Assembly: GCF_900090105.1 (NCBI RefSeq)
Contig: NZ_FMDM01000003.1
Location: 1-64,000, forward strand
Reading direction: 5' to 3'
Source: Micromonospora humi
GTDB lineage: Bacteria > Actinomycetota > Actinomycetes > Mycobacteriales > Micromonosporaceae
DNA: 64,000 nt
Shown: one piece after another, positions 1-64,000 of the stretch
Layout of the letters: every line of letters begins with the position of its first letter
Position numbering within the stretch: the stretch's first letter is position 1
Program-made: the position numbers and the translations under genes
The notes under the pieces: model-generated
Seen by the model: the letters and a program-made list of their open reading frames with translations, nothing else
Database searches by the model: none
What the model was told of the DNA's origin: nothing

Positions 1-113
1 GGCGGGTCGGGCGGGGGGCGGTCTGGCGTCGGCCGCGGCCGGGGTGCGGGCGGGTCGGGCGGGGGGCGGTCTGGCGTCGGCCGCGGCCGGGGTGCCGGCG
101 GGTCGGGCGGGGG
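1..113 (+). repeat. 48-bp tandem repeat inside eboC
   Basis: Two full copies of a 48-bp unit start at 1 and 49, with a partial third at 97. The unit is 16 codons, so the eboC frame stays open, and each full copy encodes a Gly/Arg/Ser-rich 16-residue peptide beginning GGSGGGRSGVGR. The first two copies differ only at the last base of the unit. It lies just upstream of a membrane-like segment and may extend a loop. The left boundary is not visible. Confidence 0.9.
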
Positions 114-582
114 CGTCGGACCGGCGTTGCTGCGGGCGTTGCCGGCCGCGCTGACCGTCGCCGCGCACACCTGGACCGTCACCGCGCTGTCCCGCCGCGA
201 GGTGACCGGCGCGACCGACCGCCGGATGCCCGCCTTCACGCTCGCCGGCACCGCGCTGATCGCGCTCGCCGCCCCGGGCCGGCCGACCGTGTTAAGCGGG
301 GCCCCCTCCTCTACCGAATGCGTTAAGAAGGGGCCCTTCCTTCGCCTCGTGCCGGGGGCGTTGGCGGCGGGGTACATGGTTCGGTACGGGCGGGCGCAGG
401 CCCGGGTGCTCGCCGACCCGTCGCCGGCCCGGGTGCGGGCGGCGGTCGGCGCCGGCATCACCGGGCTGCCCGCGTTGCAGGGCGCGCTGACCGCCCGCGC
501 CGGCGCCGGGCTGCTCGGCCTCGCGGTGGCCGGCGCCGCCCCGCTCGGCCGACGCCTGGCCCGGCTGGTCTCGCCGACATGA
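1..582 (+). CDS. eboC: EboC-like UbiA family prenyltransferase, 5'-truncated by the window edge
   Basis: This is the C-terminal part of a UbiA-type membrane prenyltransferase, open in frame from base 1 and ending in TGA at 580-582. After the glycine-rich repeat comes a typical UbiA C-terminal pattern: LLRALPAALTVAAHTWTVTA, then two further hydrophobic stretches and a basic tail. Its place upstream of EboA, EboB, EboE and EboF-like genes supports EboC, whose role in ebo clusters is thought to be membrane-associated precursor processing or traffic. Two oddities: the tandem repeat at 1-113 and a dispersed genomic element at 291-342 that is translated in frame (PTVLSGAPSSTECVKKGPFL) within or beside a transmembrane segment. 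The enzyme may therefore be impaired. The stop overlaps the next ATG (ATGA). The assignment as UbiA is moderate because the catalytic Asp-rich motifs would lie left of the window. Confidence 0.65.
   Translation, partial: GGSGGGRSGVGRGRGAGGSGGGRSGVGRGRGAGGSGGGVGPALLRALPAALTVAAHTWTVTALSRREVTGATDRRMPAFTLAGTALIALAAPGRPTVLSGAPSSTECVKKGPFLRLVPGALAAGYMVRYGRAQARVLADPSPARVRAAVGAGITGLPALQGALTARAGAGLLGLAVAGAAPLGRRLARLVSPT
291..342 (-). repeat. Dispersed GGGGCCC/TTAAC element, copy 1
   Basis: Read on the minus strand this is an arm AAGGAAGGGCCCCTTCTTAAC, a 13-nt core GCATTCGGTAGAG, then a second arm with GGGGCCCC and GCTTAAC. The same architecture occurs at 53260-53311 and 57649-57731. Here it sits inside the eboC reading frame, keeping it open. 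I recall similar elements scattered through Micromonospora genomes; no transposase is associated. Confidence 0.85.
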
Positions 583-1469
583 CCACCGTGACGCCGGCCG
601 CCGCGCCCCGCCGGCCCGCGACCGCGCCGGGCCGGCTGCGATTCGGGTACGGCACCAACGGCTTCGCCAACCACCGCCTCGACGACGCGCTCGGTGTGCT
701 CGCCGACCTCGGGTACGAGGGGGTGGCGCTCACCCTGGACCACGACCACCTGGACCCGTTCGCTCCCGGGCTGGCCCGCCGGGTGGACGCCGTGCGCCGC
801 CGGCTGAGCGCGCTGGGGCTGGCCGTGGTGGTCGAGACCGGGGCCCGCTACCTGCTCGACCCGTGGCACAAGCACGCCCCGACGCTGCTGCACGACGACC
901 CGTCCCGGCGCATCGAGTTCCTCCGCCGGGCCGTCCGGATCGGGGCGGACCTGGGCGCCGAGGCGGTCTCCTTCTGGGCCGGCGTCCGACCGCCCGAGGT
1001 GCCCCCGGCGGTCGCGTGGGAGCGCCTGGTCGCCGGGTGCGCCACGGTCTGCGCCGAGGCGGCCGGCGTGCCGCTGGGCTTCGAACCCGAGCCGGGCATG
1101 CTGGTCGAGGACATCGCCGGCTGGCGGCGGCTGCGCGACGCGCTCGGCGCGCCGCCCGGCTTCGGCATCACCCTCGACATCGGACACTGCCGCTGCCTGG
1201 AGCCGCTGCCGGTGCCCGACTGCGTGACGGCGGTCGCCGAGCACCTGGTCAACGTGCAGATCGACGACATGCGCCGGGGCGTGCACGAGCACCTGGAGTT
1301 CGGCGCCGGGGAGATCGACTTCCCGCCGGTGCTGGCCGCCCTCGCCGACGCCGGCTACCCCGGCCTGGTGGCGGTGGAGCTGCCCCGGCACGCGCACGCC
1401 GCCCCGACCGTCGCCGCCCGCTCGCTCGACTTCCTGCGCGCCGCCGCCCGCCGCGGCGAGAGGCGGTGA
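579..1469 (+). CDS. Sugar phosphate isomerase/epimerase-like TIM barrel protein of the Ebo cluster
   Basis: A 296-residue protein of the xylose-isomerase-like/AP-endonuclease-2 TIM-barrel superfamily. Candidate metal and active-site elements are GFEPEPG (167-173), LDIGH (199-203), QIDDM (227-231), HEHLEFGAGEIDF (236-248) and VELPRH (266-271), spaced as in sugar isomerases and epimerases that use a divalent metal. No signal peptide is seen, so it should be cytoplasmic. The ATG overlaps the eboC stop (ATGA), indicating translational coupling. The first ~18 residues (Ala/Pro-rich) precede the barrel, so an internal start is possible but none is better placed. It shares the FEPEPG motif with EboE downstream, suggesting related substrates. 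Substrate unknown. Confidence 0.8.
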   Translation: MTTVTPAAAPRRPATAPGRLRFGYGTNGFANHRLDDALGVLADLGYEGVALTLDHDHLDPFAPGLARRVDAVRRRLSALGLAVVVETGARYLLDPWHKHAPTLLHDDPSRRIEFLRRAVRIGADLGAEAVSFWAGVRPPEVPPAVAWERLVAGCATVCAEAAGVPLGFEPEPGMLVEDIAGWRRLRDALGAPPGFGITLDIGHCRCLEPLPVPDCVTAVAEHLVNVQIDDMRRGVHEHLEFGAGEIDFPPVLAALADAGYPGLVAVELPRHAHAAPTVAARSLDFLRAAARRGERR

Positions 1470-1504
1470 CCGACCACCTTCCACCACCGGCAGAGGGAGA
1501 CGGC

Positions 1505-2107
1505 ATGACACCCGACCGACTGCGCGCCGCGCTGCGGGGCGTACCCGATCCGCAGTGGCTGGACGCGGCACTGCGCCGCGTCGCGACCGAACCCGCGGCG
1601 ATCCCGCGCTACTTCGCCGCCGCCGCCCGGCGGTGCGGACGCGGTCCGGTGCCCGACCCGCCCGGCTGGACCGTCGACGAGGCCGCCCGGGCGCTGCTGC
1701 TCACCGCGCTGCCCGGCGGTCACGCCACGGTCGCCGAGACGCTCTACCGGGAGGGCGACGCCGCGGAGAAGCGGGCCGTGCTGCGGGCCCTGCCGCTGCT
1801 GCCGATCGGGGCGGAGTGCGTGCCGCTGCTGCACGACGCGATCCGCACCAACGACACCCGGCTGGTCGCCGCCGCGCTCGGCCCCTACGCCCGGCACCTG
1901 GAGCAGCCGGCCTGGCGGCAGGCGGTGCTGAAGTGCGTCTTCGCCGGTGTGCCGCTGGCCGTGGTGGACGGCCTGCCCGACCGGGCCGACGGCGAGCTGG
2001 CGCAGATGCTCGCCGCGTACGCCGCCGAGCGGCACGCCGCCGGACGGGCCATGCCGGCCGACGCCACCGACCTGCTCGACCGGCTCACCACCACCACGGA
2101 GGCGTGA
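1505..2107 (+). CDS. eboA: EboA domain-containing protein
   Basis: A 200-residue, Ala/Leu/Arg-rich, predominantly helical protein without signal peptide or membrane segment. The pattern LLTALPGGHATVAETLYREG followed by AEKRAVLRALPLLPIG and LLHDAIRTND resembles HEAT/TPR-like EboA proteins, a family of unknown biochemical role that marks ebo clusters. The ATG is preceded by GGCAGAGGGAGA, a good ribosome-binding site, and the stop is one base before the eboB ATG. The assignment rests on recognised motifs plus neighbours. In Nostoc the ebo genes are needed for export of a scytonemin precursor to the periplasm; that role is established there but not here. Confidence 0.8.
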   Translation: MTPDRLRAALRGVPDPQWLDAALRRVATEPAAIPRYFAAAARRCGRGPVPDPPGWTVDEAARALLLTALPGGHATVAETLYREGDAAEKRAVLRALPLLPIGAECVPLLHDAIRTNDTRLVAAALGPYARHLEQPAWRQAVLKCVFAGVPLAVVDGLPDRADGELAQMLAAYAAERHAAGRAMPADATDLLDRLTTTTEA

Positions 2108-2108
2108 C

Positions 2109-2960
2109 ATGCGCATCTTCGACCCGCACATCCACATGACGTCCCGGACCACCGACGACTACGAGCGGATGGCCGCCGCCGGGGTGCGGGCGGTGGTCGA
2201 GCCGGCGTTCTGGCTGGGCCAGCCGCGTACCGGCGTGCAGAGCTTCGTCGACTACTTCGACTCGCTGATCGGCTGGGAGCCGTTCCGGGCCGGCCAGTTC
2301 GGCGTCCGGCACCACGCCACCGTGGCGCTGAACCCGAAGGAGGCCAACGACCCGCGCTGCCGCCCGGTGCTCGACGTGCTGCCCCGCTATCTGGACAAGG
2401 ACGGCGTGGTGGCGGTCGGCGAGATCGGCTACGACGCGATGACGCCGGCCGAGGACGCCGCGCTGGCCGGGCAGCTCGCCCTGGCCGTCGCGCACGACCT
2501 GCCGGCCCTGGTGCACACCCCGCACCGGGACAAGGCGCGCGGCGTCGAACGCACCCTGGCGGTGGTCGCCGAGTCGGGCATCGCGCCCGGGCGGGTGCTG
2601 ATCGACCACCTCAACGAGGTGACCGTGGACCTGGTCCGGGACACCGGCTGCTGGCTCGGCTTCTCGATCTATCCGGAGACCAAGATGTCGCCGCCGCGGA
2701 TGGTCGAGCTGCTGAAGGCGTACGGGACGGAGCGGATGCTGGTCAACTCGGCCGCCGACTGGGGGCGCTCCGACCCGCTGCTCACCCGGGCCACCGGGGA
2801 GGCGATGCTGGACGCCGGGTTCGACGCCGACGACGTGGACCGGGTGCTGTGGCGCAACCCGGTGGAGTTCTACGGCCAGTCCGGCCGGCTCGACCTGACC
2901 GACCTGGAGGACCCGGCCGCCACCTTCGCCGGCAACTCGATCCTGCGGGGAGGCGCGTGA
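2109..2960 (+). CDS. eboB: TatD-family metal-dependent hydrolase EboB
   Basis: A 283-residue amidohydrolase-fold protein. The N-terminal DPHIH (5-9) is the first metal site; GEIGYD (104-109), HTPH (136-139), IDH (165-167) and SAADWG (214-219) follow in TatD order. TatD proteins are Mg/Zn-dependent hydrolases, some acting on DNA, but EboB members form a distinct branch with an unknown, probably small-molecule, substrate. The gene starts one base after the eboA stop and its TGA overlaps the eboE ATG, so it belongs to the same operon. No export signal is visible. Confidence 0.87.
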   Translation: MRIFDPHIHMTSRTTDDYERMAAAGVRAVVEPAFWLGQPRTGVQSFVDYFDSLIGWEPFRAGQFGVRHHATVALNPKEANDPRCRPVLDVLPRYLDKDGVVAVGEIGYDAMTPAEDAALAGQLALAVAHDLPALVHTPHRDKARGVERTLAVVAESGIAPGRVLIDHLNEVTVDLVRDTGCWLGFSIYPETKMSPPRMVELLKAYGTERMLVNSAADWGRSDPLLTRATGEAMLDAGFDADDVDRVLWRNPVEFYGQSGRLDLTDLEDPAATFAGNSILRGGA

Positions 2961-4147
2961 TGCGGCTGCGCCACGCCGACGGCACCACCGTCCACCTCGG
3001 CTACTGCACCAACGTCCACCCGGCGGAGGACCTGCCGGGCATCCTCGCCCAACTCGACACCTACGCGGTGGCGGTCCGCCGGCGACTCGACACCGACCTG
3101 CTCGGGCTGGGGCTGTGGCTGGCCGCACCGGTGGCCGCCGCGCTCGCCGCCGACCCGGCGGCCCGCCGCCGGCTGCGCCACGAGCTGACCGTACGCGGGC
3201 TGGAGGTGGTCACGCTCAACGGCTTCCCGTACGCGGCGTTCCAGGCGCCGGTGGTCAAGGGCGCCGTCTACCGGCCGGACTGGACCACGCCGGAGCGCCT
3301 CGCGTACACAGTGGACCTGGCCCGCGTGCTCGCCGACCTGCTGCCCGACGACGCGGCCCGGGGTTCGATCTCGACGCTGCCGCTGGCCTGGCGCACGCCG
3401 TGGGACCCGGCGCGGGCCGACGTGGCCCGCCGCCGGCTCGACGCGTTGACCGCCGGGCTGGCCGCCGTCCGACGCGACACCGGCCGGACGGTCCGGGTGG
3501 GCTTCGAGCCGGAGCCCGGCTGCCTGGTCGAGTCGACCGGGCAGGCCGCCGCGACGCTGTCCGGCGTGGACCCGGAGTGGCTCGGGATCTGCCTGGACCT
3601 GGCGCACCTGGCGTGCGCCTGGGAGGAGCCGGCCGACGCGCTGGCCCGGCTGCGCGACGCCGGGCTGCCGGTGGTCAAGGTGCAGGTCTCGGCCGCCGTC
3701 GAGGCGCCCGACCCGGCCGGCGCGACCGGCGCGCTGCGCCGCTTCGTCGAGCCGAGGTTCCTGCACCAGACCCGGGCGGCGGGCTGCGCCGGCGCGGTCG
3801 ACCCGGCCGACCCGGCGTGGGCGGCCGACGACCTGGACGCGGCGCTGGACGCGCGGCTGCCCGGGGCCTGGCGGGTGCACTACCACGTGCCGTTGCACGC
3901 GCCACCCGAGGAACCGTTGCGCTCGACCGTGCCGGTGCTGCGGGCCGCCCTCGCCGCGTTGTTCGCCGGACCGGCCGCCGGCTGCGACCACCTCGACGTG
4001 GAGACGTACACCTGGGGGGTGCTGCCGCAGGCGCGGCGGCCGCGCGGCGACGCGGAGCTGGCCGCCGGCATCGCCGCCGAACTGGCCTTCGCCCGCGACG
4101 AACTGGCCGCGCTCGGCGTGGCCGGCGGGGTGGGGGTGCCCTCATGA
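2960..4147 (+). CDS. eboE: Metabolite traffic protein EboE, sugar-isomerase-like TIM barrel
   Basis: A 395-residue cytoplasmic TIM-barrel protein matching EboE in length and motifs: CTNVHP (16-21) near the N terminus, TLNGFPYAAFQ (85-95), GFEPEPG (181-187), CLDLAHLACAWE (211-222) and HLDVETYTWG near the C terminus. The ATG at 2960 overlaps the eboB stop (TGATG); a GTG three bases upstream is in frame and cannot be excluded. The 3' end overlaps the next ATG by four bases. EboE proteins are linked to precursor traffic in ebo clusters but their reaction is not defined. The motifs overlap those of the isomerase at 579-1469, so the two probably arose from a common ancestor. Confidence 0.9.
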   Translation: MRLRHADGTTVHLGYCTNVHPAEDLPGILAQLDTYAVAVRRRLDTDLLGLGLWLAAPVAAALAADPAARRRLRHELTVRGLEVVTLNGFPYAAFQAPVVKGAVYRPDWTTPERLAYTVDLARVLADLLPDDAARGSISTLPLAWRTPWDPARADVARRRLDALTAGLAAVRRDTGRTVRVGFEPEPGCLVESTGQAAATLSGVDPEWLGICLDLAHLACAWEEPADALARLRDAGLPVVKVQVSAAVEAPDPAGATGALRRFVEPRFLHQTRAAGCAGAVDPADPAWAADDLDAALDARLPGAWRVHYHVPLHAPPEEPLRSTVPVLRAALAALFAGPAAGCDHLDVETYTWGVLPQARRPRGDAELAAGIAAELAFARDELAALGVAGGVGVPS

Positions 4148-5547
4148 GCCGGCGGCTGGTGGTGCTGGACGTGGTGGGGCTGACGCCGCGGCTGCTGGCG
4201 CACATGCCGCGGCTGCGCGCGGTGGCCGAGGCCGGTTTCGCCGCCGAGCTGGGCACCGTGCTGCCGGCGGTGACCTGCTCGGCGCAGGCCACCTTCCTCA
4301 CCGGCGAGCCGCCCGCCGGGCACGGCGTGGTGGGCAACGGCTGGTACTTCCGGGACCTCGGCGAGGTGCTGCTCTGGCGGCAGCACCACGCGCTGGTCGG
4401 CGGCGAGAAGGTGTGGCAGGCGGCCCGCCGGGTCGAGCCGGGCTACCGGGTGGCGAACGTCTGCTGGTGGTACGCGATGGGCGCGGACGTCGACTGGACG
4501 GTCACGCCGCGCCCGGTCTACCACGCGGACGGGCGCAAGGAGCCGGACTGCTGGACCGACCCGCCGGAGCTGCACGACACGCTCACCGACGCGCTCGGCA
4601 CGTTTCCGCTGTTCAGCTACTGGGGGCCGGGCGCGGGGCTGCCGTCCTCGGCGTGGATCAGCCGGGCCGCGCAGCGGATCCTCGCCGACCACGCCCCGGA
4701 CCTGACCCTGGTCTACCTGCCGCACCTCGACTACGACCTGCAACGCTTCGGCCCGTCCGCGCCGCGGGCCGCCGCCGCGGCGGCGGAGCTGGACGCGGTG
4801 CTCGGGCCGTTGCTGGACGCGGCGCGCGAGCGCGACGCCACGGTGGTGGCGCTGTCGGAGTACGGCATCACCGACGTGTCCCGCCCGGTGGACGTCAACC
4901 GGATGCTGCGCGCCGAGGGGCTGCTGCGGGTGCACACCCAGGCCGGAATGGAATACCTGGAGCCGTGGACGTCGCGGGCCTTCGCGGTGGCCGACCACCA
5001 GGTCGCGCACGTCTACGTGCGGGACCCGGCCGACGTGCCGGCGGTGGCGAAGCTCTGCGCCGCGCTACCGGGCGTGGCCGAGGTGCTGGACGCGACCGGG
5101 CAGGCCGGCTACGGGCTGGACCATGCCCGCTCCGGCGAGTTGGTGCTGGTGGCCGCGCCGGACGCCTGGTTCACCTACTACTACTGGCTCGACGACGCGC
5201 GGGCGCCCGACTTCGCCCGGCTGGTCGAGATCCATCGCAAGCCCGGCTACGACCCGGCCGAGCTGTTCTTCGACCCGGCCGCGCCGGGCGCGGCGAAGCG
5301 CCGGGCGGCGGTGGCGCTGGCCCGCAAGAAGCTCGGGATGCGCTACCTGATGAGCGTGGTGGGGCTGGACGCGGGCGCGCGGGCGGTCCGCGGCTCGCAC
5401 GGGCGGCTGCCGGCCGACCCGGCGGACGGTCCGGTGCTGCTCTGTTCCGACCCGACGGCGGCCCGGGAGCGGGTCGCGGCGACCGAGGTGAAGGCGTTGC
5501 TACTCCACCTCGCCGGGCTAACTTTTGTCGATCTGCGTCAAAAGTAG
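4144..5547 (+). CDS. eboF: EboF-like alkaline phosphatase superfamily (nucleotide pyrophosphatase-like) protein
   Basis: A 467-residue protein of the alkaline phosphatase/phosphodiesterase superfamily. Asp9 in VVLDVVG and Thr44 in LPAVTCSAQATFLTG fit the first metal ligand and the nucleophile; GHGVVGNGW (59-67) and YLPHLDYDLQRFGP (191-204) follow. The usual late metal motif DHG is replaced by SEYG (238-241), which I believe is typical of this branch and could change metal content. No signal peptide is seen, unlike many phosphodiesterases. The ATG overlaps the eboE stop. Its last codons lie inside a small inverted repeat (5521-5545). It closes the cluster; the next gene has its own leader and ribosome-binding site. 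Confidence 0.8.
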   Translation: MSRRLVVLDVVGLTPRLLAHMPRLRAVAEAGFAAELGTVLPAVTCSAQATFLTGEPPAGHGVVGNGWYFRDLGEVLLWRQHHALVGGEKVWQAARRVEPGYRVANVCWWYAMGADVDWTVTPRPVYHADGRKEPDCWTDPPELHDTLTDALGTFPLFSYWGPGAGLPSSAWISRAAQRILADHAPDLTLVYLPHLDYDLQRFGPSAPRAAAAAAELDAVLGPLLDAARERDATVVALSEYGITDVSRPVDVNRMLRAEGLLRVHTQAGMEYLEPWTSRAFAVADHQVAHVYVRDPADVPAVAKLCAALPGVAEVLDATGQAGYGLDHARSGELVLVAAPDAWFTYYYWLDDARAPDFARLVEIHRKPGYDPAELFFDPAAPGAAKRRAAVALARKKLGMRYLMSVVGLDAGARAVRGSHGRLPADPADGPVLLCSDPTAARERVAATEVKALLLHLAGLTFVDLRQK

Positions 5548-5683
5548 TTTCCGATCGATCAGAAGCTATGGACATGCCGATCGAAAGGTCTTAATGTCGT
5601 GCCCAGCACCAGCTCCCCCCTTTCGGCATCCGGCGCGACGCGCGCCCGATCCTGGCTGCGCGCGTCAGGAAGGACTGCACGGC
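5521..5683 (+). promoter_or_regulatory. Intergenic control region between the Ebo cluster and the sugar-oxidation genes
   Basis: Perfect inverted arms ACTTTTG (5521-5527) and CAAAAGT (5539-5545) straddle the eboF stop; the weak hairpin could end transcription or bind a regulator. A second imperfect pair, TTTCCGATCGAT (5548-5559) and CCGATCGAAAG near 5578-5588, is relatively AT-rich and looks like an operator. The downstream gene has the ribosome-binding site AGGAAGGA 8 bases before its ATG. The regulator is unknown; the ROK protein at 12297 is one candidate. Confidence 0.45.
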
Positions 5684-8521
5684 ATGTCCAGCCACCCCCA
5701 CCACCCACCCGCCCGACGACGACTGGCCGCCGGCGCGGCGCTGCTGCTCGCCGCCACCGCCGGCACGGTCACCCTGGCCACGACGCCCGTCCCGGCGTCC
5801 GCCCACCCCATCACGGCGAGCGACTTCCAGCAGGTCGAGCTGGCCCGCGGCGTCGCCGAGACCGGCGAACCGATGTCGCTCGCCGTGCTGCCCGACCGCT
5901 CGGTCCTGCACACCGCCCGCAACGGCACGCTGCGCCGCACCGACGCGGCCGGCGCCACCACGGTCGTCGGCACGCTGCCGGTCTACACCCACGACGAGGA
6001 GGGGTTGCAGGGCGTCGGCGTCGACCCCGGCTTCACCACCAACCGGCACATCTATCTCTACTACGCGCCGCCGCTCTCCACCCCGGCCGGGGACGCGCCG
6101 GCCACCGGCACCGACTTCTCCGCCTGGCAGGGCGTCAACCGGCTCTCCCGGTTCACGCTCAACGCCGACTTCACGCTCAACCAGTCCAGCAAGGTCGACG
6201 TGCTCGACGTGCCGGCCGACCGGGGGCTGTGCTGCCACGTCGGCGGCGACATCGACTTCGACGCCGCCGGCAACCTCTACCTCTCCACCGGCGACGACAC
6301 CAACCCGTTCGACTCCGCCGGCTACGCCCCGATCGACGAGCGCACCAACCGCAACCCCGGATACGACGCGCAGCGCAGCGCCGGCAACACCAACGACCTG
6401 CGCGGCAAGATCCTGCGGATCAAGGTGAACGCCAACGGCACCTACTCGATCCCCAGCGGCAACCTGTTCGCGCCCGGCACCGCGAAGACCCGCCCCGAGA
6501 TCTACGCGATGGGCTTCCGCAACCCGTTCCGGATGAGCGTCGACAAGGCCACCGGCGTCGTCTACGTCGGCGACTACGGGCCGGACGCCGGCACCACCTC
6601 GGCGCGCGGCCCGTCCGGGCAGGTCGAGTTCGACCGGGTCACCGGGCCGGGAAACTACGGCTGGCCGTACTGCACCGGCACCAACACCGCCACCGAGACG
6701 TACGCCGAGTGGGACTTCGCCACCGGCACCGCCGGCGCGAAGTTCAACTGCACCGGTGGACCGACCAACAACTCGTTCCGCAACACCGGCCTGACCACGC
6801 TGCCGGCCGCCAAGCCGGCCTGGATCCGCTACGCCGGCGACGCGGGCAGCCCGCCCGAGTTCGGCGGCGGCTCCGAGTCGCCGATGGGCGGCCCGGTCTA
6901 CCGATACGACGCGGCCAACCCGTCCACCACCAAGTTCCCGCAGACCTTCGACGGGCAGTTCTTCGCCACCGAGTTCGGGCGCGGCTGGATCAAGCCGATC
7001 CACGTCAACGCGGACGGCTCACCCGGCACCATCGACGCGTTCCCGTGGACCGGCAAGCAGGTGATGGACTCCGCGTTCGGCCCGGACGGCGCCTACTACG
7101 TACTCGACTACGGCACCGGCTACTTCAACGGCGACGCCAACTCGGCGCTCTACCGCTTCGACTACCTGGGCGGCGGCAACCGCGCCCCGGTGGCCCGAGC
7201 CGCCGCCGACAAGACCTCCGGCGTCGCGCCGCTGACCGTGGCGTTCTCCTCGGCCGGCTCGTCCGACCCGGAGAGCGGCGCGCTCACCTACGCCTGGGCG
7301 TTCGGCGACGGCGGCACCTCCACCGCCGCCAACCCGTCGCACACCTACACCGCCGACGGCCGCTACACCGCCACGCTGACCGTCCGCGACCCGCAGGGCG
7401 CCACCGGCACCGCGAGCGTGACGATCACCGTCGGCAACACCGCGCCGACAGTGGTCATCGAGACGCCCGGCAACGGCAAGCTCTTCTCCTTCGGCGACAC
7501 GGTCCCGTTCCGGATCACCGTCACCGACCCGGAGGACGCCACCATCGACTGCACCAAGGTCAAGATGACCTACGTGCTCGGCCACGACCAGCACGGCCAC
7601 CAGATCACCTCGGCGACCGGCTGCACCGGCACGATCGCCATCCCCGTGGACGGCGAGCACGACGACGCGGCGAACATCTTCGCCATCTTCGACGCCGAGT
7701 ACACCGACTCCGGCGGCCTCACCACCCACACCCAGCACACGCTCCAGCCCCGGCACCGGCAGGCCGAGCACTTCAAGACCTCGTCCGGGATCAACACGTT
7801 CGACAAGGGCACCGCCGAGGGTGGCAAGACCGTCGGCGACATCAACAACGGCGACTGGATCGCGTTCCAGCCCTACCTGCTCGCCGACGCCGCCGGGTTC
7901 AGCGCCCGGGTCTCCTCGGCCGGCGCGGGCGGCACGCTCCAGGTGCGGGCCGGCTCGGCCACCGGCACCGTGCTCGGCTCGGCCACCGTCCCGGTCACCG
8001 GCGCCTGGGACTCGTTCACCACGGTCACCGGCACCATCACCAACCCGCCGGCCGGCACCACCACGCTCTACCTGACGTTCGCCGGCGGCACCGGGGCGCT
8101 CTACGACCTGGACGCGTTCACGTTCACCACCTCGGCCGTCCGGACCGGGCCGGTGAAGGGACTGGCCGGCAAGTGCCTCGACGTACGCAACGCGGCGACC
8201 GCCGACGGCACCCAGATCCAGCTCTACACCTGCAACGGCACCGCCGCGCAGACCTGGACCGTGACGCCCAACTCGACGGTCAAGGCGTACGGCAAGTGCC
8301 TCGACGTCTCCGGCGGCGCGAGCGCGGACGGCACCAAGATCCAGCTCTACACGTGCAACGGCACCGGCGCGCAGACCTGGTCGGCGCAGGCCGACGGCAC
8401 GGTGCGCAACCCGCAGTCCGGCAAGTGCCTGGACGTGTCCGGCAACAACTCGGCCGACAGCACGCCGGTGCACCTGTGGACCTGCACGGCCGCGGCCAAC
8501 CAGAAGTGGACGCTGCCGTGA
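5684..8521 (+). CDS. Secreted PQQ-type sugar dehydrogenase with PKD, CBM6 and ricin-type lectin domains
   Basis: A 945-residue exported protein. The signal peptide (1-40) has an RRR start, a hydrophobic core and cleaves after PASA. Residues ~45-495 form a glucose/sorbosone dehydrogenase-type beta-propeller (GEPMSLAVLPDR, DEEGLQGVGVDPGF, CCHVGGDIDF, YGWPYCTG). A PKD domain follows (~499-585, WAFGDGGTSTAANPSHTY), then a beta-sandwich, a CBM6-like carbohydrate-binding domain (~693-815, QAEHFKTSSG, GDWIAF) and a ricin-type beta-trefoil (~823-945) with three Q-x-W repeats. I infer oxidation of surface or polysaccharide sugars outside the cell; cofactor and substrate are not shown. The ATG at 5684 has AGGAAGGA upstream, although the frame is open further left. 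Only 20 bases separate it from the next gene, which shares the lectin module. Confidence 0.88.
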   Translation: MSSHPHHPPARRRLAAGAALLLAATAGTVTLATTPVPASAHPITASDFQQVELARGVAETGEPMSLAVLPDRSVLHTARNGTLRRTDAAGATTVVGTLPVYTHDEEGLQGVGVDPGFTTNRHIYLYYAPPLSTPAGDAPATGTDFSAWQGVNRLSRFTLNADFTLNQSSKVDVLDVPADRGLCCHVGGDIDFDAAGNLYLSTGDDTNPFDSAGYAPIDERTNRNPGYDAQRSAGNTNDLRGKILRIKVNANGTYSIPSGNLFAPGTAKTRPEIYAMGFRNPFRMSVDKATGVVYVGDYGPDAGTTSARGPSGQVEFDRVTGPGNYGWPYCTGTNTATETYAEWDFATGTAGAKFNCTGGPTNNSFRNTGLTTLPAAKPAWIRYAGDAGSPPEFGGGSESPMGGPVYRYDAANPSTTKFPQTFDGQFFATEFGRGWIKPIHVNADGSPGTIDAFPWTGKQVMDSAFGPDGAYYVLDYGTGYFNGDANSALYRFDYLGGGNRAPVARAAADKTSGVAPLTVAFSSAGSSDPESGALTYAWAFGDGGTSTAANPSHTYTADGRYTATLTVRDPQGATGTASVTITVGNTAPTVVIETPGNGKLFSFGDTVPFRITVTDPEDATIDCTKVKMTYVLGHDQHGHQITSATGCTGTIAIPVDGEHDDAANIFAIFDAEYTDSGGLTTHTQHTLQPRHRQAEHFKTSSGINTFDKGTAEGGKTVGDINNGDWIAFQPYLLADAAGFSARVSSAGAGGTLQVRAGSATGTVLGSATVPVTGAWDSFTTVTGTITNPPAGTTTLYLTFAGGTGALYDLDAFTFTTSAVRTGPVKGLAGKCLDVRNAATADGTQIQLYTCNGTAAQTWTVTPNSTVKAYGKCLDVSGGASADGTKIQLYTCNGTGAQTWSAQADGTVRNPQSGKCLDVSGNNSADSTPVHLWTCTAAANQKWTLP

Positions 8522-8541
8522 GGTGGGAAGGGAGAACGACG

Positions 8542-10644
8542 ATGAGACTCCGCCGTATCGCGCTGGTGGCGATGACCGTCGTGGCCGCCACCAGCGCCGC
8601 CACCCCGGCGAGCGCCGCCGACGCCCCCTACGACGTGCTGGTCTTCTCCAAGACCGCGGGCTTCCGGCACGACTCCATCGCGGTCGGCACGCAGACCGTC
8701 CGCGACCTGGGCGCGGCGAACAACTTCACGGTCACCGCGACCGAGGACGCCACCCAGTTCACCACCGCCAACCTGTCCCGCTTCGAGGCGGTGATCTTCC
8801 TCAACACCACCGGCGACGTGCTCAACGCGACCCAGCAGGCCGCGTTCGAGAGCTACATCGGCGCCGGCGGCGGATACGTCGGCGTGCACTCCGCCGCCGA
8901 CACCGAGTACGACTGGCCGTTCTACGGCAACCTGGTCGGCGCCTGGTTCGCGTCCCACCCGGCGATCCAGCCGGCCACCGTCAGGGTGGAGGACCGGGCG
9001 CACGCCGCCACCGCGCACCTGCCGCAACGCTGGAACCGCACCGACGAGTGGTACGACTACCGCACCAACGCCCGCTCCACCGCGCACGTGCTGGCCAGCC
9101 TCGACGAGTCCACCTACAGCGGGGGTTCGATGGGCGGCGACCACCCGCACGCCTGGTGCAAGTCCGTCAGCGGCGGCCGGTCCTTCTACACCGGCGGCGG
9201 ACACACCCAGGCGTCGTACGCCGAGCCCGCGTTCCGCGCCCACCTGCTCGGCGGCATCCGCTACGCCGCCGGGCGCACGAAGGCCGACTGCCGGCCGGAG
9301 ACCGGCTACACCGCGCTCTACGACGGCGGCACCACCGGCTGGTCGCAGGCCGGGCCGGGCAGCTTCACCAACTCGGACGCCACGCTCACCTCGGTCGGCG
9401 GCATGGGCCTCTACTGGTACAGCGCGAAGCAGTTCACCAACTACTCGCTCAAGCTGGACTGGCGGCTCGCCGGCGACGACAACTCCGGGGTGTTCGTCGG
9501 CTTCCCGCCGTCGAGCGACCCGAACTCGGCGGTGAACAACGGCTACGAGGTGCAGATCGACCCCACCGACTCGGCGGACAAGACCACCGGCGCGATCTAC
9601 GGGTTCAAGTCCGCCGACCTGGCGGCCCGGGACGCGGCGCTGAACCCGGCGGGGGAGTGGAACACCTACGAGATCCTGGTCGAGGGCGAACGACTCCAGG
9701 TCTTCCTCAACGGCGTCCGGATCAACGACTTCACCAACACCGACCCGGTCCGGTCGCTCGCCGGGCACGTCGGCATCCAGAACCACGGCACCGGCGACGA
9801 CGCCTCGTTCCGCAACATCCGGATCAAGGAACTGGGCGGCACCCCGCCCCCGCCCACCGGCAACACCACCGTGCAGGCCGAGTCGTTCAGCGCGGCCAGC
9901 GGCGTCAGCGCGTTCACCAAGGCCGGGGCCAACGGCGGACAGACCCTGGGGTACGTCGACCCGGGCGACTGGGCCGCGTACCAGGGCCTGGACCTGACCG
10001 GGGTGACGTCGCTGCGGGCCCGGGTGGTCTCGGGCGGGCCGGGCGGCACGATCCAGGTGCGCACCGGCTCACCCACCGGCCCGCTGCTCGGCCAGGTGGC
10101 GGTGCCGAACACCGGAAGCTGGACCACGTTCGCCGACGTCACCACCGCGCTGAGCGGGGTGCCGTCGGGGACGCAGACGGTCCACCTGACGTTCACCGGC
10201 AGCGGTTCCGGGCTGTTCGACGTCGACGACTTCACGCTGGTCCGGGGCGGTGGCGGCACCGGCGGCACCGGCCCGGTGAAGGGACTGGCCGGCAAGTGCC
10301 TCGACGTACGCAACGCGGCGACCGCCGACGGCACCCAGATCCAGCTCTACACCTGCAACTCGTTCACGGCGCAGACCTGGACGGTCACGCCGAACGGGCC
10401 GGTGAAGGCGCTGGGCAAGTGTCTCGACGTCAACGGCGGCGCCAACGCCGACGGCACGAAGATCCAGCTGTGGACGTGCAACGGCACCGGTGCGCAGACC
10501 TGGTCGGCGCAGGCCGACGGCACGGTGCGCAACCCGCAGTCGGGCAAGTGCCTGGACGTGTCCGGCAACAACTCGGCGGACGGCACGCCGGTGCACCTGT
10601 GGACCTGCACCGGCGCCGCCAACCAGCGCTGGACCCTGCCGTGA
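8542..10644 (+). CDS. Secreted ThuA/DUF1080 (3-keto-disaccharide hydrolase-like) protein with CBM6 and ricin-type lectin domains
   Basis: A 700-residue exported protein with a signal peptide (cleavage after ATPASA, ~25). Residues ~28-250 are a ThuA-like flavodoxin/GATase fold (VLVFSKTAGFRHDSI, GGGYVGVHSAADTEYDWPFY). Residues ~253-433 are a DUF1080/concanavalin-like domain (NYSLKLDWRLAGDDNSGVFV, NNGYEVQIDP); some members hydrolyse 3-keto-disaccharides. A CBM6-like domain (~445-565) and a ricin beta-trefoil (~577-700, three Q-x-W repeats) follow. A purine-rich GGGAAGGGAGA precedes the ATG. The pairing with the sugar dehydrogenase suggests oxidation to a keto sugar followed by cleavage (inference). 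Its lectin tail is almost identical in DNA to that of the upstream gene. Confidence 0.88.
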   Translation: MRLRRIALVAMTVVAATSAATPASAADAPYDVLVFSKTAGFRHDSIAVGTQTVRDLGAANNFTVTATEDATQFTTANLSRFEAVIFLNTTGDVLNATQQAAFESYIGAGGGYVGVHSAADTEYDWPFYGNLVGAWFASHPAIQPATVRVEDRAHAATAHLPQRWNRTDEWYDYRTNARSTAHVLASLDESTYSGGSMGGDHPHAWCKSVSGGRSFYTGGGHTQASYAEPAFRAHLLGGIRYAAGRTKADCRPETGYTALYDGGTTGWSQAGPGSFTNSDATLTSVGGMGLYWYSAKQFTNYSLKLDWRLAGDDNSGVFVGFPPSSDPNSAVNNGYEVQIDPTDSADKTTGAIYGFKSADLAARDAALNPAGEWNTYEILVEGERLQVFLNGVRINDFTNTDPVRSLAGHVGIQNHGTGDDASFRNIRIKELGGTPPPPTGNTTVQAESFSAASGVSAFTKAGANGGQTLGYVDPGDWAAYQGLDLTGVTSLRARVVSGGPGGTIQVRTGSPTGPLLGQVAVPNTGSWTTFADVTTALSGVPSGTQTVHLTFTGSGSGLFDVDDFTLVRGGGGTGGTGPVKGLAGKCLDVRNAATADGTQIQLYTCNSFTAQTWTVTPNGPVKALGKCLDVNGGANADGTKIQLWTCNGTGAQTWSAQADGTVRNPQSGKCLDVSGNNSADGTPVHLWTCTGAANQRWTLP

Positions 10645-10681
10645 GGTAGGCCATAGAGTGGGGACGGCGACCGCGAGGTGG

Positions 10682-10739
10682 CCGGTGACCCGACGGGAGG
10701 CGCAACCCGTCGGGAGCAGACGCCCACGGCGTCCACCGG
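10682..10739 (+). ncRNA. Predicted structured 5' leader (three-way junction) of the sugar isomerase gene
   Basis: A 174-base gap precedes the isomerase ATG. It folds by eye into an outer stem CCGGTG (10682-10687) with CACCGG (10734-10739), enclosing a perfect 9-bp hairpin CCCGACGGG/CCCGTCGGG (10689-10714, loop AGGCGCAA) and a perfect 6-bp hairpin GACGCC/GGCGTC (10719-10733, loop CAC). A -10-like TAGAGT lies at 10654-10659, so the leader would start near 10666. I do not recognise a known riboswitch class. High G+C makes chance hairpins common, so covariation is needed to call it real. Confidence 0.45.
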
Positions 10740-10818
10740 TGCCCGTCCGTCGCCGTCCCCCGGTCACCCTCGCCCCGGTCCGCAACGGAATCCCCCACCA
10801 CGACAGGGGAGAAGGACA

Positions 10819-11829
<1,011 letters not shown>

Positions 11830-12296
11830 CCGCCCACCCCGGCCGGCGCGCCCCCTCCGGCGCGCCGGTCACGGCAGCCCGGCGCGCCCCGGCCGGCGCG
11901 CCCCTCCGGTGCCATGACGTTCCACCGGTGGTCCGGTGGGGGCGTGGGTGGAACGGCATGGGGGTCTGAAGGCGTGATTGGCACCCATAGCGTTCCACTC
12001 ACCAGCGGGGCGAGCCCTGTGAAGCGGACCGGCCGTGACCCACCTACGTCATCAGGTTCGTCGGCGCGCGAGACGCATGCGGTGCCGGGCGGCACTGCTG
12101 TCCCGGTAGGCGTGCCGACGCGCGGGGTGGGCCGCTGGGCAGGGCGTGGCATGGGCCTGCACGCCGCCGGCCCGCTTCGACCCGGCGAGCTGGGCGGGTC
12201 GAGCAGGGGGCGCCGACGGCCTGGCGACCGGACGGGTTCGGGTCGGCGGTTCGGCAACGGGCTGGTGGCCGCCGGCAGCTTGGGGGCAGGGAGCGG
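11830..12296. other. 467-bp intergenic region
   Basis: It separates the isomerase gene from the 3' end of the minus-strand ROK gene. The first 80 bases carry short GGCCGGCGCGCC-type repeats that can form hairpins and may terminate transcription. 11908-12003 holds three copies of a repeated motif (listed separately). In 12004-12296 I see no convincing gene: the open frames there lack a ribosome-binding site and recognisable protein features. Confidence 0.5.
11908..12003. repeat. Three copies of a GTGGAACG-containing palindromic motif
   Basis: Copy B (11944-11967) reads GTGGGTGGAACGGCATGGGG plus GTCT. Copies A (11908-11927) and C (11980-12003) are in the opposite orientation; C reverse-complemented begins GGTGAGTGGAACGCTATGGG. 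The same sequence occurs as an inverted pair at 28025-28086. It behaves like a small dispersed extragenic palindrome; its function is unknown. Confidence 0.75.
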
Positions 12297-13481
12297 TCAG
12301 CGGGCGGCGTAGACCTGGTCGCTGACCAGGTGGGCGGCGCCGACGAGGGCGGCGCGGTCGTCCACGTCGGACAGGACGATCGGCATGCTGCCGGTGGCCA
12401 GCGGCGTGGATCGACGGTAGACCACGCCCCGGATCTCGGCGAGCAGGACCGGCCCGATGCCCGGCGCCGCGCCGCCGATGATCACGATGGCCGGGTTGAC
12501 GAAGCTGACCAGGTTGACGAGCACCTGGCCGAGCCGGCGGGCGGCGTCGCGGACCAGCATCTGCGCCGCCGGGTCGCCCTCGGTCGCCGTCGCGGCGACG
12601 TCCGCCACGGTCAGCGCACCGGCCGCCGCGAGCCGGTCCGCCAGCGCCGTCGAGCGTCCGGCCCGTGCGGCCGTCGCCGCTTCCCGCACCAGGGCGGCGT
12701 CGCCGCAGTACGCCTCGACGCAGCCGGTGTTGCCGCAGCCGCAGAGCGGCCCGTCCTCGGTGAGCTGGAGGTGCCCGATGTCGCCGGCCCCGCTGGCCGC
12801 GCCCCGGTAGAGCGAGCCGCCGAGGACCAGCCCGCAGCCGACGGCGTCACCGAGCTTGACGTAGAGGAAGTCGTCGAACGGGCGGCCGGTGCCGGCGTGC
12901 CGCTCGCCGAGCGCCATGGCGTTCGCGTCGTTGTCGACCCGCACCGGGCAGCCCAGCTCGGCGGCGAGCGTGTCGCGTACCGGAAATCGGTGCCAGCCGG
13001 GCAGCGCGGGCGGTGAGACGGGCGAGCCGTCGCGGACCGCGACCGGCGCGGGCAGCGCCACGCCGACGCCGGTCAGCCGGGCCAGCCCGGCCTCGGCCCG
13101 CAGCTTGCCGAGCAGCTCGACCGCGCGGCCGACCACCGGTTCCGGGCCGAGCCGCACGTCGACCGGCTCGTCGAGGCGGGCGAGCGGGTTCAGCTCGCCG
13201 TCGGTGAGCGCGACCCGCAGCCGGCCGGCGCCGAGCGCGACCGCGCCGAAGCGCACCTGCGCGCCGATCCGCAGCAGCGACGAGCGGCGCCCGCCCCGGG
13301 ACGCGGCCGGCCCGGCGGTCTCCACCAGGCCCAGCTCGGTCAGCCGATCCGCCTCGGCGGCGAACCGTGCCCGGGGCAGCCCGAGGACGTCCACCAGCTC
13401 CACCCGTGACCGGGGGCCGTCGTCGCGCAGCAGTCGCAGCAGCCGCGCCTGATCCCCGGTCTCCGGTCCGACCATCGCCAT
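12297..13481 (-). CDS. ROK family transcriptional regulator/sugar kinase-like protein
   Basis: About 394 residues: an N-terminal winged-helix region (RLLRLLRDDGPRSRVELVDV) followed by a ROK domain. The ATP/sugar-binding part shows RVDNDANAMALGE, the glycine-rich GAGDIGHLQL and the zinc-binding signature CGCGNTGCVEAYCG. ROK repressors control carbohydrate operons and respond to sugars or sugar phosphates. The ATG at 13481 is preceded by GGGGAGG at about 11 bases; a GTG 12 bases upstream is in frame but abuts the ribosome-binding site. It converges with the sugar isomerase gene, so the adjacent sugar-oxidation module is a plausible target (inference). Confidence 0.87.
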   Translation of the reverse strand: MAMVGPETGDQARLLRLLRDDGPRSRVELVDVLGLPRARFAAEADRLTELGLVETAGPAASRGGRRSSLLRIGAQVRFGAVALGAGRLRVALTDGELNPLARLDEPVDVRLGPEPVVGRAVELLGKLRAEAGLARLTGVGVALPAPVAVRDGSPVSPPALPGWHRFPVRDTLAAELGCPVRVDNDANAMALGERHAGTGRPFDDFLYVKLGDAVGCGLVLGGSLYRGAASGAGDIGHLQLTEDGPLCGCGNTGCVEAYCGDAALVREAATAARAGRSTALADRLAAAGALTVADVAATATEGDPAAQMLVRDAARRLGQVLVNLVSFVNPAIVIIGGAAPGIGPVLLAEIRGVVYRRSTPLATGSMPIVLSDVDDRAALVGAAHLVSDQVYAAR

Positions 13482-13559
13482 GTGATCGTCCACCTCCCCA
13501 CCGGAGAATGTGCCACACCGCCGTCACGGCGGCGTGAACGCGTGGGGCGGGCACACGGG

Positions 13560-13593
13560 AGCGGGCCGGTCACCCGAAGGTGTCCGGCCCGCT
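13560..13593 (-). terminator. Stem-loop downstream of the YtxH-like gene
   Basis: A 10-bp perfect stem AGCGGGCCGG/CCGGCCCGCT whose interior can pair further (CACC/GGTG around a CGAA loop). It lies 11 bases beyond the stop of the minus-strand gene at 13605. There is no U-tract, as is common in this G+C range. Confidence 0.7.
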
Positions 13594-13604
13594 GTCCGCT
13601 GATG

Positions 13605-13982
13605 TCAGAGGGTGCTGCTCGTGCCGTTCGGCTTGGTGCCGGTGGTGGTCGAGCCGGTCGTGCTCGTACCGGTGGTGCCGGTCTTGCTGCCGACGGCCGC
13701 CGGCGTGCCGGCGAACGGCTTGTCGGCGTCGGTCAGCCCTGACGTGCTGCCGTTGCCGGTCGAGATCTTCTCGCCGAGCTTGCTCTGCCCGAGCTTGTCC
13801 TTGCCCTCGGAGTAGAGCCGGGTCGCCTGGGCCTGCGCGACGCCCGCCGCCTCCTGGACGGTCGGGTGGTCGAGCACCTTACGCCCGCGGACCACCAGCT
13901 CCTCGTACTTCTCCCGGCCGGCACGGGCGCCCAGGACGAATCCCGCTGCCAGCCCGCCAAGAAACATGATCTTTCCGCGCAT
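13605..13982 (-). CDS. YtxH-like small membrane-anchored protein
   Basis: A 125-residue protein starting MRGKIMFLGGLAAGFVLGAR, a single glycine-rich transmembrane or membrane-associated helix followed by a basic stretch, as in YtxH-type proteins. The middle (30-75) is a charged amphipathic helix, and the tail from ~76 is a low-complexity Thr/Gly/Ser region. Start chosen at the ATG with GGAAGGA six bases upstream; the frame continues further but without a site. Function is unknown; relatives are linked to envelope or general stress. Confidence 0.75.
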   Translation of the reverse strand: MRGKIMFLGGLAAGFVLGARAGREKYEELVVRGRKVLDHPTVQEAAGVAQAQATRLYSEGKDKLGQSKLGEKISTGNGSTSGLTDADKPFAGTPAAVGSKTGTTGTSTTGSTTTGTKPNGTSSTL

Positions 13983-14176
13983 GGCGGCTCCTTCCGTCCC
14001 TGAACTCTGTTGGTGGCTAACTACCCATCCTCCTCTCGGCTCATGCCTCCCTGTGCCGAGATGACGATTTATCCCGATTCCGAGGGCCCGGCAACCCACT
14101 GGCGCACCACCCCCCGATGTCCTGTATTCTTTTCCCGTCGCACGGCACGGGGAGATCCGAGCCGAGCGGTGCACGA

Positions 14177-14249
14177 TCCCCTGTAGCTCAATTGGCAGAG
14201 CAGCCGGCTGTTAACCGGCAGGTTATTGGTTCGAGTCCAATCGGGGGAG
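14177..14249 (+). tRNA. tRNA-Asn (anticodon GTT)
   Basis: A complete 73-nt cloverleaf: acceptor TCCCCTG/CGGGGGA with one G-U pair, D-loop AGCTCAATTGGCAGAGC, anticodon stem GCCGG/CCGGC with loop CTGTTAA (GTT at 14210-14212), TTCGAGT loop and discriminator G. CCA is not encoded. A -10-like TATTCT is at 14125-14130. Confidence 0.96.
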
Positions 14250-14409
14250 CTTCGCTCCACCACACGCCCGTCGGCCCCGCCGGCGGGCGTTTCTCGTCGC
14301 CGGGCCCGCCCGATTTCCGCCCGCGAACGCGGCTTGGGACGGCAGGATGGTCCGGGTCGACTTAGACTCCCGCTGCGTCGATTGATGCGTCGATTCGAGG
14401 GTGGTGGAG

Positions 14410-16545
14410 ATGGCCGCAGGACGCAGCCGCTGGACCGCGACGCTGATCGCGGTGGCGGTGGTGCTCGGCTGGCTGATCGTCGGCGGCGTCGCCGGCCCGT
14501 ACGCCGGCAAGCTCGGTGAGGTCGCCACCAACGACAACGCCTCCTTCCTGCCGGCCGACGCCGAGGCCACCCGCGCGCAGGACCTCTCCGCCGGCTTCGT
14601 CGACCGGGAGACCACCCCGGCGCTCGTGGTCTACGAACGCGCCGGCGGCATCACGCCCGCCGACCAGCAACGGATCCAGGCCGACGCCGCCCGCTTCGCC
14701 CAGGTGCCCGGCGTGATCGGCCCGCTGCCCCCACCGATCGTCAGCCAGGACAAGCAGGCCGCCCAGATCATCGTGCCGATCGACAGCGCCGAGGGCGAAC
14801 AGATCCGCAGCGTCGTCGACCAACTGCGCGGCATCGCCGGCCCGGACCGCGACGGGCTCAGCGTCGACGTGGCCGGCCCGGCCGGCCTGCTCGGCGACCT
14901 GATCGAGGTGTTCTCCGCCATCGACGGGCCGCTGCTGCTGGTCACCCTGGTCGTGGTGCTCATCATCCTGCTGATCGTCTACCGCAGCCCGGTGCTCTGG
15001 ATCTTTCCGTTGCTCGCCGCCGGGATGTCGTACTCGCTGGCCGCCGTCGCCGTCTACCTGCTGGCCAAGAACGACGTGGTCAAGCTCAACGGGCAGGCGC
15101 AGGGCATCCTCACCGTGCTCGTCTTCGGCGCCGGCACCGACTACGCGCTGCTGCTCATCGCCCGCTACCGCGAGGAACTGCACCGGCACGAACGCCCCTG
15201 GGACGCCATGAAGGCCGCCTGGAAGGGCGCCGCCCCGGCCATCGTCGCCTCCGGTGCCACCGTCATCGTCAGCCTGCTCTGCCTGCTGCTGTCCAGCCTC
15301 AACTCCAACCGGGCGCTCGGCCCGGTCAGCGCCGTCGGCATCGCCGCCACGCTGCTGGTGATGCTGACGTTCCTGCCCGCCCTGCTGGTGCTCGGCGGCC
15401 GCTGGGCGTTCTGGCCCCGGCGCCCCCGGCACGACGACGCCGACCCGCGCACCGAGCACGGCATCTGGGGGCGCATCGCCGGCTTCGTGGCGCGCCGCGC
15501 GCGTACCGTCTGGATCGTCACCGCGGTCGTCCTGGCCGCCCTCGCGATCGGGGTGACCCAGCTCGGCGCCACCACCCTCGGCCAGACGCAGCTGTTCACC
15601 CAGCGCACCGACTCGGTGGCCGGTCAGGAGGTCATCGACAGGCACTTCCCGGCCGGCACCGGCAGCCCGGCCACCATCTTCACCGAGCAGGCCGCCGCCC
15701 AGCGGGTCGCCCAGGTGGCACAGGGCGTCAAGGGCGTCTCCTCGGTGGCGCCGCTCGGCCAGCAGGGCCAGAACGCGCCGCCCGACCCCAACGCGCCGCC
15801 GAAGGTGGTCGACGGCCGGGTGCAGCTCAACGTCACGCTCGCCGACCCGCCCGACAGCAACGGCGCCGAACAGGCCATCCGCGACCTGCGCGAGGCGGTG
15901 CACGCGGTGCCCGGCGCGGACGCCGTGGTCGGCGGCTTCACCGCCATCAACGTCGACACCGCCGACGCGTCCGTGCGCGACCGCAACGTCATCATCCCGG
16001 TGGTGCTGCTGGTCATCGCGATCATCCTGGCGCTGCTGCTGCGCGCCCTGGTCGCCCCGGTGCTGCTGATCGCCACCGTGGTGCTGTCGTTCCTGGCCAC
16101 GCTCGGCCTCTGCGCGCTGCTCTTCACGTACGTCTTCGACTTCCCCGGCGTCGACCAGTCCTTCCCGCTGTTCGCGTTCGTGTTCCTGGTCGCGCTCGGC
16201 ATCGACTACAACATCTTCCTGATGAGCCGGGTCCGCGAGGAATCGGTGCGGCGCGGCACCCGGGCCGGGGTGCTCGCCGGCCTGGCCGTCACCGGCGGCG
16301 TCATCACCTCCGCCGGCATCGTGCTCGCCGCCACGTTCTCCGCGCTCGCCGTGCTGCCGCTGGTGGTGCTGGTGGAACTGGGCGTGGCGGTCGCCGCCGG
16401 GGTGCTGCTCGACACCATCGTGGTCCGCTCGCTGCTGGTGCCGGCGCTCGCGTACGACATCGGGCCCAAGGTGTGGTGGCCGAGCCGGCTGTCGAAGTCG
16501 CACCGCGACGGCGACCGCGCCGGAGCGGGGGCGGACCGTGCCTGA
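14410..16545 (+). CDS. MMPL family RND-type transporter
   Basis: A 711-residue inner-membrane protein with the duplicated MMPL architecture: one N-terminal helix (10-30), an extracytoplasmic domain, helices 2-6 containing GAGTDYALLLIARYREE (~239-255), then the second half with GIDYNIFLMSRVREE (~594-608). The conserved GxDY motifs are the proton-relay signature; members export lipids or drugs. The ATG at 14410 was preferred over GTG codons at 14401/14404. The direct repeat GCGTCGATTGATGCGTCGATT (14374-14394) upstream could be an operator. Eight bases overlap with the next gene. Confidence 0.9.
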   Translation: MAAGRSRWTATLIAVAVVLGWLIVGGVAGPYAGKLGEVATNDNASFLPADAEATRAQDLSAGFVDRETTPALVVYERAGGITPADQQRIQADAARFAQVPGVIGPLPPPIVSQDKQAAQIIVPIDSAEGEQIRSVVDQLRGIAGPDRDGLSVDVAGPAGLLGDLIEVFSAIDGPLLLVTLVVVLIILLIVYRSPVLWIFPLLAAGMSYSLAAVAVYLLAKNDVVKLNGQAQGILTVLVFGAGTDYALLLIARYREELHRHERPWDAMKAAWKGAAPAIVASGATVIVSLLCLLLSSLNSNRALGPVSAVGIAATLLVMLTFLPALLVLGGRWAFWPRRPRHDDADPRTEHGIWGRIAGFVARRARTVWIVTAVVLAALAIGVTQLGATTLGQTQLFTQRTDSVAGQEVIDRHFPAGTGSPATIFTEQAAAQRVAQVAQGVKGVSSVAPLGQQGQNAPPDPNAPPKVVDGRVQLNVTLADPPDSNGAEQAIRDLREAVHAVPGADAVVGGFTAINVDTADASVRDRNVIIPVVLLVIAIILALLLRALVAPVLLIATVVLSFLATLGLCALLFTYVFDFPGVDQSFPLFAFVFLVALGIDYNIFLMSRVREESVRRGTRAGVLAGLAVTGGVITSAGIVLAATFSALAVLPLVVLVELGVAVAAGVLLDTIVVRSLLVPALAYDIGPKVWWPSRLSKSHRDGDRAGAGADRA

Positions 16546-17770
16546 CACCGACGTGGTGATCGTCGGCGGCGGCCTGGCCGGGCTCGCCGCCGCCCGTCGG
16601 CTGCACCGCGCCGGCGTGCCGTGGCGGCTGCTGGAGGCCGGCGACCGGCTCGGCGGGCGGGTCGCCACCGACGAGGTCGACGGATTCCTGCTGGACCGGG
16701 GCTTTCAGGTGCTCAACACCGCCTACCCCCGGCTCGGCTCACTGCTCGACCTCGACACCCTCGACCTGGGCTGGTTCACCTCCGGGGTGCTGGTGCGCCG
16801 CGGCGACCGGCTGGAACGGCTGGTCAACCCGCTGCGCGAGCCCACCGGTGCGCCCGGCGCGCTGACCGCCGGCGTCGGCTCGCTGCGCGACCGGCTGCGC
16901 CTGGCCGCGCTCGCCGGCGGCTGCGCCACAGTGCCCGTCGGGCGGCTGCTCACCGCGCCGGAGACCAGCACCGAGACGGCGCTGCGCCGGGCCGGGCTCT
17001 CCAGCGCGATCATCGAGGAACTGCTCCGGCCGTTCCTGAGCGGCGTGCTGCTCGACCGCGAGCTGGCCACCTCCAGCCACGTGTTCGCGGTCATCCTGCG
17101 CTCGTTCGCCCGGGGCCGGATCGGCCTGCCCGCGCGGGGCATGGGCGCGCTGCCCCGGGCCGTCGCCGCGCCGCTGCCCGCCGAGCTGATCGCCCTGCGG
17201 ACGCCGGTCACCGCCGTCGCGCCCGGCCGGGTCCGCACCGAGGCCGGCGAGATCACCTGCCGCGCCGTCGTGGTCGCCGCGGACCCGCCCGCGGCGGCCA
17301 CGCTGCTGCCCACGATCGGCCGGGTACGCATGCACGCCTACACCACCTACTACCACCGCACCGACTCGGCGCCGCTCGACGAGCCGATCCTGCTGCTCGA
17401 CGGCGACCGGCGGGAACTGGTCGCCAACACGGTGGTGATCAGCAAGGCCGCGCCCACGTACGCGCCGGACGGCCAGCACCTGGTGGCCACCTCCGTGGTC
17501 GGCCCGCAGGCCCCGCCCGAGCCGGTGATCCGGCGCGAACTGGACCGCCTCTACGGCCGCTCCACCGCCGACTGGACCCACCTCACCACCGTCACGGTGC
17601 CGGACGCGCTGCCCGCCGCCCCGCCGCCGCAGGGCCGGCTGCGCAAGCCGGTGGCGCTCGGCGACGGCCTGTTCGTGGCCGGCGACCACCGGGACAGCCC
17701 GTCCATCCAGGGCGCGCTCGCCAGCGGTTGGCGCACCGCCGGCGCGGTGCTGGACCAGCTTCGTTCCTGA
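16538..17770 (+). CDS. FAD-dependent amine oxidase/protoporphyrinogen-oxidase-like protein
   Basis: A 410-residue flavoprotein: Rossmann motif VVIVGGGLAGLAAARRLHRA (6-25), the second FAD segment LLEAGDRLGGRVATDE (~31-46), and C-terminal LFVAGDHRDSPSIQGALASG that binds FAD. The family covers amine oxidases, phytoene desaturases and protoporphyrinogen oxidase-like enzymes; the substrate cannot be read from sequence. GTG start overlapping the MMPL stop by eight bases, so the two are one transcript and may act on the same lipid or pigment (inference). Confidence 0.85.
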   Translation: MPDTDVVIVGGGLAGLAAARRLHRAGVPWRLLEAGDRLGGRVATDEVDGFLLDRGFQVLNTAYPRLGSLLDLDTLDLGWFTSGVLVRRGDRLERLVNPLREPTGAPGALTAGVGSLRDRLRLAALAGGCATVPVGRLLTAPETSTETALRRAGLSSAIIEELLRPFLSGVLLDRELATSSHVFAVILRSFARGRIGLPARGMGALPRAVAAPLPAELIALRTPVTAVAPGRVRTEAGEITCRAVVVAADPPAAATLLPTIGRVRMHAYTTYYHRTDSAPLDEPILLLDGDRRELVANTVVISKAAPTYAPDGQHLVATSVVGPQAPPEPVIRRELDRLYGRSTADWTHLTTVTVPDALPAAPPPQGRLRKPVALGDGLFVAGDHRDSPSIQGALASGWRTAGAVLDQLRS

Positions 17771-17903
17771 GGCCTTTCCGGCGCGTGTCGGCCGGCTGCT
17801 CGCTGTTATTCTCGCGTTGCCCATCGTGCTGTCGCGGCCTGTGTCGCCGCCCGGTCGGTGGTGGCCGGGAATCGATCGGCAGGTTACGATCCGGCGCGGT
17901 GAC

Positions 17904-17980
17904 GGGGCGGTAGCTCAGCCGGTTAGAGCAGGGGACTCATAATCCCTCGGTCGCGGGTTCGAACCCCGCCCGCCCCACCA
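17904..17980 (+). tRNA. tRNA with CAT anticodon (elongator Met or Ile2)
   Basis: A 77-nt cloverleaf including encoded CCA: acceptor GGGGCGG/CCGCCCC, D-arm AGCTCAGCCGGTTAGAGC, anticodon loop CTCATAA with CAT at 17938-17940, T-arm GCGGGTTCGAACCCCGC, discriminator A. It is not an initiator. Variable-loop similarity (TCGGTCGC) recalls the lysidine-modified Ile2 tRNA, so I leave Met versus Ile open. Confidence 0.93.
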
Positions 17981-18081
17981 GCCGTTCCCTCTGTTCACCG
18001 TCGGAGCATCCCGCCAGGCCGGCGCGCGCGTCACAGAAACCTGCTTGCTGCAGCCGGCTCGGTGCGAGAAGGGTGCTGCGT

Positions 18082-18918
18082 GTGACCGAAGCACCCGACG
18101 GCCTGAACCTTCCACCGGGTCTCTCGTCCCGGCGCGTGGAGGTGCTGACAGAGCTTGCGGCCCGGAACGATGCGGATCACGGCGAGGACTTGCTGGGCCT
18201 GGTCCTCTCCGGTTCGGTAGGCCGAGGGCTCGCCACCGAGCGCTCAGACCTGGACGTGTACGTCGTTCTCACCGACCACGGCATGGGCGAGCGCACAACG
18301 ACCCGATCCCGGGATCTCGACGAGATCCCGGTCCCGCTCTCCCAGTTGGAAGAGGTACCCCCGTTCGGAAGCGGAGGCTGGTGGTTCCGCTGGTCGTTCG
18401 CGTGGGCCCCGATCCTCCTCGACCGCACCCGGGGCCGGCTGCCCTCCGCCCTTCACCGGTTGGCCACGGTGACGCCCGACGAAGCAGAGACGATTCTGGT
18501 CGAGCACGACCGCCTGGACGGGTGGCTGAACCATGCCTACCGAGCCCTCAAGAGCGACCGCGACGGACGCGAATTGGAACGCCGCCTCGATGCTGCCGAA
18601 TCAGTGCCCTGGCTGCTGGACGTGATTTTTTCGCTGGCCGGAAGGGTGCGTCCCTATCACAAGTACCTGCCCTGGGAACTCCGCGAACACCCCGTGCCCG
18701 AGTGGGGTGCACAGGAACTCCTGTCTCTGCTACAGGCCACCCTCGACGGCGATCCGGCCGCCATACGGGCGACCTTCGAGCGGGTCGAGAGCCTGTGCGC
18801 GGCCTTCGACAGCGAGCGCCCCGTGCCCGTGCTGACCCCCGTCATCGAAGGCTGGGGAGACGAACTGCAGATCCTCAGTGGTCGCCGTTCTCTGCGTCCA
18901 CGTCACCCATCCCCGTGA
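18082..18918 (+). CDS. Nucleotidyltransferase-domain protein
   Basis: A 278-residue protein with the minimal nucleotidyltransferase signature GSVGRGLATERSDLDVYV (44-61), in which the two Asp residues bind metal, followed by an alpha-helical C-terminal half (RPYHKYLPWEL). Resembles the aminoglycoside-nucleotidyltransferase/kanamycin-type superfamily, but no substrate can be assigned. GTG at 18082 chosen because GAGAAGG lies ~10 bases upstream; another GTG at 18073 is in frame. It directly follows a tRNA and its G+C seems slightly lower than that of its neighbours, so acquisition next to the tRNA is possible but no att duplication was found. Confidence 0.75.
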   Translation: MTEAPDGLNLPPGLSSRRVEVLTELAARNDADHGEDLLGLVLSGSVGRGLATERSDLDVYVVLTDHGMGERTTTRSRDLDEIPVPLSQLEEVPPFGSGGWWFRWSFAWAPILLDRTRGRLPSALHRLATVTPDEAETILVEHDRLDGWLNHAYRALKSDRDGRELERRLDAAESVPWLLDVIFSLAGRVRPYHKYLPWELREHPVPEWGAQELLSLLQATLDGDPAAIRATFERVESLCAAFDSERPVPVLTPVIEGWGDELQILSGRRSLRPRHPSP

Positions 18919-19020
18919 CGAGGACGGATACCTGGCGTACCTCACGCAGTACGGCAACCGGCAGAGCGGCGACCGCTCTCGCCGCCATCGTGTGGTCGGG
19001 GCTTGTCACGCGCCGCGCAG

Positions 19021-19059
19021 GACGCGCCCGGCCTGACGGAGTGTCGGGCCGGGCGCGTC
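19021..19059 (-). terminator. Strong hairpin terminator after the first LPVTG protein gene
   Basis: Perfect 13-bp arms GACGCGCCCGGCC/GGCCGGGCGCGTC, extended by four more pairs (one G-U) around loop GGAGT. It is placed 9 bases after the stop. An identical hairpin follows the paralogue at 20131-20169. Confidence 0.88.
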
Positions 19060-19068
19060 GGGTGGAGG

Positions 19069-19797
19069 TCAGGCCACGAAGCGGGCCCGGCGTCGGCGGC
19101 CGATCACGAAGCCCACGCCGCCGAGGAGCAGCAGTGCGCCGCCGATGCCGGCCACGGTCGCGGTGTCGGAACCGGTCACCGGCAGCCCGCCGCCCTCGCC
19201 GCCGGGAGCGCCCGGGCTGACGGAGGGGGCACCGGTCGGCACGGCGGTCGACGTGGCGCTGGGCGTGGCGCTCGGCGTGGCGGTGGGCTGCGACGTCGGG
19301 GTGGCGGTGGGCTGCGACTTGCAGTCCAGCTCACGTGCCTCGTACACGCCGTTGTTCAGGTATTCCAGGTAGGCGTCGATGGAGGGGGCACCGAGCAGCT
19401 TCTGTGCGGCTGCCTCGACGTTGGGGCCGGCGTTCGTCAGCGTCTGGGCCACCGTGACGCGCAGGCCCGTCGACCAGGCGTCGAGCACGCCCTGCTTGAG
19501 GAATGCGCGCAGGCCTTCCGGGGTGCCCTTCAGCTGCTCCTGGATGGCTTGCGGCAGAACGGGCAACTCGTCGGTGTTCGCCACGTGCAGGATCTGCGCG
19601 GTCAACACCCGCAGCTCCTGATCGGTGGCGGTGTCCAGGTCGATGGTGATCAGCTCGCGGATGTCCGTGTAGACCTTGCGTTCGACCGTCTGGCAGGCCG
19701 GGTCCAACCCGGGCGCCTGGGCCTGAGCCGCCGCCGGTGCGGCCGGGATCAGAAAGGCGAGTGCCACCAGGACACCGGCCGCCAACTTCGATCGCAT
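19069..19797 (-). CDS. LPVTG-anchored surface protein, paralogue 1
   Basis: A 242-residue exported protein: signal peptide (MRSKLAAGVLVALAFLIPAA, cleavage ~24-26), a helical domain of ~130 residues with two cysteines (35 and 159) that could form a disulfide, a Pro/Thr/Ser wall-spanning linker (~160-200), then LPVTG (205-209), a hydrophobic helix and the tail RRRRARF. This is a sortase sorting signal. The extracellular domain is not recognised. The start was chosen for the GGGGAGGAC site and because paralogue 2 begins identically. Flanks, signal peptide and anchor are nearly identical to the copy at 20179; the core domains have diverged. Confidence 0.87.
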   Translation of the reverse strand: MRSKLAAGVLVALAFLIPAAPAAAQAQAPGLDPACQTVERKVYTDIRELITIDLDTATDQELRVLTAQILHVANTDELPVLPQAIQEQLKGTPEGLRAFLKQGVLDAWSTGLRVTVAQTLTNAGPNVEAAAQKLLGAPSIDAYLEYLNNGVYEARELDCKSQPTATPTSQPTATPSATPSATSTAVPTGAPSVSPGAPGGEGGGLPVTGSDTATVAGIGGALLLLGGVGFVIGRRRRARFVA

Positions 19798-20130
19798 GTG
19801 GATGGTCCTCCCCGTTGCAGGCAAAAACAGGGAGATCCTAGCCGCGGCGCGCGGACCGTACTGCCCCGCGAAGACGAGCCGGCGCGGTGGCGGGCGTGCC
19901 GTGCCGACCGGCCCCACAGCCGGGCCTCGGCCGACAACTGCGTCATCATCTCCGCTATCGCGGCACCGTGCTGGGCCCGACTCTGGGGATGCAGCGCCGC
20001 CGCACGCCTCTTCGCCGCCTCGTAGCGGCGGGCGGCGTGGGGGGGTGACCGCGAGGTAGTCGCCGCACATCGCCCGTCACCGTAGCGGCTGGTACCTCGT
20101 TCAGGTCGGGGCTTGTCACGCACCGCGCAG
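19798..20130. other. Intergenic spacer between the duplicated surface-protein genes
   Basis: The right part of paralogue 1's promoter lies here: GGGGAGG site, and ATCCTA (minus TAGGAT) at 19835-19840 as a -10 candidate, shared with paralogue 2 (20955-20960). From ~19870 to 20090 the minus strand reads ARRYEAAKRRAAALHPQSRA, plausible helical protein but without a start or proper ends; it may be a gene remnant carried between the duplicates. The last 25 bases repeat the sequence that flanks paralogue 1 (TCGGGGCTTGTCACGC). Confidence 0.5.
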
Positions 20131-20169
20131 GACGCGCCCGGCCTGACGGAGTGTCGGGCCGGGCGCGTC
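20131..20169 (-). terminator. Strong hairpin terminator after the second LPVTG protein gene
   Basis: Same sequence and position relative to the stop codon as the hairpin at 19021-19059: 13 perfect pairs plus four inner pairs. Its conservation shows that the duplication unit included the terminator. Confidence 0.88.
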
Positions 20170-20178
20170 GGGTGGGGG

Positions 20179-20916
20179 TCAGGCCACGAAGCGGGCCCGG
20201 CGCCGGCGGCCGATCACGAAGCCGACGCCGCCGAGGAGCAGCAGTGCGCCGCCGATGCCGGCCACGGTCGCGGTGTCGGAACCGGTCACCGGCAGCCCGC
20301 CGCCCTCGCCGCCCTCGCCGCCGGGAGCGCCCGGGCTGACGGAGGGGGCACCGGTCGGCGCGGCGGTCGTCGTGGCGCTGGGCGTGGCGCTCGGCGTGGC
20401 GGTGGGCTGCGACGTCGGGGTCGCGGTGGGCTGCGACTTGCAGTCCAGCTCACGTGCCTCGTACACGCCAGTGTTCAGGTAGGCCAGGAGGACGTCGATG
20501 GAACCGTCGTCGAGCGCCTTCTTCGCCGCGTCCTGCACGTTGGGGCCGGCGTTCGTCAAGGTCCGGTACGCCTCGACCCGCAGCGCCGCCAACCAGGCGC
20601 CGCTCAAGTCCGCCTTGAGGAACGCGCGTAGATCGTCGGCGGTGCCGTCGAGCCGCTTCTGAATGGCTTCCGACAGGACGGGCAACTGCTCGCGGTTCGC
20701 CTCGGCCAGGATCTGGTTGGCCAGCAGGCGGACCTGGGTGGTGGTGGCGGTGTCCAGGTCGATGGTGACGAGTTCGCGGATGTCCTTGTAGACCTTGCGC
20801 TCGACCGTCTGGCAGGCCGGGTCCAACCCGGGCGCCTGGGCCTGAGCCGCCGCCGGCGCGGCCGGAATCAGAAAGGCGAGTGCCACCAGGACACCGGCCG
20901 CCAACTTCGATCGCAT
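20179..20916 (-). CDS. LPVTG-anchored surface protein, paralogue 2
   Basis: A 245-residue protein with the same plan as paralogue 1: identical signal peptide, an ~130-residue helical core (KVYKDIRELVTIDLDTATT, LTNAGPNVQDAAKKALDDGS), two cysteines, TPTSQPTATPS-type linker with an extra GGE unit, LPVTG (208-212), membrane helix and RRRRARF tail. The core differs from paralogue 1 at many positions while signal peptide, linker and anchor are near-identical, suggesting either selection for variation in the exposed domain or gene conversion of the ends. Start ATG with GGGGAGGAC upstream. Confidence 0.87.
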   Translation of the reverse strand: MRSKLAAGVLVALAFLIPAAPAAAQAQAPGLDPACQTVERKVYKDIRELVTIDLDTATTTQVRLLANQILAEANREQLPVLSEAIQKRLDGTADDLRAFLKADLSGAWLAALRVEAYRTLTNAGPNVQDAAKKALDDGSIDVLLAYLNTGVYEARELDCKSQPTATPTSQPTATPSATPSATTTAAPTGAPSVSPGAPGGEGGEGGGLPVTGSDTATVAGIGGALLLLGGVGFVIGRRRRARFVA

Positions 20917-21014
20917 ATGGATGGTCCTCCCCGTTGCAGGCAAAAAACAGGGAGATCCTAGCGGCAGCGGCCGGACCGCACTGCCCCGCAGGATCGACCT
21001 TGCTGAGCGTCCAC

Positions 21015-21860
21015 CTAGGAAGCGCAGGCCTCGCCGGAACTGCGCAGCGCGCCGACGGCCACCAGGCCCGTGCCGGCGAGCGCGACCGCCACCTCGACGG
21101 CCTCCGACACCCGGGGCAGGTCGTAGGTTCCCGCGCTCACCGCCACCCCTACCTGCAGGAAGGTGGCCTCGGCCGGATTGGCCACGATCCACCAGCCCGC
21201 CCACGACGCCGCGAGATCCGAGGACGCATGGGCCGTCGCGAGTGACAGTAGGACCAGCCCCACCGGGAGCAGCCGCCGCCGGTCGGCCCGCCACCCGGAC
21301 AGCGCGAGCGCCCCCACGGCCACGACGGCGGCGAGCAGCGCCGGCCACACCGTCCCGAGCAGGTCCGGCAGCGGACGACCGCCGAACTCCGGCGCCATAC
21401 GTACGCCGAACCCGGCGAGGAGCAGCACCGCGAGGACCGCCGTCGCCGCACCCCCGCGCCGGCCGCGGGACGGCAGCGCCGCGACCCCGACCGTGAGACA
21501 GAGGACGCCGAGCGCCACGCCCAGCGCGGCGAGCCTTTCCCGGTCGATCTGTGCCCGCCAGTGCGCCGCCAGGGCCGCCTCCGCCACCCCCTGGCCGGTG
21601 GTCGGCCAGCCGGTGTCATCGGCCTGCTCCTGGTACCAGAACAGCCGGGTCGCCGTCACCACGGCCAGTAGCCCGACGCCCGCGGCGACGGCCCACCTGA
21701 CCCGGCGCACACCCCGGCTCGCCAGCACGTGGCCGACCAGTGCGAGCAGCATGACCAGGCCGGACTGCAGCGCCGCGGCCCGCATGGCGAGCAGCGCCGC
21801 CGCGACCGAGAGCAGACCGGCCGCGACGGACGCGGCGAGCAGACCGTACGGGAGACGCAT
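21015..21860 (-). CDS. Hypothetical multi-pass membrane protein
   Basis: About 281 residues with seven or eight hydrophobic segments (for example LLAASVAAGLLSVAAALLAM, AVAAGVGLLAVVTATRLFWY, LAALGVALGVLCLTVGVAAL). No family recognised. ATG at 21860 preferred; a GTG 18 bases upstream is in frame. Neither has a strong ribosome-binding site. It lies divergent from the DinB gene across ~70 bases. Confidence 0.65.
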   Translation of the reverse strand: MRLPYGLLAASVAAGLLSVAAALLAMRAAALQSGLVMLLALVGHVLASRGVRRVRWAVAAGVGLLAVVTATRLFWYQEQADDTGWPTTGQGVAEAALAAHWRAQIDRERLAALGVALGVLCLTVGVAALPSRGRRGGAATAVLAVLLLAGFGVRMAPEFGGRPLPDLLGTVWPALLAAVVAVGALALSGWRADRRRLLPVGLVLLSLATAHASSDLAASWAGWWIVANPAEATFLQVGVAVSAGTYDLPRVSEAVEVAVALAGTGLVAVGALRSSGEACAS

Positions 21861-21928
21861 GGTCGAGGATCGTGGCACATGCGCGACCGGGGCTCCGCGT
21901 CGACTGTCGATGCCGCATGCTGTCCGCC

Positions 21929-22510
21929 ATGGCGATCTACGACCCCAAGGCGGATCTGCGCGACTACCTGCGCGGGGCCCGCGAGGCGGTGGTGTGGAAG
22001 CTCGACGGGCTGGGCGAGTACGACGTCCGCCGCCCGCTGACGGCCACCGGCACGAACCTGCTGGGCCTGGTCAAGCATCTGGCGCGCGGCGAGTTCGGAT
22101 ACTTCGGTGAGACCTTCGGGCGTCCGAGCGACGCCGTTCCTCGGTGGCCGGAGGGCGAGGAGGCGTGGGAGGCCTGGGCGCTGCCGACCGAGTCGCGCGA
22201 GTCCGTCGTCGATCTCTACCGGCAGGCCTGGGCACACGCGGACGCGACGATCGAGGCGTTGCCGTTGGACGCGGTCGGGCGGGTGCCGTGGTGGGGCGAC
22301 GGCGGCGAGGTGACGCTGCATCACGTCCTGGTGCACGTGACCGCCGAGACGCAGCGCCACGCCGGTCACGCCGACATCGTCCGGGAGCTGATCGACGGCA
22401 CGGTCGGGCTGCTGCGTACGACGACGAACGTGCCGACGACGGACGCGGCGCACTGGGTCGCGCATCGCGACATGGTGGAGCGGCACGCGCGAGAGGCCGC
22501 CGGGCGGTGA
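21929..22510 (+). CDS. DinB/DUF664 family protein (mycothiol-dependent-enzyme-like)
   Basis: A 193-residue four-helix-bundle protein beginning MAIYDPKADLRDYLRGAREA; conserved LLGLVKHLARGEFGYFGETF supplies one metal-binding His and LHHVLVHVTAETQRHAGH supplies others. Members of this family in actinobacteria include metal-dependent thiol-S-transferases that use mycothiol. Start ATG 21929; an in-frame ATG 12 bases upstream is possible. The stop overlaps the next GTG. Confidence 0.85.
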   Translation: MAIYDPKADLRDYLRGAREAVVWKLDGLGEYDVRRPLTATGTNLLGLVKHLARGEFGYFGETFGRPSDAVPRWPEGEEAWEAWALPTESRESVVDLYRQAWAHADATIEALPLDAVGRVPWWGDGGEVTLHHVLVHVTAETQRHAGHADIVRELIDGTVGLLRTTTNVPTTDAAHWVAHRDMVERHAREAAGR

Positions 22511-23160
22511 GGCGTCCCGCCGACCTCGCTCACCGTCTCTCGCACGTGCGGTGGCTCGCCGGGGGCACCGGGTCGGGCAAGAGCACCCTGGCCCGGGCCC
22601 TCGCCGAGCAGCACGACGTGCTGGTCTACGACGGTGACCGCGCCGAGCGGGGCTACGTCGGCCGGTGCACCGCGCGGGACCAGCCGTACCTCTGGGCGTT
22701 GCTGAACGCCCCGGCGGCGCGGCGGTGGACCGGCCGCAGCGCACAGGAGGTCTACGAGTCGATGCCGAGCCTGCACGGCGAGACGTTCGGCTTCGTGGTG
22801 GACGACCTGCTGGCGCTGCCCGTGGATCGTCCGATCCTGGTCGACGACTTCCGGACGCTGCCCCGGGAGGTCGCCCCGCTGCTGACGTGGCCGGAGCAGG
22901 CGGCGTTCCTCCTGCCGACGCCGGTCTTCCGGGACCGGGCGTTGCGTACCCGGTTCGCCGACCCGGCCCGGGCCCGGGCGAACTGGGGGGACGGCGACCA
23001 CGACGAGGCGCTCACCCTGCGGCTGGCGCGCGACGAGCTGTGGGACGCCGAGATCCGCCGCCAGGCCGTCGCGTCGGGCCTGCCGGTGGTGACCGTCGAC
23101 GGCGCGCGTGACGTGCGGGACCTCGCCGACGACCTCGCCGCCCGGTTCCGTCTGGGCTGA
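22507..23160 (+). CDS. P-loop NTPase/kinase-like protein
   Basis: A 217-residue protein with Walker A GGTGSGKST near residue 19-27 and a downstream VYDGDRAERG segment, as in small-molecule kinases of the AAA_33/chloramphenicol-phosphotransferase type. The remainder, including PILVDDFRTLP and a C-terminal WDAEIRRQAVASGLPV, is consistent with a nucleotide kinase fold. No substrate is evident. GTG start overlaps the DinB stop (GTGA), so the two are co-translated. Confidence 0.72.
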   Translation: MRRPADLAHRLSHVRWLAGGTGSGKSTLARALAEQHDVLVYDGDRAERGYVGRCTARDQPYLWALLNAPAARRWTGRSAQEVYESMPSLHGETFGFVVDDLLALPVDRPILVDDFRTLPREVAPLLTWPEQAAFLLPTPVFRDRALRTRFADPARARANWGDGDHDEALTLRLARDELWDAEIRRQAVASGLPVVTVDGARDVRDLADDLAARFRLG

Positions 23161-23185
23161 CGAGCCACCGCGGGGGTTCACCCAC

Positions 23186-23632
23186 TCAACCTCGGCCGTG
23201 GTCGATCGCGTCTCCCGAGCTCAGGCCCGCAGCTCCGCGGATCAGGCCGGTCGGTGGCAGGGTGTGGCCCTGGCTGACGTGGGAGTAGTCACGGGCCTCG
23301 GTCACCAGCCCGTCGTGGTCGAAGCGCAGCAGCGTGCAGCCGGAGATGGTCAGGGGCTGGTCGTTCGGGTAGGTGACGGCCCAGTACTCCACGGTCGCCG
23401 TGTCGCCGTCGACGCGCGGCTCGTCGAACCAGACCTCGGCCGGGCGGGTCTCCTCGTCGAAGCACTCCCGCAGATAGCCGCGCAGACCGGCACGTCCACG
23501 GTAGGGCCGGAACATCGACGCCCAGTGCACGCCGTCCTCGGCCAGCAGGCCGACGATGCCGTCGCTGTCCTTCGTGGGCCATCCGTCGGCCCACATGTTC
23601 GCCCACCGGCCGGCCGCGTCGCGCGTGTCCAC
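23186..23632 (-). CDS. SnoaL/NTF2-like protein
   Basis: A 148-residue alpha+beta cone-fold protein: WANMWADGWPTKDSDGIVGL, MFRPYRGRAGLRGYL and TVEYWAVTYPNDQPLT fit nuclear transport factor 2-like proteins such as SnoaL polyketide cyclases and limonene-epoxide hydrolases. Catalytic residues cannot be assigned. GTG at 23632 chosen because GAGGAGAGGAG lies seven bases upstream; an in-frame ATG at 23686 would add 18 residues. Confidence 0.75.
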   Translation of the reverse strand: MDTRDAAGRWANMWADGWPTKDSDGIVGLLAEDGVHWASMFRPYRGRAGLRGYLRECFDEETRPAEVWFDEPRVDGDTATVEYWAVTYPNDQPLTISGCTLLRFDHDGLVTEARDYSHVSQGHTLPPTGLIRGAAGLSSGDAIDHGRG

Positions 23633-23727
23633 GATCCGTCTCCTCTCCTCGATGCCCGGCGCACTTCTACCAACCGCCTCCGACAAGCGGCGGCGAAAGC
23701 GGGCCTCCGGCCGGCGTACCCCCGGGC

Positions 23728-23733
23728 TAGCAT
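23728..23733 (+). promoter_or_regulatory. -10 box of a leaderless promoter
   Basis: TAGCAT, then exactly six bases (CCGTTG), then ATG at 23740. In actinobacteria this spacing puts transcription start at the start codon. No ribosome-binding site is present. Confidence 0.55.
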
Positions 23734-23739
23734 CCGTTG

Positions 23740-24345
23740 ATGAACACGGGGGACGTCGCGGGACAACCGCGCCGACAACGGGTGTCTTCGGTCGTCGTCG
23801 CGTCCAGCCTGCTGCTGGGGCTCAGCGGCCTGGCCCGGCTCGCGCAACTGGCCGCGAACACGGTTCGTCAGGACGCCTACCAGCGGGCGCACGACCAGGT
23901 GGGCACGTCGGGCGGATTCGCCGCACTGCCGCTGGTGTTCACCATGGGCCTCGCCGTGCTCGTCGCGCTCTCCGCCGTCGCCCTGCTCGTGCTGGCGGTG
24001 GCCAATCTCGCCGGCCGGAACTGGACCCGGATCAGCACCTGGGTCATCGGTGGCATCACGCTTCTGGTGGCCGGCTTCGGGTCGGTGCTGTCCCTCCTCG
24101 CCGCCGTCACCCCCACCGACGGCGGATCGTCGCCCGGCACGACCGACTGGGACCGCATCGACGCGATCGCGCGTCAGCTGGTGCCGGCCTGGGTCGAGCC
24201 CGTAGCCACGATCGCCGGGTTCGTGGCGTCACCGGCGTTGCTGGTCGCGGTGGTCCTGCTCGCCCTGCCGGCGGCGAATGCCTTCTACCGGTCGCGTCAG
24301 CAGGTGGCGGTTCCGGCATATCCCGGCGTCGCGGTCAACTGGTGA
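23740..24345 (+). CDS. Hypothetical membrane protein with four hydrophobic segments
   Basis: 201 residues: a basic N terminus, then SSVVVASSLLLGLSGLARLA, PLVFTMGLAVLVALSAVALL, ISTWVIGGITLLVAGFGSVL and a C-terminal helix before FYRSRQQVAVP. A pattern seen in small actinomycete membrane proteins of unknown role. It overlaps the convergent SDR gene by 11 bases. A leaderless start is suggested by TAGCAT six bases before the ATG. Confidence 0.7.
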   Translation: MNTGDVAGQPRRQRVSSVVVASSLLLGLSGLARLAQLAANTVRQDAYQRAHDQVGTSGGFAALPLVFTMGLAVLVALSAVALLVLAVANLAGRNWTRISTWVIGGITLLVAGFGSVLSLLAAVTPTDGGSSPGTTDWDRIDAIARQLVPAWVEPVATIAGFVASPALLVAVVLLALPAANAFYRSRQQVAVPAYPGVAVNW

Positions 24346-24967
24346 TCGCCTCCCGGATGCTCGCGGCGCTCCGATGGTGGCGAGGGTCCTCGACCTCGTC
24401 GAGCAGCGCGATCGCGAAGTCCGGGTAGCTGATCCGGCTGGCCGCGTCGCCGTGCTCGGCGAGCCGGTAGCCGCCGGTGCGCGCCCCACCCTGGTCGAAG
24501 TCGCCGGCCGGCGCCACGTACGCCCAGTCGAGGTCGCAGGCCCGCAGTTCCGCCAGGCCGGCGGCATGGCCCAGGGAGAAGGACCGGTAGGCGTTCGGAT
24601 AGCCGGGCTCGTCCATCAGCGGAGCACCGGATGCGCCCGGCAGGATCGACGCGAGGCCGACCACCACCAGCCGGCGTACGCCCGCCTGCGCCAGCCCGGT
24701 CACCAGCGCACGGGACGCGGCGGTGAAGAAGTCGCGCGGCGGCGCGTTGAGGTCGACCGCCGCGCTGACGGCCGCGTCGTGCCCGGCTGCCGCCCGCGCG
24801 ACGTCGGCTGCGTCGGTGACGTCGCCCGCCACCATTGGCGCGTCGACCGGGTCGCGGTGGCGCGCCGGGTCGCGTACCACGGCGGTGACCCGGTGTCCGC
24901 GTCGCCGCGCCTCGCCGACGGCCGCTCGCCCGGCGCGACCGCCGGCGCCGAAGACCACGATGTTCAT
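24335..24967 (-). CDS. NAD(P)H-binding oxidoreductase (atypical SDR)
   Basis: 210 residues starting MNIVVFGAGGRAGRAAVGEA, the GxxGxxG dinucleotide motif of NmrA/NAD(P)-binding atypical short-chain dehydrogenases. VAGDVTDAADVARAAAGHD and LVVVGLASILPG fit the Rossmann beta-strands; the Tyr-x3-Lys of classical SDRs is absent. ATG with GAGAGG nine bases upstream. Divergent from the HxlR regulator at 25068, a frequent arrangement in which HxlR controls the reductase in response to reactive electrophiles (inference). Confidence 0.83.
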   Translation of the reverse strand: MNIVVFGAGGRAGRAAVGEARRRGHRVTAVVRDPARHRDPVDAPMVAGDVTDAADVARAAAGHDAAVSAAVDLNAPPRDFFTAASRALVTGLAQAGVRRLVVVGLASILPGASGAPLMDEPGYPNAYRSFSLGHAAGLAELRACDLDWAYVAPAGDFDQGGARTGGYRLAEHGDAASRISYPDFAIALLDEVEDPRHHRSAASIREAITS

Positions 24968-25055
24968 GCCGCACGCCTCTCGCCAGGGCCGGAGTCCTCA
25001 CGCCCGGCCGGTTCGCCGACGGTATCGGGGGCCGTGGTTACCGCGGGGATACCCG

Positions 25056-25061
25056 TATCGT
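25056..25061 (+). promoter_or_regulatory. -10 box of a leaderless promoter
   Basis: TATCGT, six bases, ATG at 25068. A related CGGTATCGGG at about 25018 could be part of the divergent control region. Confidence 0.5.
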
Positions 25062-25067
25062 GGGTCG

Positions 25068-25448
25068 ATGAGGCAACCGCTGCCGGCAGACATGTTCGAC
25101 GAGCTGTGCCCGTCGTCGCTCAACCCGATCCGGTTCGGCGACAAGTGGGCGGCGCTCGTCATCCGGTGCCTCGAAGGCGGGCCACGTCGGTTCTCCGAGC
25201 TGCGCGTGCCGTTGCGCCGCGTCACCCCGAAGGTGCTCACCCGGTCGCTGCGCGCCCTGGAACGCGACGGACTCGTCCGGCGCAACGTCCACGCGGGGCG
25301 GTTGCGGCACGTCGAGTACGAACTGACGCCGGTGGGTCGTAGCCTGCTCGAACCGATCGCGGTGGCGTGCGCCTGGACCGAGCGGCACTGGGACGAGCTG
25401 CTCGACGCCCGCGAGTCCTACGACGACGCCGCCCGCCACGACCGGTGA
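25068..25448 (+). CDS. HxlR family winged-helix regulator
   Basis: 126 residues. The single Cys14 in ELCPSSLNPIRFGDKWAAL sits where HxlR redox sensors keep their cysteine; FSELRVPLRRVTPKVLTRSL is the recognition helix region and YELTPVGRSLLEP the wing. Such regulators sense aldehydes, quinones or disulfide stress. Start is the ATG six bases after the TATCGT promoter box; longer frames upstream lack a ribosome-binding site. Divergently paired with the SDR gene. Confidence 0.88.
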   Translation: MRQPLPADMFDELCPSSLNPIRFGDKWAALVIRCLEGGPRRFSELRVPLRRVTPKVLTRSLRALERDGLVRRNVHAGRLRHVEYELTPVGRSLLEPIAVACAWTERHWDELLDARESYDDAARHDR

Positions 25449-25461
25449 GGCAGTCGGACGG

Positions 25462-25896
25462 CTACGCCCACGGCGGCGTGTGCCGGGCCAGGTAGGCGCG
25501 GGCGCGGGGGAGCGGGTCCCCCCAGTACTGGTGCGGCATCCGGCTGTGGTGCGCCGCGCAGAACTCCGCCAGGTCGTCGGGGAGCGCGACCGCTTCCAGC
25601 GGCCGGCTCTCGAAGTCGCGGTTCGCCGCCAGCAGGTGCGGCTCGGGATGCCAGCCGGAGTGGTCGAACGTCCAACCCGCCCAGGTCGCGTAGACGTGCC
25701 AGACCTGCGGGTCGTCGGCGAAGCGCAGCCCGGCGAGCCCGATCGGCCGGTCCGGGTGGGCGTCCCGGCACACCCAGGCCAGGATGTGGCACGCGCCGGC
25801 GGCGAAGAAGGCCTGATCCGTGCGGTCCCAGGCGACGCGTTGGTCGGACCGTTCGAGTGGGGTCCGCCGAAAGACTCCCGCCGCCACCGCTGTCAT
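25462..25896 (-). CDS. Hypothetical protein
   Basis: 144 residues, soluble, rich in His/Trp/Arg (VWHVYATWAGWTFDHSGWHP, AAHHSRMPHQYWGD). No family recognised. Start at ATG 25896, supported by a minus-strand -10 box TACCGT (25903-25908) six bases upstream, i.e. a leaderless transcript. Ends 14 bases from the convergent hxlR gene. Confidence 0.6.
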   Translation of the reverse strand: MTAVAAGVFRRTPLERSDQRVAWDRTDQAFFAAGACHILAWVCRDAHPDRPIGLAGLRFADDPQVWHVYATWAGWTFDHSGWHPEPHLLAANRDFESRPLEAVALPDDLAEFCAAHHSRMPHQYWGDPLPRARAYLARHTPPWA

Positions 25897-25902
25897 GCCA
25901 GC

Positions 25903-25908
25903 ACGGTA
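25903..25908 (-). promoter_or_regulatory. -10 box of a leaderless promoter
   Basis: Minus-strand TACCGT, six bases, ATG at 25896. Confidence 0.5.
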
Positions 25909-25970
25909 CCGGCCCGGACTCGACACCCTCGGGGCGGACAGAAGAGACCGGTGTCTTCCACACTGGACCG

Positions 25971-26615
25971 ATGAACGCTGACGATCTTCTGCGACGGGCC
26001 GGTGACCTCTGCGACCGGGTGGTGTTCGAAGGCGACCGCAGCCTGTTGCCGGACGCCGACCGGGCGCTCGACGCCGTGGAGGCGGAGCTCGCGCTCACCA
26101 GGGGCCGCGTCCTGCACGCCCGCTTCCTCGACGACCGGGTCGAGGACCCGCACGAGTTGGCGCTCTTCGAGCGGGCGTGCGCGACCTACGAAGCCCTGGG
26201 AGACCTGGGTGGGCAGGCTCGGGCCCGCTTCCAGATCGGCGTCTACCACCAGGTGGTACGCGCGGACAACGCCGCCGCCGTCCCCCACCTCGAACGCTCC
26301 CGTGCGCTCGCCGAGCAGGTCGCGGACGGCCTGACCCGGTCGTACGCCCTGCGACACCTGGGGATCGCCGCCCACATGGCGGGTGATCTGGACGACGCAC
26401 ACGCCCACCTGGAGGAGTCCACCCGCCTGCGCCGCGAGTGCGCGTTCCCGGCGGGTATCGCCGCGAACCTGGTCGGCCTCGCCCACGTCGCGCGGGCGCG
26501 AAGCCGCCCCGAGGAGGCCGGGGCCCTGCTGGACGAGGCCGAGGCACTGGCCGGCTCCGCCGGCGCCGCCCGCATCGTCGGGCAGATCGAGCAGGCGCGC
26601 GCCGCGATGCGGTGA
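25971..26615 (+). CDS. TPR-repeat protein
   Basis: A 214-residue helical protein with at least three tetratricopeptide-like repeats (YEALGDLGGQARARFQIGVY, LGIAAHMAGDLDDAHAHLEE, LVGLAHVARARSRPEEAGAL). Similar repeats form the C-terminal part of AfsR/LuxR-type regulators, so it may be a free-standing scaffold or a fragment of such a protein. ATG lies six bases after CACACT, a weak -10 candidate. Confidence 0.72.
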   Translation: MNADDLLRRAGDLCDRVVFEGDRSLLPDADRALDAVEAELALTRGRVLHARFLDDRVEDPHELALFERACATYEALGDLGGQARARFQIGVYHQVVRADNAAAVPHLERSRALAEQVADGLTRSYALRHLGIAAHMAGDLDDAHAHLEESTRLRRECAFPAGIAANLVGLAHVARARSRPEEAGALLDEAEALAGSAGAARIVGQIEQARAAMR

Positions 26616-26625
26616 CGAGCGCGGG

Positions 26626-27093
26626 TCACTCGCCGCGTTCGACGTAGGAGGCGAGGTTCGCCAGCGAGGACCTGATGCCCTCCTCGTGGACGCCCTGGTC
26701 GATGCCGGGTGGCACGCCGGTCGCGGTGACCGTCACCTCGGTGCCGTCGCCGGCCGCGGCCAGGTGCCAGGTCATCGTCATGGTGCCCGCGTACGCCGGG
26801 TCGTCGGCCTGGAACACCGCGGTCTGCACCACCCGTGCCGGCCGCGCCAGGTCGGCGAACCCGACGTCGACGACGTCCGTCGCGTCCGACGTCTTGCCCG
26901 GGCTGTCGGTGGGGTCGAGGTAGGTGAGCACCATCCGGAAGCCGCCGCCGGGGCGCGGATCCCACCGCTCGATCCGCCCGCGCATGCCGTCGGGCGGCAG
27001 CCACGTCTCGAGCGCGTCCCGGCGCAGAAGCGCGTCGTAGACGGCCGCCGGCGTCGCGGCCATCGTCCGGCTCGCCCGATCGACCCTGCTCAC
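26626..27093 (-). CDS. SRPBCC/AHSA1-type protein
   Basis: 155 residues with the Bet v 1-like fold typical of AHSA1: SRTMAATPAAVYDALLRRDA, ETWLPPDGMRGRIERWDPRP, the central GGGFRMVLTYLD and a C-terminal helix EEGIRSSLANLASYVE. Members bind small hydrophobic ligands or chaperones; no catalytic role is assignable. GTG start directly downstream of a minus-strand TAGAAT box with six-base spacing. It ends 10 bases from the TPR gene. Confidence 0.83.
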   Translation of the reverse strand: MSRVDRASRTMAATPAAVYDALLRRDALETWLPPDGMRGRIERWDPRPGGGFRMVLTYLDPTDSPGKTSDATDVVDVGFADLARPARVVQTAVFQADDPAYAGTMTMTWHLAAAGDGTEVTVTATGVPPGIDQGVHEEGIRSSLANLASYVERGE

Positions 27094-27099
27094 CGCTCG

Positions 27100-27109
27100 A
27101 TTCTAGGGT
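27100..27109. promoter_or_regulatory. Overlapping divergent -10 boxes
   Basis: ATTCTAGGGT contains TAGAAT on the minus strand (27100-27105, six bases before the GTG at 27093) and TAGGGT on the plus strand (27104-27109, eight bases before GTG 27118). If both are used, polymerases could not bind simultaneously. Confidence 0.5.
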
Positions 27110-27117
27110 CCGATCGG

Positions 27118-27717
27118 GTGCAGGATGGGCGGGTGAGGTTTCCACTCTCGACACCGCTCGCCGTTCCCGCCGGCACCCTCGCCGCCGGCCCGCAGCCGAC
27201 GCTCACCGCCGGCGACCTCGTCCTGCGGCCCTGGCAGGACGACGACGCGTCGGCGTTCCTGGCGGCCTACCAGGATCCGGAGATCCGACGCTGGCACACC
27301 CGCCGCCCCGCCTCGGAGGAGCAGGTCCGCGAGTGGTTCGCGTTCTACCACCGGGCGTGGCGGCAGGAGACGGCGGCGAGCTGGGCGATGACGTACGACG
27401 GCGGCGCCATGGTGGGACGCATGGTCCTGGGCGGCATGGACCTCGGTGACGGGGTGGCGGTGTGCGCGTACTGGGTGGTCCCGGCCGCTCGTGGCGCGGG
27501 CCTGGCCTCCCGGTCGTTGCGGGCGGTGAGCGACTGGGCGTTGGGTGCGGCCGGCTTCCACCGCCTCGAACTCGACCACTCGACCCGCAACCACGCCTCC
27601 TGCCGGGTGGCGGTCAAGGCCGGCTTCCGCCCGGAGGGCACCAGGCGCCGCGCCGCCGTGCACGCGGACGGGCCGCACGACATGCACCTGCACGCCCGGG
27701 TCCGCGGCGACGACTGA
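27118..27717 (+). CDS. GNAT family N-acetyltransferase
   Basis: 199 residues of the RimJ/RimL-like GNAT group: GDLVLRPWQDDDASAFLAAY at the N terminus, CAYWVVPAARGAGLASRSLR (acetyl-CoA pyrophosphate loop), and NHASCRVAVKAGFRPEG (the late GNAT motif). Likely acetylates an alpha-amine, small amine or antibiotic; substrate unknown. GTG 27118 follows a -10 box; an in-frame GTG at 27133 is an alternative. Confidence 0.85.
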   Translation: MQDGRVRFPLSTPLAVPAGTLAAGPQPTLTAGDLVLRPWQDDDASAFLAAYQDPEIRRWHTRRPASEEQVREWFAFYHRAWRQETAASWAMTYDGGAMVGRMVLGGMDLGDGVAVCAYWVVPAARGAGLASRSLRAVSDWALGAAGFHRLELDHSTRNHASCRVAVKAGFRPEGTRRRAAVHADGPHDMHLHARVRGDD

Positions 27718-27790
27718 CACCCGGCCCGCGCCGGCCGTGCTCGACGCGGCCCGGGCTGCGGAACGCGGCCACCCGTGACACCGTGGCGGC

Positions 27791-28354
27791 ATGGACCGGC
27801 AGCGGGCGGCGTGGTCCCGCCTCACCAGGAAGCAACGCGTCGTGGTGTTCGCCGGCATGGGTTTGGCGCTGGTCGGGCTCGTGCTGACGGTGACGGTCGA
27901 CGTGGCCCTCGGCGCCGTCGTCATCTCGGTGGCCTCGCTGGTCGTCATCTTCACGTCCGTGTTCGCCCCCCGCCCTGAAACCGCCGGCGCGGCCCCGACC
28001 ACGACACTTCCGAACACGCCCTCAAGACACCCACGGCGTTCCCGTCGCGCGCGCGGCGGGGCGTGGGTGGAACGGTGTGGGTGTCTGCGGAGGAGAGGGA
28101 GCGGGGGATGCCGGTGCGTGCGCATCTTGAGGAAACCGAGGGGTCGCTGCTGCTCGGGGACGACGGCACACCGCTCGCCCGGATGCGGGTCCGGGACGAG
28201 AAGGGCCAGCGGGTCGCGGCCGACGTCCGACCGATGCCCGGTACGGCGCTCGCCAGGCTCGCCGCGCAGGTGCGGCGGGACCTCACCGGGCTCCGCCTGG
28301 AGACCGCCGACGAGGAACTGGCGGCGGCGCTGGTGGCCGACGGCCTCGACCTGA
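27791..28354 (+). CDS. Small membrane protein, probably with an aberrant C-terminal extension
   Basis: The first ~60 residues are convincing: a basic N terminus (MDRQRAAWSRLTRKQR) and two hydrophobic segments (VVVFAGMGLALVGLVLTVTV, GAVVISVASLVVIFTSVF). After APRPETAG the frame runs through the extragenic palindrome at 28025-28086 and overlaps the next gene by ~250 bases in another frame, giving a low-quality Arg-rich tail. I infer that the original stop was lost when the repeat arrived. The true product may be ~70-90 residues. Confidence 0.45.
   Translation: MDRQRAAWSRLTRKQRVVVFAGMGLALVGLVLTVTVDVALGAVVISVASLVVIFTSVFAPRPETAGAAPTTTLPNTPSRHPRRSRRARGGAWVERCGCLRRRGSGGCRCVRILRKPRGRCCSGTTAHRSPGCGSGTRRASGSRPTSDRCPVRRSPGSPRRCGGTSPGSAWRPPTRNWRRRWWPTAST
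28025..28086. repeat. Inverted pair of the GTGGAACG motif
   Basis: Left arm AGACACCCACGGCGTTCC (28025-28042), right arm GGAACGGTGTGGGTGTCT (28069-28086); 16 of 18 positions complementary, with a 26-base loop. The right half matches copy B at 11944-11967 almost base for base. It sits just before the ribosome-binding site of the GNAT gene at 28108. Confidence 0.75.
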
Positions 28355-28878
28355 GCCGGGCCGCCACCGACATGCGGCACGACCTGACCGGGGTGCCGGA
28401 GCCGACCACCCTGGCGGCGGGCTGGTCGCTCGGCGCCCCGGGATGGGACGACGACCTCGCGACGGAGTTGGCCGCCGCGTACGGGCCCGACCATCCGGAC
28501 GGGCGGTGGCAGTCGGGCGACACCCGGGAGGTGCGGGGCATGTTCGACACCGGTGAGCCGGTGCCGCCGCTGGTGCCCGCCTCGGCCCGGCTGGTCGACC
28601 CCGACGGCCGCAGCGCCGGTCACGTCCTGTGCGCCGGGCCGGTGCCGTGGACCGACGACGGGTGCGCCTGGATCCTCAACCTGGCCGTCGCACCCCGCGC
28701 GCAGCGTCGCGGCTTCGGCCGGGCGTTGCTGACCCACGCGTTGCGTGGCGCCCGCCAGGCGGGGCTGCCGTCCGTCGGCCTGTCGGTGGCCGACGGGAAT
28801 CCGGCCCGCCGGATGTACGACGCGGCCGGCTTCCGCCCGCTCACCCGGGTGTTCTCGGTGCGGGTCCCCGAGGCGTGA
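28108..28878 (+). CDS. GNAT family N-acetyltransferase with N-terminal extension
   Basis: 256 residues: an N-terminal ~95-residue domain of unknown function, then a GNAT domain with GCAWILNLAVAPRAQRRGFG (residues ~188-207), the acetyl-CoA loop, and SVADGNPARRMYDAAGFRPL. ATG 28108 follows a purine-rich GGAGGAGAGGGAGCGGGGG. The last ~20 codons are duplicated at 29815-29874, so the locus has been rearranged. Substrate unknown. Confidence 0.83.
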   Translation: MPVRAHLEETEGSLLLGDDGTPLARMRVRDEKGQRVAADVRPMPGTALARLAAQVRRDLTGLRLETADEELAAALVADGLDLSRAATDMRHDLTGVPEPTTLAAGWSLGAPGWDDDLATELAAAYGPDHPDGRWQSGDTREVRGMFDTGEPVPPLVPASARLVDPDGRSAGHVLCAGPVPWTDDGCAWILNLAVAPRAQRRGFGRALLTHALRGARQAGLPSVGLSVADGNPARRMYDAAGFRPLTRVFSVRVPEA

Positions 28879-28954
28879 CCTGTAGTGCCGTCCGCGGTGG
28901 CACCTCCTTGTGTACTAGCGTCGGGAAGGTGGGGCGGGCTACGAGCCGCTGACG

Positions 28955-29320
28955 GTGGCACGTCTGGGCGCTCTGCTCGCCGGGGCGGACGACAACCGGT
29001 GGTGGCGCCTCGTGGCGGAGTTCCTGGAGGAATATCGCTGGGAGTCGGGGGAGACCCGCGGTGTGCTGCTCGGCGGGGAGCCCGCGCCCACCGGAGATGA
29101 GCGCTGGGACGTGTTCCTCGCGGCCCTGGCGGAGCACCTGAGCGCCAAGGACGGGCGTGGTGCACCACCGTGGGCCGAGCCGCGTTCGCTACGCAGGTTC
29201 TGGTTCCCGTTCAACACGAGCGCCGCCCGGGTGGATGCTGTGGTCCATGCGCCCGCCGCATTCCGTCGCCGTGGCGTCCATGTTCGGCGCACGAGTTGGA
29301 GGTGGCATGAGCATCGATGA
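28955..29320 (+). CDS. Small hypothetical protein, likely frameshifted near its 3' end
   Basis: 121 residues, acidic/aromatic (LLAGADDNRWWRLVAEFLEE, RRFWFPFNTSAARVDAVVHA). The last ~12 codons look wrong: reading +2 from ~29283 gives SAHELEVA and a TGA at 29308 that overlaps the next ATG, as expected for a coupled pair, so a small indel has probably changed the C terminus. GTG start, no clear ribosome-binding site. Related proteins I recall lie upstream of nucleotidyltransferase-like genes, as here, possibly as antitoxin-like partners (weak). Confidence 0.55.
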   Translation: MARLGALLAGADDNRWWRLVAEFLEEYRWESGETRGVLLGGEPAPTGDERWDVFLAALAEHLSAKDGRGAPPWAEPRSLRRFWFPFNTSAARVDAVVHAPAAFRRRGVHVRRTSWRWHEHR

Positions 29321-29754
29321 TCCGCTTCTGGACCGTGGCGCGATCGAGGTCGCCTTCCGCCGGCTCGGTGACCGGTTGGCGAGGCGGGGCGTCGTCGCGG
29401 ACCTCCACATCTTCGGCGGGGCGGCGATGGCCCTGGCTTACGACGCACGACGGGCCACGCGAGACATCAATGCCGTTTTCAAGCCGCACGGCATCGTGCT
29501 CGACGAGGCACGGGCCGTCGCCGACGAACTCGGCATGCCCACTGGTGGCTGAATGAGCAGGCGAGCGCCTACGTCGTACCTGGCGGCGACGCGGCGCCCG
29601 CAGGCGGGATGCGGAGGACATTCGATTTCTTGTCGATCACCTTGGGCTGACGAGTGCGGAGCAGGTCCTCGTCCTCTGCGCCGAGATCTTCCCGGATGAG
29701 GAGGTCCCGGGGCGGGCAAGACTGGTGCTCGACGACGTGTTCGACGTCGGCTGA
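29307..29754 (+). pseudogene. Broken nucleotidyltransferase-like (DUF6036-type) gene
   Basis: The frame from ATG 29307 encodes LHIFGGAAMALAYDARRATR then DINAVF, a nucleotidyltransferase-like start (GGxAM, then the D motif), but stops after 81 residues at 29552. Another frame continues the protein (WLNEQASAYVVPGGDAA), and a third, from ~29603, gives RRDAEDIRFLVDHLGLTSAE through VLDDVFDVG and TGA at 29754. So there is at least one frameshift near 29540 and a second break near 29595, where a stretch of the expected middle region is missing. Inactive. Confidence 0.75.
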
Positions 29755-29814
29755 CAGCCGTCCCGGCCAAAGCCACGACCGTGGCCCGCCTCGATCGTGC
29801 CCGTTGCCCGCAGC

Positions 29815-29874
29815 GACGTGGTCGGTTTCCGCCCGCTCGGCCGGGTGCTCTCGGTGCGGGTCCCCGAGGCGTGA
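29815..29874 (+). pseudogene. Duplicated 3' fragment of the GNAT gene at 28108
   Basis: Translated GFRPLGRVLSVRVPEA and stop, against GFRPLTRVFSVRVPEA at 28828-28878. It has no start and only ~20 codons. It marks the right edge of the decayed cassette 28879-29814. Confidence 0.85.
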
Positions 29875-29881
29875 AGATCGG

Positions 29882-30373
29882 TCAGGTGACGGGTCGGAGG
29901 ACCGCCCAGGCGGAGGTGACACCGGTCAGGTCCGAGCCAAGGCGGATCTGGACGGCGGTCGCGGGCAGCGGGCCGCTGTTGCGGATCGCGCGGCCGTCGC
30001 AGGGCAGGTCCCCGCCGGAGAGTGGCGTGTTCGAGTCCGGCGTCGCGCTGTGCAGCTCGTACCGGATCACCTTGCCCGGCGTCGTCGATGCGCAGGCGGC
30101 GTCGAGCGCGTACTCCTGGCCGGCGCGGGCCTTGGCCCGCATGGTCTGGCTCATCCTGCCGGTCCCGGCGGTCCAGACGACGCGGCTGACCTCGCCGGGG
30201 GCGACGGACGGTGGCGCGGGGACCGTGGGCGCGGCGGAGGCGGGCGCGGGCGCCACAGTGGTGGCGGACGCCGGACCGGTCGGTGGTGGGGAAGTGACGA
30301 CCCGGCTCGTGCAGCCGGTGGCGACCAGGAGTGGCGCCGAGAGGAGCGCAACGGTGCGGTACGGGTGCGGCAT
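29882..30373 (-). CDS. Putative lipoprotein
   Basis: 163 residues: signal peptide MPHPYRTVALLSAPLLVATG followed by Cys21 (lipobox VATGC), a Pro/Ala/Thr/Ser linker (~25-55), then a domain of ~105 residues with two cysteines (AACAS, DLPCDG) that likely forms a small beta-sandwich. Function unknown. It lies divergent from the SARP regulator across 90 bases. ATG with CAGGAT about eight bases upstream, which could be either a weak ribosome-binding site or a -10 box. Confidence 0.7.
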   Translation of the reverse strand: MPHPYRTVALLSAPLLVATGCTSRVVTSPPPTGPASATTVAPAPASAAPTVPAPPSVAPGEVSRVVWTAGTGRMSQTMRAKARAGQEYALDAACASTTPGKVIRYELHSATPDSNTPLSGGDLPCDGRAIRNSGPLPATAVQIRLGSDLTGVTSAWAVLRPVT

Positions 30374-30463
30374 GGCGCTGATCCTGGCAGAGTCGCTCCA
30401 TCGCGCGGGTCCTCGGTCGCGGCCCGACCGCTCGGTACCGCACGCGGATGAGAGAGTGGCAGC

Positions 30464-33400
30464 GTGCGGGTGGGGATCCTCGGGCCGCTGGAGGTCCGCG
30501 ACGGCGAGCAGCCCGTCGACGTCGCCGGGGCGCGGCTGCGGGCGCTGCTGATCCGCCTCGCCCTGGACCCGGGCCGGCCGGTGAGCGTGCCGGCGCTGGC
30601 CGAGGCGCTCTGGGCGGACGCGCCGCCCGCCGACACCGCGAACGCCGTGCAGACGCTGGTGTCCCGGCTGCGCCGGGCGGTGCCCGGGCTGGGCGTACGC
30701 AGCGGCCCGGCCGGTTACCGGCTCGACCTGGACCCGGACGACGTGGACGCGGAGCGGTTCGCCCGGCTGGCCCGGGCCGGCCGGGAGGCGCTGCGGGGCG
30801 GGGACGCGCCGCGGGCGCTGGCGACGCTGCGGGACGCGCTGGCGTTGTGGCGTGGCCCGGCGCTGGCCGAGGTGGCCGATGCCCCGTACGCGGGCGCCGT
30901 GGTGGCGCGGCTGGCGGAGCTGCGGCTCACCGCGCAGGAGGACCGGATCGAGGCGGAGCTGCGCACCGGCGGTCCGGAGCTGCCGGTCGCCGAGCTGGAC
31001 GAGTTGACCGCCGCGCACCCGTTGCGGGAGCGGCTGGCCGCGCTGCACCTGCGGACGCTCGCCGCCGCCGGGCGGCCCGCCGAGGCGTTGGCCGGGTACG
31101 AGCGGATCCGGGCACGGCTCGCCGAGGAGTTGGGGGTGGACCCGTCGCCGGAGCTGCGGGCGGCGCACCTGGCGCTGCTGCGGGGCGACGTCACCACCCC
31201 GCCGCCGGCCGTCGCGCCGCGCGGGAACCTGCGTGCCGCGCTCACCACGTTCGTCGGGCGCGACGAGGACCTGCACCGGCTGACCGGGCTGCTCGCCGAC
31301 AACCGCCTGGTCACGTTGATCGGGCCGGGCGGGGCCGGCAAGACCCGGCTGGCGAGCGTCGCGGCGGGGCTGCTGGCCGACGGCGTGCCCGGTGGGGCCT
31401 GGCTGGTCGAGCTGGCGCCGATCACCGACCCGGCCGACGTGCCGCGGGCCGTGCTGGACACGCTCGGCCGGCGGGACCGGCCGCGGGAACCGGCCCGGCC
31501 GACGGCGCGCGACACGCTCGGGCGGCTGGTCGACGCGATAGCCACCGACCGGACGCTGATCGTGCTGGACAACTGCGAGCACGTGGTGGAGGCCGCCGCC
31601 CGGCTCGCCGAGGAACTGCTCGGCCGCTGCCCGGGGCTGATCGTGCTGGCCACGTCCCGCGAACCGCTGGGCATCGTCGGCGAGGCGCTGGAGCCCGTAC
31701 CACCGTTGCGCCTGCCGCCGGCGGACGCGGCGTTGGCCGACGCGGCCGCGTACCCGTCGGTGCAGTTGCTGCGCGACCGGGCCCGGGCCGTGCGGGCCGG
31801 CTTCGCGGTGACCGGCGACAACGTGGCCGACGTGGTGGAGATCTGCCGCCGGTTGGACGGCCTGCCGCTGGCCATCGAGCTGGCCGCGGCACGGCTGCGG
31901 ACGCTCTCGCCGCGGCAGGTCGTGGCCGGCCTGGACGACCGGTTCCGGCTGCTGACCGGCGGCAGCCGGACCGCGCTGCCCCGACACCGGACACTGCGGG
32001 CGGTGGTGGACTGGAGCTGGGGGCTGCTCACCGACGACGAGCGCCGGCTGGCCGAGCGGCTCGCCGTGTTCCCCGCCTCGGTCACCGCCGAGTCGGCCGC
32101 CGGCGTCGCCGGGCCGGCCGCCGCCGCGCTGCTCGACGCGCTGGTCGACAAGTCGCTGCTCCAGGTGGTCGGCGACGGGCGGTTCCGGATGCTGGAGACC
32201 ATCCGGGAGTACGGGCTGGAGCGGCTCGCCGCCGCCGGGGTCGCCGCCGAGGCGCGCGCCGCGCATGCCGCGTACTTCCGGGACCTGGTGGCGACCGCGG
32301 AGCCGCACCTGCGCACCGCCGGCCAGGTGCCCTGGCTGCGGTTGCTGACGGCGGAGCGGGAGAACATCGTCGGCGCGCTGCACTTCGCCTGCGACGCCGG
32401 TGACGCGGACACCGCGCTGCGCATCGGGGCGGGCCTGGCGTTGCCGCTGATCATCTGGGGCGACGACGGCGGGATCGGCGGTGACGTGCTGGCCCGCGCG
32501 CTGGCGTTGCCCGGTGCCACCCCGGCGGCGGAACGGGCCGTGGTGCTCGCCATCCGGATGGTCACCGAGATGTTCCAGGGCACCCGCGAGCCGACCGGCG
32601 AGCGGGTCGCGGAGATGACCGAGGCGGTGCGTGCGGCGGACGGCACCGGACATCCGCTGGTGGCGTTGCTCGAACCGGCGCTGTCGATGTTCACCGACGA
32701 CACGGCCGCCGGGATCGCCGCCGTGGACCGGGCGCGCGGGCATCCCGACCCGTGGACCGACGGCACGCTGCTGGCCATGCGCGGCCAGATCCGGGAGAAC
32801 GACGGTGACGCCGAGGGCATGCTCCGCGACCTGACCGACGCGGTCGCGGAGCTGCGCGCGGTCGGTGAGCGGTGGAGCCTGTCGATGGCCCTGAGCAACT
32901 ACGCCGACGCGCTGACCAAGCGCGGCGACTTCGAGGGGGCCACGGCCGCGCTGGAGGAGTCGGCGCGGCTGGCCCGCGAACTCGACCCGGGCGCCGAGCC
33001 GAGCTTCCAGCTGATCTGGCTGGCCGCGATCCGGGCCCGCGCCGGCGACGTGGCCGGCGCCAAGGCGGAGCTGCGGCGGTTCGTCGCCGACCGGACGGCG
33101 GACCGGTACGGCCAGGACGCCGCGTTCGGGCTGATGATGCTCGGCGACATCGCCCGGCTGGACGGCTCGCTCGACGAGGCGCGGGACTGCTTCGCCGTCG
33201 CGATGCGCCGGCAGGACGAGGCGCCGATGGTCGCGCCGCAGTTCCGTGGCCTGCTGCTGACCGCGATGGGTCACCTCGCGCTGGCCCGTGGCGACGTGCC
33301 GGGGGCGCGGACCTGCCTCGCCGAGGCCACCGAGCGGGGCTTCGCCGCCCGGGACATGCCGGTGGTCGCGATCATCGCGGTCGGCTGGGCGGCGGTCGCC

Positions 33401-33697
33401 GAGGCGGAGGGCCGTGTCGAGCGGGCCGCCGAGCTGCTCGGCACGTCCGACTCGCTGCGCGGCTGGCCGGACCGGTCCAACGCGGACGCGCAGCGGCTCG
33501 CCGCGCGGCTGCGCGTCGAGCTGGGCGACGACGGTTACGCCGCCGCGTACGCCCGGGGGCACGGCCTGAGCCGGGCCGACGCCCTCGCGTCCGTGGGCGG
33601 CGACCCGGCTCGGTGCGACCGGTCAGGCGCGGCGGCGGTAGGCCCGGACGGCGAGCGGCGCGAAGACCGCGATGATCGCCACGGTCCAGAGGAGTGA
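30464..33697 (+). CDS. AfsR/SARP-family transcriptional regulator with ATPase and TPR domains
   Basis: 1077 residues: an OmpR-like winged helix (MRVGILGPLEVRDGEQPVDV to ~90), a bacterial transcriptional activation domain (~95-245, AERFARLARAGREALRGGDA), an NB-ARC/AAA ATPase with P-loop GPGGAGKTR (~286-294) and Walker B LIVLDNCEH, and a TPR-rich C terminus. This is the architecture of large SARPs that activate secondary metabolism. GTG start. The last 75 bases overlap the convergent ABC permease gene, and the C-terminal ~25 residues (GAAAVGPDGERREDRDDRHG) look like unselected tail, so the original stop may have been lost. No biosynthetic cluster is adjacent in this window. Confidence 0.92.
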   Translation: MRVGILGPLEVRDGEQPVDVAGARLRALLIRLALDPGRPVSVPALAEALWADAPPADTANAVQTLVSRLRRAVPGLGVRSGPAGYRLDLDPDDVDAERFARLARAGREALRGGDAPRALATLRDALALWRGPALAEVADAPYAGAVVARLAELRLTAQEDRIEAELRTGGPELPVAELDELTAAHPLRERLAALHLRTLAAAGRPAEALAGYERIRARLAEELGVDPSPELRAAHLALLRGDVTTPPPAVAPRGNLRAALTTFVGRDEDLHRLTGLLADNRLVTLIGPGGAGKTRLASVAAGLLADGVPGGAWLVELAPITDPADVPRAVLDTLGRRDRPREPARPTARDTLGRLVDAIATDRTLIVLDNCEHVVEAAARLAEELLGRCPGLIVLATSREPLGIVGEALEPVPPLRLPPADAALADAAAYPSVQLLRDRARAVRAGFAVTGDNVADVVEICRRLDGLPLAIELAAARLRTLSPRQVVAGLDDRFRLLTGGSRTALPRHRTLRAVVDWSWGLLTDDERRLAERLAVFPASVTAESAAGVAGPAAAALLDALVDKSLLQVVGDGRFRMLETIREYGLERLAAAGVAAEARAAHAAYFRDLVATAEPHLRTAGQVPWLRLLTAERENIVGALHFACDAGDADTALRIGAGLALPLIIWGDDGGIGGDVLARALALPGATPAAERAVVLAIRMVTEMFQGTREPTGERVAEMTEAVRAADGTGHPLVALLEPALSMFTDDTAAGIAAVDRARGHPDPWTDGTLLAMRGQIRENDGDAEGMLRDLTDAVAELRAVGERWSLSMALSNYADALTKRGDFEGATAALEESARLARELDPGAEPSFQLIWLAAIRARAGDVAGAKAELRRFVADRTADRYGQDAAFGLMMLGDIARLDGSLDEARDCFAVAMRRQDEAPMVAPQFRGLLLTAMGHLALARGDVPGARTCLAEATERGFAARDMPVVAIIAVGWAAVAEAEGRVERAAELLGTSDSLRGWPDRSNADAQRLAARLRVELGDDGYAAAYARGHGLSRADALASVGGDPARCDRSGAAAVGPDGERREDRDDRHGPEE

Positions 33698-34447
33698 GCG
33701 GGTCACCGGCCCGGCGACCGGACCGCCGATGATCAGTCCCCGGGCCGCCTCCATCACGTCGGCCACCGGGTTCACCCCGACCCACCACTGCAACCAGCCG
33801 GGCAGGGTGTCGGTCGGCACCATCATGTTGGTGCCGAAGGTCAGCGGGAACAGCAGCAGGAAGGCGGTGCCCTGCACCGCGCCGGGGCTGCGCATCAGCA
33901 CGCCGAGCAGCACGCCGATCCAGCTCACCGCGAACGCGAACGCGATGGTCAGCAGGCAGGCCGCCAGCGTGGACAGCGGGTCGGTGCCGATCCGGAAGCC
34001 GATCGCGTAGCCGAACGCGAACAGCACCGCGATGCAGACCACGAACCGGACCAGGTCGCCGACCACGGAGCCGACGAGCGGCGCGGACCGGGCGATCGGC
34101 AGGCTGCGGAACCGGTCGAAGACGCCCTTCTCCACGTCGGTGTTGAGGCTGACCCCGGTCGCGATGGAGGCGAACAGGACGGTCTGCACCATGATCGCCG
34201 GAAGCAGGAACTCCAGGTACGCGTGCTGCGAGCCGGAGATCGCGCCGCCCAGCAGGTAGACGAAGATGACCACGAAGATGATCGGCTGGAGGGTCACGTC
34301 CAGCAGTTGCTCCGGGGTGCGCAGCGTCTTGATCAGGCTCCGGCCGGCGAGCGACAGGCTGTGCCGGGCCAGCCCGAACGGGCGGCTGCCGGCCCGGGGC
34401 GCGCCGGTCCGGGGCGGCGTCGCCGCCGCGCGGATGGTCGTGGTCAT
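33623..34447 (-). CDS. ABC-2 type permease (DrrB-like)
   Basis: 274 residues with six hydrophobic segments, including PIIFVVIFVYLLGGAISGSQ, FVVCIAVLFAFGYAIGFRIG and a final WTVAIIAVFAPLAV. The motif FDRFRSLPIARSAPLVGSVV is characteristic of DrrB/NodJ-type drug or glycolipid exporters. Its ATG overlaps the ATPase stop by four bases, so they form a two-gene exporter. Overlaps the SARP 3' end by 75 bases. Confidence 0.88.
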   Translation of the reverse strand: MTTTIRAAATPPRTGAPRAGSRPFGLARHSLSLAGRSLIKTLRTPEQLLDVTLQPIIFVVIFVYLLGGAISGSQHAYLEFLLPAIMVQTVLFASIATGVSLNTDVEKGVFDRFRSLPIARSAPLVGSVVGDLVRFVVCIAVLFAFGYAIGFRIGTDPLSTLAACLLTIAFAFAVSWIGVLLGVLMRSPGAVQGTAFLLLFPLTFGTNMMVPTDTLPGWLQWWVGVNPVADVMEAARGLIIGGPVAGPVTRSLLWTVAIIAVFAPLAVRAYRRRA

Positions 34448-35400
34448 GCCGCCACCTCCGTGGGCTCCTCGGCGCCGTGGCCGGTCAACGTGAAGAACAC
34501 CTCGTCCAGGCTGGGCAGCCGCAGCGCCAGCTCGACCACCCCGATGCCGGCTTCGTCGAGCCGGCGGACCACCGCGGTGAACGTCGCGTCGTTCTCCACG
34601 GGCACGGTGAGCAGGCCGGGTCGGGGCAGCTCGGGTTCGGCGCCGGTGCCGGCGCGCAGGATGTCGGCGACCTCGCCGATCCGTTCCGGCTCGGTCGGCC
34701 GGACCACGATGGTCTGGCTGCCGGCGATCCGCTTCAGCTCGCCCGGCGTGCCGTGGGCGATCACCCGCCCGTGGTCGATCACCGAGATCTCGTCGGCCAG
34801 CGCGTCCGCCTCGTCCAGGTACTGCGTGGTGAGCAGCACTGTCGAGCCGTCGTCGACGAGCGAGCGGACCACGCCCCACATCTCCTCGCGTTTCGCCGGG
34901 TCCAGGCCGGTCGTCGGCTCGTCCAGGTAGATCACGTCCGGCCGGCCGACGAGGCTGGCGGCCAGGTCGAGCCGGCGGCGCATGCCACCGGAGTACGTCT
35001 TGGCCGGGCGGCCGGCGGCGTCGGTCAGGTCGAACCAGGCGAGCAGCTCCGCCGCCCGGGCCCGCGCGTCGCGCCGGCTCAGGTCGAGCAGCCGACCGAT
35101 CAGCACCAGGTTCTGCGTCCCGGTCAGGTCCTCGTCGACCGAGGCGTACTGCCCGGTCAGCCCGATCAGCCGGCGCACCTGGCCGGCGTCGCGGACCACG
35201 TCGTGGCCACCGACGGTGGCGCGCCCGGAGTCGGGGCGCAGCAGGGTGGCGAGGATGCGCACCGCGGTGGTCTTGCCGGCGCCGTTCGGCCCCAGCACCC
35301 CCAGCACGGTCCCCCGTCGTGCGGCGAGGTCGATCCCGGCCAGCGCGGTCGTCGTACCGAACCGCTTGACCAGGCCCTCCGCCTCGAATGCGTAACTCAT
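34444..35400 (-). CDS. ABC transporter ATPase (DrrA-like)
   Basis: 318 residues: Walker A GPNGAGKT (38-45), Q-loop region LTGQYASVDEDLTG, signature YSGGMRRRLDLAASL, Walker B VIYLDEPTTGLDP, then a C-terminal DrrA-type extension ending in LTGHGAEEPTE. Exports antibiotics or lipids with the permease at 33623. The start follows no strong ribosome-binding site. It lies divergent from the SRPBCC/ArsR operon; the operator at 35465-35524 is in between and could also affect it. Confidence 0.9.
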   Translation of the reverse strand: MSYAFEAEGLVKRFGTTTALAGIDLAARRGTVLGVLGPNGAGKTTAVRILATLLRPDSGRATVGGHDVVRDAGQVRRLIGLTGQYASVDEDLTGTQNLVLIGRLLDLSRRDARARAAELLAWFDLTDAAGRPAKTYSGGMRRRLDLAASLVGRPDVIYLDEPTTGLDPAKREEMWGVVRSLVDDGSTVLLTTQYLDEADALADEISVIDHGRVIAHGTPGELKRIAGSQTIVVRPTEPERIGEVADILRAGTGAEPELPRPGLLTVPVENDATFTAVVRRLDEAGIGVVELALRLPSLDEVFFTLTGHGAEEPTEVAA

Positions 35401-35464
35401 GGCACCGACCTTGGCGGGGGCCGCTGGCAGCGGACGCACACGACGCTGACATCACCACGCACAT

Positions 35465-35524
35465 GCAACAAATGGTTGCGCTTCGCGGTGGTCGGGTCTA
35501 GTGTCAAACGCAACCAATGGTTGC
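35465..35524. promoter_or_regulatory. Double ArsR-type operator
   Basis: GCAACAAATGGTTGC (35465-35479) and GCAACCAATGGTTGC (35510-35524): 15-base sites with arms GCAACCA/TGGTTGC and centres 45 bases apart. The second abuts the ribosome-binding site AGGAGG (35525-35530) of the SRPBCC gene. The ArsR protein encoded by the second gene of that operon is the natural candidate to bind here. Confidence 0.85.
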
Positions 35525-35535
35525 AGGAGGTTGTC

Positions 35536-35982
35536 ATGGAGTACGGAACCATCGAGCGCGAGATCTACGTCGAGGCGTCCCCCGAGATCGTCTTCGAGGT
35601 GGTGAGCAGCCCCGAGCATCTCCGGAAGTGGTGGCCGGACGAAGCCCGCTACGAGCCCACCCCGGGGTCGGTGGGGGAGATCGCCTTCGGTGACACGGTG
35701 GTCCCGTTCACGGTCGTCGACGCGCGCCCGCCCCGCACGTTCTCGTTCCGCTGGACGCACCCGGCCGGCGAGAGCGCGGCCGAGGGCAACTCGCTGCTCG
35801 TCACGTTCGAGCTGACCCCGTCCGGCGCGGGCACGACGCTGCGGATGACCGAGACCGGCTTCCGCGAGATGGGCTGGGAGATCGCCGTCTTGGAGCAGCA
35901 GTACCAGGACCACGTCAGCGGCTGGGACCACTTCCTGCCGCGGCTCGCGCCCTACGCCGCCACGCTGGCCGTCCGGCCGTGA
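35536..35982 (+). CDS. SRPBCC/AHSA1-type protein, first pair
   Basis: 148 residues with SRPBCC features: IEREIYVEASPEIVFEVVSS, HLRKWWPDEARYEPTPGSVG, FSFRWTHPAGESAAEGN and the C-terminal helix QYQDHVSGWDHFLPRLA. Typical partner of an ArsR regulator; presumed to bind a small ligand or assist a chaperone. AGGAGG five bases before the ATG. Its last four bases overlap the ArsR GTG, giving translational coupling under the double operator. Confidence 0.87.
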   Translation: MEYGTIEREIYVEASPEIVFEVVSSPEHLRKWWPDEARYEPTPGSVGEIAFGDTVVPFTVVDARPPRTFSFRWTHPAGESAAEGNSLLVTFELTPSGAGTTLRMTETGFREMGWEIAVLEQQYQDHVSGWDHFLPRLAPYAATLAVRP

Positions 35983-36329
35983 GCACCGCCCTGGTCGAAC
36001 CGGTCGACGACGACCTCTGGTCCGCGATCGGCGACCCGACCCGCCGCCGGATGCTCGACCTGCTGCTCGCCGCCGACGGTGGCACCGCCACCTCGCTGAG
36101 CCGGCAGATGCCGGTCACCCGCCAGGCGGTCGCCAAGCACCTCGGCGTGCTCGACCGGGTCGGCCTGGTCCGGGGCGACCCCGCCGGCCGGGAACGGCGC
36201 TACCGCGTCGACGACGCCCAGCTCGCCCGCGCGGTGGCCCAGCTCGCGTCCGTCGGCTCCGCCTGGGACGCCCGACTGCGCCGGATCAAGCGGATCGCCG
36301 AGGACATCCAACGCGCCCGACCGGAATGA
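35979..36329 (+). CDS. ArsR-family transcriptional regulator, first pair
   Basis: 116 residues, winged helix: DLWSAIGDPTRRRMLDLLLA, then SLSRQMPVTRQAVAKHLGVL (recognition helix) and GRERRYRVDD (wing). The metal-binding cysteines of classical ArsR are absent, so it is probably a non-metal sensor. GTG start overlaps the SRPBCC stop. It should autoregulate through 35465-35524. Confidence 0.88.
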   Translation: MSTALVEPVDDDLWSAIGDPTRRRMLDLLLAADGGTATSLSRQMPVTRQAVAKHLGVLDRVGLVRGDPAGRERRYRVDDAQLARAVAQLASVGSAWDARLRRIKRIAEDIQRARPE

Positions 36330-36362
36330 CGACGAGAGACAGGGAGATCGTGCGGCACCAGG

Positions 36363-36455
36363 TGGGGGTCGTACCTGCTCAGCCTGAAGGCGCTGGTGGA
36401 GACCGGCGAGGGCGCGCCGTCACCGCGCGACGTGCCGATCAGTGACTGGCACTGA
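36363..36455 (+). pseudogene. 3' fragment of another SRPBCC gene
   Basis: Thirty codons WGSYLLSLKALVETGEGAPS, then PRDVPISDWH and a TGA at 36453-36455: this is the usual C-terminal end of an AHSA1 protein that follows ArsR genes. No start or upstream domain exists. It overlaps the 3' end of the minus-strand gene at 36439. Confidence 0.75.
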
Positions 36456-37161
36456 CCGGGCCGATGCCGGTGAGTAGGGCGAGGTGTTCGGTCCAGAGCC
36501 ATCGCAGGTAGCTGCGCAGCCGCTCCGGCGTGGCGATCCAGCCCTCGTCGGGATAGCGGAGCAGCCGCCCGACCTCGCCGGCCACCAGGTCGTAGCCGGA
36601 CGCCCCGGTCTCCGGGACCGGGGCGTCCGGTGCGACCACCACCGGGAGCGGGACCATCGGGACCCGGAGGCCGCCGTCGTCGCAGGCCCGCAGCACGGTG
36701 AGGTAGACCCGGACCAGGTGGTACGGGGAGACGACGAGCGCGAGACTGTCGATGCCCAGGCCCCGGACCCGGTCGACGATCCACCTGGCCTGCCGGCCGG
36801 TGTCGGTGGCCGGCTCGGCCTGGAGCACGACCCCGTCGACCCGGCGCAGACCGAGACCCCGCAGGCGGTCCAGGGTGAGCGGACGGTAGGTCCGTTCGGC
36901 CGGGTTGGTGCCGGCCACCAGCAGGTGGCGCAGCGTCGGGCCGGACTCCCAGGCGCGGATCGCGTCGGCAAGGCGCCAGTCCTCGCCCTGGCCGGTGGGC
37001 ACGACCAGCGCGTCGACCCGCTCGGCGGCGCGACCGGGAAGGGTGAGGACCATCGTCACCGCCTCCAGCACGGCGAGGAACCGGTCGGCGGGGACGTCCG
37101 CGAACGCCTCCGCCGGCACGACCCGCGGCAGCGCCCTTGGCGGGCGGGAAACACTCGTCAC
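36439..37161 (-). CDS. YdcF-like (DUF218) protein
   Basis: 240 residues: RVDALVVPTGQGEDWRLADA, LRHLLVAGTNPAERTYRPLT and LALVVSPYHLVRVYLTVLRA fit the DUF218/SanA/YdcF Rossmann-like fold, which binds S-adenosylmethionine or cell-wall precursors in some members. No transmembrane helix is present, unlike SanA. GTG start, with CAGGAT ~7 bases upstream. Divergent from the Uma2 locus. Confidence 0.72.
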   Translation of the reverse strand: MTSVSRPPRALPRVVPAEAFADVPADRFLAVLEAVTMVLTLPGRAAERVDALVVPTGQGEDWRLADAIRAWESGPTLRHLLVAGTNPAERTYRPLTLDRLRGLGLRRVDGVVLQAEPATDTGRQARWIVDRVRGLGIDSLALVVSPYHLVRVYLTVLRACDDGGLRVPMVPLPVVVAPDAPVPETGASGYDLVAGEVGRLLRYPDEGWIATPERLRSYLRWLWTEHLALLTGIGPVSASH

Positions 37162-37201
37162 GTCCGTGATCCTGCCAGCCGGTCTCGCCTAGGGTGGCGG
37201 C

Positions 37202-37758
37202 ATGAGCGCTGAGGCCGTCGGCATGCACATGCCCGCCGTCGTGACGCTCGACGACGTGGCGACGATGAACGCCGCCGACCCGAACGGTCACCGCTACGAG
37301 ACCAGCCCCGACGGGGTCCTGTCGGTCATGCCGCGGCCCGACTCGGAGCACGCGATCATCGCGAGCCGCCTCTTCGCCTGGCTGATCATGGCCGCTGGCC
37401 CGCCGAACAGGTGCTCCAGGCGGTCGGCGTACGCGTTCCCGGGCGCAACGGCGACGGCGGCCGGATCGCCGACCTGAGCGTGTGGCGCAAGCCGCCCGGG
37501 CGTGGGGTCTGGTCGGCCGTGGCCGACCTCGTACTGGCGGTCGAGATCGTCTCGCCCGGTTCGGAGGCGATGGACTCGGTGACCAAGGTCCGGGAGTACG
37601 CCTCGGCCGGTATCCCGCGCTACTGGGTGGTCGAACGGGACGGTCCGCAGACCGTGACGCTCCACGAGCTGACCGGCGACGGCCGGTACGCCGAACACGC
37701 CCGGATGCCGCTGGCCTGGCTGGTGCAGACCGCACCCGCCGACCACCTCGACCGGTAG
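37202..37758 (+). pseudogene. Uma2 family (DUF820) endonuclease-like gene with a frameshift
   Basis: The first frame encodes MPAVVTLDDVATMNAADPNG and DGVLSVMPRPDSEHAIIASR up to AWLIMAAG near 37395; the rest of the family (EQVLQAVGVRVPGRNGDGGR, DLSVWRKPPG, LVLAVEIVSPGSEAMDSVTK) continues in another frame to a stop at 37758. GCTGGC is present where GCTGGCTGGC would be expected, consistent with loss of four bases from a tandem GGCT. Uma2 proteins have a PD-(D/E)XK fold; the key D and E residues are retained. A TAGGGT box (37190-37195) lies six bases before the ATG. Confidence 0.82.
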
Positions 37759-37794
37759 GACGAGGGGCCCGCCGAACCGGCGGAACCCCTCGTC
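37759..37794. terminator. Bidirectional hairpin between convergent genes
   Basis: Arms GACGAGGGG (37759-37767) and CCCCTCGTC (37786-37794) plus inner CGCCG/CGGCG, separated by a small internal bulge. It lies immediately after the Uma2 stop and 12 bases beyond the substrate-binding-protein stop. Confidence 0.82.
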
Positions 37795-37806
37795 GTCACG
37801 CGCCGC

Positions 37807-38694
37807 TCAGGCGAGCGTCTTCAGGTAGTCGGGGTTGGCCTTCAGCCACTCCTCGACGGCCTTCTCCTCGTCGCCCTTGTGCGTGGTGAACATCAGCTCC
37901 TCCAGCGAGGCGAGCTGGTCACCGTCCATCTTGAACTTCTTCAGCATGTCGGCGACCTCGGGGAAGTCCGTGCCGAAGCCCTTACGGCCGAACGTGTTGA
38001 TCTGCTCGGCCTGGCCCAGCGTGCCCTTCGGGTCGGCCAGGTCCTTCAGCTCGTACTTGGCGTAGGCCCAGTGCGGGTGCCAGAGCGTGACCACGATCGG
38101 CTTCTTGTTCGCGATGGCGCCGTCGAGCGCGGCCAGCATGGCCGGGGTGGACGACGTCTTGAGCTTCATCGAGCCCTCCAGGCCGTACTTCGGCAGCACC
38201 TGCTCCTGGGTGGCCTTGGTGAGGCCGGCGCCCGGCTCGATGCCGACCATCTCGCCGCCGAACGTGCCGGCCTTGGCGGCCAGGTCCTCCAGCGAGTCGA
38301 TGCCCTCGACGTACTTCGGCACCGCGATGCTGAGGCTGGCGTCGTCGTGCCAGACGCCCAGCTTCTCCAGCTTGTCGCCGTACTTCTCCAGGTAGGAGGC
38401 GTGGGTCAGCGGCAGCCAGCCGTCCAGGAACAGGTCGATGTCGCCGTTGGCGAGACCGCCGTAGACCAGGCCGGCCTCCAGGTTCTTCAACTGGACCTGG
38501 TAGCCCTTGTCCTCGAGGATGTTCTGCCACAGGTGCGAGGCGGCGATCGCCTCGTCCCAGGCCATGTAGCCGATGGTCAGCTTCTTGTCGCCGCCGGACG
38601 CGCCGTCCGACTTCTCGCCGCAGGCGGTCGCGCCGCCGAGAGCCAGGGCGGCGGTCACCGCCAGCGCGAGGACGCGCTTCACTGTCGTGATCAC
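37807..38694 (-). CDS. Glycine betaine/proline ABC transporter substrate-binding lipoprotein
   Basis: 295 residues: lipoprotein signal VITTVKRVLALAVTAALALG with Cys25 (GGATAC), then an OpuAC-like solute-binding domain: KKLTIGYMAWDEAIAASHLW, GLANGDIDLFLDGWLPLTHA and VVTLWHPHWAYAKYELKDL carry the tryptophan residues that cage quaternary ammonium ligands. GTG start with AAGGAAAGGA upstream. Third gene of an importer operon transcribed ATPase, permease, binding protein, with a 77-base gap after the permease gene. Confidence 0.93.
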   Translation of the reverse strand: MITTVKRVLALAVTAALALGGATACGEKSDGASGGDKKLTIGYMAWDEAIAASHLWQNILEDKGYQVQLKNLEAGLVYGGLANGDIDLFLDGWLPLTHASYLEKYGDKLEKLGVWHDDASLSIAVPKYVEGIDSLEDLAAKAGTFGGEMVGIEPGAGLTKATQEQVLPKYGLEGSMKLKTSSTPAMLAALDGAIANKKPIVVTLWHPHWAYAKYELKDLADPKGTLGQAEQINTFGRKGFGTDFPEVADMLKKFKMDGDQLASLEELMFTTHKGDEEKAVEEWLKANPDYLKTLA

Positions 38695-38771
38695 AGAATT
38701 TCCTTTCCTTGCGGGGTTGCCGGCGCTCGCGCGTACGCGCAAGCAGGGGTGCCGGCCGGACGGGCGACGGG

Positions 38772-39665
38772 TCAGGCGGCCTCCCGCGCGAGGCGTTGCG
38801 CCCGCGCGGAAGGGAACCGGTCGCCCAGGGAGTCGGTGAGCCGGTCGAGCACGACGGCGAGGACCACGACGGCGATCCCGCCCTCGAACCCGCTGCCCAC
38901 CTCGACCTGGGAGAGCGAGAAGATGATCACGTCGCCGAGACCGCCGGCGCCGACCATGCCGGCGATGACCACCATGGACAGGGACAGCATGATCACCTGG
39001 TTGACGCCGGTCATGATGGTCGGCAGCGCCAGCGGCACCTTGGTGCGCAGCAGCACCATCCACGGTGGCGCGCCGAAGGACTCGGCGGCCTGCACGATCT
39101 CCTTGTCGACCTGGCGCAGGCCCAGCTCGGTCAGGCGGACGCCGGGCGGCATGCTGAACACCACAGTGGCCAGCACGCCCGGCACCGTGCCGATGCCGAA
39201 GAAGAAGAGCGCCGGGATCAGGTAGACGAACGCGGGCATCGTCTGCATGAAGTCCAGCACCGGCCGGGCCACCGCGGACGCCCGCTTGTTCTCGGCCACG
39301 AAGATGCCCAACGGGACGGCCAGCAGCAGGGCGAGCACGCTGGCCACGAGCACCTGCGCGAGCGTGCTCATGGTCTCCTCCCAGTACGGCATCCCGGCCA
39401 CCAGCAGGAGGCCGACCGCGGCGCCGAGGGCGAACTTCCAGCCGCGCAGCCACCAGCCGAGCCCGGCCAGCACCGCCACGACGGCCACCGCGGGCACGCC
39501 GTTGAGCAGTTGTTCGAGCGGGCCGACCAGGGCTTCGACCCCGGCCGTGATCGCGTCGAAGACCGGCCCGAGGGTACGGGTGGCCCAGTCCACCGCGGAC
39601 TCGACCCACTCACCCAGCGGTACCCGGGGCAGCGCGGCGTCGAGCGGGAACTCGCGCAGGCTCAT
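38772..39665 (-). CDS. Glycine betaine/proline ABC transporter permease
   Basis: 297 residues with six or seven transmembrane segments; the ProW/OpuAB-type core contains LDFMQTMPAFVYLIPALFFF and the EAA-like loop AAESFGAPPWMVLLRTKVPL. The N-terminal extension (1-60) is periplasmic or amphipathic, as in ProW. ATG overlaps the ATPase stop by four bases. Confidence 0.93.
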   Translation of the reverse strand: MSLREFPLDAALPRVPLGEWVESAVDWATRTLGPVFDAITAGVEALVGPLEQLLNGVPAVAVVAVLAGLGWWLRGWKFALGAAVGLLLVAGMPYWEETMSTLAQVLVASVLALLLAVPLGIFVAENKRASAVARPVLDFMQTMPAFVYLIPALFFFGIGTVPGVLATVVFSMPPGVRLTELGLRQVDKEIVQAAESFGAPPWMVLLRTKVPLALPTIMTGVNQVIMLSLSMVVIAGMVGAGGLGDVIIFSLSQVEVGSGFEGGIAVVVLAVVLDRLTDSLGDRFPSARAQRLAREAA

Positions 39666-40933
39666 GCCGACATCTCCTTTCCGGCGGCCGCGTCGAGGTC
39701 GGCCGGTGCGGGCGCCGCCGGCGACGGCTCGACCGGGGCCGGCTCGTCGGGTGTGGCGCTGGCGAGCGCGCTGAGCAGCGTGATCCGGGGGATCACCCCG
39801 GCCAGTCGCCCCCGGTCGTCCAGCACGGCCACCGGGTGCCGGCTCTCCGCGCAGTCGGCGAAGAGGTCGGCCACCGAGGTGTCCTCGGTGACGGTGCGGA
39901 CCTGGTCCGTGACGACGTGTCCGTCGAGGTTGGTCCGGTTCTCGCGCAGCGCGCGCAGCACCTCGTCCTCGGTCACCGTGCCGAGGAACCGCTTTCCCGG
40001 ACCGGTCACGTAGACCACCGAGGTCTGGGTGTCCCGTAGCGCCTTCGCGGCGACCCGCGGCCCGGCGCCCACGTCGAGCACCTGGTGCGGCTTCTCCATC
40101 ACGGAGGCGGCGGTGAGGATGCGGGTGCGGTCCACGTCGGCCACGAACTGCGCCACGTACCCGTTGGCCGGGTCGGTGAGGATCTCCTCGGCGGTGCCGA
40201 TCTGGACGATCCGGCCGTCCCGCATCACCGCGATCCGGTCACCGAGGCGCATCGCCTCGTTCAGGTCGTGGGTGATGAAGATGATCGTCTTGCCCAGTTC
40301 GGCCTGGAGTTCCAGGAGCTGGTCCTGGATCTCCCGGCGGATGAGCGGGTCGAGCGCCGAGAACGCCTCGTCCATGAGCAGGATGTCGGTGCCGGCGGCC
40401 AGCGCGCGGGCCAGGCCGACCCGTTGCCGCATGCCGCCGGAGAGGTCGTGCGGGAGGTTGTCCGCCCACTCGGTCAGGCCGACCATCCGCAGTGCCTCCA
40501 TGGCGCGCTCGCGCCGCTCCGGCTTGGGCAGGCCGGCGACCTCCAGCGCGTACCCGGCGTTCTCCGCCACCGTGCGGTGCGGCATGAGCGCGAAGTGCTG
40601 GAAGACCATGCTGATCTTGTCCCGGCGCAGCTTGCGCAGCGCGGCGGGCTTGAGCGAGGTCAGCTCGACCCCGTCCACCCGGACGCTGCCGGAGGTGGGG
40701 CGGAGCAGGCCGTTCAGCATCCGGATGAGGGTCGACTTCCCGGAGCCGGAGAGGCCCATCACGACGAAGATCTCGCCGGGGCGTACCTCGAAGGTCGCGT
40801 CGACGACGGCGGCGGTGGCCGGGAGGCCGGCCAGGGCCTCGGCGCGTGGCGCGCCGTCCGCCAGGCGTCTTACCGCTTCGTCAGCTCGATTCCCGAATAT
40901 TTTGTAGAGCGACTGCACTGCGAGCGCGGACAC
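39662..40933 (-). CDS. Glycine betaine/proline ABC transporter ATPase with CBS domains
   Basis: 423 residues. Walker A GLSGSGKS, Q-loop MVFQHFALMPHRTV, signature LSGGMRQRVGLARALA, Walker B ILLMDEAFSALDP, H-loop ITHD; then a CBS pair (~285-395) that in OpuA senses ionic strength, and a Pro/Ala tail. Imports compatible solutes. GTG start with GAGAGGGG six bases upstream; the N-terminal YKIFGNR is typical of ProV. Confidence 0.94.
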   Translation of the reverse strand: MSALAVQSLYKIFGNRADEAVRRLADGAPRAEALAGLPATAAVVDATFEVRPGEIFVVMGLSGSGKSTLIRMLNGLLRPTSGSVRVDGVELTSLKPAALRKLRRDKISMVFQHFALMPHRTVAENAGYALEVAGLPKPERRERAMEALRMVGLTEWADNLPHDLSGGMRQRVGLARALAAGTDILLMDEAFSALDPLIRREIQDQLLELQAELGKTIIFITHDLNEAMRLGDRIAVMRDGRIVQIGTAEEILTDPANGYVAQFVADVDRTRILTAASVMEKPHQVLDVGAGPRVAAKALRDTQTSVVYVTGPGKRFLGTVTEDEVLRALRENRTNLDGHVVTDQVRTVTEDTSVADLFADCAESRHPVAVLDDRGRLAGVIPRITLLSALASATPDEPAPVEPSPAAPAPADLDAAAGKEMSA

Positions 40934-41415
40934 GATCCCCTCTCCGACGCGAACCGCCGGCGGATCACGCCGGCGGGAAGCGGTCTGCGGTGTCGTCCGT
41001 CATATCAACATCGGTCACATTGAACGGCTCATGAGGGCCGGCCGAGAAACCTACCGACGTCATCGTGGTTAATCCAGCCGGGACTACGGGGCCTGTGTAA
41101 CTGCACACAGAAAGCGGGAGCCGAATTCGGTCGACCGGGCAGGTCCGGTACGCGCGCGCCACGCCCGCGCGACAAGCGTTTCCGCTCGCCCAGAAGTTAC
41201 TTCCGGCGATTGTGGGCGGTTGTGCCGTCCGCTCGCGAATATGAAGGCGCCGATAGCGGACCGTCACGCGTTCGTCATATTCGCCCACCGGTTGCCGGTC
41301 CGATGTCGCCGTCCCATTCCGGAATGGGACGCGCCGGACCGGAGGGCGGCGCGGCGTCGTCGAAACGACTTCCGGGAATTGTGCGTCGTCCGGCGTGGCA
41401 GGGCATACTCGCCGG
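40934..41415. other. 482-bp intergenic region with two inverted repeats
   Basis: Divergent control region of the betaine importer and the heme-oxygenase-like gene, noticeably less G+C-rich than its surroundings. It holds GCGAATATGA (41235-41244) with its exact complement TCATATTCGC (41275-41284), 30 bases apart, and a perfect 20-bp palindrome GTCCCATTCCGGAATGGGAC (41311-41330). No coding potential seen. Confidence 0.65.
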
Positions 41416-42021
41416 ATGCCCGATCAGCCCCGGCCCCCGGCGGTGGCGTCGCCGATGCTTGCCGCGCTGCGCGACGGCACCCGCGACCACCACACCGCGG
41501 TGGAGCGTCGACTGGGCCTGCCGGACCGGATCCGCACCCGGGACGACCTCGCCGCCGCGCTGGCCACGCTGCTCGCCGCCTGGGGGCCGCTGGAGCGGGA
41601 ACTGGCCGCCGCGGACTGGTCCGGACTGCCGCTCGACCCCCGCGTCGGCGAGGCCGCCGCGTTGCTGCGGAGCGATCTCGCCGCCCTCGGCGTCGCCGTC
41701 GACCGGCCGGCCGCCGGGTCGTCGGGCCTGGACCTCGCCACCACCGCCCGGGCCGTCGGCGGCCGGTACGTCCTGCTCGGCAGCGCCCTGGGCGGCCGGG
41801 TCGTCGCGCCGGAGGTGGAGCGCCGGCTCGGTCTGCGCGCGGGGGAGGCGACCGGCTTCTTCCGCCGGGTCGGGGGCACGCCGGGCCGCGACTGGCGGGC
41901 CTTCCGCCTCGCGGTGGGCGGTCGGGAGTGGTCGGTCGTGGAGGTGACGGCCGCGGTGGACGCCGCGCGGTCGACGTTCGACCTGGTCGGTCGCGTCGAG
42001 GTGGCCCGCCCCTCCGGCTGA
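41416..42021 (+). CDS. Biliverdin-producing heme oxygenase-like protein
   Basis: 201 residues, helical. MLAALRDGTRDHHTAVERRL places His25/His26 where the proximal heme ligand sits, and GGRYVLLGSALGGRVVAPEV corresponds to the distal helix with glycine-rich kink. Such bacterial heme oxygenases open heme to biliverdin for iron release or bilin synthesis; no phytochrome gene is nearby. ATG lies six bases after CATACT, a possible leaderless promoter box. Confidence 0.78.
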   Translation: MPDQPRPPAVASPMLAALRDGTRDHHTAVERRLGLPDRIRTRDDLAAALATLLAAWGPLERELAAADWSGLPLDPRVGEAAALLRSDLAALGVAVDRPAAGSSGLDLATTARAVGGRYVLLGSALGGRVVAPEVERRLGLRAGEATGFFRRVGGTPGRDWRAFRLAVGGREWSVVEVTAAVDAARSTFDLVGRVEVARPSG

Positions 42022-42024
42022 CGG

Positions 42025-42615
42025 TCACGCCGGGCGGGCGGGGCCCAGATCGCTCGCGACGACCCGCAGTGCGCGGGCCAGTTCCGCCGCCGAGGGGGCG
42101 GCGGCCGGGTCGACCAGCCACTGGGCGGCCACGCCGCCGAGCAGCGCCTGGTGGAACGCGCCGAGCGTGAGCGCGGTGGCCTCGTCGGCGCCCGGGTCGA
42201 GCCGGTGGAACACCTCGGCCAGGCCGAGGCGCGCCCTGCGGTTGGCCGCGGCGAACGCCTCGCGCAGCTCGGGGGAGCGGTCCATCCGGGCGATCAGTTC
42301 GAACTGGACCGCCCAGAGCGGACGCAGCCGGGCGAACGATTCGATGATCCGGGTCCAGGCCAGCTCGAACCGCTGCTCCGGATCGGCCGCCGGGCCGGCG
42401 TCGTGCGCCAGCGCGCGGTCCAGCTCCTCGCCCCACTCCGCCATCGCCCCGACGAGCGCCTCGTCGAGCAGCGCCCGGGTGGTGCGGAAGTGGTAGCCGA
42501 TGGCGGCCAGGCTGGTGCCGGCCGCGGCGGCGACGTCGCGCGCGGTGGTGTCGGCGTAGCCCTTCTCGATCAGGCAGCGCTTCGCGCCGGCGAGCAGGTC
42601 CTCCCGGTTTCCCAT
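42025..42615 (-). CDS. TetR family transcriptional regulator
   Basis: 196 residues: MGNREDLLAGAKRCLIEKGY, then TTARDVAAAAGTSLAAIGYH-FRTTRALLDEAL, the TetR helix-turn-helix; the C-terminal ligand domain is TetR_C-like. Divergent from the FAD monooxygenase gene with an operator (42641-42661) in between, so it likely represses that gene and responds to its substrate. ATG 42615. Confidence 0.9.
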   Translation of the reverse strand: MGNREDLLAGAKRCLIEKGYADTTARDVAAAAGTSLAAIGYHFRTTRALLDEALVGAMAEWGEELDRALAHDAGPAADPEQRFELAWTRIIESFARLRPLWAVQFELIARMDRSPELREAFAAANRRARLGLAEVFHRLDPGADEATALTLGAFHQALLGGVAAQWLVDPAAAPSAAELARALRVVASDLGPARPA

Positions 42616-42640
42616 GCGGACAGCGTACCGAAGCGATGGA

Positions 42641-42661
42641 ACATTTGTCTTGCACAAACGT
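42641..42661. promoter_or_regulatory. Putative TetR operator
   Basis: ACATTTGTCTTGCACAAACG plus T: arms ACATTTGT and ACAAACGT (7 of 8 complementary) around a 5-base centre, between the divergent tetR and FAD monooxygenase genes. Confidence 0.7.
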
Positions 42662-42686
42662 GTCACACACCCGTACCGTCGTGACC

Positions 42687-43868
42687 ATGACCGATGTCCT
42701 GATCTCCGGCGGCGGTGTCGCCGGCTCCGCGCTCGCCTGGTGGCTGCGTCGCCACGGCTTCCGGCCCACCGTCGTGGAGCGGGCCCCGGCCCCCCGCGAC
42801 GGTGGCTACAAGGTCGACGTCCGGGGCTCGGCCCTGACCGTGCTCGACCGGATGGGCCTCGCCGGGCCGGTCCGTGCCCACGACACCGGGATGCGGCTGG
42901 CCCGCTTCCTCGACCCGCGCGGCCGGCAACTCGCCACCATGGACGCCGCGCTCTTCGGCGGCCGGTCGGACGGCGACGTCGAGATCATGCGCGGCGACCT
43001 GACCCGGATCCTGCGGACCGCCGCCGGCGACGTGGAGCACCGCTTCGACGACTCGGTCACCACGCTGCGCGCCGACGCCGACGGGGTGGACGTGACGTTC
43101 GCCCGGGGCGGCCACCACCGCTTCGACCTGGTGATCGGCGCCGACGGCCTGCACTCGACGGTACGCCGGCTCGCGTTCGGCCCGGCGGCGGCGCACCTGC
43201 GCCCGCTCGGGCACCACATCGCCATCTGCACCGTGCCGGCCGCCCTCGGCGAGGAGCGGATCGAACTGCTGCACCCGGCCCCCGGGCGGACCGTCGGCGT
43301 CTACCGGACCGCGGGCGCGCCCGACGCCCGGGCGCTGTTCCTCTTCCGCTCGCCCGCCGGCGAGCCCGACCCCGACGACGCGGCCGTGCTGGGCCGCGCG
43401 TTCGCCGGCGCCGGCTGGCGGGTGCCGGAACTGCTCGCCGCGGCGGTCGACGCGTCCGACCTCTACCTCGACGCGATGAGCCAGGTGCGGATGGCGAGCT
43501 GGTCGACCGGCAGGGTCGGCCTCGTCGGCGACGCCGCGTACGCCGCCTCGCCGGCGTCCGGGCAGGGCACCAGCCTGGGTCTGGTCGGCGCGTACGTGCT
43601 GGCCGACGCGCTGGCCGGGGCGGGCGGGCGGCCGGCGGCCGGGTTCGCCGCCTACGAGCGCCGGATGCGGCCGTTCGTCGCGGCGAACCAGGCGCTGGCC
43701 GAGCGGAACCTGAAGGGCATGGTGCTCGGCTCGGCCGGGCAGATCCGGTTCCAGACGACGATGCTGCGTCTCCTGACGCACCTGCCCGGCCGGGAGCGGA
43801 TGATCAGCCGGGTGGCCGAGCCGATCCGCCGGGCGTCCACCGCGATCGCGCTGCCCGACGCGGCCTGA
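42687..43868 (+). CDS. FAD-dependent monooxygenase (TetX/PHBH-like)
   Basis: 393 residues of the class A flavoprotein monooxygenase family: GGGVAGSALAWWLRRHGF (FAD motif), DLVIGADGLHSTVRRLA (the DG motif) and VGLVGDAAYAASPASGQGTS (the GD motif). Such enzymes hydroxylate aromatics or inactivate tetracyclines. ATG lies seven bases after TACCGT (42674-42679), suggesting a leaderless start. Divergent TetR regulator upstream. Confidence 0.88.
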   Translation: MTDVLISGGGVAGSALAWWLRRHGFRPTVVERAPAPRDGGYKVDVRGSALTVLDRMGLAGPVRAHDTGMRLARFLDPRGRQLATMDAALFGGRSDGDVEIMRGDLTRILRTAAGDVEHRFDDSVTTLRADADGVDVTFARGGHHRFDLVIGADGLHSTVRRLAFGPAAAHLRPLGHHIAICTVPAALGEERIELLHPAPGRTVGVYRTAGAPDARALFLFRSPAGEPDPDDAAVLGRAFAGAGWRVPELLAAAVDASDLYLDAMSQVRMASWSTGRVGLVGDAAYAASPASGQGTSLGLVGAYVLADALAGAGGRPAAGFAAYERRMRPFVAANQALAERNLKGMVLGSAGQIRFQTTMLRLLTHLPGRERMISRVAEPIRRASTAIALPDAA

Positions 43869-43871
43869 GCG

Positions 43872-44402
43872 TCAGCGGCGGTCCAGGCGTTCGGCGTACG
43901 CGTCGCGCAGCTCCGCCCAGCCGAAGTCCTTCGCCTCCGCGCCGCGGATCGGGCCGACCGGGTCGCCGTCGAGCAGGTGCCCGGCGACGTCCAGGCAGAG
44001 GTGCCAGCCGGCGGCCACCATCGGCGCCAGGTCGGGCCGGTCGATCCGGTGCCGCAGGGTCAGCGTGGTCCCGGCGCCGGTCGGGTTCAGGTCCCACCGG
44101 AGCAGGCCGTCGCCCCAGGTGTGCTCCAGCACGCTCGGACGGTCGGCGCGCAGCACGGTCGCCGGCGCCGGATGGGTCCGGTCGCCGTCGACGGTGCTGA
44201 GCGTCGCGTCGCCGGGACGGCCGAGGTCGCGGTCGGCGAGGAACGGGGCCCACTCGGCGAGCTGCCCGGGATCGGTCAACGCGGCCCACACCTTCTCGGG
44301 CGGGTGCCGCAGCTCCCGGACGAGAACGAGGTCCCACCGGTCGTCGACCGGGACCCGGTCGACGTCGGCGAGCGGGCCGGGGCGGAAGTCGTCACGCTGC
44401 AT
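43872..44402 (-). CDS. SRPBCC/AHSA1-type protein, second pair
   Basis: 176 residues: WDLVLVRELRHPPEKVWAAL, LAEWAPFLADRDLGRPGDAT, SVLEHTWGDGLLRWDLNPTG and LTLRHRIDRPDLAPMVAAGW fit SRPBCC proteins. Located two bases after the ArsR gene and cotranscribed with it. In-frame GTG at 44408 would overlap the ArsR stop; ATG 44402 preferred. Ligand unknown. Confidence 0.85.
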   Translation of the reverse strand: MQRDDFRPGPLADVDRVPVDDRWDLVLVRELRHPPEKVWAALTDPGQLAEWAPFLADRDLGRPGDATLSTVDGDRTHPAPATVLRADRPSVLEHTWGDGLLRWDLNPTGAGTTLTLRHRIDRPDLAPMVAAGWHLCLDVAGHLLDGDPVGPIRGAEAKDFGWAELRDAYAERLDRR

Positions 44403-44404
44403 CG

Positions 44405-44713
44405 TCACTCCTGACGGTCGAGATGGCGCTCCAGGGCGTCGAGGTGCTCGGTCCACATCAGCCGGTACGGCCCGAGCCAGTCGTCCACCGCCCGCAGCGG
44501 CCGGGTGTCCACCCGGTAGATCCGCCGCTGCGCGGCGGTGCGGCAGGTGACCAGGCCCGCCCGGCGGAGCACCCGCAGGTGCTTGGAGACGGCGGGCTGG
44601 CTCATGCCCAGCGCGTCCACCAGCTCGCCGACGCTGCTCTCCGCCCGGCGCAGCCGGTCGAGGATGTCGCGGCGGGCGGGCTCGGCCAGCACGGCGAAGG
44701 CGTCCACGGTCAC
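44405..44713 (-). CDS. ArsR-family transcriptional regulator, second pair
   Basis: 102 residues: AVLAEPARRDILDRLRRAES, VGELVDALGMSQPAVSKHLR-VLRRAGLV, wing RTAAQRRIYRVD. No metal-ligand cysteine pair. It controls the downstream SRPBCC gene and probably, by divergence, the F420 gene at 44779; GGCATAT half-sites sit in the intergenic region. GTG start. Confidence 0.88.
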   Translation of the reverse strand: MTVDAFAVLAEPARRDILDRLRRAESSVGELVDALGMSQPAVSKHLRVLRRAGLVTCRTAAQRRIYRVDTRPLRAVDDWLGPYRLMWTEHLDALERHLDRQE

Positions 44714-44720
44714 CCCGCCA

Positions 44721-44756
44721 ATATGCCATTGCGGTTATATGCCGGTCAAGGCATAT
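44721..44756. promoter_or_regulatory. Putative ArsR operator with three half-sites
   Basis: ATATGCC at 44721-44727 and 44737-44743 and the inverted GGCATAT at 44750-44756; the last two form ATATGCC-N6-GGCATAT. This AT-rich patch lies between the divergent ArsR and F420-oxidoreductase genes. Confidence 0.72.
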
Positions 44757-44766
44757 GACCTGTCCC

Positions 44767-44772
44767 TATGCT
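44767..44772 (+). promoter_or_regulatory. -10 box of a leaderless promoter
   Basis: TATGCT, six bases, ATG at 44779. The same sequence CTATGCTCGGGG recurs before the paralogous gene at 45756. Confidence 0.6.
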
Positions 44773-44778
44773 CGGGGC

Positions 44779-45735
44779 ATGACAATTCGGTGGGGCGTCG
44801 TGCTGCCCCAGGGCTGGCGGTCCGACCTCACCCACCTGACCGACCCGGTCGCGGCGTTCGAGGCCATGGTCGCGGTGGCCCGGGAGGCCGACGAACTGGG
44901 CGGCGACTCGGTCTGGCTCTACGACCACGTGCAGGCCGTCTCCGGTGAGCCGGAGACCACGTTCGAGTGCTGGACCAGCCTCGCCGCGATCGCCCGGGAG
45001 ACCCACCGGGTGCGGCTCGGCCAGATCGTCACCTGCAACGGCTTCCGCAACCCGGCACTGCTGGCCAAGATGGCCGCCACCCTCGACGTGGCCAGCGCCG
45101 GCCGGGCCTTCCTCGGCCTCGGCGCCGGCTGGGACCAGCGCGAGTACGACGCCTACGGCTTCCCGCAGCCGTACCCGTCGACGGGGGAGCGGCTGACCCG
45201 GCTCGACGAGGCCGCCGCCGTGGTCACCGCCATGCTGCGCCGGCCGGTCAGCACCGTCGAGGGCCGGCACCACGGGGTACGCGAGGCGCAGAACGTGCCG
45301 ACCGGGGCGACCGCGTCACCCGTACCGCTGCTCGTCGGCGGCAGCGGCGAGAAGCGCACGCTGCGGACGGTGGCCCGGTACGCGGACGCCTGCAACCTGA
45401 CCGACCACACCGACCCGGCGTTCTACCGGCACAAGCTGGACGTGCTCGCCGGGCACTGCGCCGACCTCGGCCGCGACCCCGACACGATCCTGAAGACGGC
45501 GTCGTTCTCCGTCTTCACCGGCGCGACGGACGCCGAGGTGACGGCCCGGCTGGCCGGACGGGACCGGGCGGCGACCGCCGCCGGCAGCGCCGTCGGCACC
45601 CCGGCCGAGCTGGTCGACGTCTTCGGCCGGCTGGTCGAGGCGGGGATGGAGTACTTCATCCTCTACTTCCACGAGCCGACCGACCTCGCGCCGATGCGGC
45701 TGTTCGCCCGGGAGGTCGCGCCGCACCTGGGCTGA
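44779..45735 (+). CDS. LLM class F420-dependent oxidoreductase, first
   Basis: 318 residues of the luciferase-like TIM-barrel family: MTIRWGVVLPQGWRSDLTHL, SVWLYDHVQAVSGEPETTFE, AAIARETHRVRLGQIVTCNG, GLGAGWDQREYDAYGFP and LLVGGSGEKRTLRTVARYAD. Uses reduced F420 (or FMN) for hydride transfer; substrate unknown. Probably leaderless. Adjacent to a paralogue with a similar promoter but different substrate region, so the pair may derive from duplication. Confidence 0.88.
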   Translation: MTIRWGVVLPQGWRSDLTHLTDPVAAFEAMVAVAREADELGGDSVWLYDHVQAVSGEPETTFECWTSLAAIARETHRVRLGQIVTCNGFRNPALLAKMAATLDVASAGRAFLGLGAGWDQREYDAYGFPQPYPSTGERLTRLDEAAAVVTAMLRRPVSTVEGRHHGVREAQNVPTGATASPVPLLVGGSGEKRTLRTVARYADACNLTDHTDPAFYRHKLDVLAGHCADLGRDPDTILKTASFSVFTGATDAEVTARLAGRDRAATAAGSAVGTPAELVDVFGRLVEAGMEYFILYFHEPTDLAPMRLFAREVAPHLG

Positions 45736-45742
45736 CCGCTCC

Positions 45743-45748
45743 TATGCT
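45743..45748 (+). promoter_or_regulatory. -10 box of a leaderless promoter
   Basis: TATGCT, seven bases, ATG at 45756; same context as at 44767, inside a 20-base gap. Confidence 0.55.
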
Positions 45749-45755
45749 CGGGGTC

Positions 45756-46685
45756 ATGGAACTGCGGATCTTCACCGAACCCCAGCAGGGCGCCAGCTAC
45801 GACCAACTGCTCGCCGTGGCGCGTCGCGCCGAGGAGACCGGCTTCGCCGCGTTCTTCCGCTCCGACCACTACCTGAAGATGGGTTCGGTGAGCGGCGACC
45901 CCGGCCCCACGGACGCCTGGACCACGCTCGCCGGCCTGGCCCGCGACACCACCCGGATCCGGCTCGGCACGCTGATGAGCGCCGCCACGTTCCGTCTCCC
46001 CGGCCCGCTCGCCATCACCGTGGCGCAGGTCGACCAGATGAGCGGCGGCCGGGTCGAGCTGGGCATCGGCACCGGCTGGTACGCCGAGGAGCACGCCGCC
46101 TACGGCATCCCGTTCCCGCCGCTGGGGGAGCGGTTCGACCGGCTGGAGGAGCAGCTCGCGGTCATCACCGGGCTCTGGTCCACCCCGGCCGGCGCCACGT
46201 TCGACTTCCCCGGCAAGCACTACCCGGTCAGTGACTCGCCGGCACTGCCCAAACCGGTGCAGCGCCCCCACCCGCCGATCCTGCTCGGCGGCATGGGCCC
46301 GAAGCGCACGCCCCGGCTCGCCGCCCGGTACGCCGACGAGTTCAACCTGCCGTTCGCCTCGGTCGACGACACCACGGCGCAGTTCCGGCGCGTGCGGGAC
46401 GCCTGTGCCGAGATCGGTCGGGACCCCTCCACCATGACCTGGTCCAACGCGCTGGTGCTCTGCTGCGGGCGTGACGACGCCGAGGTGGCCCGCCGCGCCG
46501 CGGCGATCGGCCGGGAGCCCGCCGAGCTGCGCGCGAACGGCGCCGCCGGCACACCGGCCGAGGTGGTGGAGACGCTCGGCCGGTACGCCGAGGCCGGCGC
46601 CGGCCGGGTCTACCTCCAGGTGCTCGACCTGGCCGACCTGGACCACCTGGAGCTGGTCGCCGCCGAGGTGATGCCGCGGCTCTGA
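45756..46685 (+). CDS. LLM class F420-dependent oxidoreductase, second
   Basis: 309 residues: LRIFTEPQQGASYDQLLAVA, FFRSDHYLKMGSVSGDPGPT, GLARDTTRIRLGTLMSAATF, GIGTGWYAEEHAAYGIPFPP and ILLGGMGPKRTPRLAARYAD define an F420-type LLM enzyme. Twenty bases separate it from the first copy; each has its own TATGCT box, so independent transcription is possible. Substrate not assignable. Confidence 0.88.
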   Translation: MELRIFTEPQQGASYDQLLAVARRAEETGFAAFFRSDHYLKMGSVSGDPGPTDAWTTLAGLARDTTRIRLGTLMSAATFRLPGPLAITVAQVDQMSGGRVELGIGTGWYAEEHAAYGIPFPPLGERFDRLEEQLAVITGLWSTPAGATFDFPGKHYPVSDSPALPKPVQRPHPPILLGGMGPKRTPRLAARYADEFNLPFASVDDTTAQFRRVRDACAEIGRDPSTMTWSNALVLCCGRDDAEVARRAAAIGREPAELRANGAAGTPAEVVETLGRYAEAGAGRVYLQVLDLADLDHLELVAAEVMPRL

Positions 46686-46730
46686 ACGGCTCGTCCCCCC
46701 GCCTCCGTCGAGAAGGCATCGGTTGAATGC

Positions 46731-46771
46731 GGTATACCTCAGAGGCATAATTATGCCCGAGAGGTATAACC
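46731..46771. promoter_or_regulatory. AT-rich nested palindrome between convergent genes
   Basis: A perfect 14-bp palindrome GGCATAATTATGCC (46744-46757) is nested inside GGTATACCTC (46731-46740) and GAGGTATAACC (46761-46771). All four arms are variants of GAGGYATA, like an operator for two dimers. Neither neighbouring gene has its 5' end here. Confidence 0.75.
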
Positions 46772-46826
46772 GTTTCGACCAGGCAGCCGCTGACGGCCGT
46801 CACCGACTGTGACGGCGGCCGACTGG

Positions 46827-47177
46827 TCAGCCCGCGGTCGCCCGCCGCACGGTGTCGAGTCGGCCGTCCCGGTCGCTGTCCAGGTACATCACGTCCGGGA
46901 TGCCGTCGCCGTCGATGTCGACCTGCACCACGTCGGCCACGCCGTCGCCGTCCAGGTCGGTCACCACCTCGACGGAACCGTCCAGGTGCCGGGTCACGAT
47001 CGACCGGGCCTGCCCGTCGCGCGGTGGCGGCCCCGGGTGGGGCGCCGGGGCGGGCTCGGGTTCCGGGGTGGGAGCCGGCACCGGAGCGGTCAGGTCCGGC
47101 CCGACGCCGGTCGGGTCGATCTCCTCCTCCGACGGGTACACGTCACCGTGGAGGCTCGGGTCGCGGTAACTGCTCAT
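46827..47177 (-). CDS. Hypothetical protein with Asp-rich calcium-binding-like repeats
   Basis: 116 residues: N-terminal MSSYRDPSLHGDVYPSEEEI, a Pro-rich linker (~30-52), then DLDGDGVADVVQVDIDGDGI and DVMYLDSDRDGRLDTV, tandem D-x-D-x-D-G loops as in EF-hand-like, thrombospondin type-3 or VCBS calcium sites. No signal peptide. May bind Ca2+ (inference). Confidence 0.7.
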   Translation of the reverse strand: MSSYRDPSLHGDVYPSEEEIDPTGVGPDLTAPVPAPTPEPEPAPAPHPGPPPRDGQARSIVTRHLDGSVEVVTDLDGDGVADVVQVDIDGDGIPDVMYLDSDRDGRLDTVRRATAG

Positions 47178-47244
47178 CCCGCCAGGATTCCCGCTGCGAC
47201 CCCGGAGCAACCCTGCCCGCGCGCGATGGCGGATGATGCAGCGC

Positions 47245-48471
47245 ATGACCGACACCAACTGGGCCGGCAACGTCCGCTGGTCGGCCCGGACCCGGCACCG
47301 GCCGACCTCCCTGGACGAACTGCGCCGGCTGGTCGCCGGCGCGGACCGGGTCCGGGCCGTCGGCACCGGTCACTCGTTCAACCGGCTCGGCGACACCCCG
47401 GGCGCCCAGATCGCGCTCGCCGGGCTGCCACCCACCGTCGAGATCGACCCCGACCGGAGCGCCGTCTCGGTCGCCGCCGGCGTGCGCTACGGCGACCTGG
47501 CCACCGCGCTCCAGGCCCAGGGGTACGCGCTGGCGAACCTCGCCTCGCTGCCACACATCTCGGTGGCCGGCTCGGTCGCCACCGCCACCCACGGCTCCGG
47601 CGTCGCCAACCGCAACCTGGCCGCCGCCGTGGCCGCCCTGGAACTGGTCACCGCCGACGGCGACGTGCTCGCCGTCGACCGCACCGACAGCCGGTTCGCC
47701 GGACTGGTGGTCAACCTCGGCGGGCTGGGCGTGGTCACCCGGCTCACGCTCGACGTGGTCCCCACGTTCCCGCTGCGGCAGTACGTCCGGCTCGGCCTGC
47801 CCCGGGAAGCCCTGGCGGAGGCGCTCGGCGCCGCGTACAGCGTCAGCGTCTTCACCGACTGGCGGTCGGAGCGCCTCGACCAGGTGTGGATCAAGCAGGA
47901 CGCCGACCAGCCGCCGCCGGCCGCCGACTGGCTGGACACGGTGGCCGCCGAGACGCCGCAGCACCCGGTGCCGGGCATGTCGCCGGAGCACTGCACCGCC
48001 CAGCTCGGCGAACCCGGGCCGTGGCACGAGCGGCTGCCGCACTTCCGGCTCGGCTTCACCCCCAGCAGCGGCGACGAGTTGCAGTCCGAGTGGCACGTGG
48101 CCCGCGCCGACGCGGCGGCGGCGCTCGCCGCCCTCGACCCGGTCGCCGAGCGGATCGCCGCCGTGCTCCAGATCTGCGAGCTGCGTACGGTGGCCGCCGA
48201 CGAGCTGTGGCTGAGCCCCAACTACCGCCGGGACACGCTGGCGGTGCACTTCACCTGGATCGGCGACCCGGTGGCGGTGGCGCCGGTCCTGGCCGAGGTG
48301 GAGCAGCGGCTCGCCCCGTTCGCGCCCCGCCCGCACTGGGGCAAGCTGTTCGAGCGGGACCCGGCCGCCGCGTACCCCCGGCACGCCGACTTCGCCGCCC
48401 TGCTGCGCGAGTTCGACCCGGCCGGGAAGTTCCGCACCGCGGAGATGGACCGCTACTTCCCCCGCGACTGA
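47245..48471 (+). CDS. aldO: Alditol oxidase (xylitol/sorbitol oxidase)
   Basis: 408 residues of the VAO flavoprotein family, closely following the Streptomyces coelicolor AldO pattern: WAGNVRWSARTRHRPTSLDE, GTGHSFNRLGD with His43 as covalent FAD site, ASLPHISVAGSVATATHGSG, FTDWRSERLDQVWIK, and the active-site set CELRTVAADELWLSP (Glu312, Arg314) and RPHWGKLFERD (Lys367). It oxidises polyols such as xylitol or sorbitol to aldoses with release of H2O2. ATG 47245 preferred. Its 3' end overlaps the convergent protease gene by 19 bases. The AldO identification is by motif memory, not a search. Confidence 0.88.
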   Translation: MTDTNWAGNVRWSARTRHRPTSLDELRRLVAGADRVRAVGTGHSFNRLGDTPGAQIALAGLPPTVEIDPDRSAVSVAAGVRYGDLATALQAQGYALANLASLPHISVAGSVATATHGSGVANRNLAAAVAALELVTADGDVLAVDRTDSRFAGLVVNLGGLGVVTRLTLDVVPTFPLRQYVRLGLPREALAEALGAAYSVSVFTDWRSERLDQVWIKQDADQPPPAADWLDTVAAETPQHPVPGMSPEHCTAQLGEPGPWHERLPHFRLGFTPSSGDELQSEWHVARADAAAALAALDPVAERIAAVLQICELRTVAADELWLSPNYRRDTLAVHFTWIGDPVAVAPVLAEVEQRLAPFAPRPHWGKLFERDPAAAYPRHADFAALLREFDPAGKFRTAEMDRYFPRD

Positions 48472-49601
48472 CCGGTCGTCCCGCGCAGGCTGCCGCGCTG
48501 CACCGCGCGGCTGATGTCGCTGGGCGAGACGATCCCGACCAGCCGGCCGTCGACCACCACCAGCGCCCGGCCGTCGGTGCACTCGTTGAGCCGGGGGAGC
48601 AGCTCGGTGAGCTGCTCGTCCGGGCGGGCCAGCACCAGCTCGTCGGCCCGGCAGGACACCTCGGCCAGGGTGGTCGACGGGCGGCGGTCCGCCGCGACGC
48701 CGCGTACCCGGTCGAGCGTGACCAGGCCGACCGGCCGGTCGTTCTCGGTCAGCGGCAGGGCGGAGTGCCGGTACGCGAAAAGGTAGTGGTCGACGAAGTC
48801 GGCCACGGTCAGGTCGCCGGACGCGGTCTGCGGCTGCGGCGTCATCACGTCGCCGACCCGGATCCCGCGCAGCGCGTCGCCCATCCGGGCCTGCCGCTCC
48901 TCCTGCCCGGCGGCGCCGATCAGGAACCAGCCGATCAGCGCCAGCCAGAGCCCGCCGAACCCGGCCCCGCTGAGGAACCGCCACAGCCCGAGGCCGATCA
49001 GCACGATGCCCAGCACCCGGCCGGCGCCGGCGGCCACCACCGACGCGCGGGTCCGGTCGCCGGTCGCCTTCCACACCGCCGCGCGCAGCAGCCGCCCGCC
49101 GTCCAGCGGCGCCGCCGGCAGGATGTTGAAGAGCGCCAGCAGCACGTTGATGCCGGCCAGCCAGGACAGCGCGCCGAGCAGCAGCCCGTGCCCGCCGGCC
49201 ACCGCCACGGCCACCGCGATCGCGCCGAACACCACGCCGATGACCAGGCTGACCAGCGGGCCCACCCCGGCGATCCGCAGCTCGGCACCGGGGTCCTTCG
49301 CCTCGCCCTTCAGCTCGGCGACGCCGCCGAAGAGCCAGAGCGTGATCCCCTCGACCTCGATGCCGTTGCGCTTGGCCACCACCGCGTGGGACACCTCGTG
49401 GGCGAGCAGGCCGAGGAAGAAGACCACCGCCGCGGCCAGGCCGGCCGCGAGGTAGGCGATCGTGGAATGACCGGGGTACGAGCGCGGGAACAGGCTCGCC
49501 GACAGCGTCCACGCGATCAGCACGAAGATGACCAGGACACTCCAGTTGACGCCGACAGGTACGCCCGCGACCTTTCCGAGCCGGAAACTCGCCCTCATCA
49601 T
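48453..49601 (-). CDS. Site-2 protease (M50 family) with CBS domains
   Basis: 382 residues: transmembrane segments surround the zinc motif HEVSH (68-72); LFNILPAAPLDGGRLL carries the third ligand (Asp167); the C-terminal ~120 residues form a CBS pair (VGDVMTPQPQTASGDLTVAD, LVGIVSPSDIS). Cleaves membrane-spanning substrates such as anti-sigma factors. CBS domains may couple activity to nucleotides. ATG 49601 or the adjacent 49598. Confidence 0.92.
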   Translation of the reverse strand: MMRASFRLGKVAGVPVGVNWSVLVIFVLIAWTLSASLFPRSYPGHSTIAYLAAGLAAAVVFFLGLLAHEVSHAVVAKRNGIEVEGITLWLFGGVAELKGEAKDPGAELRIAGVGPLVSLVIGVVFGAIAVAVAVAGGHGLLLGALSWLAGINVLLALFNILPAAPLDGGRLLRAAVWKATGDRTRASVVAAGAGRVLGIVLIGLGLWRFLSGAGFGGLWLALIGWFLIGAAGQEERQARMGDALRGIRVGDVMTPQPQTASGDLTVADFVDHYLFAYRHSALPLTENDRPVGLVTLDRVRGVAADRRPSTTLAEVSCRADELVLARPDEQLTELLPRLNECTDGRALVVVDGRLVGIVSPSDISRAVQRGSLRGTTGQSRGK

Positions 49602-49649
49602 TCCCCCATACCCACCGCCACCACCCCCACACCGGTCGAGAGGGTGCCG

Positions 49650-50066
49650 CTAGCCGCGGTGGCAGACCGCCTCCAGGTTGATGCCGTGCGGGTCCCGCAC
49701 GAACGCGCCGTAGTAGTCGTCGTGATATTCGGGGTGCACGGCGGGCGACAGCAGTGACTCGGCCCCGGCGTCGAGCGCGGCGCGGTGGAACGTGGCGACG
49801 TCGTCGCGGGTGTCGACGGTGAAGGCCAGGTGCATGTTCGTGCCGACCGTGCCGCCGTCGATGAGCCAGAAGTACGGCTTGACGCCGGCCAGGCCGAAGC
49901 CGGTCATGGCGGTCGGCTGGTTCGGGGTGGCGTTCGGCGGGATTTCCAGCATCTTGGTGATCCCGATGCTGGCCAGCACCGGCTCGTAGAAGGCCACGGC
50001 GGTGGCGAGGTCGGGCACGGCGATGTTGAGGTGGTCGATCCTGGACCCCGAGCGATCAAGACTCAT
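49650..50066 (-). CDS. VOC family protein (glyoxalase/bleomycin-resistance fold)
   Basis: 138 residues: IDHLNIAVPDLATAVAFYEP and the closing AFVRDPHGINLEAVCH mark one VOC module; the metal ligands would be His11, Glu132 and residues near HLAFTVDTRDD. Enzyme or binding protein for small molecules; substrate unknown. ATG 50066. Confidence 0.88.
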   Translation of the reverse strand: MSLDRSGSRIDHLNIAVPDLATAVAFYEPVLASIGITKMLEIPPNATPNQPTAMTGFGLAGVKPYFWLIDGGTVGTNMHLAFTVDTRDDVATFHRAALDAGAESLLSPAVHPEYHDDYYGAFVRDPHGINLEAVCHRG

Positions 50067-50105
50067 GCCCTGAGCGTGCCGGGGATGGCGGTCACCGGGT
50101 GACCG

Positions 50106-50966
50106 CTACCCGGCGCGATGTCGTCGAGGCGCCTCGCTGACCACGGTGGGGGAGAATTCGTTGGCCGCCTCGACGGCCCACTCCAGCGCGAAGTCGGCCT
50201 CCTCCTCCCAGCCCGGCTCGCCGCCGACGAAGTGCGACCGGCCGGGGAACTCCCGGTAGCCGGTGATCGCGGTCGAGCTGCGGTAGAGGTTGGCCAGGCT
50301 GGTGGCGAGCGACGGCGGGATCACGTGGTCCTCGCCGCCGGCGGTGATCAGCAGCGGGGCGCGGTCGGCGCGCTTGCGGTCGATCTCGGTGGCGGCGTTC
50401 GGGTCGAGGTTGGCGAACGAGCCCTCGAACAGCACGTGACCGGCGCCGGGCACGGCGTACCGCTCCCAGGCGGCGTCGGACTCGGCGCGGGTGAGCGTGT
50501 TGCCGAAGGCGTACCGGAAGTCCTCGGCGGTGAACGGCACCGCGCGGTGCCGGTTGGCCGGGTTGTGCAGGATGGAGAACCCGGAGCGCAGCGTGCTCAG
50601 CGGCAGCTTGAGCACGCCCTTCACCGGCGCGGGGTGCACGCCGACGACGGCGGCGCCGAGCCGGCGGTCCAGCAACAGTTGGGCGACCAGACCGCCGAAC
50701 GAGTGCCCCATCACGATCGGCGGCCGGGGCAGCTCCCGGATGATCGCCGCGTAGTGCTCGACGATGTCGGCGATCCGTTGGCCGGCGATCGGCGTCGGGT
50801 CGGCCCGTAGCTCGGCCGGCTCGCGGTCCATGCCGGGCCAGGCCGGGGTGAGCACCCGAAAGCCGCGCGCCGCGTAGCGGTCGGCCCAGCGCTCCCAGCT
50901 CCGGGAGGTCATCCAGAGCCCGTGGATGAGCACGATTGTGTCGACGCGTCCGGTCGGTACCCCCAT
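50106..50966 (-). CDS. Alpha/beta hydrolase
   Basis: 286 residues: LIHGLWMTSRSWERWADRYA (oxyanion region), nucleophile elbow VMGHSFGGLVAQLLLD, Asp region LLITAGGEDHVIP and catalytic His in GRSHFVGGE. Likely esterase, lipase or dehalogenase-type; the bulky cap is unassigned. Located nine bases after the TetR gene's stop on the same strand, so possibly cotranscribed with it. Confidence 0.88.
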   Translation of the reverse strand: MGVPTGRVDTIVLIHGLWMTSRSWERWADRYAARGFRVLTPAWPGMDREPAELRADPTPIAGQRIADIVEHYAAIIRELPRPPIVMGHSFGGLVAQLLLDRRLGAAVVGVHPAPVKGVLKLPLSTLRSGFSILHNPANRHRAVPFTAEDFRYAFGNTLTRAESDAAWERYAVPGAGHVLFEGSFANLDPNAATEIDRKRADRAPLLITAGGEDHVIPPSLATSLANLYRSSTAITGYREFPGRSHFVGGEPGWEEEADFALEWAVEAANEFSPTVVSEAPRRHRAG

Positions 50967-50974
50967 ACCGCGGC

Positions 50975-51718
50975 TTACCCGGCCGGGCGACCCTCACTCC
51001 CGGCCGGCGCCTTCGCGGCCAGCCCGTCGATCAGCAGGTCCAGGCCGAAACCGAAGCGCTCGTCGCCGCCGCCTTCCATCAGCTCGTCCAGGTGGCCCAA
51101 AATGCGCGGGTAGGTCGACGCCGGCAGGCCCTGGTAGTACGCCCGGAGTTGCCGGTGCAGGTTCGCCCACCAGGTCTTCGGGTCCTGGCCGGCGGCGCGG
51201 GCCTTCTCCGCGTACAGCGCGCCCTCGTAGGCGTCGCCGGCGATGTAGAGGAAGAGCCGGTCGAGGAACCAGGCCGCCCGCTGGGGCGGTACGCCGCCGG
51301 CGAGCAGGATCTCCAGCATCCCCTCGGTGACGCGTAGCGCGTTGGGGCCGGTGGGGATGGTGGCGAGCGAGGCGAGCGCCAGGTTGGTGTGGGTGGCGTA
51401 GACCCGGTAGGCCGCCCAGGCCACCTCGCGGATCTGCTCGGCCCACCGGGTCGGGTCCGGTGCCGGCACGACGATGTCGGCGCTGGCCCGGTCGACAAGC
51501 AGTTCGAGCAGTTCCTCCTTGCCGGAGACGTGGGCGTAGAGCGACGCCGGCCCGGTGCCCAGCTCCTGGGCGACCCGTCGCATGCTCAGCGCGCCCAACC
51601 CCTCCCGGTTGACCAGCGCGAGCGCGGCGTCCACCACCGCCTGCTGGCTGAGCGGCTGGCGGGGGGCCGGCCGACTTCGGGCGCGGGTGCGCCACGGCGG
51701 GGCGGGTTGGTCGCTCAC
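50975..51718 (-). CDS. TetR family regulator of the adjacent exporter
   Basis: 247 residues: AVVDAALALVNREGLGALSM-RRVAQELGTGPASLYAHVSGKE, the TetR DNA-binding domain, with a C-terminal TetR_C-type ligand domain. Divergent from the DHA2 exporter, with an operator cluster between. GTG 51718 chosen because GGAGG lies five bases upstream; ATG 51730 overlaps that site. Expected to repress itself and the exporter until its ligand, probably the exported drug, is present. Confidence 0.9.
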   Translation of the reverse strand: MSDQPAPPWRTRARSRPAPRQPLSQQAVVDAALALVNREGLGALSMRRVAQELGTGPASLYAHVSGKEELLELLVDRASADIVVPAPDPTRWAEQIREVAWAAYRVYATHTNLALASLATIPTGPNALRVTEGMLEILLAGGVPPQRAAWFLDRLFLYIAGDAYEGALYAEKARAAGQDPKTWWANLHRQLRAYYQGLPASTYPRILGHLDELMEGGGDERFGFGLDLLIDGLAAKAPAGSEGRPAG

Positions 51719-51761
51719 TGACGCCTCCATCGGTCGGGTCCCGAACATCGTACTTGCCACG

Positions 51762-51807
51762 AACGTCGCTCGTTGCTAGAACGGTGTTCGACAACGAACG
51801 CCGTTCG
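51762..51807. promoter_or_regulatory. Operator cluster of the TetR/exporter pair
   Basis: Three palindromes in 46 bases: AACGTCGCTCGTT (51762-51774), GAACGGTGTTC (51779-51789) and CGAACGCCGTTCG (51795-51807, perfect). Spacing about 16 bases centre to centre suits TetR dimers. Lies just upstream of the exporter ATG. Confidence 0.8.
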
Positions 51808-51821
51808 AGATCGGGGGAACC

Positions 51822-53261
51822 ATGACCACTGCCACCGTGCGGCCGGCGCGTACCGGCCCGTCCACCGCCGGCCACCGCTGGCGCTGGATCGCGCTCGCGG
51901 TCATCCTCAGCGCCGAGGTGATGGACCTGCTGGACGTGCTGGTCACCAACCTCGCCGGCCCGGCGATCCGGGCCGACCTCGGCGGGTCGGCCGCCCTCAT
52001 CCAGTGGCTCGGCGCCGGCTACACCCTGGCCATGGCCGTCGGCCTGGTCACCGGCGGCCGGCTCGGCGACCTTCACGGCCGACGGCGGATGTTCCTTGTC
52101 GGCGTACTCGGCTTCACCGCCGCCTCGGCCCTGTGCGCGCTCGCCGCCGGCCCGGGCACGCTGATCACCGCCCGCGTCGTGCAGGGCCTCTTCGGCGCGC
52201 TGCTCCTTCCGCAGGGACTCGGCCTGATCAAGGAGATGTTCTCGACGGGCGAACTCGCCGCCGCGTTCGGCACGTTCGGGCCGGTGATGGGCCTGTCCGC
52301 CGTCGGCGGCCCGATCCTGGCCGGTTGGCTCGTCGACGCCGACCTGGCCGGCACCGGCTGGCGGGCCATCTTCCTGATCAACGTGCCGCTCGGCCTGCTC
52401 GCCGCGTTCGGCGCGGTCTGCTTCCTGCCCGAGTCCCGGGCCGCCCGGGTGGCCCGGCTCGACCTGCCCGGCGTCTCGCTCGTCTCGCTTGGCGCGGTCC
52501 TCCTCGTCTACCCGCTGGTGCAGGGCCGCGAGCTGGGCTGGCCCTGGTGGACGCTGGCCATGCCGGTCGGCGCGGCGCTGGTCTTCGCGATCTTCGCCCG
52601 GTACGAGGTGACCCGCCAACGAGCGGGCCGCGACCCGCTGGTCGTACCCACGCTGTTCCGCCGCCGCGCGTTCACCGGCGGCCTGATCGCCGGCCTGGCC
52701 TTCTTCACCGCGCTCACCGGCTTCTCGCTCGTGTTCAGCCTCTATCTCCAGCTCGGCCTGGGCTGGTCACCGCTGCGCACCGGCCTGGCCTCGGTGCCGC
52801 AGGCGCTCGGCATGGTGCTCGCGTTCGTGCTGGCCGGCGCCGGCCTGGCCCGACGCCTCGGCCGGCGGCTGATCCACCTCGGGCTCGGGGTGGTGCTGGC
52901 CGGCGTCGCCGGGATGCTGCTCACCCTGCGCCTGACCGGGGACGACGTCACCCCGTGGCGGCTGGCGCCCGCGCTGCTGGCGGTCGGCCTCGGGATGGGT
53001 CTGGTGATGGCGCCCTTCTTCGACATCGTGCTCTCCGGGGTGGACGAGGAGGAGACCGGCTCGGCCTCCGGCACCCTCACCGCCGTCCAGCAGCTCGGCG
53101 GCGCGCTCGGCGTGGCGCTTCTCGGGACCGTCTTCTTCGACGCCGCGTCGGGTGGCGTCGGGCACGCCGTGCGGGTCACCCTCGTCGCGGAGCTGGGCCT
53201 GGTGCTGGTCACCGTCGTCGGCGCGTTCCTGCTGCCCCGCCGCGCCCGCGATGATGTGTAA
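51822..53261 (+). CDS. DHA2-family MFS exporter (14 TMS)
   Basis: 479 residues, 13-14 hydrophobic helices: ALAVILSAEVMDLLDVLVTN, motif A GRLGDLHGRRRMFLVG, motif C GLSAVGGPILAGWLV. DHA2 (EmrB/QacA) antiporters expel drugs or lipids. ATG has GGGGGAACC just upstream. Its stop codon is TAA at 53259-53261, shared with the start of a dispersed element. Confidence 0.9.
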   Translation: MTTATVRPARTGPSTAGHRWRWIALAVILSAEVMDLLDVLVTNLAGPAIRADLGGSAALIQWLGAGYTLAMAVGLVTGGRLGDLHGRRRMFLVGVLGFTAASALCALAAGPGTLITARVVQGLFGALLLPQGLGLIKEMFSTGELAAAFGTFGPVMGLSAVGGPILAGWLVDADLAGTGWRAIFLINVPLGLLAAFGAVCFLPESRAARVARLDLPGVSLVSLGAVLLVYPLVQGRELGWPWWTLAMPVGAALVFAIFARYEVTRQRAGRDPLVVPTLFRRRAFTGGLIAGLAFFTALTGFSLVFSLYLQLGLGWSPLRTGLASVPQALGMVLAFVLAGAGLARRLGRRLIHLGLGVVLAGVAGMLLTLRLTGDDVTPWRLAPALLAVGLGMGLVMAPFFDIVLSGVDEEETGSASGTLTAVQQLGGALGVALLGTVFFDAASGGVGHAVRVTLVAELGLVLVTVVGAFLLPRRARDDV

Positions 53262-53311
53262 GGAAGGGGCCCCTGTTAACGGATTCGGTAGAGGAAGGGC
53301 CCCCGCTTAAC
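53260..53311 (+). repeat. Dispersed GGGGCCC/TTAAC element, copy 2
   Basis: AAGGAAGGGGCCCCTGTTAAC, core GGATTCGGTAGAG, then GAAGGGCCCCCGCTTAAC. It begins inside the exporter's TAA stop codon. Between 53312 and the PIN gene at 53373 nothing further is visible. Confidence 0.87.
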
Positions 53312-53372
53312 TGGTTCTCCTCGCGCCAATCGGCCGCGCCTGGACGCAGGACGGCTGTCCGGGCACCACCGG

Positions 53373-53792
53373 TCAGTCGGCGGCGCCGGGAGGAACCACC
53401 CAGGTGGTGGGTTGGCCCGTGATCGCCGTGATCAGGTCGAAGTCTCCGTCGTAGTGCAGCACCGTTGCGTCATGCCGTTCGGCGGTTGCTGCGATCAGCA
53501 GGTCGGCCATCGAAAGCGCGCGGTGGTTGCCCTTGTGCAGCGCTTTCACCTGCACATCGATTGCTCGATCCCAGACCTCGTCCGGCATGGACAGCCAGTC
53601 GAAGCCGCGAAGCAGCCACCGGACCCGCTGTGCGTCCCGGGCCGAGCGCGCGCTGTGCACGACCTCGATCTCGACCGCGCCGCACACCGCCAACAATCCT
53701 CGGTCGGACAACTCGTCGAGGACAGGTGCCACGGCAGCCTTCGGCCACCTCGCCAACGCCGACTTGTCGAGGAGATAGCGCTCGCGGGTCAT
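53373..53792 (-). CDS. vapC: PIN-domain toxin (VapC-like)
   Basis: 139 residues with PIN acidic residues: Asp9 (YLLDKSAL), Glu41/Glu43 (EIEVV), Asp97 (SMADLLIA) and Asp115/117/119 (YDGDFD). Toxic RNase in a type II pair with the upstream antitoxin; ATG overlaps the antitoxin stop. Ribosome-binding site within the antitoxin gene. Confidence 0.9.
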   Translation of the reverse strand: MTRERYLLDKSALARWPKAAVAPVLDELSDRGLLAVCGAVEIEVVHSARSARDAQRVRWLLRGFDWLSMPDEVWDRAIDVQVKALHKGNHRALSMADLLIAATAERHDATVLHYDGDFDLITAITGQPTTWVVPPGAAD

Positions 53793-53998
53793 GCCGCTTC
53801 GGGCTTGGACGCCGGCTGCGGGTCGGTGAGATCCGGCAGACCGCCGCTCTTGAGCCAGTCGGCGAACTCCCGACGCTTTTCCCGACTGACCACGGCTTGC
53901 AAAGCTGCGTTGACGGTGGCCTTCTTGGTGCCGGTGCCGAGGATTTCGGCAGCCTCTGCCAGGAGCTCATCGTCCACGTCAAGGATCGTGCGGGACAC
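53789..53998 (-). CDS. vapB: VapB-type antitoxin
   Basis: 69 residues: MSRTILDVDDELLAEAAEIL then TKKATVNAALQAVVSREKRR, a ribbon-helix-helix DNA-binding N terminus of the VapB type 2 family, and a toxin-binding Pro-rich tail. Likely autoregulates at the TGATATCA site upstream. The start follows CGGAGGAGG-like sequence (GAGGAGGCCCCGGTG), and translation is coupled to vapC through a four-base overlap. Confidence 0.9.
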   Translation of the reverse strand: MSRTILDVDDELLAEAAEILGTGTKKATVNAALQAVVSREKRREFADWLKSGGLPDLTDPQPASKPEAA

Positions 53999-54032
53999 CG
54001 GGGCCTCCTCGTCCGACTTGCGACCGAGATGA

Positions 54033-54040
54033 TGATATCA
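54033..54040. promoter_or_regulatory. Possible vapBC operator
   Basis: Palindrome TGATATCA in the AT-rich region upstream of vapB; flanking ATGA/TCAT extend it imperfectly. Antitoxins of this type bind such sites, but the assignment is tentative. Confidence 0.4.
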
Positions 54041-54139
54041 ACTTCGCCCGCCAGAGATATACAGCACTGACAAATGTCACGGGCGGAAGGTGACGGCCGC
54101 GCCAAGGCCCAGGACGCCGTCCGGCGGAGCATCGTTGGC

Positions 54140-55027
<888 letters not shown>

Positions 55028-55046
55028 CCTGCCCGGGAGCCTCGCC

Positions 55047-55853
55047 ATGACCGCAACCACCTCGCCCGACACCACCACCGACCCGCGCCGGGCCGACCGC
55101 CGGCCGCCGGCCCTCGGCGGCTTCTCCGCAGGCGTGCTCGCCATCGAGATCCGCCGCGTGCTGCGCAACCGCCGCACGCTGATGTTCATCCTGGTCATGC
55201 CGGCGGTGTTCTTCCTCCTCTTCGGACTGCCGTCGCGCGGCGAGAGGCTGGACAACGGCCTGCCGGTCACCGGCTGGATCATGATCAGCCTGGCCGTGTA
55301 CGCCGCGATGGTCGCCACCACCAGCGCCGGCGCGGCGGTGGCCACCGAACGCGCGTTGGGCTGGAGCCGGCAGTTGCGGCTCACCCCGTTGCGGCCCGCC
55401 GCGTACGTGGCGACGAAGGTGGCCACCGCCATGGTGCTGGGCCTGCTCGGCGTGCTCGTCGAGTTCGCCGTCGGCGCCGCCTCCGGGGTCCGGCTGCCGG
55501 CCCACGTCTGGCTGGAGTCCGGCCTGACCGCCTGGATCGGCTCGCTGGTCTTCGCCGCGTTCGGCCTGTTCGTCGGCTACCTGGCCCCGGCCGAGAACGT
55601 CATGCAGTTCATGGGCCCGGCGCTGGCCATCCTGGCCATGCTGGGCGGTCTGTTCGTTCCTCTCGATCTGCTGCCCGACGTGATGCAGCAGATCGCCAAG
55701 TTCACCCCGGTGTACGGGGTCGGTCAGCTCGCTCGCGCGCCGCTGACCGGCACCGGGGTGGACTGGGCGGCGGTCGCCAACGTCGCCGCCTGGACCGCCT
55801 TCTTCGGTCTGGGCGCGGCCCGCCTGTTCCGCCGCGACACCACCCGGGTCTGA
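55047..55853 (+). CDS. ABC-2 permease
   Basis: 268 residues: a cytoplasmic N terminus then six transmembrane segments (LMFILVMPAVFFLLFGLPSR, GWIMISLAVYAAMVATTSAG, ALAILAMLGGLFVPLDLLPD). The ATG has GGGAGCC upstream. Partner of the ATPase at 54140. Stop is 29 bases before the kinase start. Confidence 0.9.
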   Translation: MTATTSPDTTTDPRRADRRPPALGGFSAGVLAIEIRRVLRNRRTLMFILVMPAVFFLLFGLPSRGERLDNGLPVTGWIMISLAVYAAMVATTSAGAAVATERALGWSRQLRLTPLRPAAYVATKVATAMVLGLLGVLVEFAVGAASGVRLPAHVWLESGLTAWIGSLVFAAFGLFVGYLAPAENVMQFMGPALAILAMLGGLFVPLDLLPDVMQQIAKFTPVYGVGQLARAPLTGTGVDWAAVANVAAWTAFFGLGAARLFRRDTTRV

Positions 55854-55869
55854 CCGGGGCGGCGGGCAC

Positions 55870-55875
55870 TAGCGT
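55870..55875 (+). promoter_or_regulatory. -10 box of a leaderless promoter
   Basis: TAGCGT, seven bases, GTG at 55883. A separate promoter for the two-component genes. Confidence 0.5.
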
Positions 55876-55882
55876 GGTGGGC

Positions 55883-57031
55883 GTGACGTCGCCGACCGCC
55901 CCGGCCCGGCCGGTGAACCGCCGCCACTGGCGGTTCACCGGCTGGCTGCTGGCGGCGGTCTGGCTCTTCTTCCTCAACATCCCGTTCGTCACCGCGCTGC
56001 ACCAGCCGGAGCTGTGGCGACGCCTGCTCGGCCTCGGCGCGGTGCTCGCGTTCGCCGTGGCGTACGTGCTGATCTTCGAATGGGGTCGGAGTCGCCGGCA
56101 ACGACACCTCCCGATCCCGGCCGGCCGGGCCCGACTGCTGATCGCGCTGCTGCTCGCGCTCGGCCTGGCCGGCATCCCGGGCACCGACGGCGACTGGCTG
56201 GCCACACTGGTCTTCGTGGCCGCCGCCGCGGTGTTCCTGCTGCCGTCGGTCGAGTCCCTGGTCGTGGTGGTGCTGGCCGCGGTGACCCCGCCGGTGACGT
56301 CGCGCCTCGTCCCCGGCTGGGAGTCGGAGAGCACCGTCGTGTTCGCGGTGCTGCTCGCCTCGTTCGCCATGTTCGGGGTGAGCCGGCTGGCCCAGCGCAA
56401 CGGCGAACTCCAGGCCGCGCAGCAGGAGATCCACCGGCTCGCGGTGGCCGAGGAACGTGCCCGCACCGCCCGGGACCTGCACGACATCCTCGGGCACTCG
56501 CTCACCGTGGTGGCGGTCAAGGCCGAGCTGGCCGGCCGGCTGCTGGAGCTGGACCCGGCCCGCGCGGCCGTGGAGATCGCCGACGTGGAGCGGCTGGCCC
56601 GGGAGGCGTTGGCCGACGTGCGAGGCACCGTCGGGGCGTACCGCGGGGTGGATCTGGCCTCCGAACTGGCCGGCGCCCGGTCGGCGCTGGCCGCGGCGGG
56701 CATCGTCGCGGAGCTGCCGGAGACGGTGCCGGAGCTGCCGACGGACCGGGACGAGCTGTTCGGCTGGGCGGTCCGCGAGGGGGTGACCAACGTGGTGCGG
56801 CACAGCGGCGCGCGGCGCTGCGTGATCCGGGTCGACCCGGCGGCGGTCGAGGTGGGCGACGACGGCCGGGGGCCGGCCGGCGAACCGGCGGGCGCCGGGC
56901 ACGGGCTGGTCGGGCTGCGCGAGCGCGCCGACCGGTTGGACGCGACGGTGACGGTGGCCCGGGCGCCCGGGGGACGCGGTTTCCTGCTCCGGGTCACGGT
57001 GCCGGAGACGAACGGGAGGGCCCACGGGTGA
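55883..57031 (+). CDS. Sensor histidine kinase (DesK/NarX-like)
   Basis: 382 residues: five or six N-terminal membrane helices, a dimerisation/phospho-acceptor region with ARDLHDILGHSLTVVAVKAE (His200), and a HATPase domain (GVTNVVRHSGARRC, GHGLVGLRERADRLDATVTV). HisKA_3 family. GTG 55883 follows a -10 box; no ribosome-binding site. It overlaps the regulator gene by four bases. Confidence 0.9.
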   Translation: MTSPTAPARPVNRRHWRFTGWLLAAVWLFFLNIPFVTALHQPELWRRLLGLGAVLAFAVAYVLIFEWGRSRRQRHLPIPAGRARLLIALLLALGLAGIPGTDGDWLATLVFVAAAAVFLLPSVESLVVVVLAAVTPPVTSRLVPGWESESTVVFAVLLASFAMFGVSRLAQRNGELQAAQQEIHRLAVAEERARTARDLHDILGHSLTVVAVKAELAGRLLELDPARAAVEIADVERLAREALADVRGTVGAYRGVDLASELAGARSALAAAGIVAELPETVPELPTDRDELFGWAVREGVTNVVRHSGARRCVIRVDPAAVEVGDDGRGPAGEPAGAGHGLVGLRERADRLDATVTVARAPGGRGFLLRVTVPETNGRAHG

Positions 57032-57648
57032 CCGAGCCGATCAGGTTGCTGCTCGCCGACGACCAGGCGCTGGTCCGGGGCGCGCTGGCCGCGCTGCTGT
57101 CGCTGGAGCCGGACCTGACCGTGGTGGCGGAGGTGAGTCGCGGTGACGAGGTGGTGCCGGCGGCGCTGCGCACCCGGCCCGACGTGGCGCTGCTCGACGT
57201 GGAGATGCCGGGGATGGACGGGGTGGCCGCGGCGGCCGCGCTCCGGTCCGCGCTGCCCGGCTGCCGGGTGCTGGTGGTGACCACGTTCGGCCGGCCCGGC
57301 TATCTGCGTCGGGCGATGGAGGCGGGCGCGAACGGCTTCGTGGTCAAGGACACCCCGGCCCGCCAGCTCGCCGACGCGGTCCGCCGGGTGCACGCCGGCC
57401 TGCGGGTGGTCGACCCGACGTTGGCCGCCGAGACGCTCGCCACCGGGTCGAGCCCGTTGACCGAGCGGGAGACCGAGGTGCTGCGGACGGCCCGGGGCGG
57501 CGGCACGGTGGCGGAGCTGGCCGCGACGCTGCACCTCTCCGAGGGCACGGTCCGCAACCACCTCTCGTCGGCGATCGGCAAGACCGGCGCCCGCAACCGC
57601 GCCGACGCGGTCCGCCTGGCCGAGACCAACGGCTGGCTGCTGGGGTAG
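57028..57648 (+). CDS. NarL/LuxR-family response regulator (DesR-like)
   Basis: 206 residues: receiver domain with acidic pocket ADDQ (Asp11/12), phospho-acceptor Asp57 in VALLDVEMPGMDG and Lys105-region VVKD; LuxR-type HTH (LTERETEVLRTARGGGTVAE, LSEGTVRNHLSSAIGKTGAR). Partner of the kinase; likely controls the ABC exporter upstream. GTG start overlapping the kinase stop. Confidence 0.91.
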   Translation: MTEPIRLLLADDQALVRGALAALLSLEPDLTVVAEVSRGDEVVPAALRTRPDVALLDVEMPGMDGVAAAAALRSALPGCRVLVVTTFGRPGYLRRAMEAGANGFVVKDTPARQLADAVRRVHAGLRVVDPTLAAETLATGSSPLTERETEVLRTARGGGTVAELAATLHLSEGTVRNHLSSAIGKTGARNRADAVRLAETNGWLLG

Positions 57649-57731
57649 AAGGAGGGGGCCCCGCTTAACGCATTCGGTAGAGGCGGGGGCCCCGCTTAAC
57701 ACGCGAGCGTTAAACGGGGCCCCCGCCTAAC
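57649..57731 (+). repeat. Dispersed GGGGCCC/TTAAC element, copy 3 (extended)
   Basis: Starts one base after the response-regulator stop: AAGGAGGGGGCCCCGCTTAAC, core GCATTCGGTAGAG, GCGGGGGCCCCGCTTAAC, then ACGCGAGC and a further inverted arm GTTAAACGGGGCCCCCGCCTAAC. The extra arm makes this longer than copies 1 and 2. Confidence 0.88.
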
Positions 57732-57755
57732 ACGGGCGGGCGGGCGAGCGGGCTG

Positions 57756-58643
57756 TCAGGGGCGGCGGTCGACGACGACGAGACTGGTGCCGGGGGCCAG
57801 GGCGGCGAGGAGTTGGCGCTGGGCGGAACGGGTCAGCCGGATGCAGCCGTTGGTGACGTTCTCGCCGAGCGTGTCGTCGTTGTACCAGGTGTGCAGTCCG
57901 ATGTGGGCGCCGCGCAGGCCGGTCGGCACCGCGTCCGGGTCGTCGGGGATCGCGCCGAGCGCGAAGATGTCGACACCGCCGTAGACGTCCTGCGGGGGCG
58001 GTGTCCGGCCGAGGACGAACGTGCGGCCGAGCGGGGTGAGCTGGCCGGCCATGCCGAGACTGACCGGCCAGGTGTGGACCGCGCGCCCGTCGCGGAGCCA
58101 GGTGAGCCGGTGGGTGCGGCGTTCCACCACGATCTGGTCGCGCAGCACCACGGTGGTCCAGCCGCCGGCCGGCAGCCAGGCGATGGTGCGGTTGGCTGAC
58201 GGGAGCAGCACGGCGGTCCAGCCGGCCCGGCGTTCCACGATCGGCATGGTGAGCCGGACGTCGCTGATGGTCGGGGCGAGGAACGCCAGCGGGCGGCCAC
58301 CGGGCGCGTCGTACGCGGCGACCCTCCCGTTCGGGCGTGCGCCCTCGCCCAGCGGTCGGGTGTCGGCCGGGGCCGGGTCGGCGGGGAAGCCGGTGGGCGC
58401 CGGGTCGTAGGTGATCACCGGCAGGGTGGCCGGCGCGGGCGCGGCGGGCGGGACGGACTCCGTCACGGACGGGCCCCGGGGCGACGACGTGGCGGTGGCG
58501 GGCGCGGCGACGACCGGCGCGGGTGCCGGGGCACCGGTCAGCGCGCGGCCGACCAGCAGCGCGGTGGCCAGCAGCAGCGGCACGCCGAGCGCGGCGAACA
58601 GCCAGCCGGGTATCCGCCGCCCGGTGATCTGGTCGAAAGGCAC
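57756..58643 (-). CDS. L,D-transpeptidase (YkuD family)
   Basis: 295 residues: cytoplasmic start, transmembrane helix LFAALGVPLLLATALLVGRA (~14-33), Pro/Ala linker, a beta-rich domain, and YkuD with HIGLHTWYNDDTLGENVTNG then CIRLTR, the His and catalytic Cys. Forms 3-3 cross-links in peptidoglycan. GTG 58643 preferred: a TAGAGT box lies seven bases upstream on the minus strand; a longer frame to 58709 lacks signals. Confidence 0.9.
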   Translation of the reverse strand: MPFDQITGRRIPGWLFAALGVPLLLATALLVGRALTGAPAPAPVVAAPATATSSPRGPSVTESVPPAAPAPATLPVITYDPAPTGFPADPAPADTRPLGEGARPNGRVAAYDAPGGRPLAFLAPTISDVRLTMPIVERRAGWTAVLLPSANRTIAWLPAGGWTTVVLRDQIVVERRTHRLTWLRDGRAVHTWPVSLGMAGQLTPLGRTFVLGRTPPPQDVYGGVDIFALGAIPDDPDAVPTGLRGAHIGLHTWYNDDTLGENVTNGCIRLTRSAQRQLLAALAPGTSLVVVDRRP

Positions 58644-58650
58644 GAAAGGG

Positions 58651-58656
58651 ACTCTA
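58651..58656 (-). promoter_or_regulatory. -10 box of a leaderless promoter
   Basis: Minus-strand TAGAGT, seven bases, GTG at 58643. Confidence 0.55.
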
Positions 58657-58666
58657 TCCCACGAAA

Positions 58667-58701
58667 AAGCCCCCGCGCCGCGAACTGCGGCACGGGGGCT
58701 T
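58667..58701 (-). terminator. Intrinsic terminator of the alpha-amylase gene
   Basis: On the minus strand AAGCCCCCG pairs with CGGGGGCTT, with inner GCCGC/GCGGC stem, followed by TTTCG (U-run). It lies 16 bases beyond the amylase stop. Confidence 0.9.
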
Positions 58702-58716
58702 CCGACCACGGCGAGG

Positions 58717-60162
58717 TCAGCTCACCTTCGCTCCGACGTGGATGGCGATCCCGTCGTGCGCGTTGACGGTCGCGGCGAACCAACCCGAGGAGTCCACCGT
58801 GACCACCGGGCCGCTGCACGAGCCGTTGCTGAACGTGCCGTGCATGACGTCGCAGTAGCGCCCGGCCGGCAGTCCGGTGTAGTAGGACCGGCCGCTCACC
58901 GCGGAGTCCTCGTCGTTGACCGTCAGGTAGCCCTTGCCGGCCCGGCTGAACGCGATGTGCTGGTAGCCGTTGTCGTACCAGTTGGCGACCGCCGCGCCCT
59001 CGGTGGCGTTGCGGAAGCCGACCATGTTGGCGATCACCGGCCAGCGGTGCTCGCACTCCCAGCCGGAGTAGCAGGTGGTGTTGGTGATCCGGTTGCTGCC
59101 GTCCGACGGCGGGCCCTGGTCCTTGTTGCCGAACGTGAAGCTCGACATCACCGCCGGGGTGCCGTAGGGCCAGGCCAGCATGAACGCGTTGGCCAGGGCG
59201 TACTCGCCGCGGTCGCGGTAGGTGAGCACGCCGCCGTCGCGCTGGGTGTCGTGGTTGTCGGTGAAGACCACCGCCGAACCGCTCGGCAGGTAGCCCCAGG
59301 ACTCGCCGAAGTTCTTCAGGTACGCGAGCCGCTCGCTGTTGAACATCCGGGCCAGGTCCTTGCCGTACCGGAACTCGTGCACGTCGCCGTTGCCGGTGTA
59401 CTCGGTCGGCTGGACCGGCTCACCCGCGCCGTAGATGACCTCCTGCACCAGGTAGGCCGGGCGGGACAGCTTGGCCTTGATCGCCGCGATGTCGGCGGCC
59501 GGCATGTGCTTGCTGCCGTCCAGCCGGAACCCGTCCACGCCGAGCGAGAGCAGGTCGTTGAGGTACCCGGCCAGCTTGGTGCGGACGTAGTCCGACTCGG
59601 TCTTCAGGTCGGCGAGGTTGACCAGCTCGCAGTTCTGCACCTCGTACCGGTCGTTGTAGTTGGCGATGTCGTTGTTGCCGTTGCGCCCGCAGTAGTGGAA
59701 GTCCTGCGCCGAGTAGGTGCCCGGGTAGTTGTAGTGCCCGTACGACGTGCCGGCCCACCCGGTGCCGCCGTTCTCCTGGCCGGACATGTGGTTGACCACG
59801 GCGTCGACGATCACCTTGACGCCGGCGTTGTGGCAGGTGTTCACCATGGACTGGAACTGGGCGCGGGTGCCCTTGCGGGACTCGATCCGGTAGCTGACCG
59901 GCTGGTAGGACACCCACCACGGGCTGCTGTTGACGTGCTCCTGCGGCGGGGACACCTGGACGTAGCCGTAGCCCTTGGGGCCGAGCGTGCTGGTGCACTC
60001 GCTGGCCACCGAGGTCCAGTTCCACTCGAAGAGCTGGACGATGACCTTCTTGCCGCCGGCGGGGGCGGCGGCGGCCGGGGGTGCCGCCACGGTGGTCGGG
60101 ACGAGCAGGCTCGCGGCGAGGGCCACGGCGAGCCCGGTCGCGCGGCATCGGCGTCGATGCAT
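58717..60162 (-). CDS. Secreted alpha-amylase (GH13)
   Basis: 481 residues: signal peptide (~1-33, cleavage near AAAAPA), then a GH13 barrel with DAVVNH (120-125), GFRLDGSKH containing nucleophile Asp215, acid/base Glu241 in LVQEVI, and FTDNHD (300-305). Closest in layout to actinomycete starch amylases, with Cys pairs and no starch-binding domain. Hydrolyses alpha-1,4 glucans outside the cell. ATG 60162 has TAGGAGTCCTG upstream. Own promoter (60225-60284) and terminator. Confidence 0.94.
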   Translation of the reverse strand: MHRRRCRATGLAVALAASLLVPTTVAAPPAAAAPAGGKKVIVQLFEWNWTSVASECTSTLGPKGYGYVQVSPPQEHVNSSPWWVSYQPVSYRIESRKGTRAQFQSMVNTCHNAGVKVIVDAVVNHMSGQENGGTGWAGTSYGHYNYPGTYSAQDFHYCGRNGNNDIANYNDRYEVQNCELVNLADLKTESDYVRTKLAGYLNDLLSLGVDGFRLDGSKHMPAADIAAIKAKLSRPAYLVQEVIYGAGEPVQPTEYTGNGDVHEFRYGKDLARMFNSERLAYLKNFGESWGYLPSGSAVVFTDNHDTQRDGGVLTYRDRGEYALANAFMLAWPYGTPAVMSSFTFGNKDQGPPSDGSNRITNTTCYSGWECEHRWPVIANMVGFRNATEGAAVANWYDNGYQHIAFSRAGKGYLTVNDEDSAVSGRSYYTGLPAGRYCDVMHGTFSNGSCSGPVVTVDSSGWFAATVNAHDGIAIHVGAKVS

Positions 60163-60224
60163 CAGGACTCCTACGGGGGTGCGGGGGAGTGGGAGTGGAG
60201 CCTGGGGAGGGCGTCGGTGCCGGC

Positions 60225-60284
60225 TTCTTGCAGCCGGCATTGAAATTTTCCGCAAGGTTACGAGCATGTTGCAAGAAATGTCAA
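60225..60284 (-). promoter_or_regulatory. Amylase promoter with TTGCAAG operator arms
   Basis: Minus strand: -35 TTGACA (60284-60279), 18 bases, -10 TAACCT (60260-60255). TTCTTGCA (in the spacer, 60277-60270), CCTTGCGG (60257-60250) and TGCAAGAA (60232-60225) form direct and inverted CTTGCA units, like the MalR/Reg1 (LacI-type) sites of Streptomyces amylase genes. Maltose-type control is inferred. A small TGCCGGC/GCCGGCA hairpin (60218-60239) overlaps the outer arm. Confidence 0.75.
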
Positions 60285-60458
60285 CGCATGGGCATCCGTC
60301 GTTGCGTACGGCGCTACACGCGCGTCCGGTCGGGACGGTTCGAGGATCCGGTCGAGAAATTCGCCACCGGAGGTGATCCGTCCGGGCCGTCGCTCCGTAC
60401 CTGAGGTGGGAGCAGGGTCGGCCGGTGGGGGCGCCGCCGCGAGACGATCGAGGAGCAG

Positions 60459-62153
60459 ATGGCCCGGGCACAGCAGAACGAGAAGGCGACGACCGTCCGG
60501 ACCACCACCAGCAGCCGTGGTGTCCGGACCATGTCGAAGTCCGCGATGGTGGCACTCGCCACCTCCGTGCTCGGCCTCGCGTGGGCGGGTGCGGAACTGG
60601 CCGGCGCCGGCGGCGCCATGTACTCGTACGGCTTCTTCTTCACCGAGTTCTTCGCCGGGGTGGTCACCCTGGTCTCGCTCAGCCTCACCGTGATGCTGGG
60701 GCTGCTCGCCACGGATCGGCTGGTGCTGCTCATCCGGCACCGGGTGCTGCTCCAGTCGGCGCACCGGGCCACCGGCGTGCTCGGCGTGGTCGGGCTGGTC
60801 TTCCACGTCATCACCAAGATCGCGATCGGCCGGGCCGGACCGACCGACGTGGTGGTGCCGTTCGTCGGCGGCAACGGCCTCTACGTCGGGCTGGGCACCG
60901 TCGCGGCGCTGCTCATGGTCGGCGTGCTCTGGACCGGCCTGGTCCGGGTCCGGTTCGCCGGCGTCGGCCCCAAATGGTTCTGGCGCTCGCTGCACTCGAT
61001 GGCCTACGTCTCCTGGCCGTTCGCGCTCTTCCACGGCCTCAACGCCGGTCGGGCGGCGGCGGGCTGGGTGGTGCTCAGCTACCTCGCCTGCGTGCTGCTC
61101 GTGGTGGTGGCGCTGCTGGTGCGCGTCTCCGTCCACCTCGGCAAGCGCAGCCGCGAGCAGCACCAGGCCGTCGCGCTGAACAAGGCGATGGCCGGCAAGG
61201 GCGAGGAGCGCACCGGCGTGTTCGCTGCCCTGAAGAGCAAGAAGACCGCCGGCAAGGAGGAGAGCGGCGCCGGCAAGGGCCGCTGGGCCGAGGCCACCGC
61301 CACCTGGACCGCGCCGGCCGGCACCGCCCGGCGGCGCGACCCCGAGCGGTTCGCCGTACCGGTGGTGCCGGAGCCCGGGTCGCTGCGCGAGCCGGTCCGT
61401 GCGGCCGCCGCCCGGCGGCGCACCGAGGAGCCGGCCGAGCCGGAACGCCGCGCCCGGACCCAGGAGGTCCCGGCCGCGCGGCGCACCGCACGCCGCCGCG
61501 ACGAGGAGCGCGAGCCGGTGCGCCGCAGCCGGGACTCCGAGCGGGTGCCCGCCGTCCGGCGCAACACCGAGGAGATGGAGCAGGTCGAGGAGCGGCCCCG
61601 CCGTCGTCGCCGCGACACCGAGGAGCGGGTCAGCCGCCGGTCCCGGGTCGAGGAGGAGGTCGCCGCGCAGTACTCCGCGCCGCCGGAGAGCGGTGGCCGG
61701 CACTCCGCCCCGCCGGACACCGGTGGCCGCCACTCCGCCCCGCCGGACAGCGGTCGCTACGCCACCCCGGCCGAGGTGGCCCGCTACTCGGCCCCGCCGC
61801 GTCCGACGGACGATGCGGAGGAGCCGTGGGACAGCCCGCGCCGCTGGGCCGGCGAGCCGATCTCCGCGGGCCCGATCTCCGCCGGTCCGATCTCGGCCGA
61901 GCCGCTCAGCGGGACCGGCCGGCGTTACCGCGACGACGAGGACGTGCCGGAGGAGCCGGACTACTGGCGCCCGCCGGCCCGCTACGCCGCCGACGACGAC
62001 GCGTTCGTCGACGACACCCCGACGCTCGTCGACCTCGCCTCCCGCCGGGCCATGCGCGCCACCAAGGAGACCCGCTCCGGCCGGCGCAAGAAGGCCGACG
62101 CGGACGCGGTCGACGGCGCGTACTGGGCCGGGCTGCGGGGTGAGGCCCGGTGA
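60459..62153 (+). CDS. Ferric-reductase-like transmembrane protein with long charged C-terminal tail
   Basis: 564 residues. Six transmembrane helices (~27-230) form a ferric-reductase-like heme-binding core; histidines in LLIRHRVLLQSAHRATGV, LVFHVITKIA, WRSLHSMAYVSWPFALFHGL are candidate heme ligands. After the final helix (LVVVALLVRVSVHLGKRSRE) there is a ~300-residue disordered Arg/Glu/Pro-rich tail with repeats such as GGRHSAPPDTGGRHSAPPDS and ISAGPISAGPIS. GAGGAGC lies seven bases before the ATG. TGA overlaps the next ATG. Likely electron carrier across the membrane (inference). Confidence 0.8.
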   Translation: MARAQQNEKATTVRTTTSSRGVRTMSKSAMVALATSVLGLAWAGAELAGAGGAMYSYGFFFTEFFAGVVTLVSLSLTVMLGLLATDRLVLLIRHRVLLQSAHRATGVLGVVGLVFHVITKIAIGRAGPTDVVVPFVGGNGLYVGLGTVAALLMVGVLWTGLVRVRFAGVGPKWFWRSLHSMAYVSWPFALFHGLNAGRAAAGWVVLSYLACVLLVVVALLVRVSVHLGKRSREQHQAVALNKAMAGKGEERTGVFAALKSKKTAGKEESGAGKGRWAEATATWTAPAGTARRRDPERFAVPVVPEPGSLREPVRAAAARRRTEEPAEPERRARTQEVPAARRTARRRDEEREPVRRSRDSERVPAVRRNTEEMEQVEERPRRRRRDTEERVSRRSRVEEEVAAQYSAPPESGGRHSAPPDTGGRHSAPPDSGRYATPAEVARYSAPPRPTDDAEEPWDSPRRWAGEPISAGPISAGPISAEPLSGTGRRYRDDEDVPEEPDYWRPPARYAADDDAFVDDTPTLVDLASRRAMRATKETRSGRRKKADADAVDGAYWAGLRGEAR

Positions 62154-63616
62154 TGCGGACGACCGTCCCGCCGGTCGCCTGCGTCGGGGAGCCCCGCCTG
62201 ACCGCCGGCTTCTCCGAGTTCGGCCGGCTCGACCTGCTCGCCCACGAGGAGGTGCACGGCCCGATCGGTCCGATGGAGCCGGCCGCGCTGCTGCGGCTCG
62301 CCGAGGCGATCGACCTCAAGGGCAAGGGCGGCGCCGGCTTCCCGTTCGCCCGCAAGCTGCGCGCGGTGCTGGAGTCCTGCGAGCGGCAGGACCTCGCCGC
62401 CGTGGTGGTCGTCAACGCCACCGAGGGGGAGCCGGCCAGCTGGAAGGACAAGGTGCTGCTCACCCGGGCCCCGCACCTCATCCTGGACGGCGCCGCGCTG
62501 GCCGCGTTCGCGTTGGACGCCGAGGAGATCGTGATCGGGGTGGCCGACGACGACGTGGGCCGGCCCTCGCTCACCGAGGCGTTGCAGGAACGGCGGATGC
62601 CGGTGCCGACCACCATCGTCACCGTGCCGCACCGGTTCATCTCCGGTGAGGGCGGCGCGCTGGTCAACGGCATCAACGGCCTGCCGCACATCCCGCCCGG
62701 CACCAAGAAGCGCTCCAGCGACTCCGGCGTCAACGGGCTGCCCACCCTGCTCTCCAACGCCGAGACGTACGCCCAGCTCGCCATCGCCGCCCGGATCGGC
62801 CCGTACGAGTACGCGGCGCTCGGCACCGACGACGAGCCGGGCACGGTGCTGCTCACCGTCACCGGGTCGGCGAAGCGGCCGGCCGTGGTGGAGTGCGCCG
62901 CCGGCACCCCGCTGCGGGAGATCCTCGACCTGTGCGAGGTGCCCCCGGGTCCGGGCATCCTGATGGGCGGCTACCACGGCAAGTGGATCACCGCCGAGGC
63001 GGCGGCGCGGGCCGAGGTCTCCCGCCGGGGGCTCACCGCCGTCGGCGGCACGCTCGGCGCCGGCATCATCGTGCCGCTCGGCGTCGACACCTGCCCGCTC
63101 GGCGAGGCCGCCCAGGTGGTCCGCTACCTGGCCGGCGAGTCCGCCGGGCAGTGCGGGCCGTGCAAGATGGGCCTGCCCGACCTGGCCCGCTCCGTCGACC
63201 TCGCGGTCTCCGGCAGCGCGCCGATCGAACTGGTCCGGGCCGCGGCCGGTGACGTGAAGGGGCGCGGCGCGTGCAGCCACCCCGACGGCACCGCCCGGTT
63301 CGCGCTGTCCGCCATGGAGGTGTTCGCCGACGACCTGCGGCTGCACGCCACCGGGGAGGGCTGCGGCAAACGGGTCAAGGGCGTGATGGGCCTGCCCGGA
63401 GCGCCCGACGGCAACCCGCAGAAACTTACCCTGGACTGGTCCCGCTGCGACGGGCACGGGCTCTGCGCGCACGTGGTGCCGGACTTCATCCGGCTCGACG
63501 GCAACGGCTACCCGGCCTTCCCGCCCACCCCGGTGCCGACCTGGCTGCGCGAGGGCGCGCTCAAGGCGGTCAAGGTCTGCCCCGAACTCGCGCTGCGGCT
63601 GGTCAAGTCCGAGTAG
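62153..63616 (+). CDS. NuoF-like SLBB/Fe-S protein fused to a ferredoxin domain
   Basis: 487 residues resembling the NADH-binding subunit of complex I: FMN/NAD region GKGGAGFPFARKLR (57-70), VVNATEGEPASWKDKVLL, SLBB domain (~260-320), and the cluster region SAGQCGPCKMGLPDL with Cys334, Cys337 and Cys374. Alignment with NuoF (SCGxCxPC) places Ala where the first Cys ligand belongs. The C terminus (~425-487) is a ferredoxin with RCDGHGLCAH and KVCPE, probably 3Fe-4S. Probably passes electrons from NADH to the preceding membrane protein. ATG 62153 overlaps the previous stop; a GTG at 62150 is an alternative. Confidence 0.85.
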   Translation: MRTTVPPVACVGEPRLTAGFSEFGRLDLLAHEEVHGPIGPMEPAALLRLAEAIDLKGKGGAGFPFARKLRAVLESCERQDLAAVVVVNATEGEPASWKDKVLLTRAPHLILDGAALAAFALDAEEIVIGVADDDVGRPSLTEALQERRMPVPTTIVTVPHRFISGEGGALVNGINGLPHIPPGTKKRSSDSGVNGLPTLLSNAETYAQLAIAARIGPYEYAALGTDDEPGTVLLTVTGSAKRPAVVECAAGTPLREILDLCEVPPGPGILMGGYHGKWITAEAAARAEVSRRGLTAVGGTLGAGIIVPLGVDTCPLGEAAQVVRYLAGESAGQCGPCKMGLPDLARSVDLAVSGSAPIELVRAAAGDVKGRGACSHPDGTARFALSAMEVFADDLRLHATGEGCGKRVKGVMGLPGAPDGNPQKLTLDWSRCDGHGLCAHVVPDFIRLDGNGYPAFPPTPVPTWLREGALKAVKVCPELALRLVKSE

Positions 63617-63641
63617 CCGGCCGACACACCAGGAGGCGCCG

Positions 63642-64000
63642 ATGTCGTCCCGTACCGTCCGTCACCTCGGCGCCGCCGCCGTGCTCGCTGCCGCGTTCGC
63701 CGCCACCGCGGCCTGCGCGGTCGGCCCGGAGCGGGCCGCGCCCGTGGACGCGGCGGTGGCCGCCGCGCCCTCCGCGACCGCCACGGCGTCCCCGGCCGGG
63801 CCGACCCCGACTCCGCCGGCCACGGTGCCGAAGACGCTGTCGTTCGCCGGGAAGACCCTCGACGGTACGACGTTCTCCGCCGCCGCCCTGGCCGGGCGGC
63901 CGGTGGTGCTCTGGTTCTGGGCGCCCTGGTGCGCCACCTGCGCCAGCCAGGCGTGGACCGTCGCCGAGATCGCCCCGAAGTACCGGGACACCGTGCCGAT
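63642..64000 (+). CDS. TlpA-like thioredoxin-fold lipoprotein, 3'-truncated by the window end
   Basis: First ~119 residues: lipoprotein signal MSSRTVRHLGAAAVLAAAFA with Cys25 (ATAAC), a Pro/Ala/Thr linker, then LSFAGKTLDGTTFSAAALAG and VVLWFWAPWCATCASQAWTV, the CxxC active site of TlpA/ResA-type thiol oxidoreductases. Acts on the outer face of the membrane. AGGAGG six bases before the ATG; it follows the NuoF-like gene after 25 bases, in the same operon. A CcdA-type gene may follow. Confidence 0.88.
   Translation, partial: MSSRTVRHLGAAAVLAAAFAATAACAVGPERAAPVDAAVAAAPSATATASPAGPTPTPPATVPKTLSFAGKTLDGTTFSAAALAGRPVVLWFWAPWCATCASQAWTVAEIAPKYRDTVP

Follow-up and report, generated by a model that had tools for sequence, protein, structure and literature searches.

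Gene Organization at the Contig Edge

The window, a stretch of 64,000 nucleotides from a Micromonospora humi contig, opens with six co-directional open reading frames on the plus strand between positions 1 and 5547 (1-582, 579-1469, 1505-2107, 2109-2960, 2960-4147 and 4144-5547). Its first position is also the start of the contig (G000:C32:1) and falls within ubiA, whose remaining half is terminal on contig C20. With the C20 part included, the full order is MIPS-UbiA-ISOM-EboA-B-E-F, and the features are as follows.

G000:C20:148-591, end of contig C20, minus strand: N-terminal half of ubiA (NF045897 positions 1-149, 238.1 bits)
1..582, plus strand: C-terminal half of ubiA, SCO3242-family prenyltransferase (NF045897 positions 143-287, about 127.4-127.9 bits)
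579..1469, plus strand: ISOM, xylose-isomerase-like TIM barrel, predicted sugar(-phosphate) epimerase/isomerase and partner of MIPS (Pfam AP_endonuc_2 126.4 bits, cut-off 31.1)
1505..2107, plus strand: EboA, all-helical, possible scaffold (NF035938 163.7 bits, cut-off 50)
2109..2960, plus strand: EboB, TatD-like metal-dependent hydrolase (Pfam TatD_DNase 38.3 bits, cut-off 27)
2960..4147, plus strand: EboE, xylose-isomerase-like TIM barrel (NF035939 408.7 bits, cut-off 250)
4144..5547, plus strand: EboF, type I phosphodiesterase/nucleotide pyrophosphatase family (Pfam Phosphodiest, PF01663, 209.6 bits, cut-off 23)
5684..8521, plus strand: glucose/sorbosone dehydrogenase (GSDH, 109.1 bits) with PKD, CBM6 and ricin-type domains; associated, not core
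8542..10644, plus strand: ThuA (267.3 bits) and 3-keto-disaccharide hydrolase (3keto-disac_hyd, 131.7 bits) protein with CBM6 and ricin-type domains; associated, not core

The first-pass annotation, made from the letters of the window, had recognized an Ebo cluster in an actinomycete, and the family models for EboA and EboE bear this out; profile searches confirmed EboA, EboB, EboE and EboF, and the gene set is real. The ATGA-type overlaps that it saw throughout are present at UbiA/ISOM and EboE/EboF, but the EboB/EboE junction reads TGATG, and gaps of 1 nt and 35 nt separate EboA/EboB and ISOM/EboA. MIPS lies immediately upstream of ubiA, with a GTGA overlap. Since the identical order was seen in dozens of loci, the cluster is not a product of chance.

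EboA falls below the full-length NF035937 subfamily (86.7 versus 320). Its structure model (pLDDT 95.5) returned nothing from Foldseek at E<=0.001, and the best VIA-align results were HEAT solenoids (Z 10.3, rmsd 5.1, 185 aligned), which helical repeats may give simply through a common arrangement. The window EboB recovers the TatD gene in nine annotated ebo loci. Downstream, the GSDH product has an N-terminus resembling a signal peptide, and the GSDH and ThuA genes adjoin the operon in many loci, although not in all. A Gfo/Idh/MocA gene also lies nearby, its aligned part ending 228 bp from the aligned part of MIPS; it was rejected as a core member, as Streptomyces-type and Streptosporangiaceae loci gave no strong match.

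A Predicted Cyclase of Another Family at the EboD Position

EboD had been expected to the left of the window. It was not found upstream, where its place is occupied by the myo-inositol-1-phosphate synthase homologue (MIPS), and the sole match to the dehydroquinate-synthase family PF01761 above cut-off in the genome is AroB; together these rule out EboD as the upstream gene. The AroB seed sequence included, at its N-terminus, a long piece of the open frame that is non-coding. The first-pass annotation had named the lack of an EboD/EboC partner upstream as refuting it; on that rule it would fail by half, since a UbiA protein is present and EboD is absent.

MIPS passes both Pfam models (PF07994, 164.1 bits, cut-off 25; PF01658, 100.9 bits, cut-off 27), and its closest solved relative by far is the Archaeoglobus fulgidus myo-inositol-1-phosphate synthase (1u1i, 245 bits). 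Residues N255, K274, K278, K306 and K367 of A. fulgidus Ino1, which we take to be the five catalytic residues, are all present by alignment in the protein of the window organism and are kept in 90/90 ebo-linked actinobacterial MIPS. The predicted activity would be the formation of inositol phosphate from glucose-6-phosphate. By comparison of sequences, these five residues do not fix specificity, because MIPS proteins outside ebo loci have the same ones. The genome also holds a separate canonical mycothiol INO1 (TIGR03450, 665.8 bits, cut-off 638), a model that the operon MIPS matches at only 22 bits; the operon copy would therefore be a dedicated one, and housekeeping inositol synthesis is rejected as the role of the operon. 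A further MIPS paralogue of the same genome, at 193 kb on contig C17 (548 bits), falls within the ebo clade of the MIPS tree, although in the 19 kb read around it neither UbiA nor ISOM nor any further ebo gene was matched; like the shared residues, this counts against the reading proposed below.

The Accompanying Isomerase and Prenyltransferase

ISOM had been described as an extra isomerase sharing a motif with EboE, and hence as a sign of two related steps. It is no occasional addition: it was found in 84 of the 86 actinobacterial loci whose sequence reaches far enough upstream, and it recurs with MIPS elsewhere. The GFEPEPG stretch is indeed common to both proteins, and the cyclitol-phosphate chemistry then suggested is strengthened by MIPS, but the case for two related steps is weak: the proteins are no close paralogues, with a best BLASTP E of 0.10, a value on which a recent duplication of EboE was rejected; in bacterial ebo loci the two profiles cross-match at about 20-34 bits. 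The nearest folds to the ISOM structure model (pLDDT 93.6), MJ1311 (Z 31.8) and UlaE (Z 29.3), are sugar and sugar-phosphate 3-epimerases.

The reading of positions 1-582 as UbiA/EboC holds as to the UbiA family, but the window contains only the C-terminal half, and this half is nearer to SCO3242_trans (127.9 bits) than to the EboC equivalog NF035940 (26.1 bits, cut-off 250, not reached by the half in the window). NF045897 (SCO3242_trans) has a whole-protein cut-off of 260 bits, and with ubiA split over two contigs each half alone lies below it. An in-frame 48-bp repeat, identical at the C20 and C32 contig ends, and a palindromic element mark ubiA in this organism; its halves were compared, not joined. 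Full-length UbiA relatives give weak matches to geranylgeranylglycerol-phosphate geranylgeranyltransferase models. The EboC position is filled by a UbiA protein of a different lineage.

Distribution of the Two Cyclase Types

The survey covered Actinomycetota genomes and plasmid records, the non-actinobacterial sample being 10 plasmid loci. Of the 86 actinobacterial loci that extend far enough upstream, 83 have MIPS and one has an EboD-like gene, and MIPS-UbiA-ISOM-EboA-B-E-F is the usual actinobacterial form. Nine of the 10 non-actinobacterial plasmid ebo loci have EboD, without MIPS or ISOM. Because ISOM accompanies MIPS and EboD loci are mostly without both, the distribution points to two cyclase modules on one core, with ISOM belonging to MIPS and the core shared with the EboD type. 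A point against is that at one EboD locus, that of Ketogulonicigenium, another annotated sugar-phosphate isomerase adjoins.

The tenth plasmid locus, from Gemmatirosa, carries MIPS and ISOM without EboD. Its EboB groups with EboD-type EboB, unlike its UbiA, its MIPS groups with the pair from YcaO clusters (80/87), and AU tests gave p 0.126 for EboF and p 0.355 for EboE. Modules may have been swapped, as this single chimeric locus suggests; the placement of its MIPS and the undecided AU tests weigh on the other side. In the UbiA tree, a branch with support 89/67 sets the ten EboD-type rows apart from the rest, Gemmatirosa is placed on the actinobacterial side (98/95), and Aureibacter is a long branch; when haloarchaea are left out, Gemmatirosa falls on the very branch that separates the EboD and MIPS types, a position that favors neither. 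With moderate support, UbiA lineage tracks cyclase type.

Proposed Pathway and Alternatives

The ebo genes were named in 2016, and ideas on their product, like those on the substrate of EboD, are conjectural. Our tentative reading, which we rate at somewhat under an even chance, is of a modified ebo operon where a dedicated MIPS and the TIM-barrel epimerase ISOM stand in for EboD, and whose product is a prenylated cyclitol lipid. MIPS would convert glucose-6-phosphate, or a similar hexose phosphate that ISOM supplies or modifies, to a cyclitol phosphate, to which UbiA would add a prenyl chain at the membrane; EboE, EboB and EboF would act on the head group and phosphate by isomerization or trimming, with EboA as a helical scaffold. 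By analogy with the scytonemin monomer in Nostoc, the lipid would be a carrier or cofactor taking small molecules outside, and it probably serves export. Gene identities, the replacement in the sampled loci, the intact MIPS residues and, with moderate support, the match between UbiA and cyclase are observed; each reaction and its substrate, the sequence of the steps and the part played in export are inferred. That one cyclase gives way to an unrelated one within the same operon independently supports a cyclitol product, and suggests this cyclitol as the acceptor for UbiA.

The cyclitol need not be myo-inositol. A MIPS homologue of other specificity, making a five-membered cyclitol phosphate or another inositol isomer, would give a lipid of a different head group; a five-membered-cyclitol-phosphate synthase (6k96) of the same family matches at 44.2 bits, the catalytic residues do not discriminate, and ISOM, with its epimerase folds, could provide an unusual hexose phosphate. 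The far closer match to the A. fulgidus enzyme speaks against this, and we consider it unlikely. A distinctly unlikely reading has UbiA prenylating an aromatic acceptor while MIPS and ISOM make a separate sugar part, the whole being a tailoring or export set for aromatic secondary metabolites. According to PMC9235831, Ubi-297, an EboC relative, prenylates quinoline acids in vitro and prefers farnesylation; these acceptors are no cyclitol, which counts against the cyclitol model. A lone eboE also lies within a type II polyketide cluster (L145), and an aromatic prenyltransferase and a multicopper oxidase adjoin the operon at L142. If both types shared an aromatic acceptor, however, it would go unexplained that UbiA lineage follows the cyclase, and most surveyed loci, above all those of Micromonospora, adjoin sugar genes.

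These same neighbors could make the region a sugar or inositol utilization locus, in which an importer, the Gfo/Idh/MocA dehydrogenase, a ROK regulator, GSDH and the ThuA/3-keto-disaccharide hydrolase feed ISOM and EboE. They flank most Micromonospora loci, and GSDH and ThuA flank the operon in other genera too. Yet the enzyme class of MIPS is biosynthetic and UbiA is a prenyltransferase, and L114, L119, L127, L128, L130 and L142-L144 (Streptosporangiaceae-type and others) keep the seven-gene core although, at the threshold applied, neither GSDH and ThuA nor an importer substrate protein or GFO was found there. We regard utilization as very improbable.

The enzyme class of MIPS is well understood and its product is easy to assay, and the question of the ebo product becomes directly testable in laboratory Streptomyces. 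The replacement would also bring the secondary-metabolism loci of actinobacteria, the export of scytonemin and the plasmids of haloarchaea under one biochemical scheme. A broader proposal, which we consider rather doubtful, is that ebo is a general lipid-carrier machine on a prenylated cyclitol, with EboD or MIPS and ISOM interchangeable, each with its own UbiA lineage, and with the MIPS form reaching haloarchaea; an inositol-phosphate-type enzyme would thereby identify the head group of the ebo product in actinobacteria.

Relation to Known Systems

The ebo operon, isomerase-EboA fusions and the NCBI "SCO3242 family" are already known, and an isoprenoid-cyclitol product was proposed earlier from EboD and EboC (PMC5133447). 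In Nostoc, ebo mutants retain the scytonemin monomer in the cytoplasm, and it is there only that an export need for a metabolite precursor has been demonstrated (PMC6282210). The literature searched held no description of MIPS and ISOM in place of EboD, and searches on Art22 and the YcaO cluster found no papers. The YcaO/PIG-L/Gfo clusters of Hymenobacter (L150) and Roseomonas (L151) contain both MIPS and a protein resembling ISOM, at 343 and 330 bits, but differ from the window operon in that no UbiA or other ebo gene was found. Haloarchaeal plasmids of Halobaculum, Halocatena and Natronococcus (L146, L147, L149) bring together MIPS, UbiA, EboB, EboF-like and ISOM-like proteins; they differ in having two ISOM-like proteins, no EboD and no EboA or EboE match above thresholds, and their UbiA scores slightly higher with the EboC model (177.9 bits) than with SCO3242 (170.0 bits).

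Like the canonical eboABCDEF of Bacteroidetes, Cyanobacteria and eustigmatophyte plastids (PMC5133447), the window operon unites EboA, EboB, EboE, EboF and a UbiA-family prenyltransferase; it differs in lacking EboD, a member of the sugar phosphate cyclase superfamily, and in having MIPS, ISOM and another UbiA lineage. In PMC3610822, SCO3242/SCO3243 of the S. coelicolor CDA region place a putative transferase beside a myo-inositol phosphate synthase, the likeness being that gene pair. SCO3242-family loci, such as those on Streptomyces plasmids (L142, L143, L144, L152 and L153), match all seven genes of the operon in identical order; their flanks differ from those of the window, and the ubiA repeat and palindromic element belong to the window organism.

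Organization of the Operon and Its Upstream Gene

The window forms the start of contig C32 in an assembly of 6.66 Mb and 37 contigs, and its six ebo-related genes, belonging to or accompanying the metabolite-export set eboABCDEF, are consecutive and co-directional:

1-582, +, UbiA-family gene, 3' end
579-1469, +, xylose-isomerase-like TIM barrel (hereafter ISOM)
1505-2107, +, EboA
2109-2960, +, EboB
2960-4147, +, EboE
4144-5547, +, EboF

The ATGA-type overlaps by which the first-pass annotation had these genes joined are present at two of the five junctions; one of the others is TGATG, and the remaining two are gaps of 1 nt and 35 nt. The closest named relatives of EboE are from Micromonospora. 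Within ubiA, an interspersed palindromic element of ~50 bp lies in frame at 291-345; a 30-bp pattern derived from it has 120 sites in the genome at up to three mismatches (none for the reversed control), and related copies occur at 7339 and 7370 of a Micromonospora chalcea locus (L064).

The N-terminal half of UbiA is found at the end of contig C20, where it covers positions 1-149 of NF045897, the SCO3242 prenyltransferase family (238.1 bits), while positions 143-287 fall in the window. The assembly breaks between C32 and C20 because both ends run into the same GC-rich 48-bp tandem repeat, which is in frame within ubiA (window 1-120; L012 1-150). Since the break falls in this repeat, we infer that C20 adjoins C32 rather than reading it from continuous sequence. 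Upstream of ubiA, and overlapping it by GTGA, lies a gene for a 382-aa homologue of myo-inositol-1-phosphate synthase (MIPS; PF07994, 164.1 bits; PF01658, 100.9 bits). This is where EboD, the dehydroquinate-synthase-like cyclase, had been expected; the expectation did not hold, and the genome's only PF01761 match over the cut-off is AroB (TIGR01357, 323.6 bits, cut-off 305), a second, weak match being glycerol-1-phosphate-dehydrogenase-like. The canonical INO1 of the mycothiol pathway is encoded elsewhere, on contig C16 (665.8 bits, cut-off 638), and a second MIPS paralogue, near the ebo type (548 bits), lies at G000:C17:193263-193577 (L154), with no ebo neighbours in the 19 kb examined around it.

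Distribution of the MIPS-Type Locus

Of 396 genomes sampled evenly across Actinomycetota, 19 have EboE (NF035939). The survey, with seeds from the window and C20 compared with all open frames, comprised 99 loci: 19 stretches from 18 genomes, the present one excluded, and 80 named loci, which were the best 80 of 136 relatives and form an uneven sample, mainly of Micromonosporaceae. Genes were counted over the 86 loci with 5 kb or more of sequence on the upstream side of EboE. UbiA, EboB and EboF are present in all 86, EboA in 85, ISOM in 84 and MIPS in 83, and an AroB/EboD-like gene in one. MIPS is lacking in L034, the second of two copies in its genome, the other of which (L036) is complete; in L051, whose EboE is split in two and lacks its middle part; and in L037, which has the order EboD-EboB-EboE-UbiA-EboF, like Deinococcus. 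Counted by genome, MIPS stands beside ebo in 17 of 19 (absent in G279 and G381), when the contig junction of the present genome is bridged and the upstream part of G318 is added. ISOM and EboA share one open frame in two surveyed loci (L049, L061); isomerase-EboA hybrid proteins in Actinobacteria were already mentioned, as 'data not shown', in section 3.4.4 of PMC5133447. One M. chalcea contig (NZ_MAGP01000143) carries the locus twice in opposite orientation with identical scores (L064, L065), which is either a duplication or an assembly artefact.

EboE matched 48 plasmid records, or 47 with a Bacteroidota query. Sixteen are non-actinobacterial, and ten of these were examined, with each species or plasmid represented once; the remaining six are additional records of Ketogulonicigenium and Mycetohabitans. 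Nine of the ten carry an annotated '3-dehydroquinate synthase' (EboD) and have no MIPS or ISOM match; next to EboB, the Ketogulonicigenium locus has a different annotated sugar phosphate isomerase, itself without an ISOM match. The tenth, from Gemmatirosa kalamazoonensis, has ISOM, MIPS, UbiA, EboF and EboB as a single run, EboE being divergent from it, and no EboD match. Among the 32 actinobacterial records, five of the six examined hold the full MIPS-type set. The sixth, a Streptomyces plasmid, has a solitary eboE within a type II polyketide cluster (L145 7989-9167).

A search of plasmid records with MIPS gave 45 records. In three haloarchaeal plasmids (L146, L147, L149), MIPS, UbiA and two ISOM-like proteins lie together with relatives of EboF (323-348 bits) and EboB (305-325 bits), but EboA, EboD and a true EboE are lacking; in a fourth (L148), MIPS stands among glycosyltransferases with zero ebo matches. 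MIPS and an ISOM-like gene also occur with YcaO, Gfo/Idh/MocA and PIG-L deacetylase genes in Hymenobacter (L150 7932-16633) and Roseomonas (L151 7977-17155), and thus the pairing is not limited to ebo; the literature search found no paper on such a cluster.

Phylogeny of the Operon Proteins

One branch of the UbiA tree separates the ten EboD-type rows from the rest (89/67; 91% of 200 bootstrap trees). Gemmatirosa groups with the actinobacterial type, haloarchaea falling outside (98/95). Aureibacter has a long branch, and its placement is unsure. With NCBIfam models, the Gemmatirosa UbiA scores higher with SCO3242 (169.4) than with EboC (136.3), the ebo prenyltransferase, and the haloarchaeal UbiA lower (170.0 against 177.9). 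The Gemmatirosa EboB groups with those of Deinococcus and L037 (100/100), and constraining it to actinobacteria is rejected (AU p 4e-68). EboF and EboE of Gemmatirosa fall on the EboD side in the best trees, the opposite placement not being rejected (AU p 0.126 and 0.355). This one chimeric locus is modest evidence that the prenyltransferase changes together with the cyclase, at least EboB staying. In the MIPS tree, the Gemmatirosa copy groups with the YcaO-cluster pair (80/87), and the C17 paralogue, lacking ebo neighbours, falls inside the actinobacterial ebo MIPS.

Active Sites and Folds

The nearest solved protein to MIPS is Archaeoglobus fulgidus Ino1 (1u1i, 245 bits), in which we take N255, K274, K278, K306 and K367 to be the catalytic residues; the aligned entries 3qvw, 3qvx and 3qw2 have alanine at three of these five sites. 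All five are kept in 90 of 90 actinobacterial ebo-linked copies (84 surveyed loci, the present genome and five Streptomyces plasmids), and in the Gemmatirosa and three haloarchaeal copies, so that the ebo-linked MIPS is predicted to be a competent enzyme. They do not indicate its substrate, because five of six non-ebo MIPS keep them too, the sixth being a fragment in the alignment. ISOM has invariant E169, E171, D200, H203, H236, H238 and E267 (26 sequences aligned). Its predicted structure (pLDDT 93.6) is similar to MJ1311 (Z 31.8, rmsd 1.9, 256 aligned) as well as to the L-xylulose-5-phosphate 3-epimerase UlaE (Z 29.3, rmsd 2.2, 263 aligned). All 90 actinobacterial UbiA rows in the alignment keep the first Asp motif, NDxxDxxxD, and a YD...K stretch; the present UbiA retains both, each in whichever half it falls. 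The EboA model is all-helical and confident (pLDDT 95.5), with weak likeness to a HEAT solenoid.

Possible Product and Relation to Known Systems

Because the product of MIPS retains its phosphate, EboF would gain a possible substrate. With EboD as the cyclase, the substrate of EboF was hard to place, according to section 3.7 of PMC5133447, a paper which also proposes that EboD and EboC make an isoprenoid-cyclitol product. MIPS standing where EboD would be argues independently for the cyclitol half of that product. No description of MIPS with ebo was found in the literature searched, which includes few subscription journals and no bioRxiv preprints; the papers that the searches brought up include PMC5133447 itself, one on archaeal lipids and two on S. 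coelicolor transcriptomes, and the word 'inositol' is absent from the main texts of PMC5133447, PMC6282210 and PMC9235831. The NCBI annotation already labels the pieces as 'SCO3242 family prenyltransferase', 'inositol-3-phosphate synthase' and 'eboE'.

Genes for a glucose/sorbosone-type dehydrogenase (GSDH) and a ThuA/3-keto-disaccharide hydrolase follow at 5684-10644, a pair which often adjoins MIPS-type operons, on the downstream side in Micromonospora but on the upstream side in other genera. The aligned part of GSDH lies within 1.5 kb downstream of EboF on the same strand in 46 of 100 loci, the window included. The pair is on the opposite side in L036 and L039-L043, which belong to one genus, probably Streptomyces, and in L104, L117, L121, L125 and L129. 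It is below the threshold used in many loci, such as L033, L035, L114, L119 and L122, and likewise in L123, L127, L128, L130 and L131. Signal-peptide-like N-termini among the products of these neighbouring genes would be compatible with an extracellular step.

In Nostoc ebo mutants, the scytonemin monomer is retained in the cytoplasm, and a lipid carrier was suggested, as described in PMC6282210. In place of the GSDH/ThuA pair, two plasmids of Streptomyces have a ScyD/ScyE-family (NHL-repeat) gene immediately 5' of MIPS (L142 2224-3426; L153 8566-9765) and a multicopper oxidase downstream of the MIPS-type operon, an arrangement reminiscent of the scytonemin setting.
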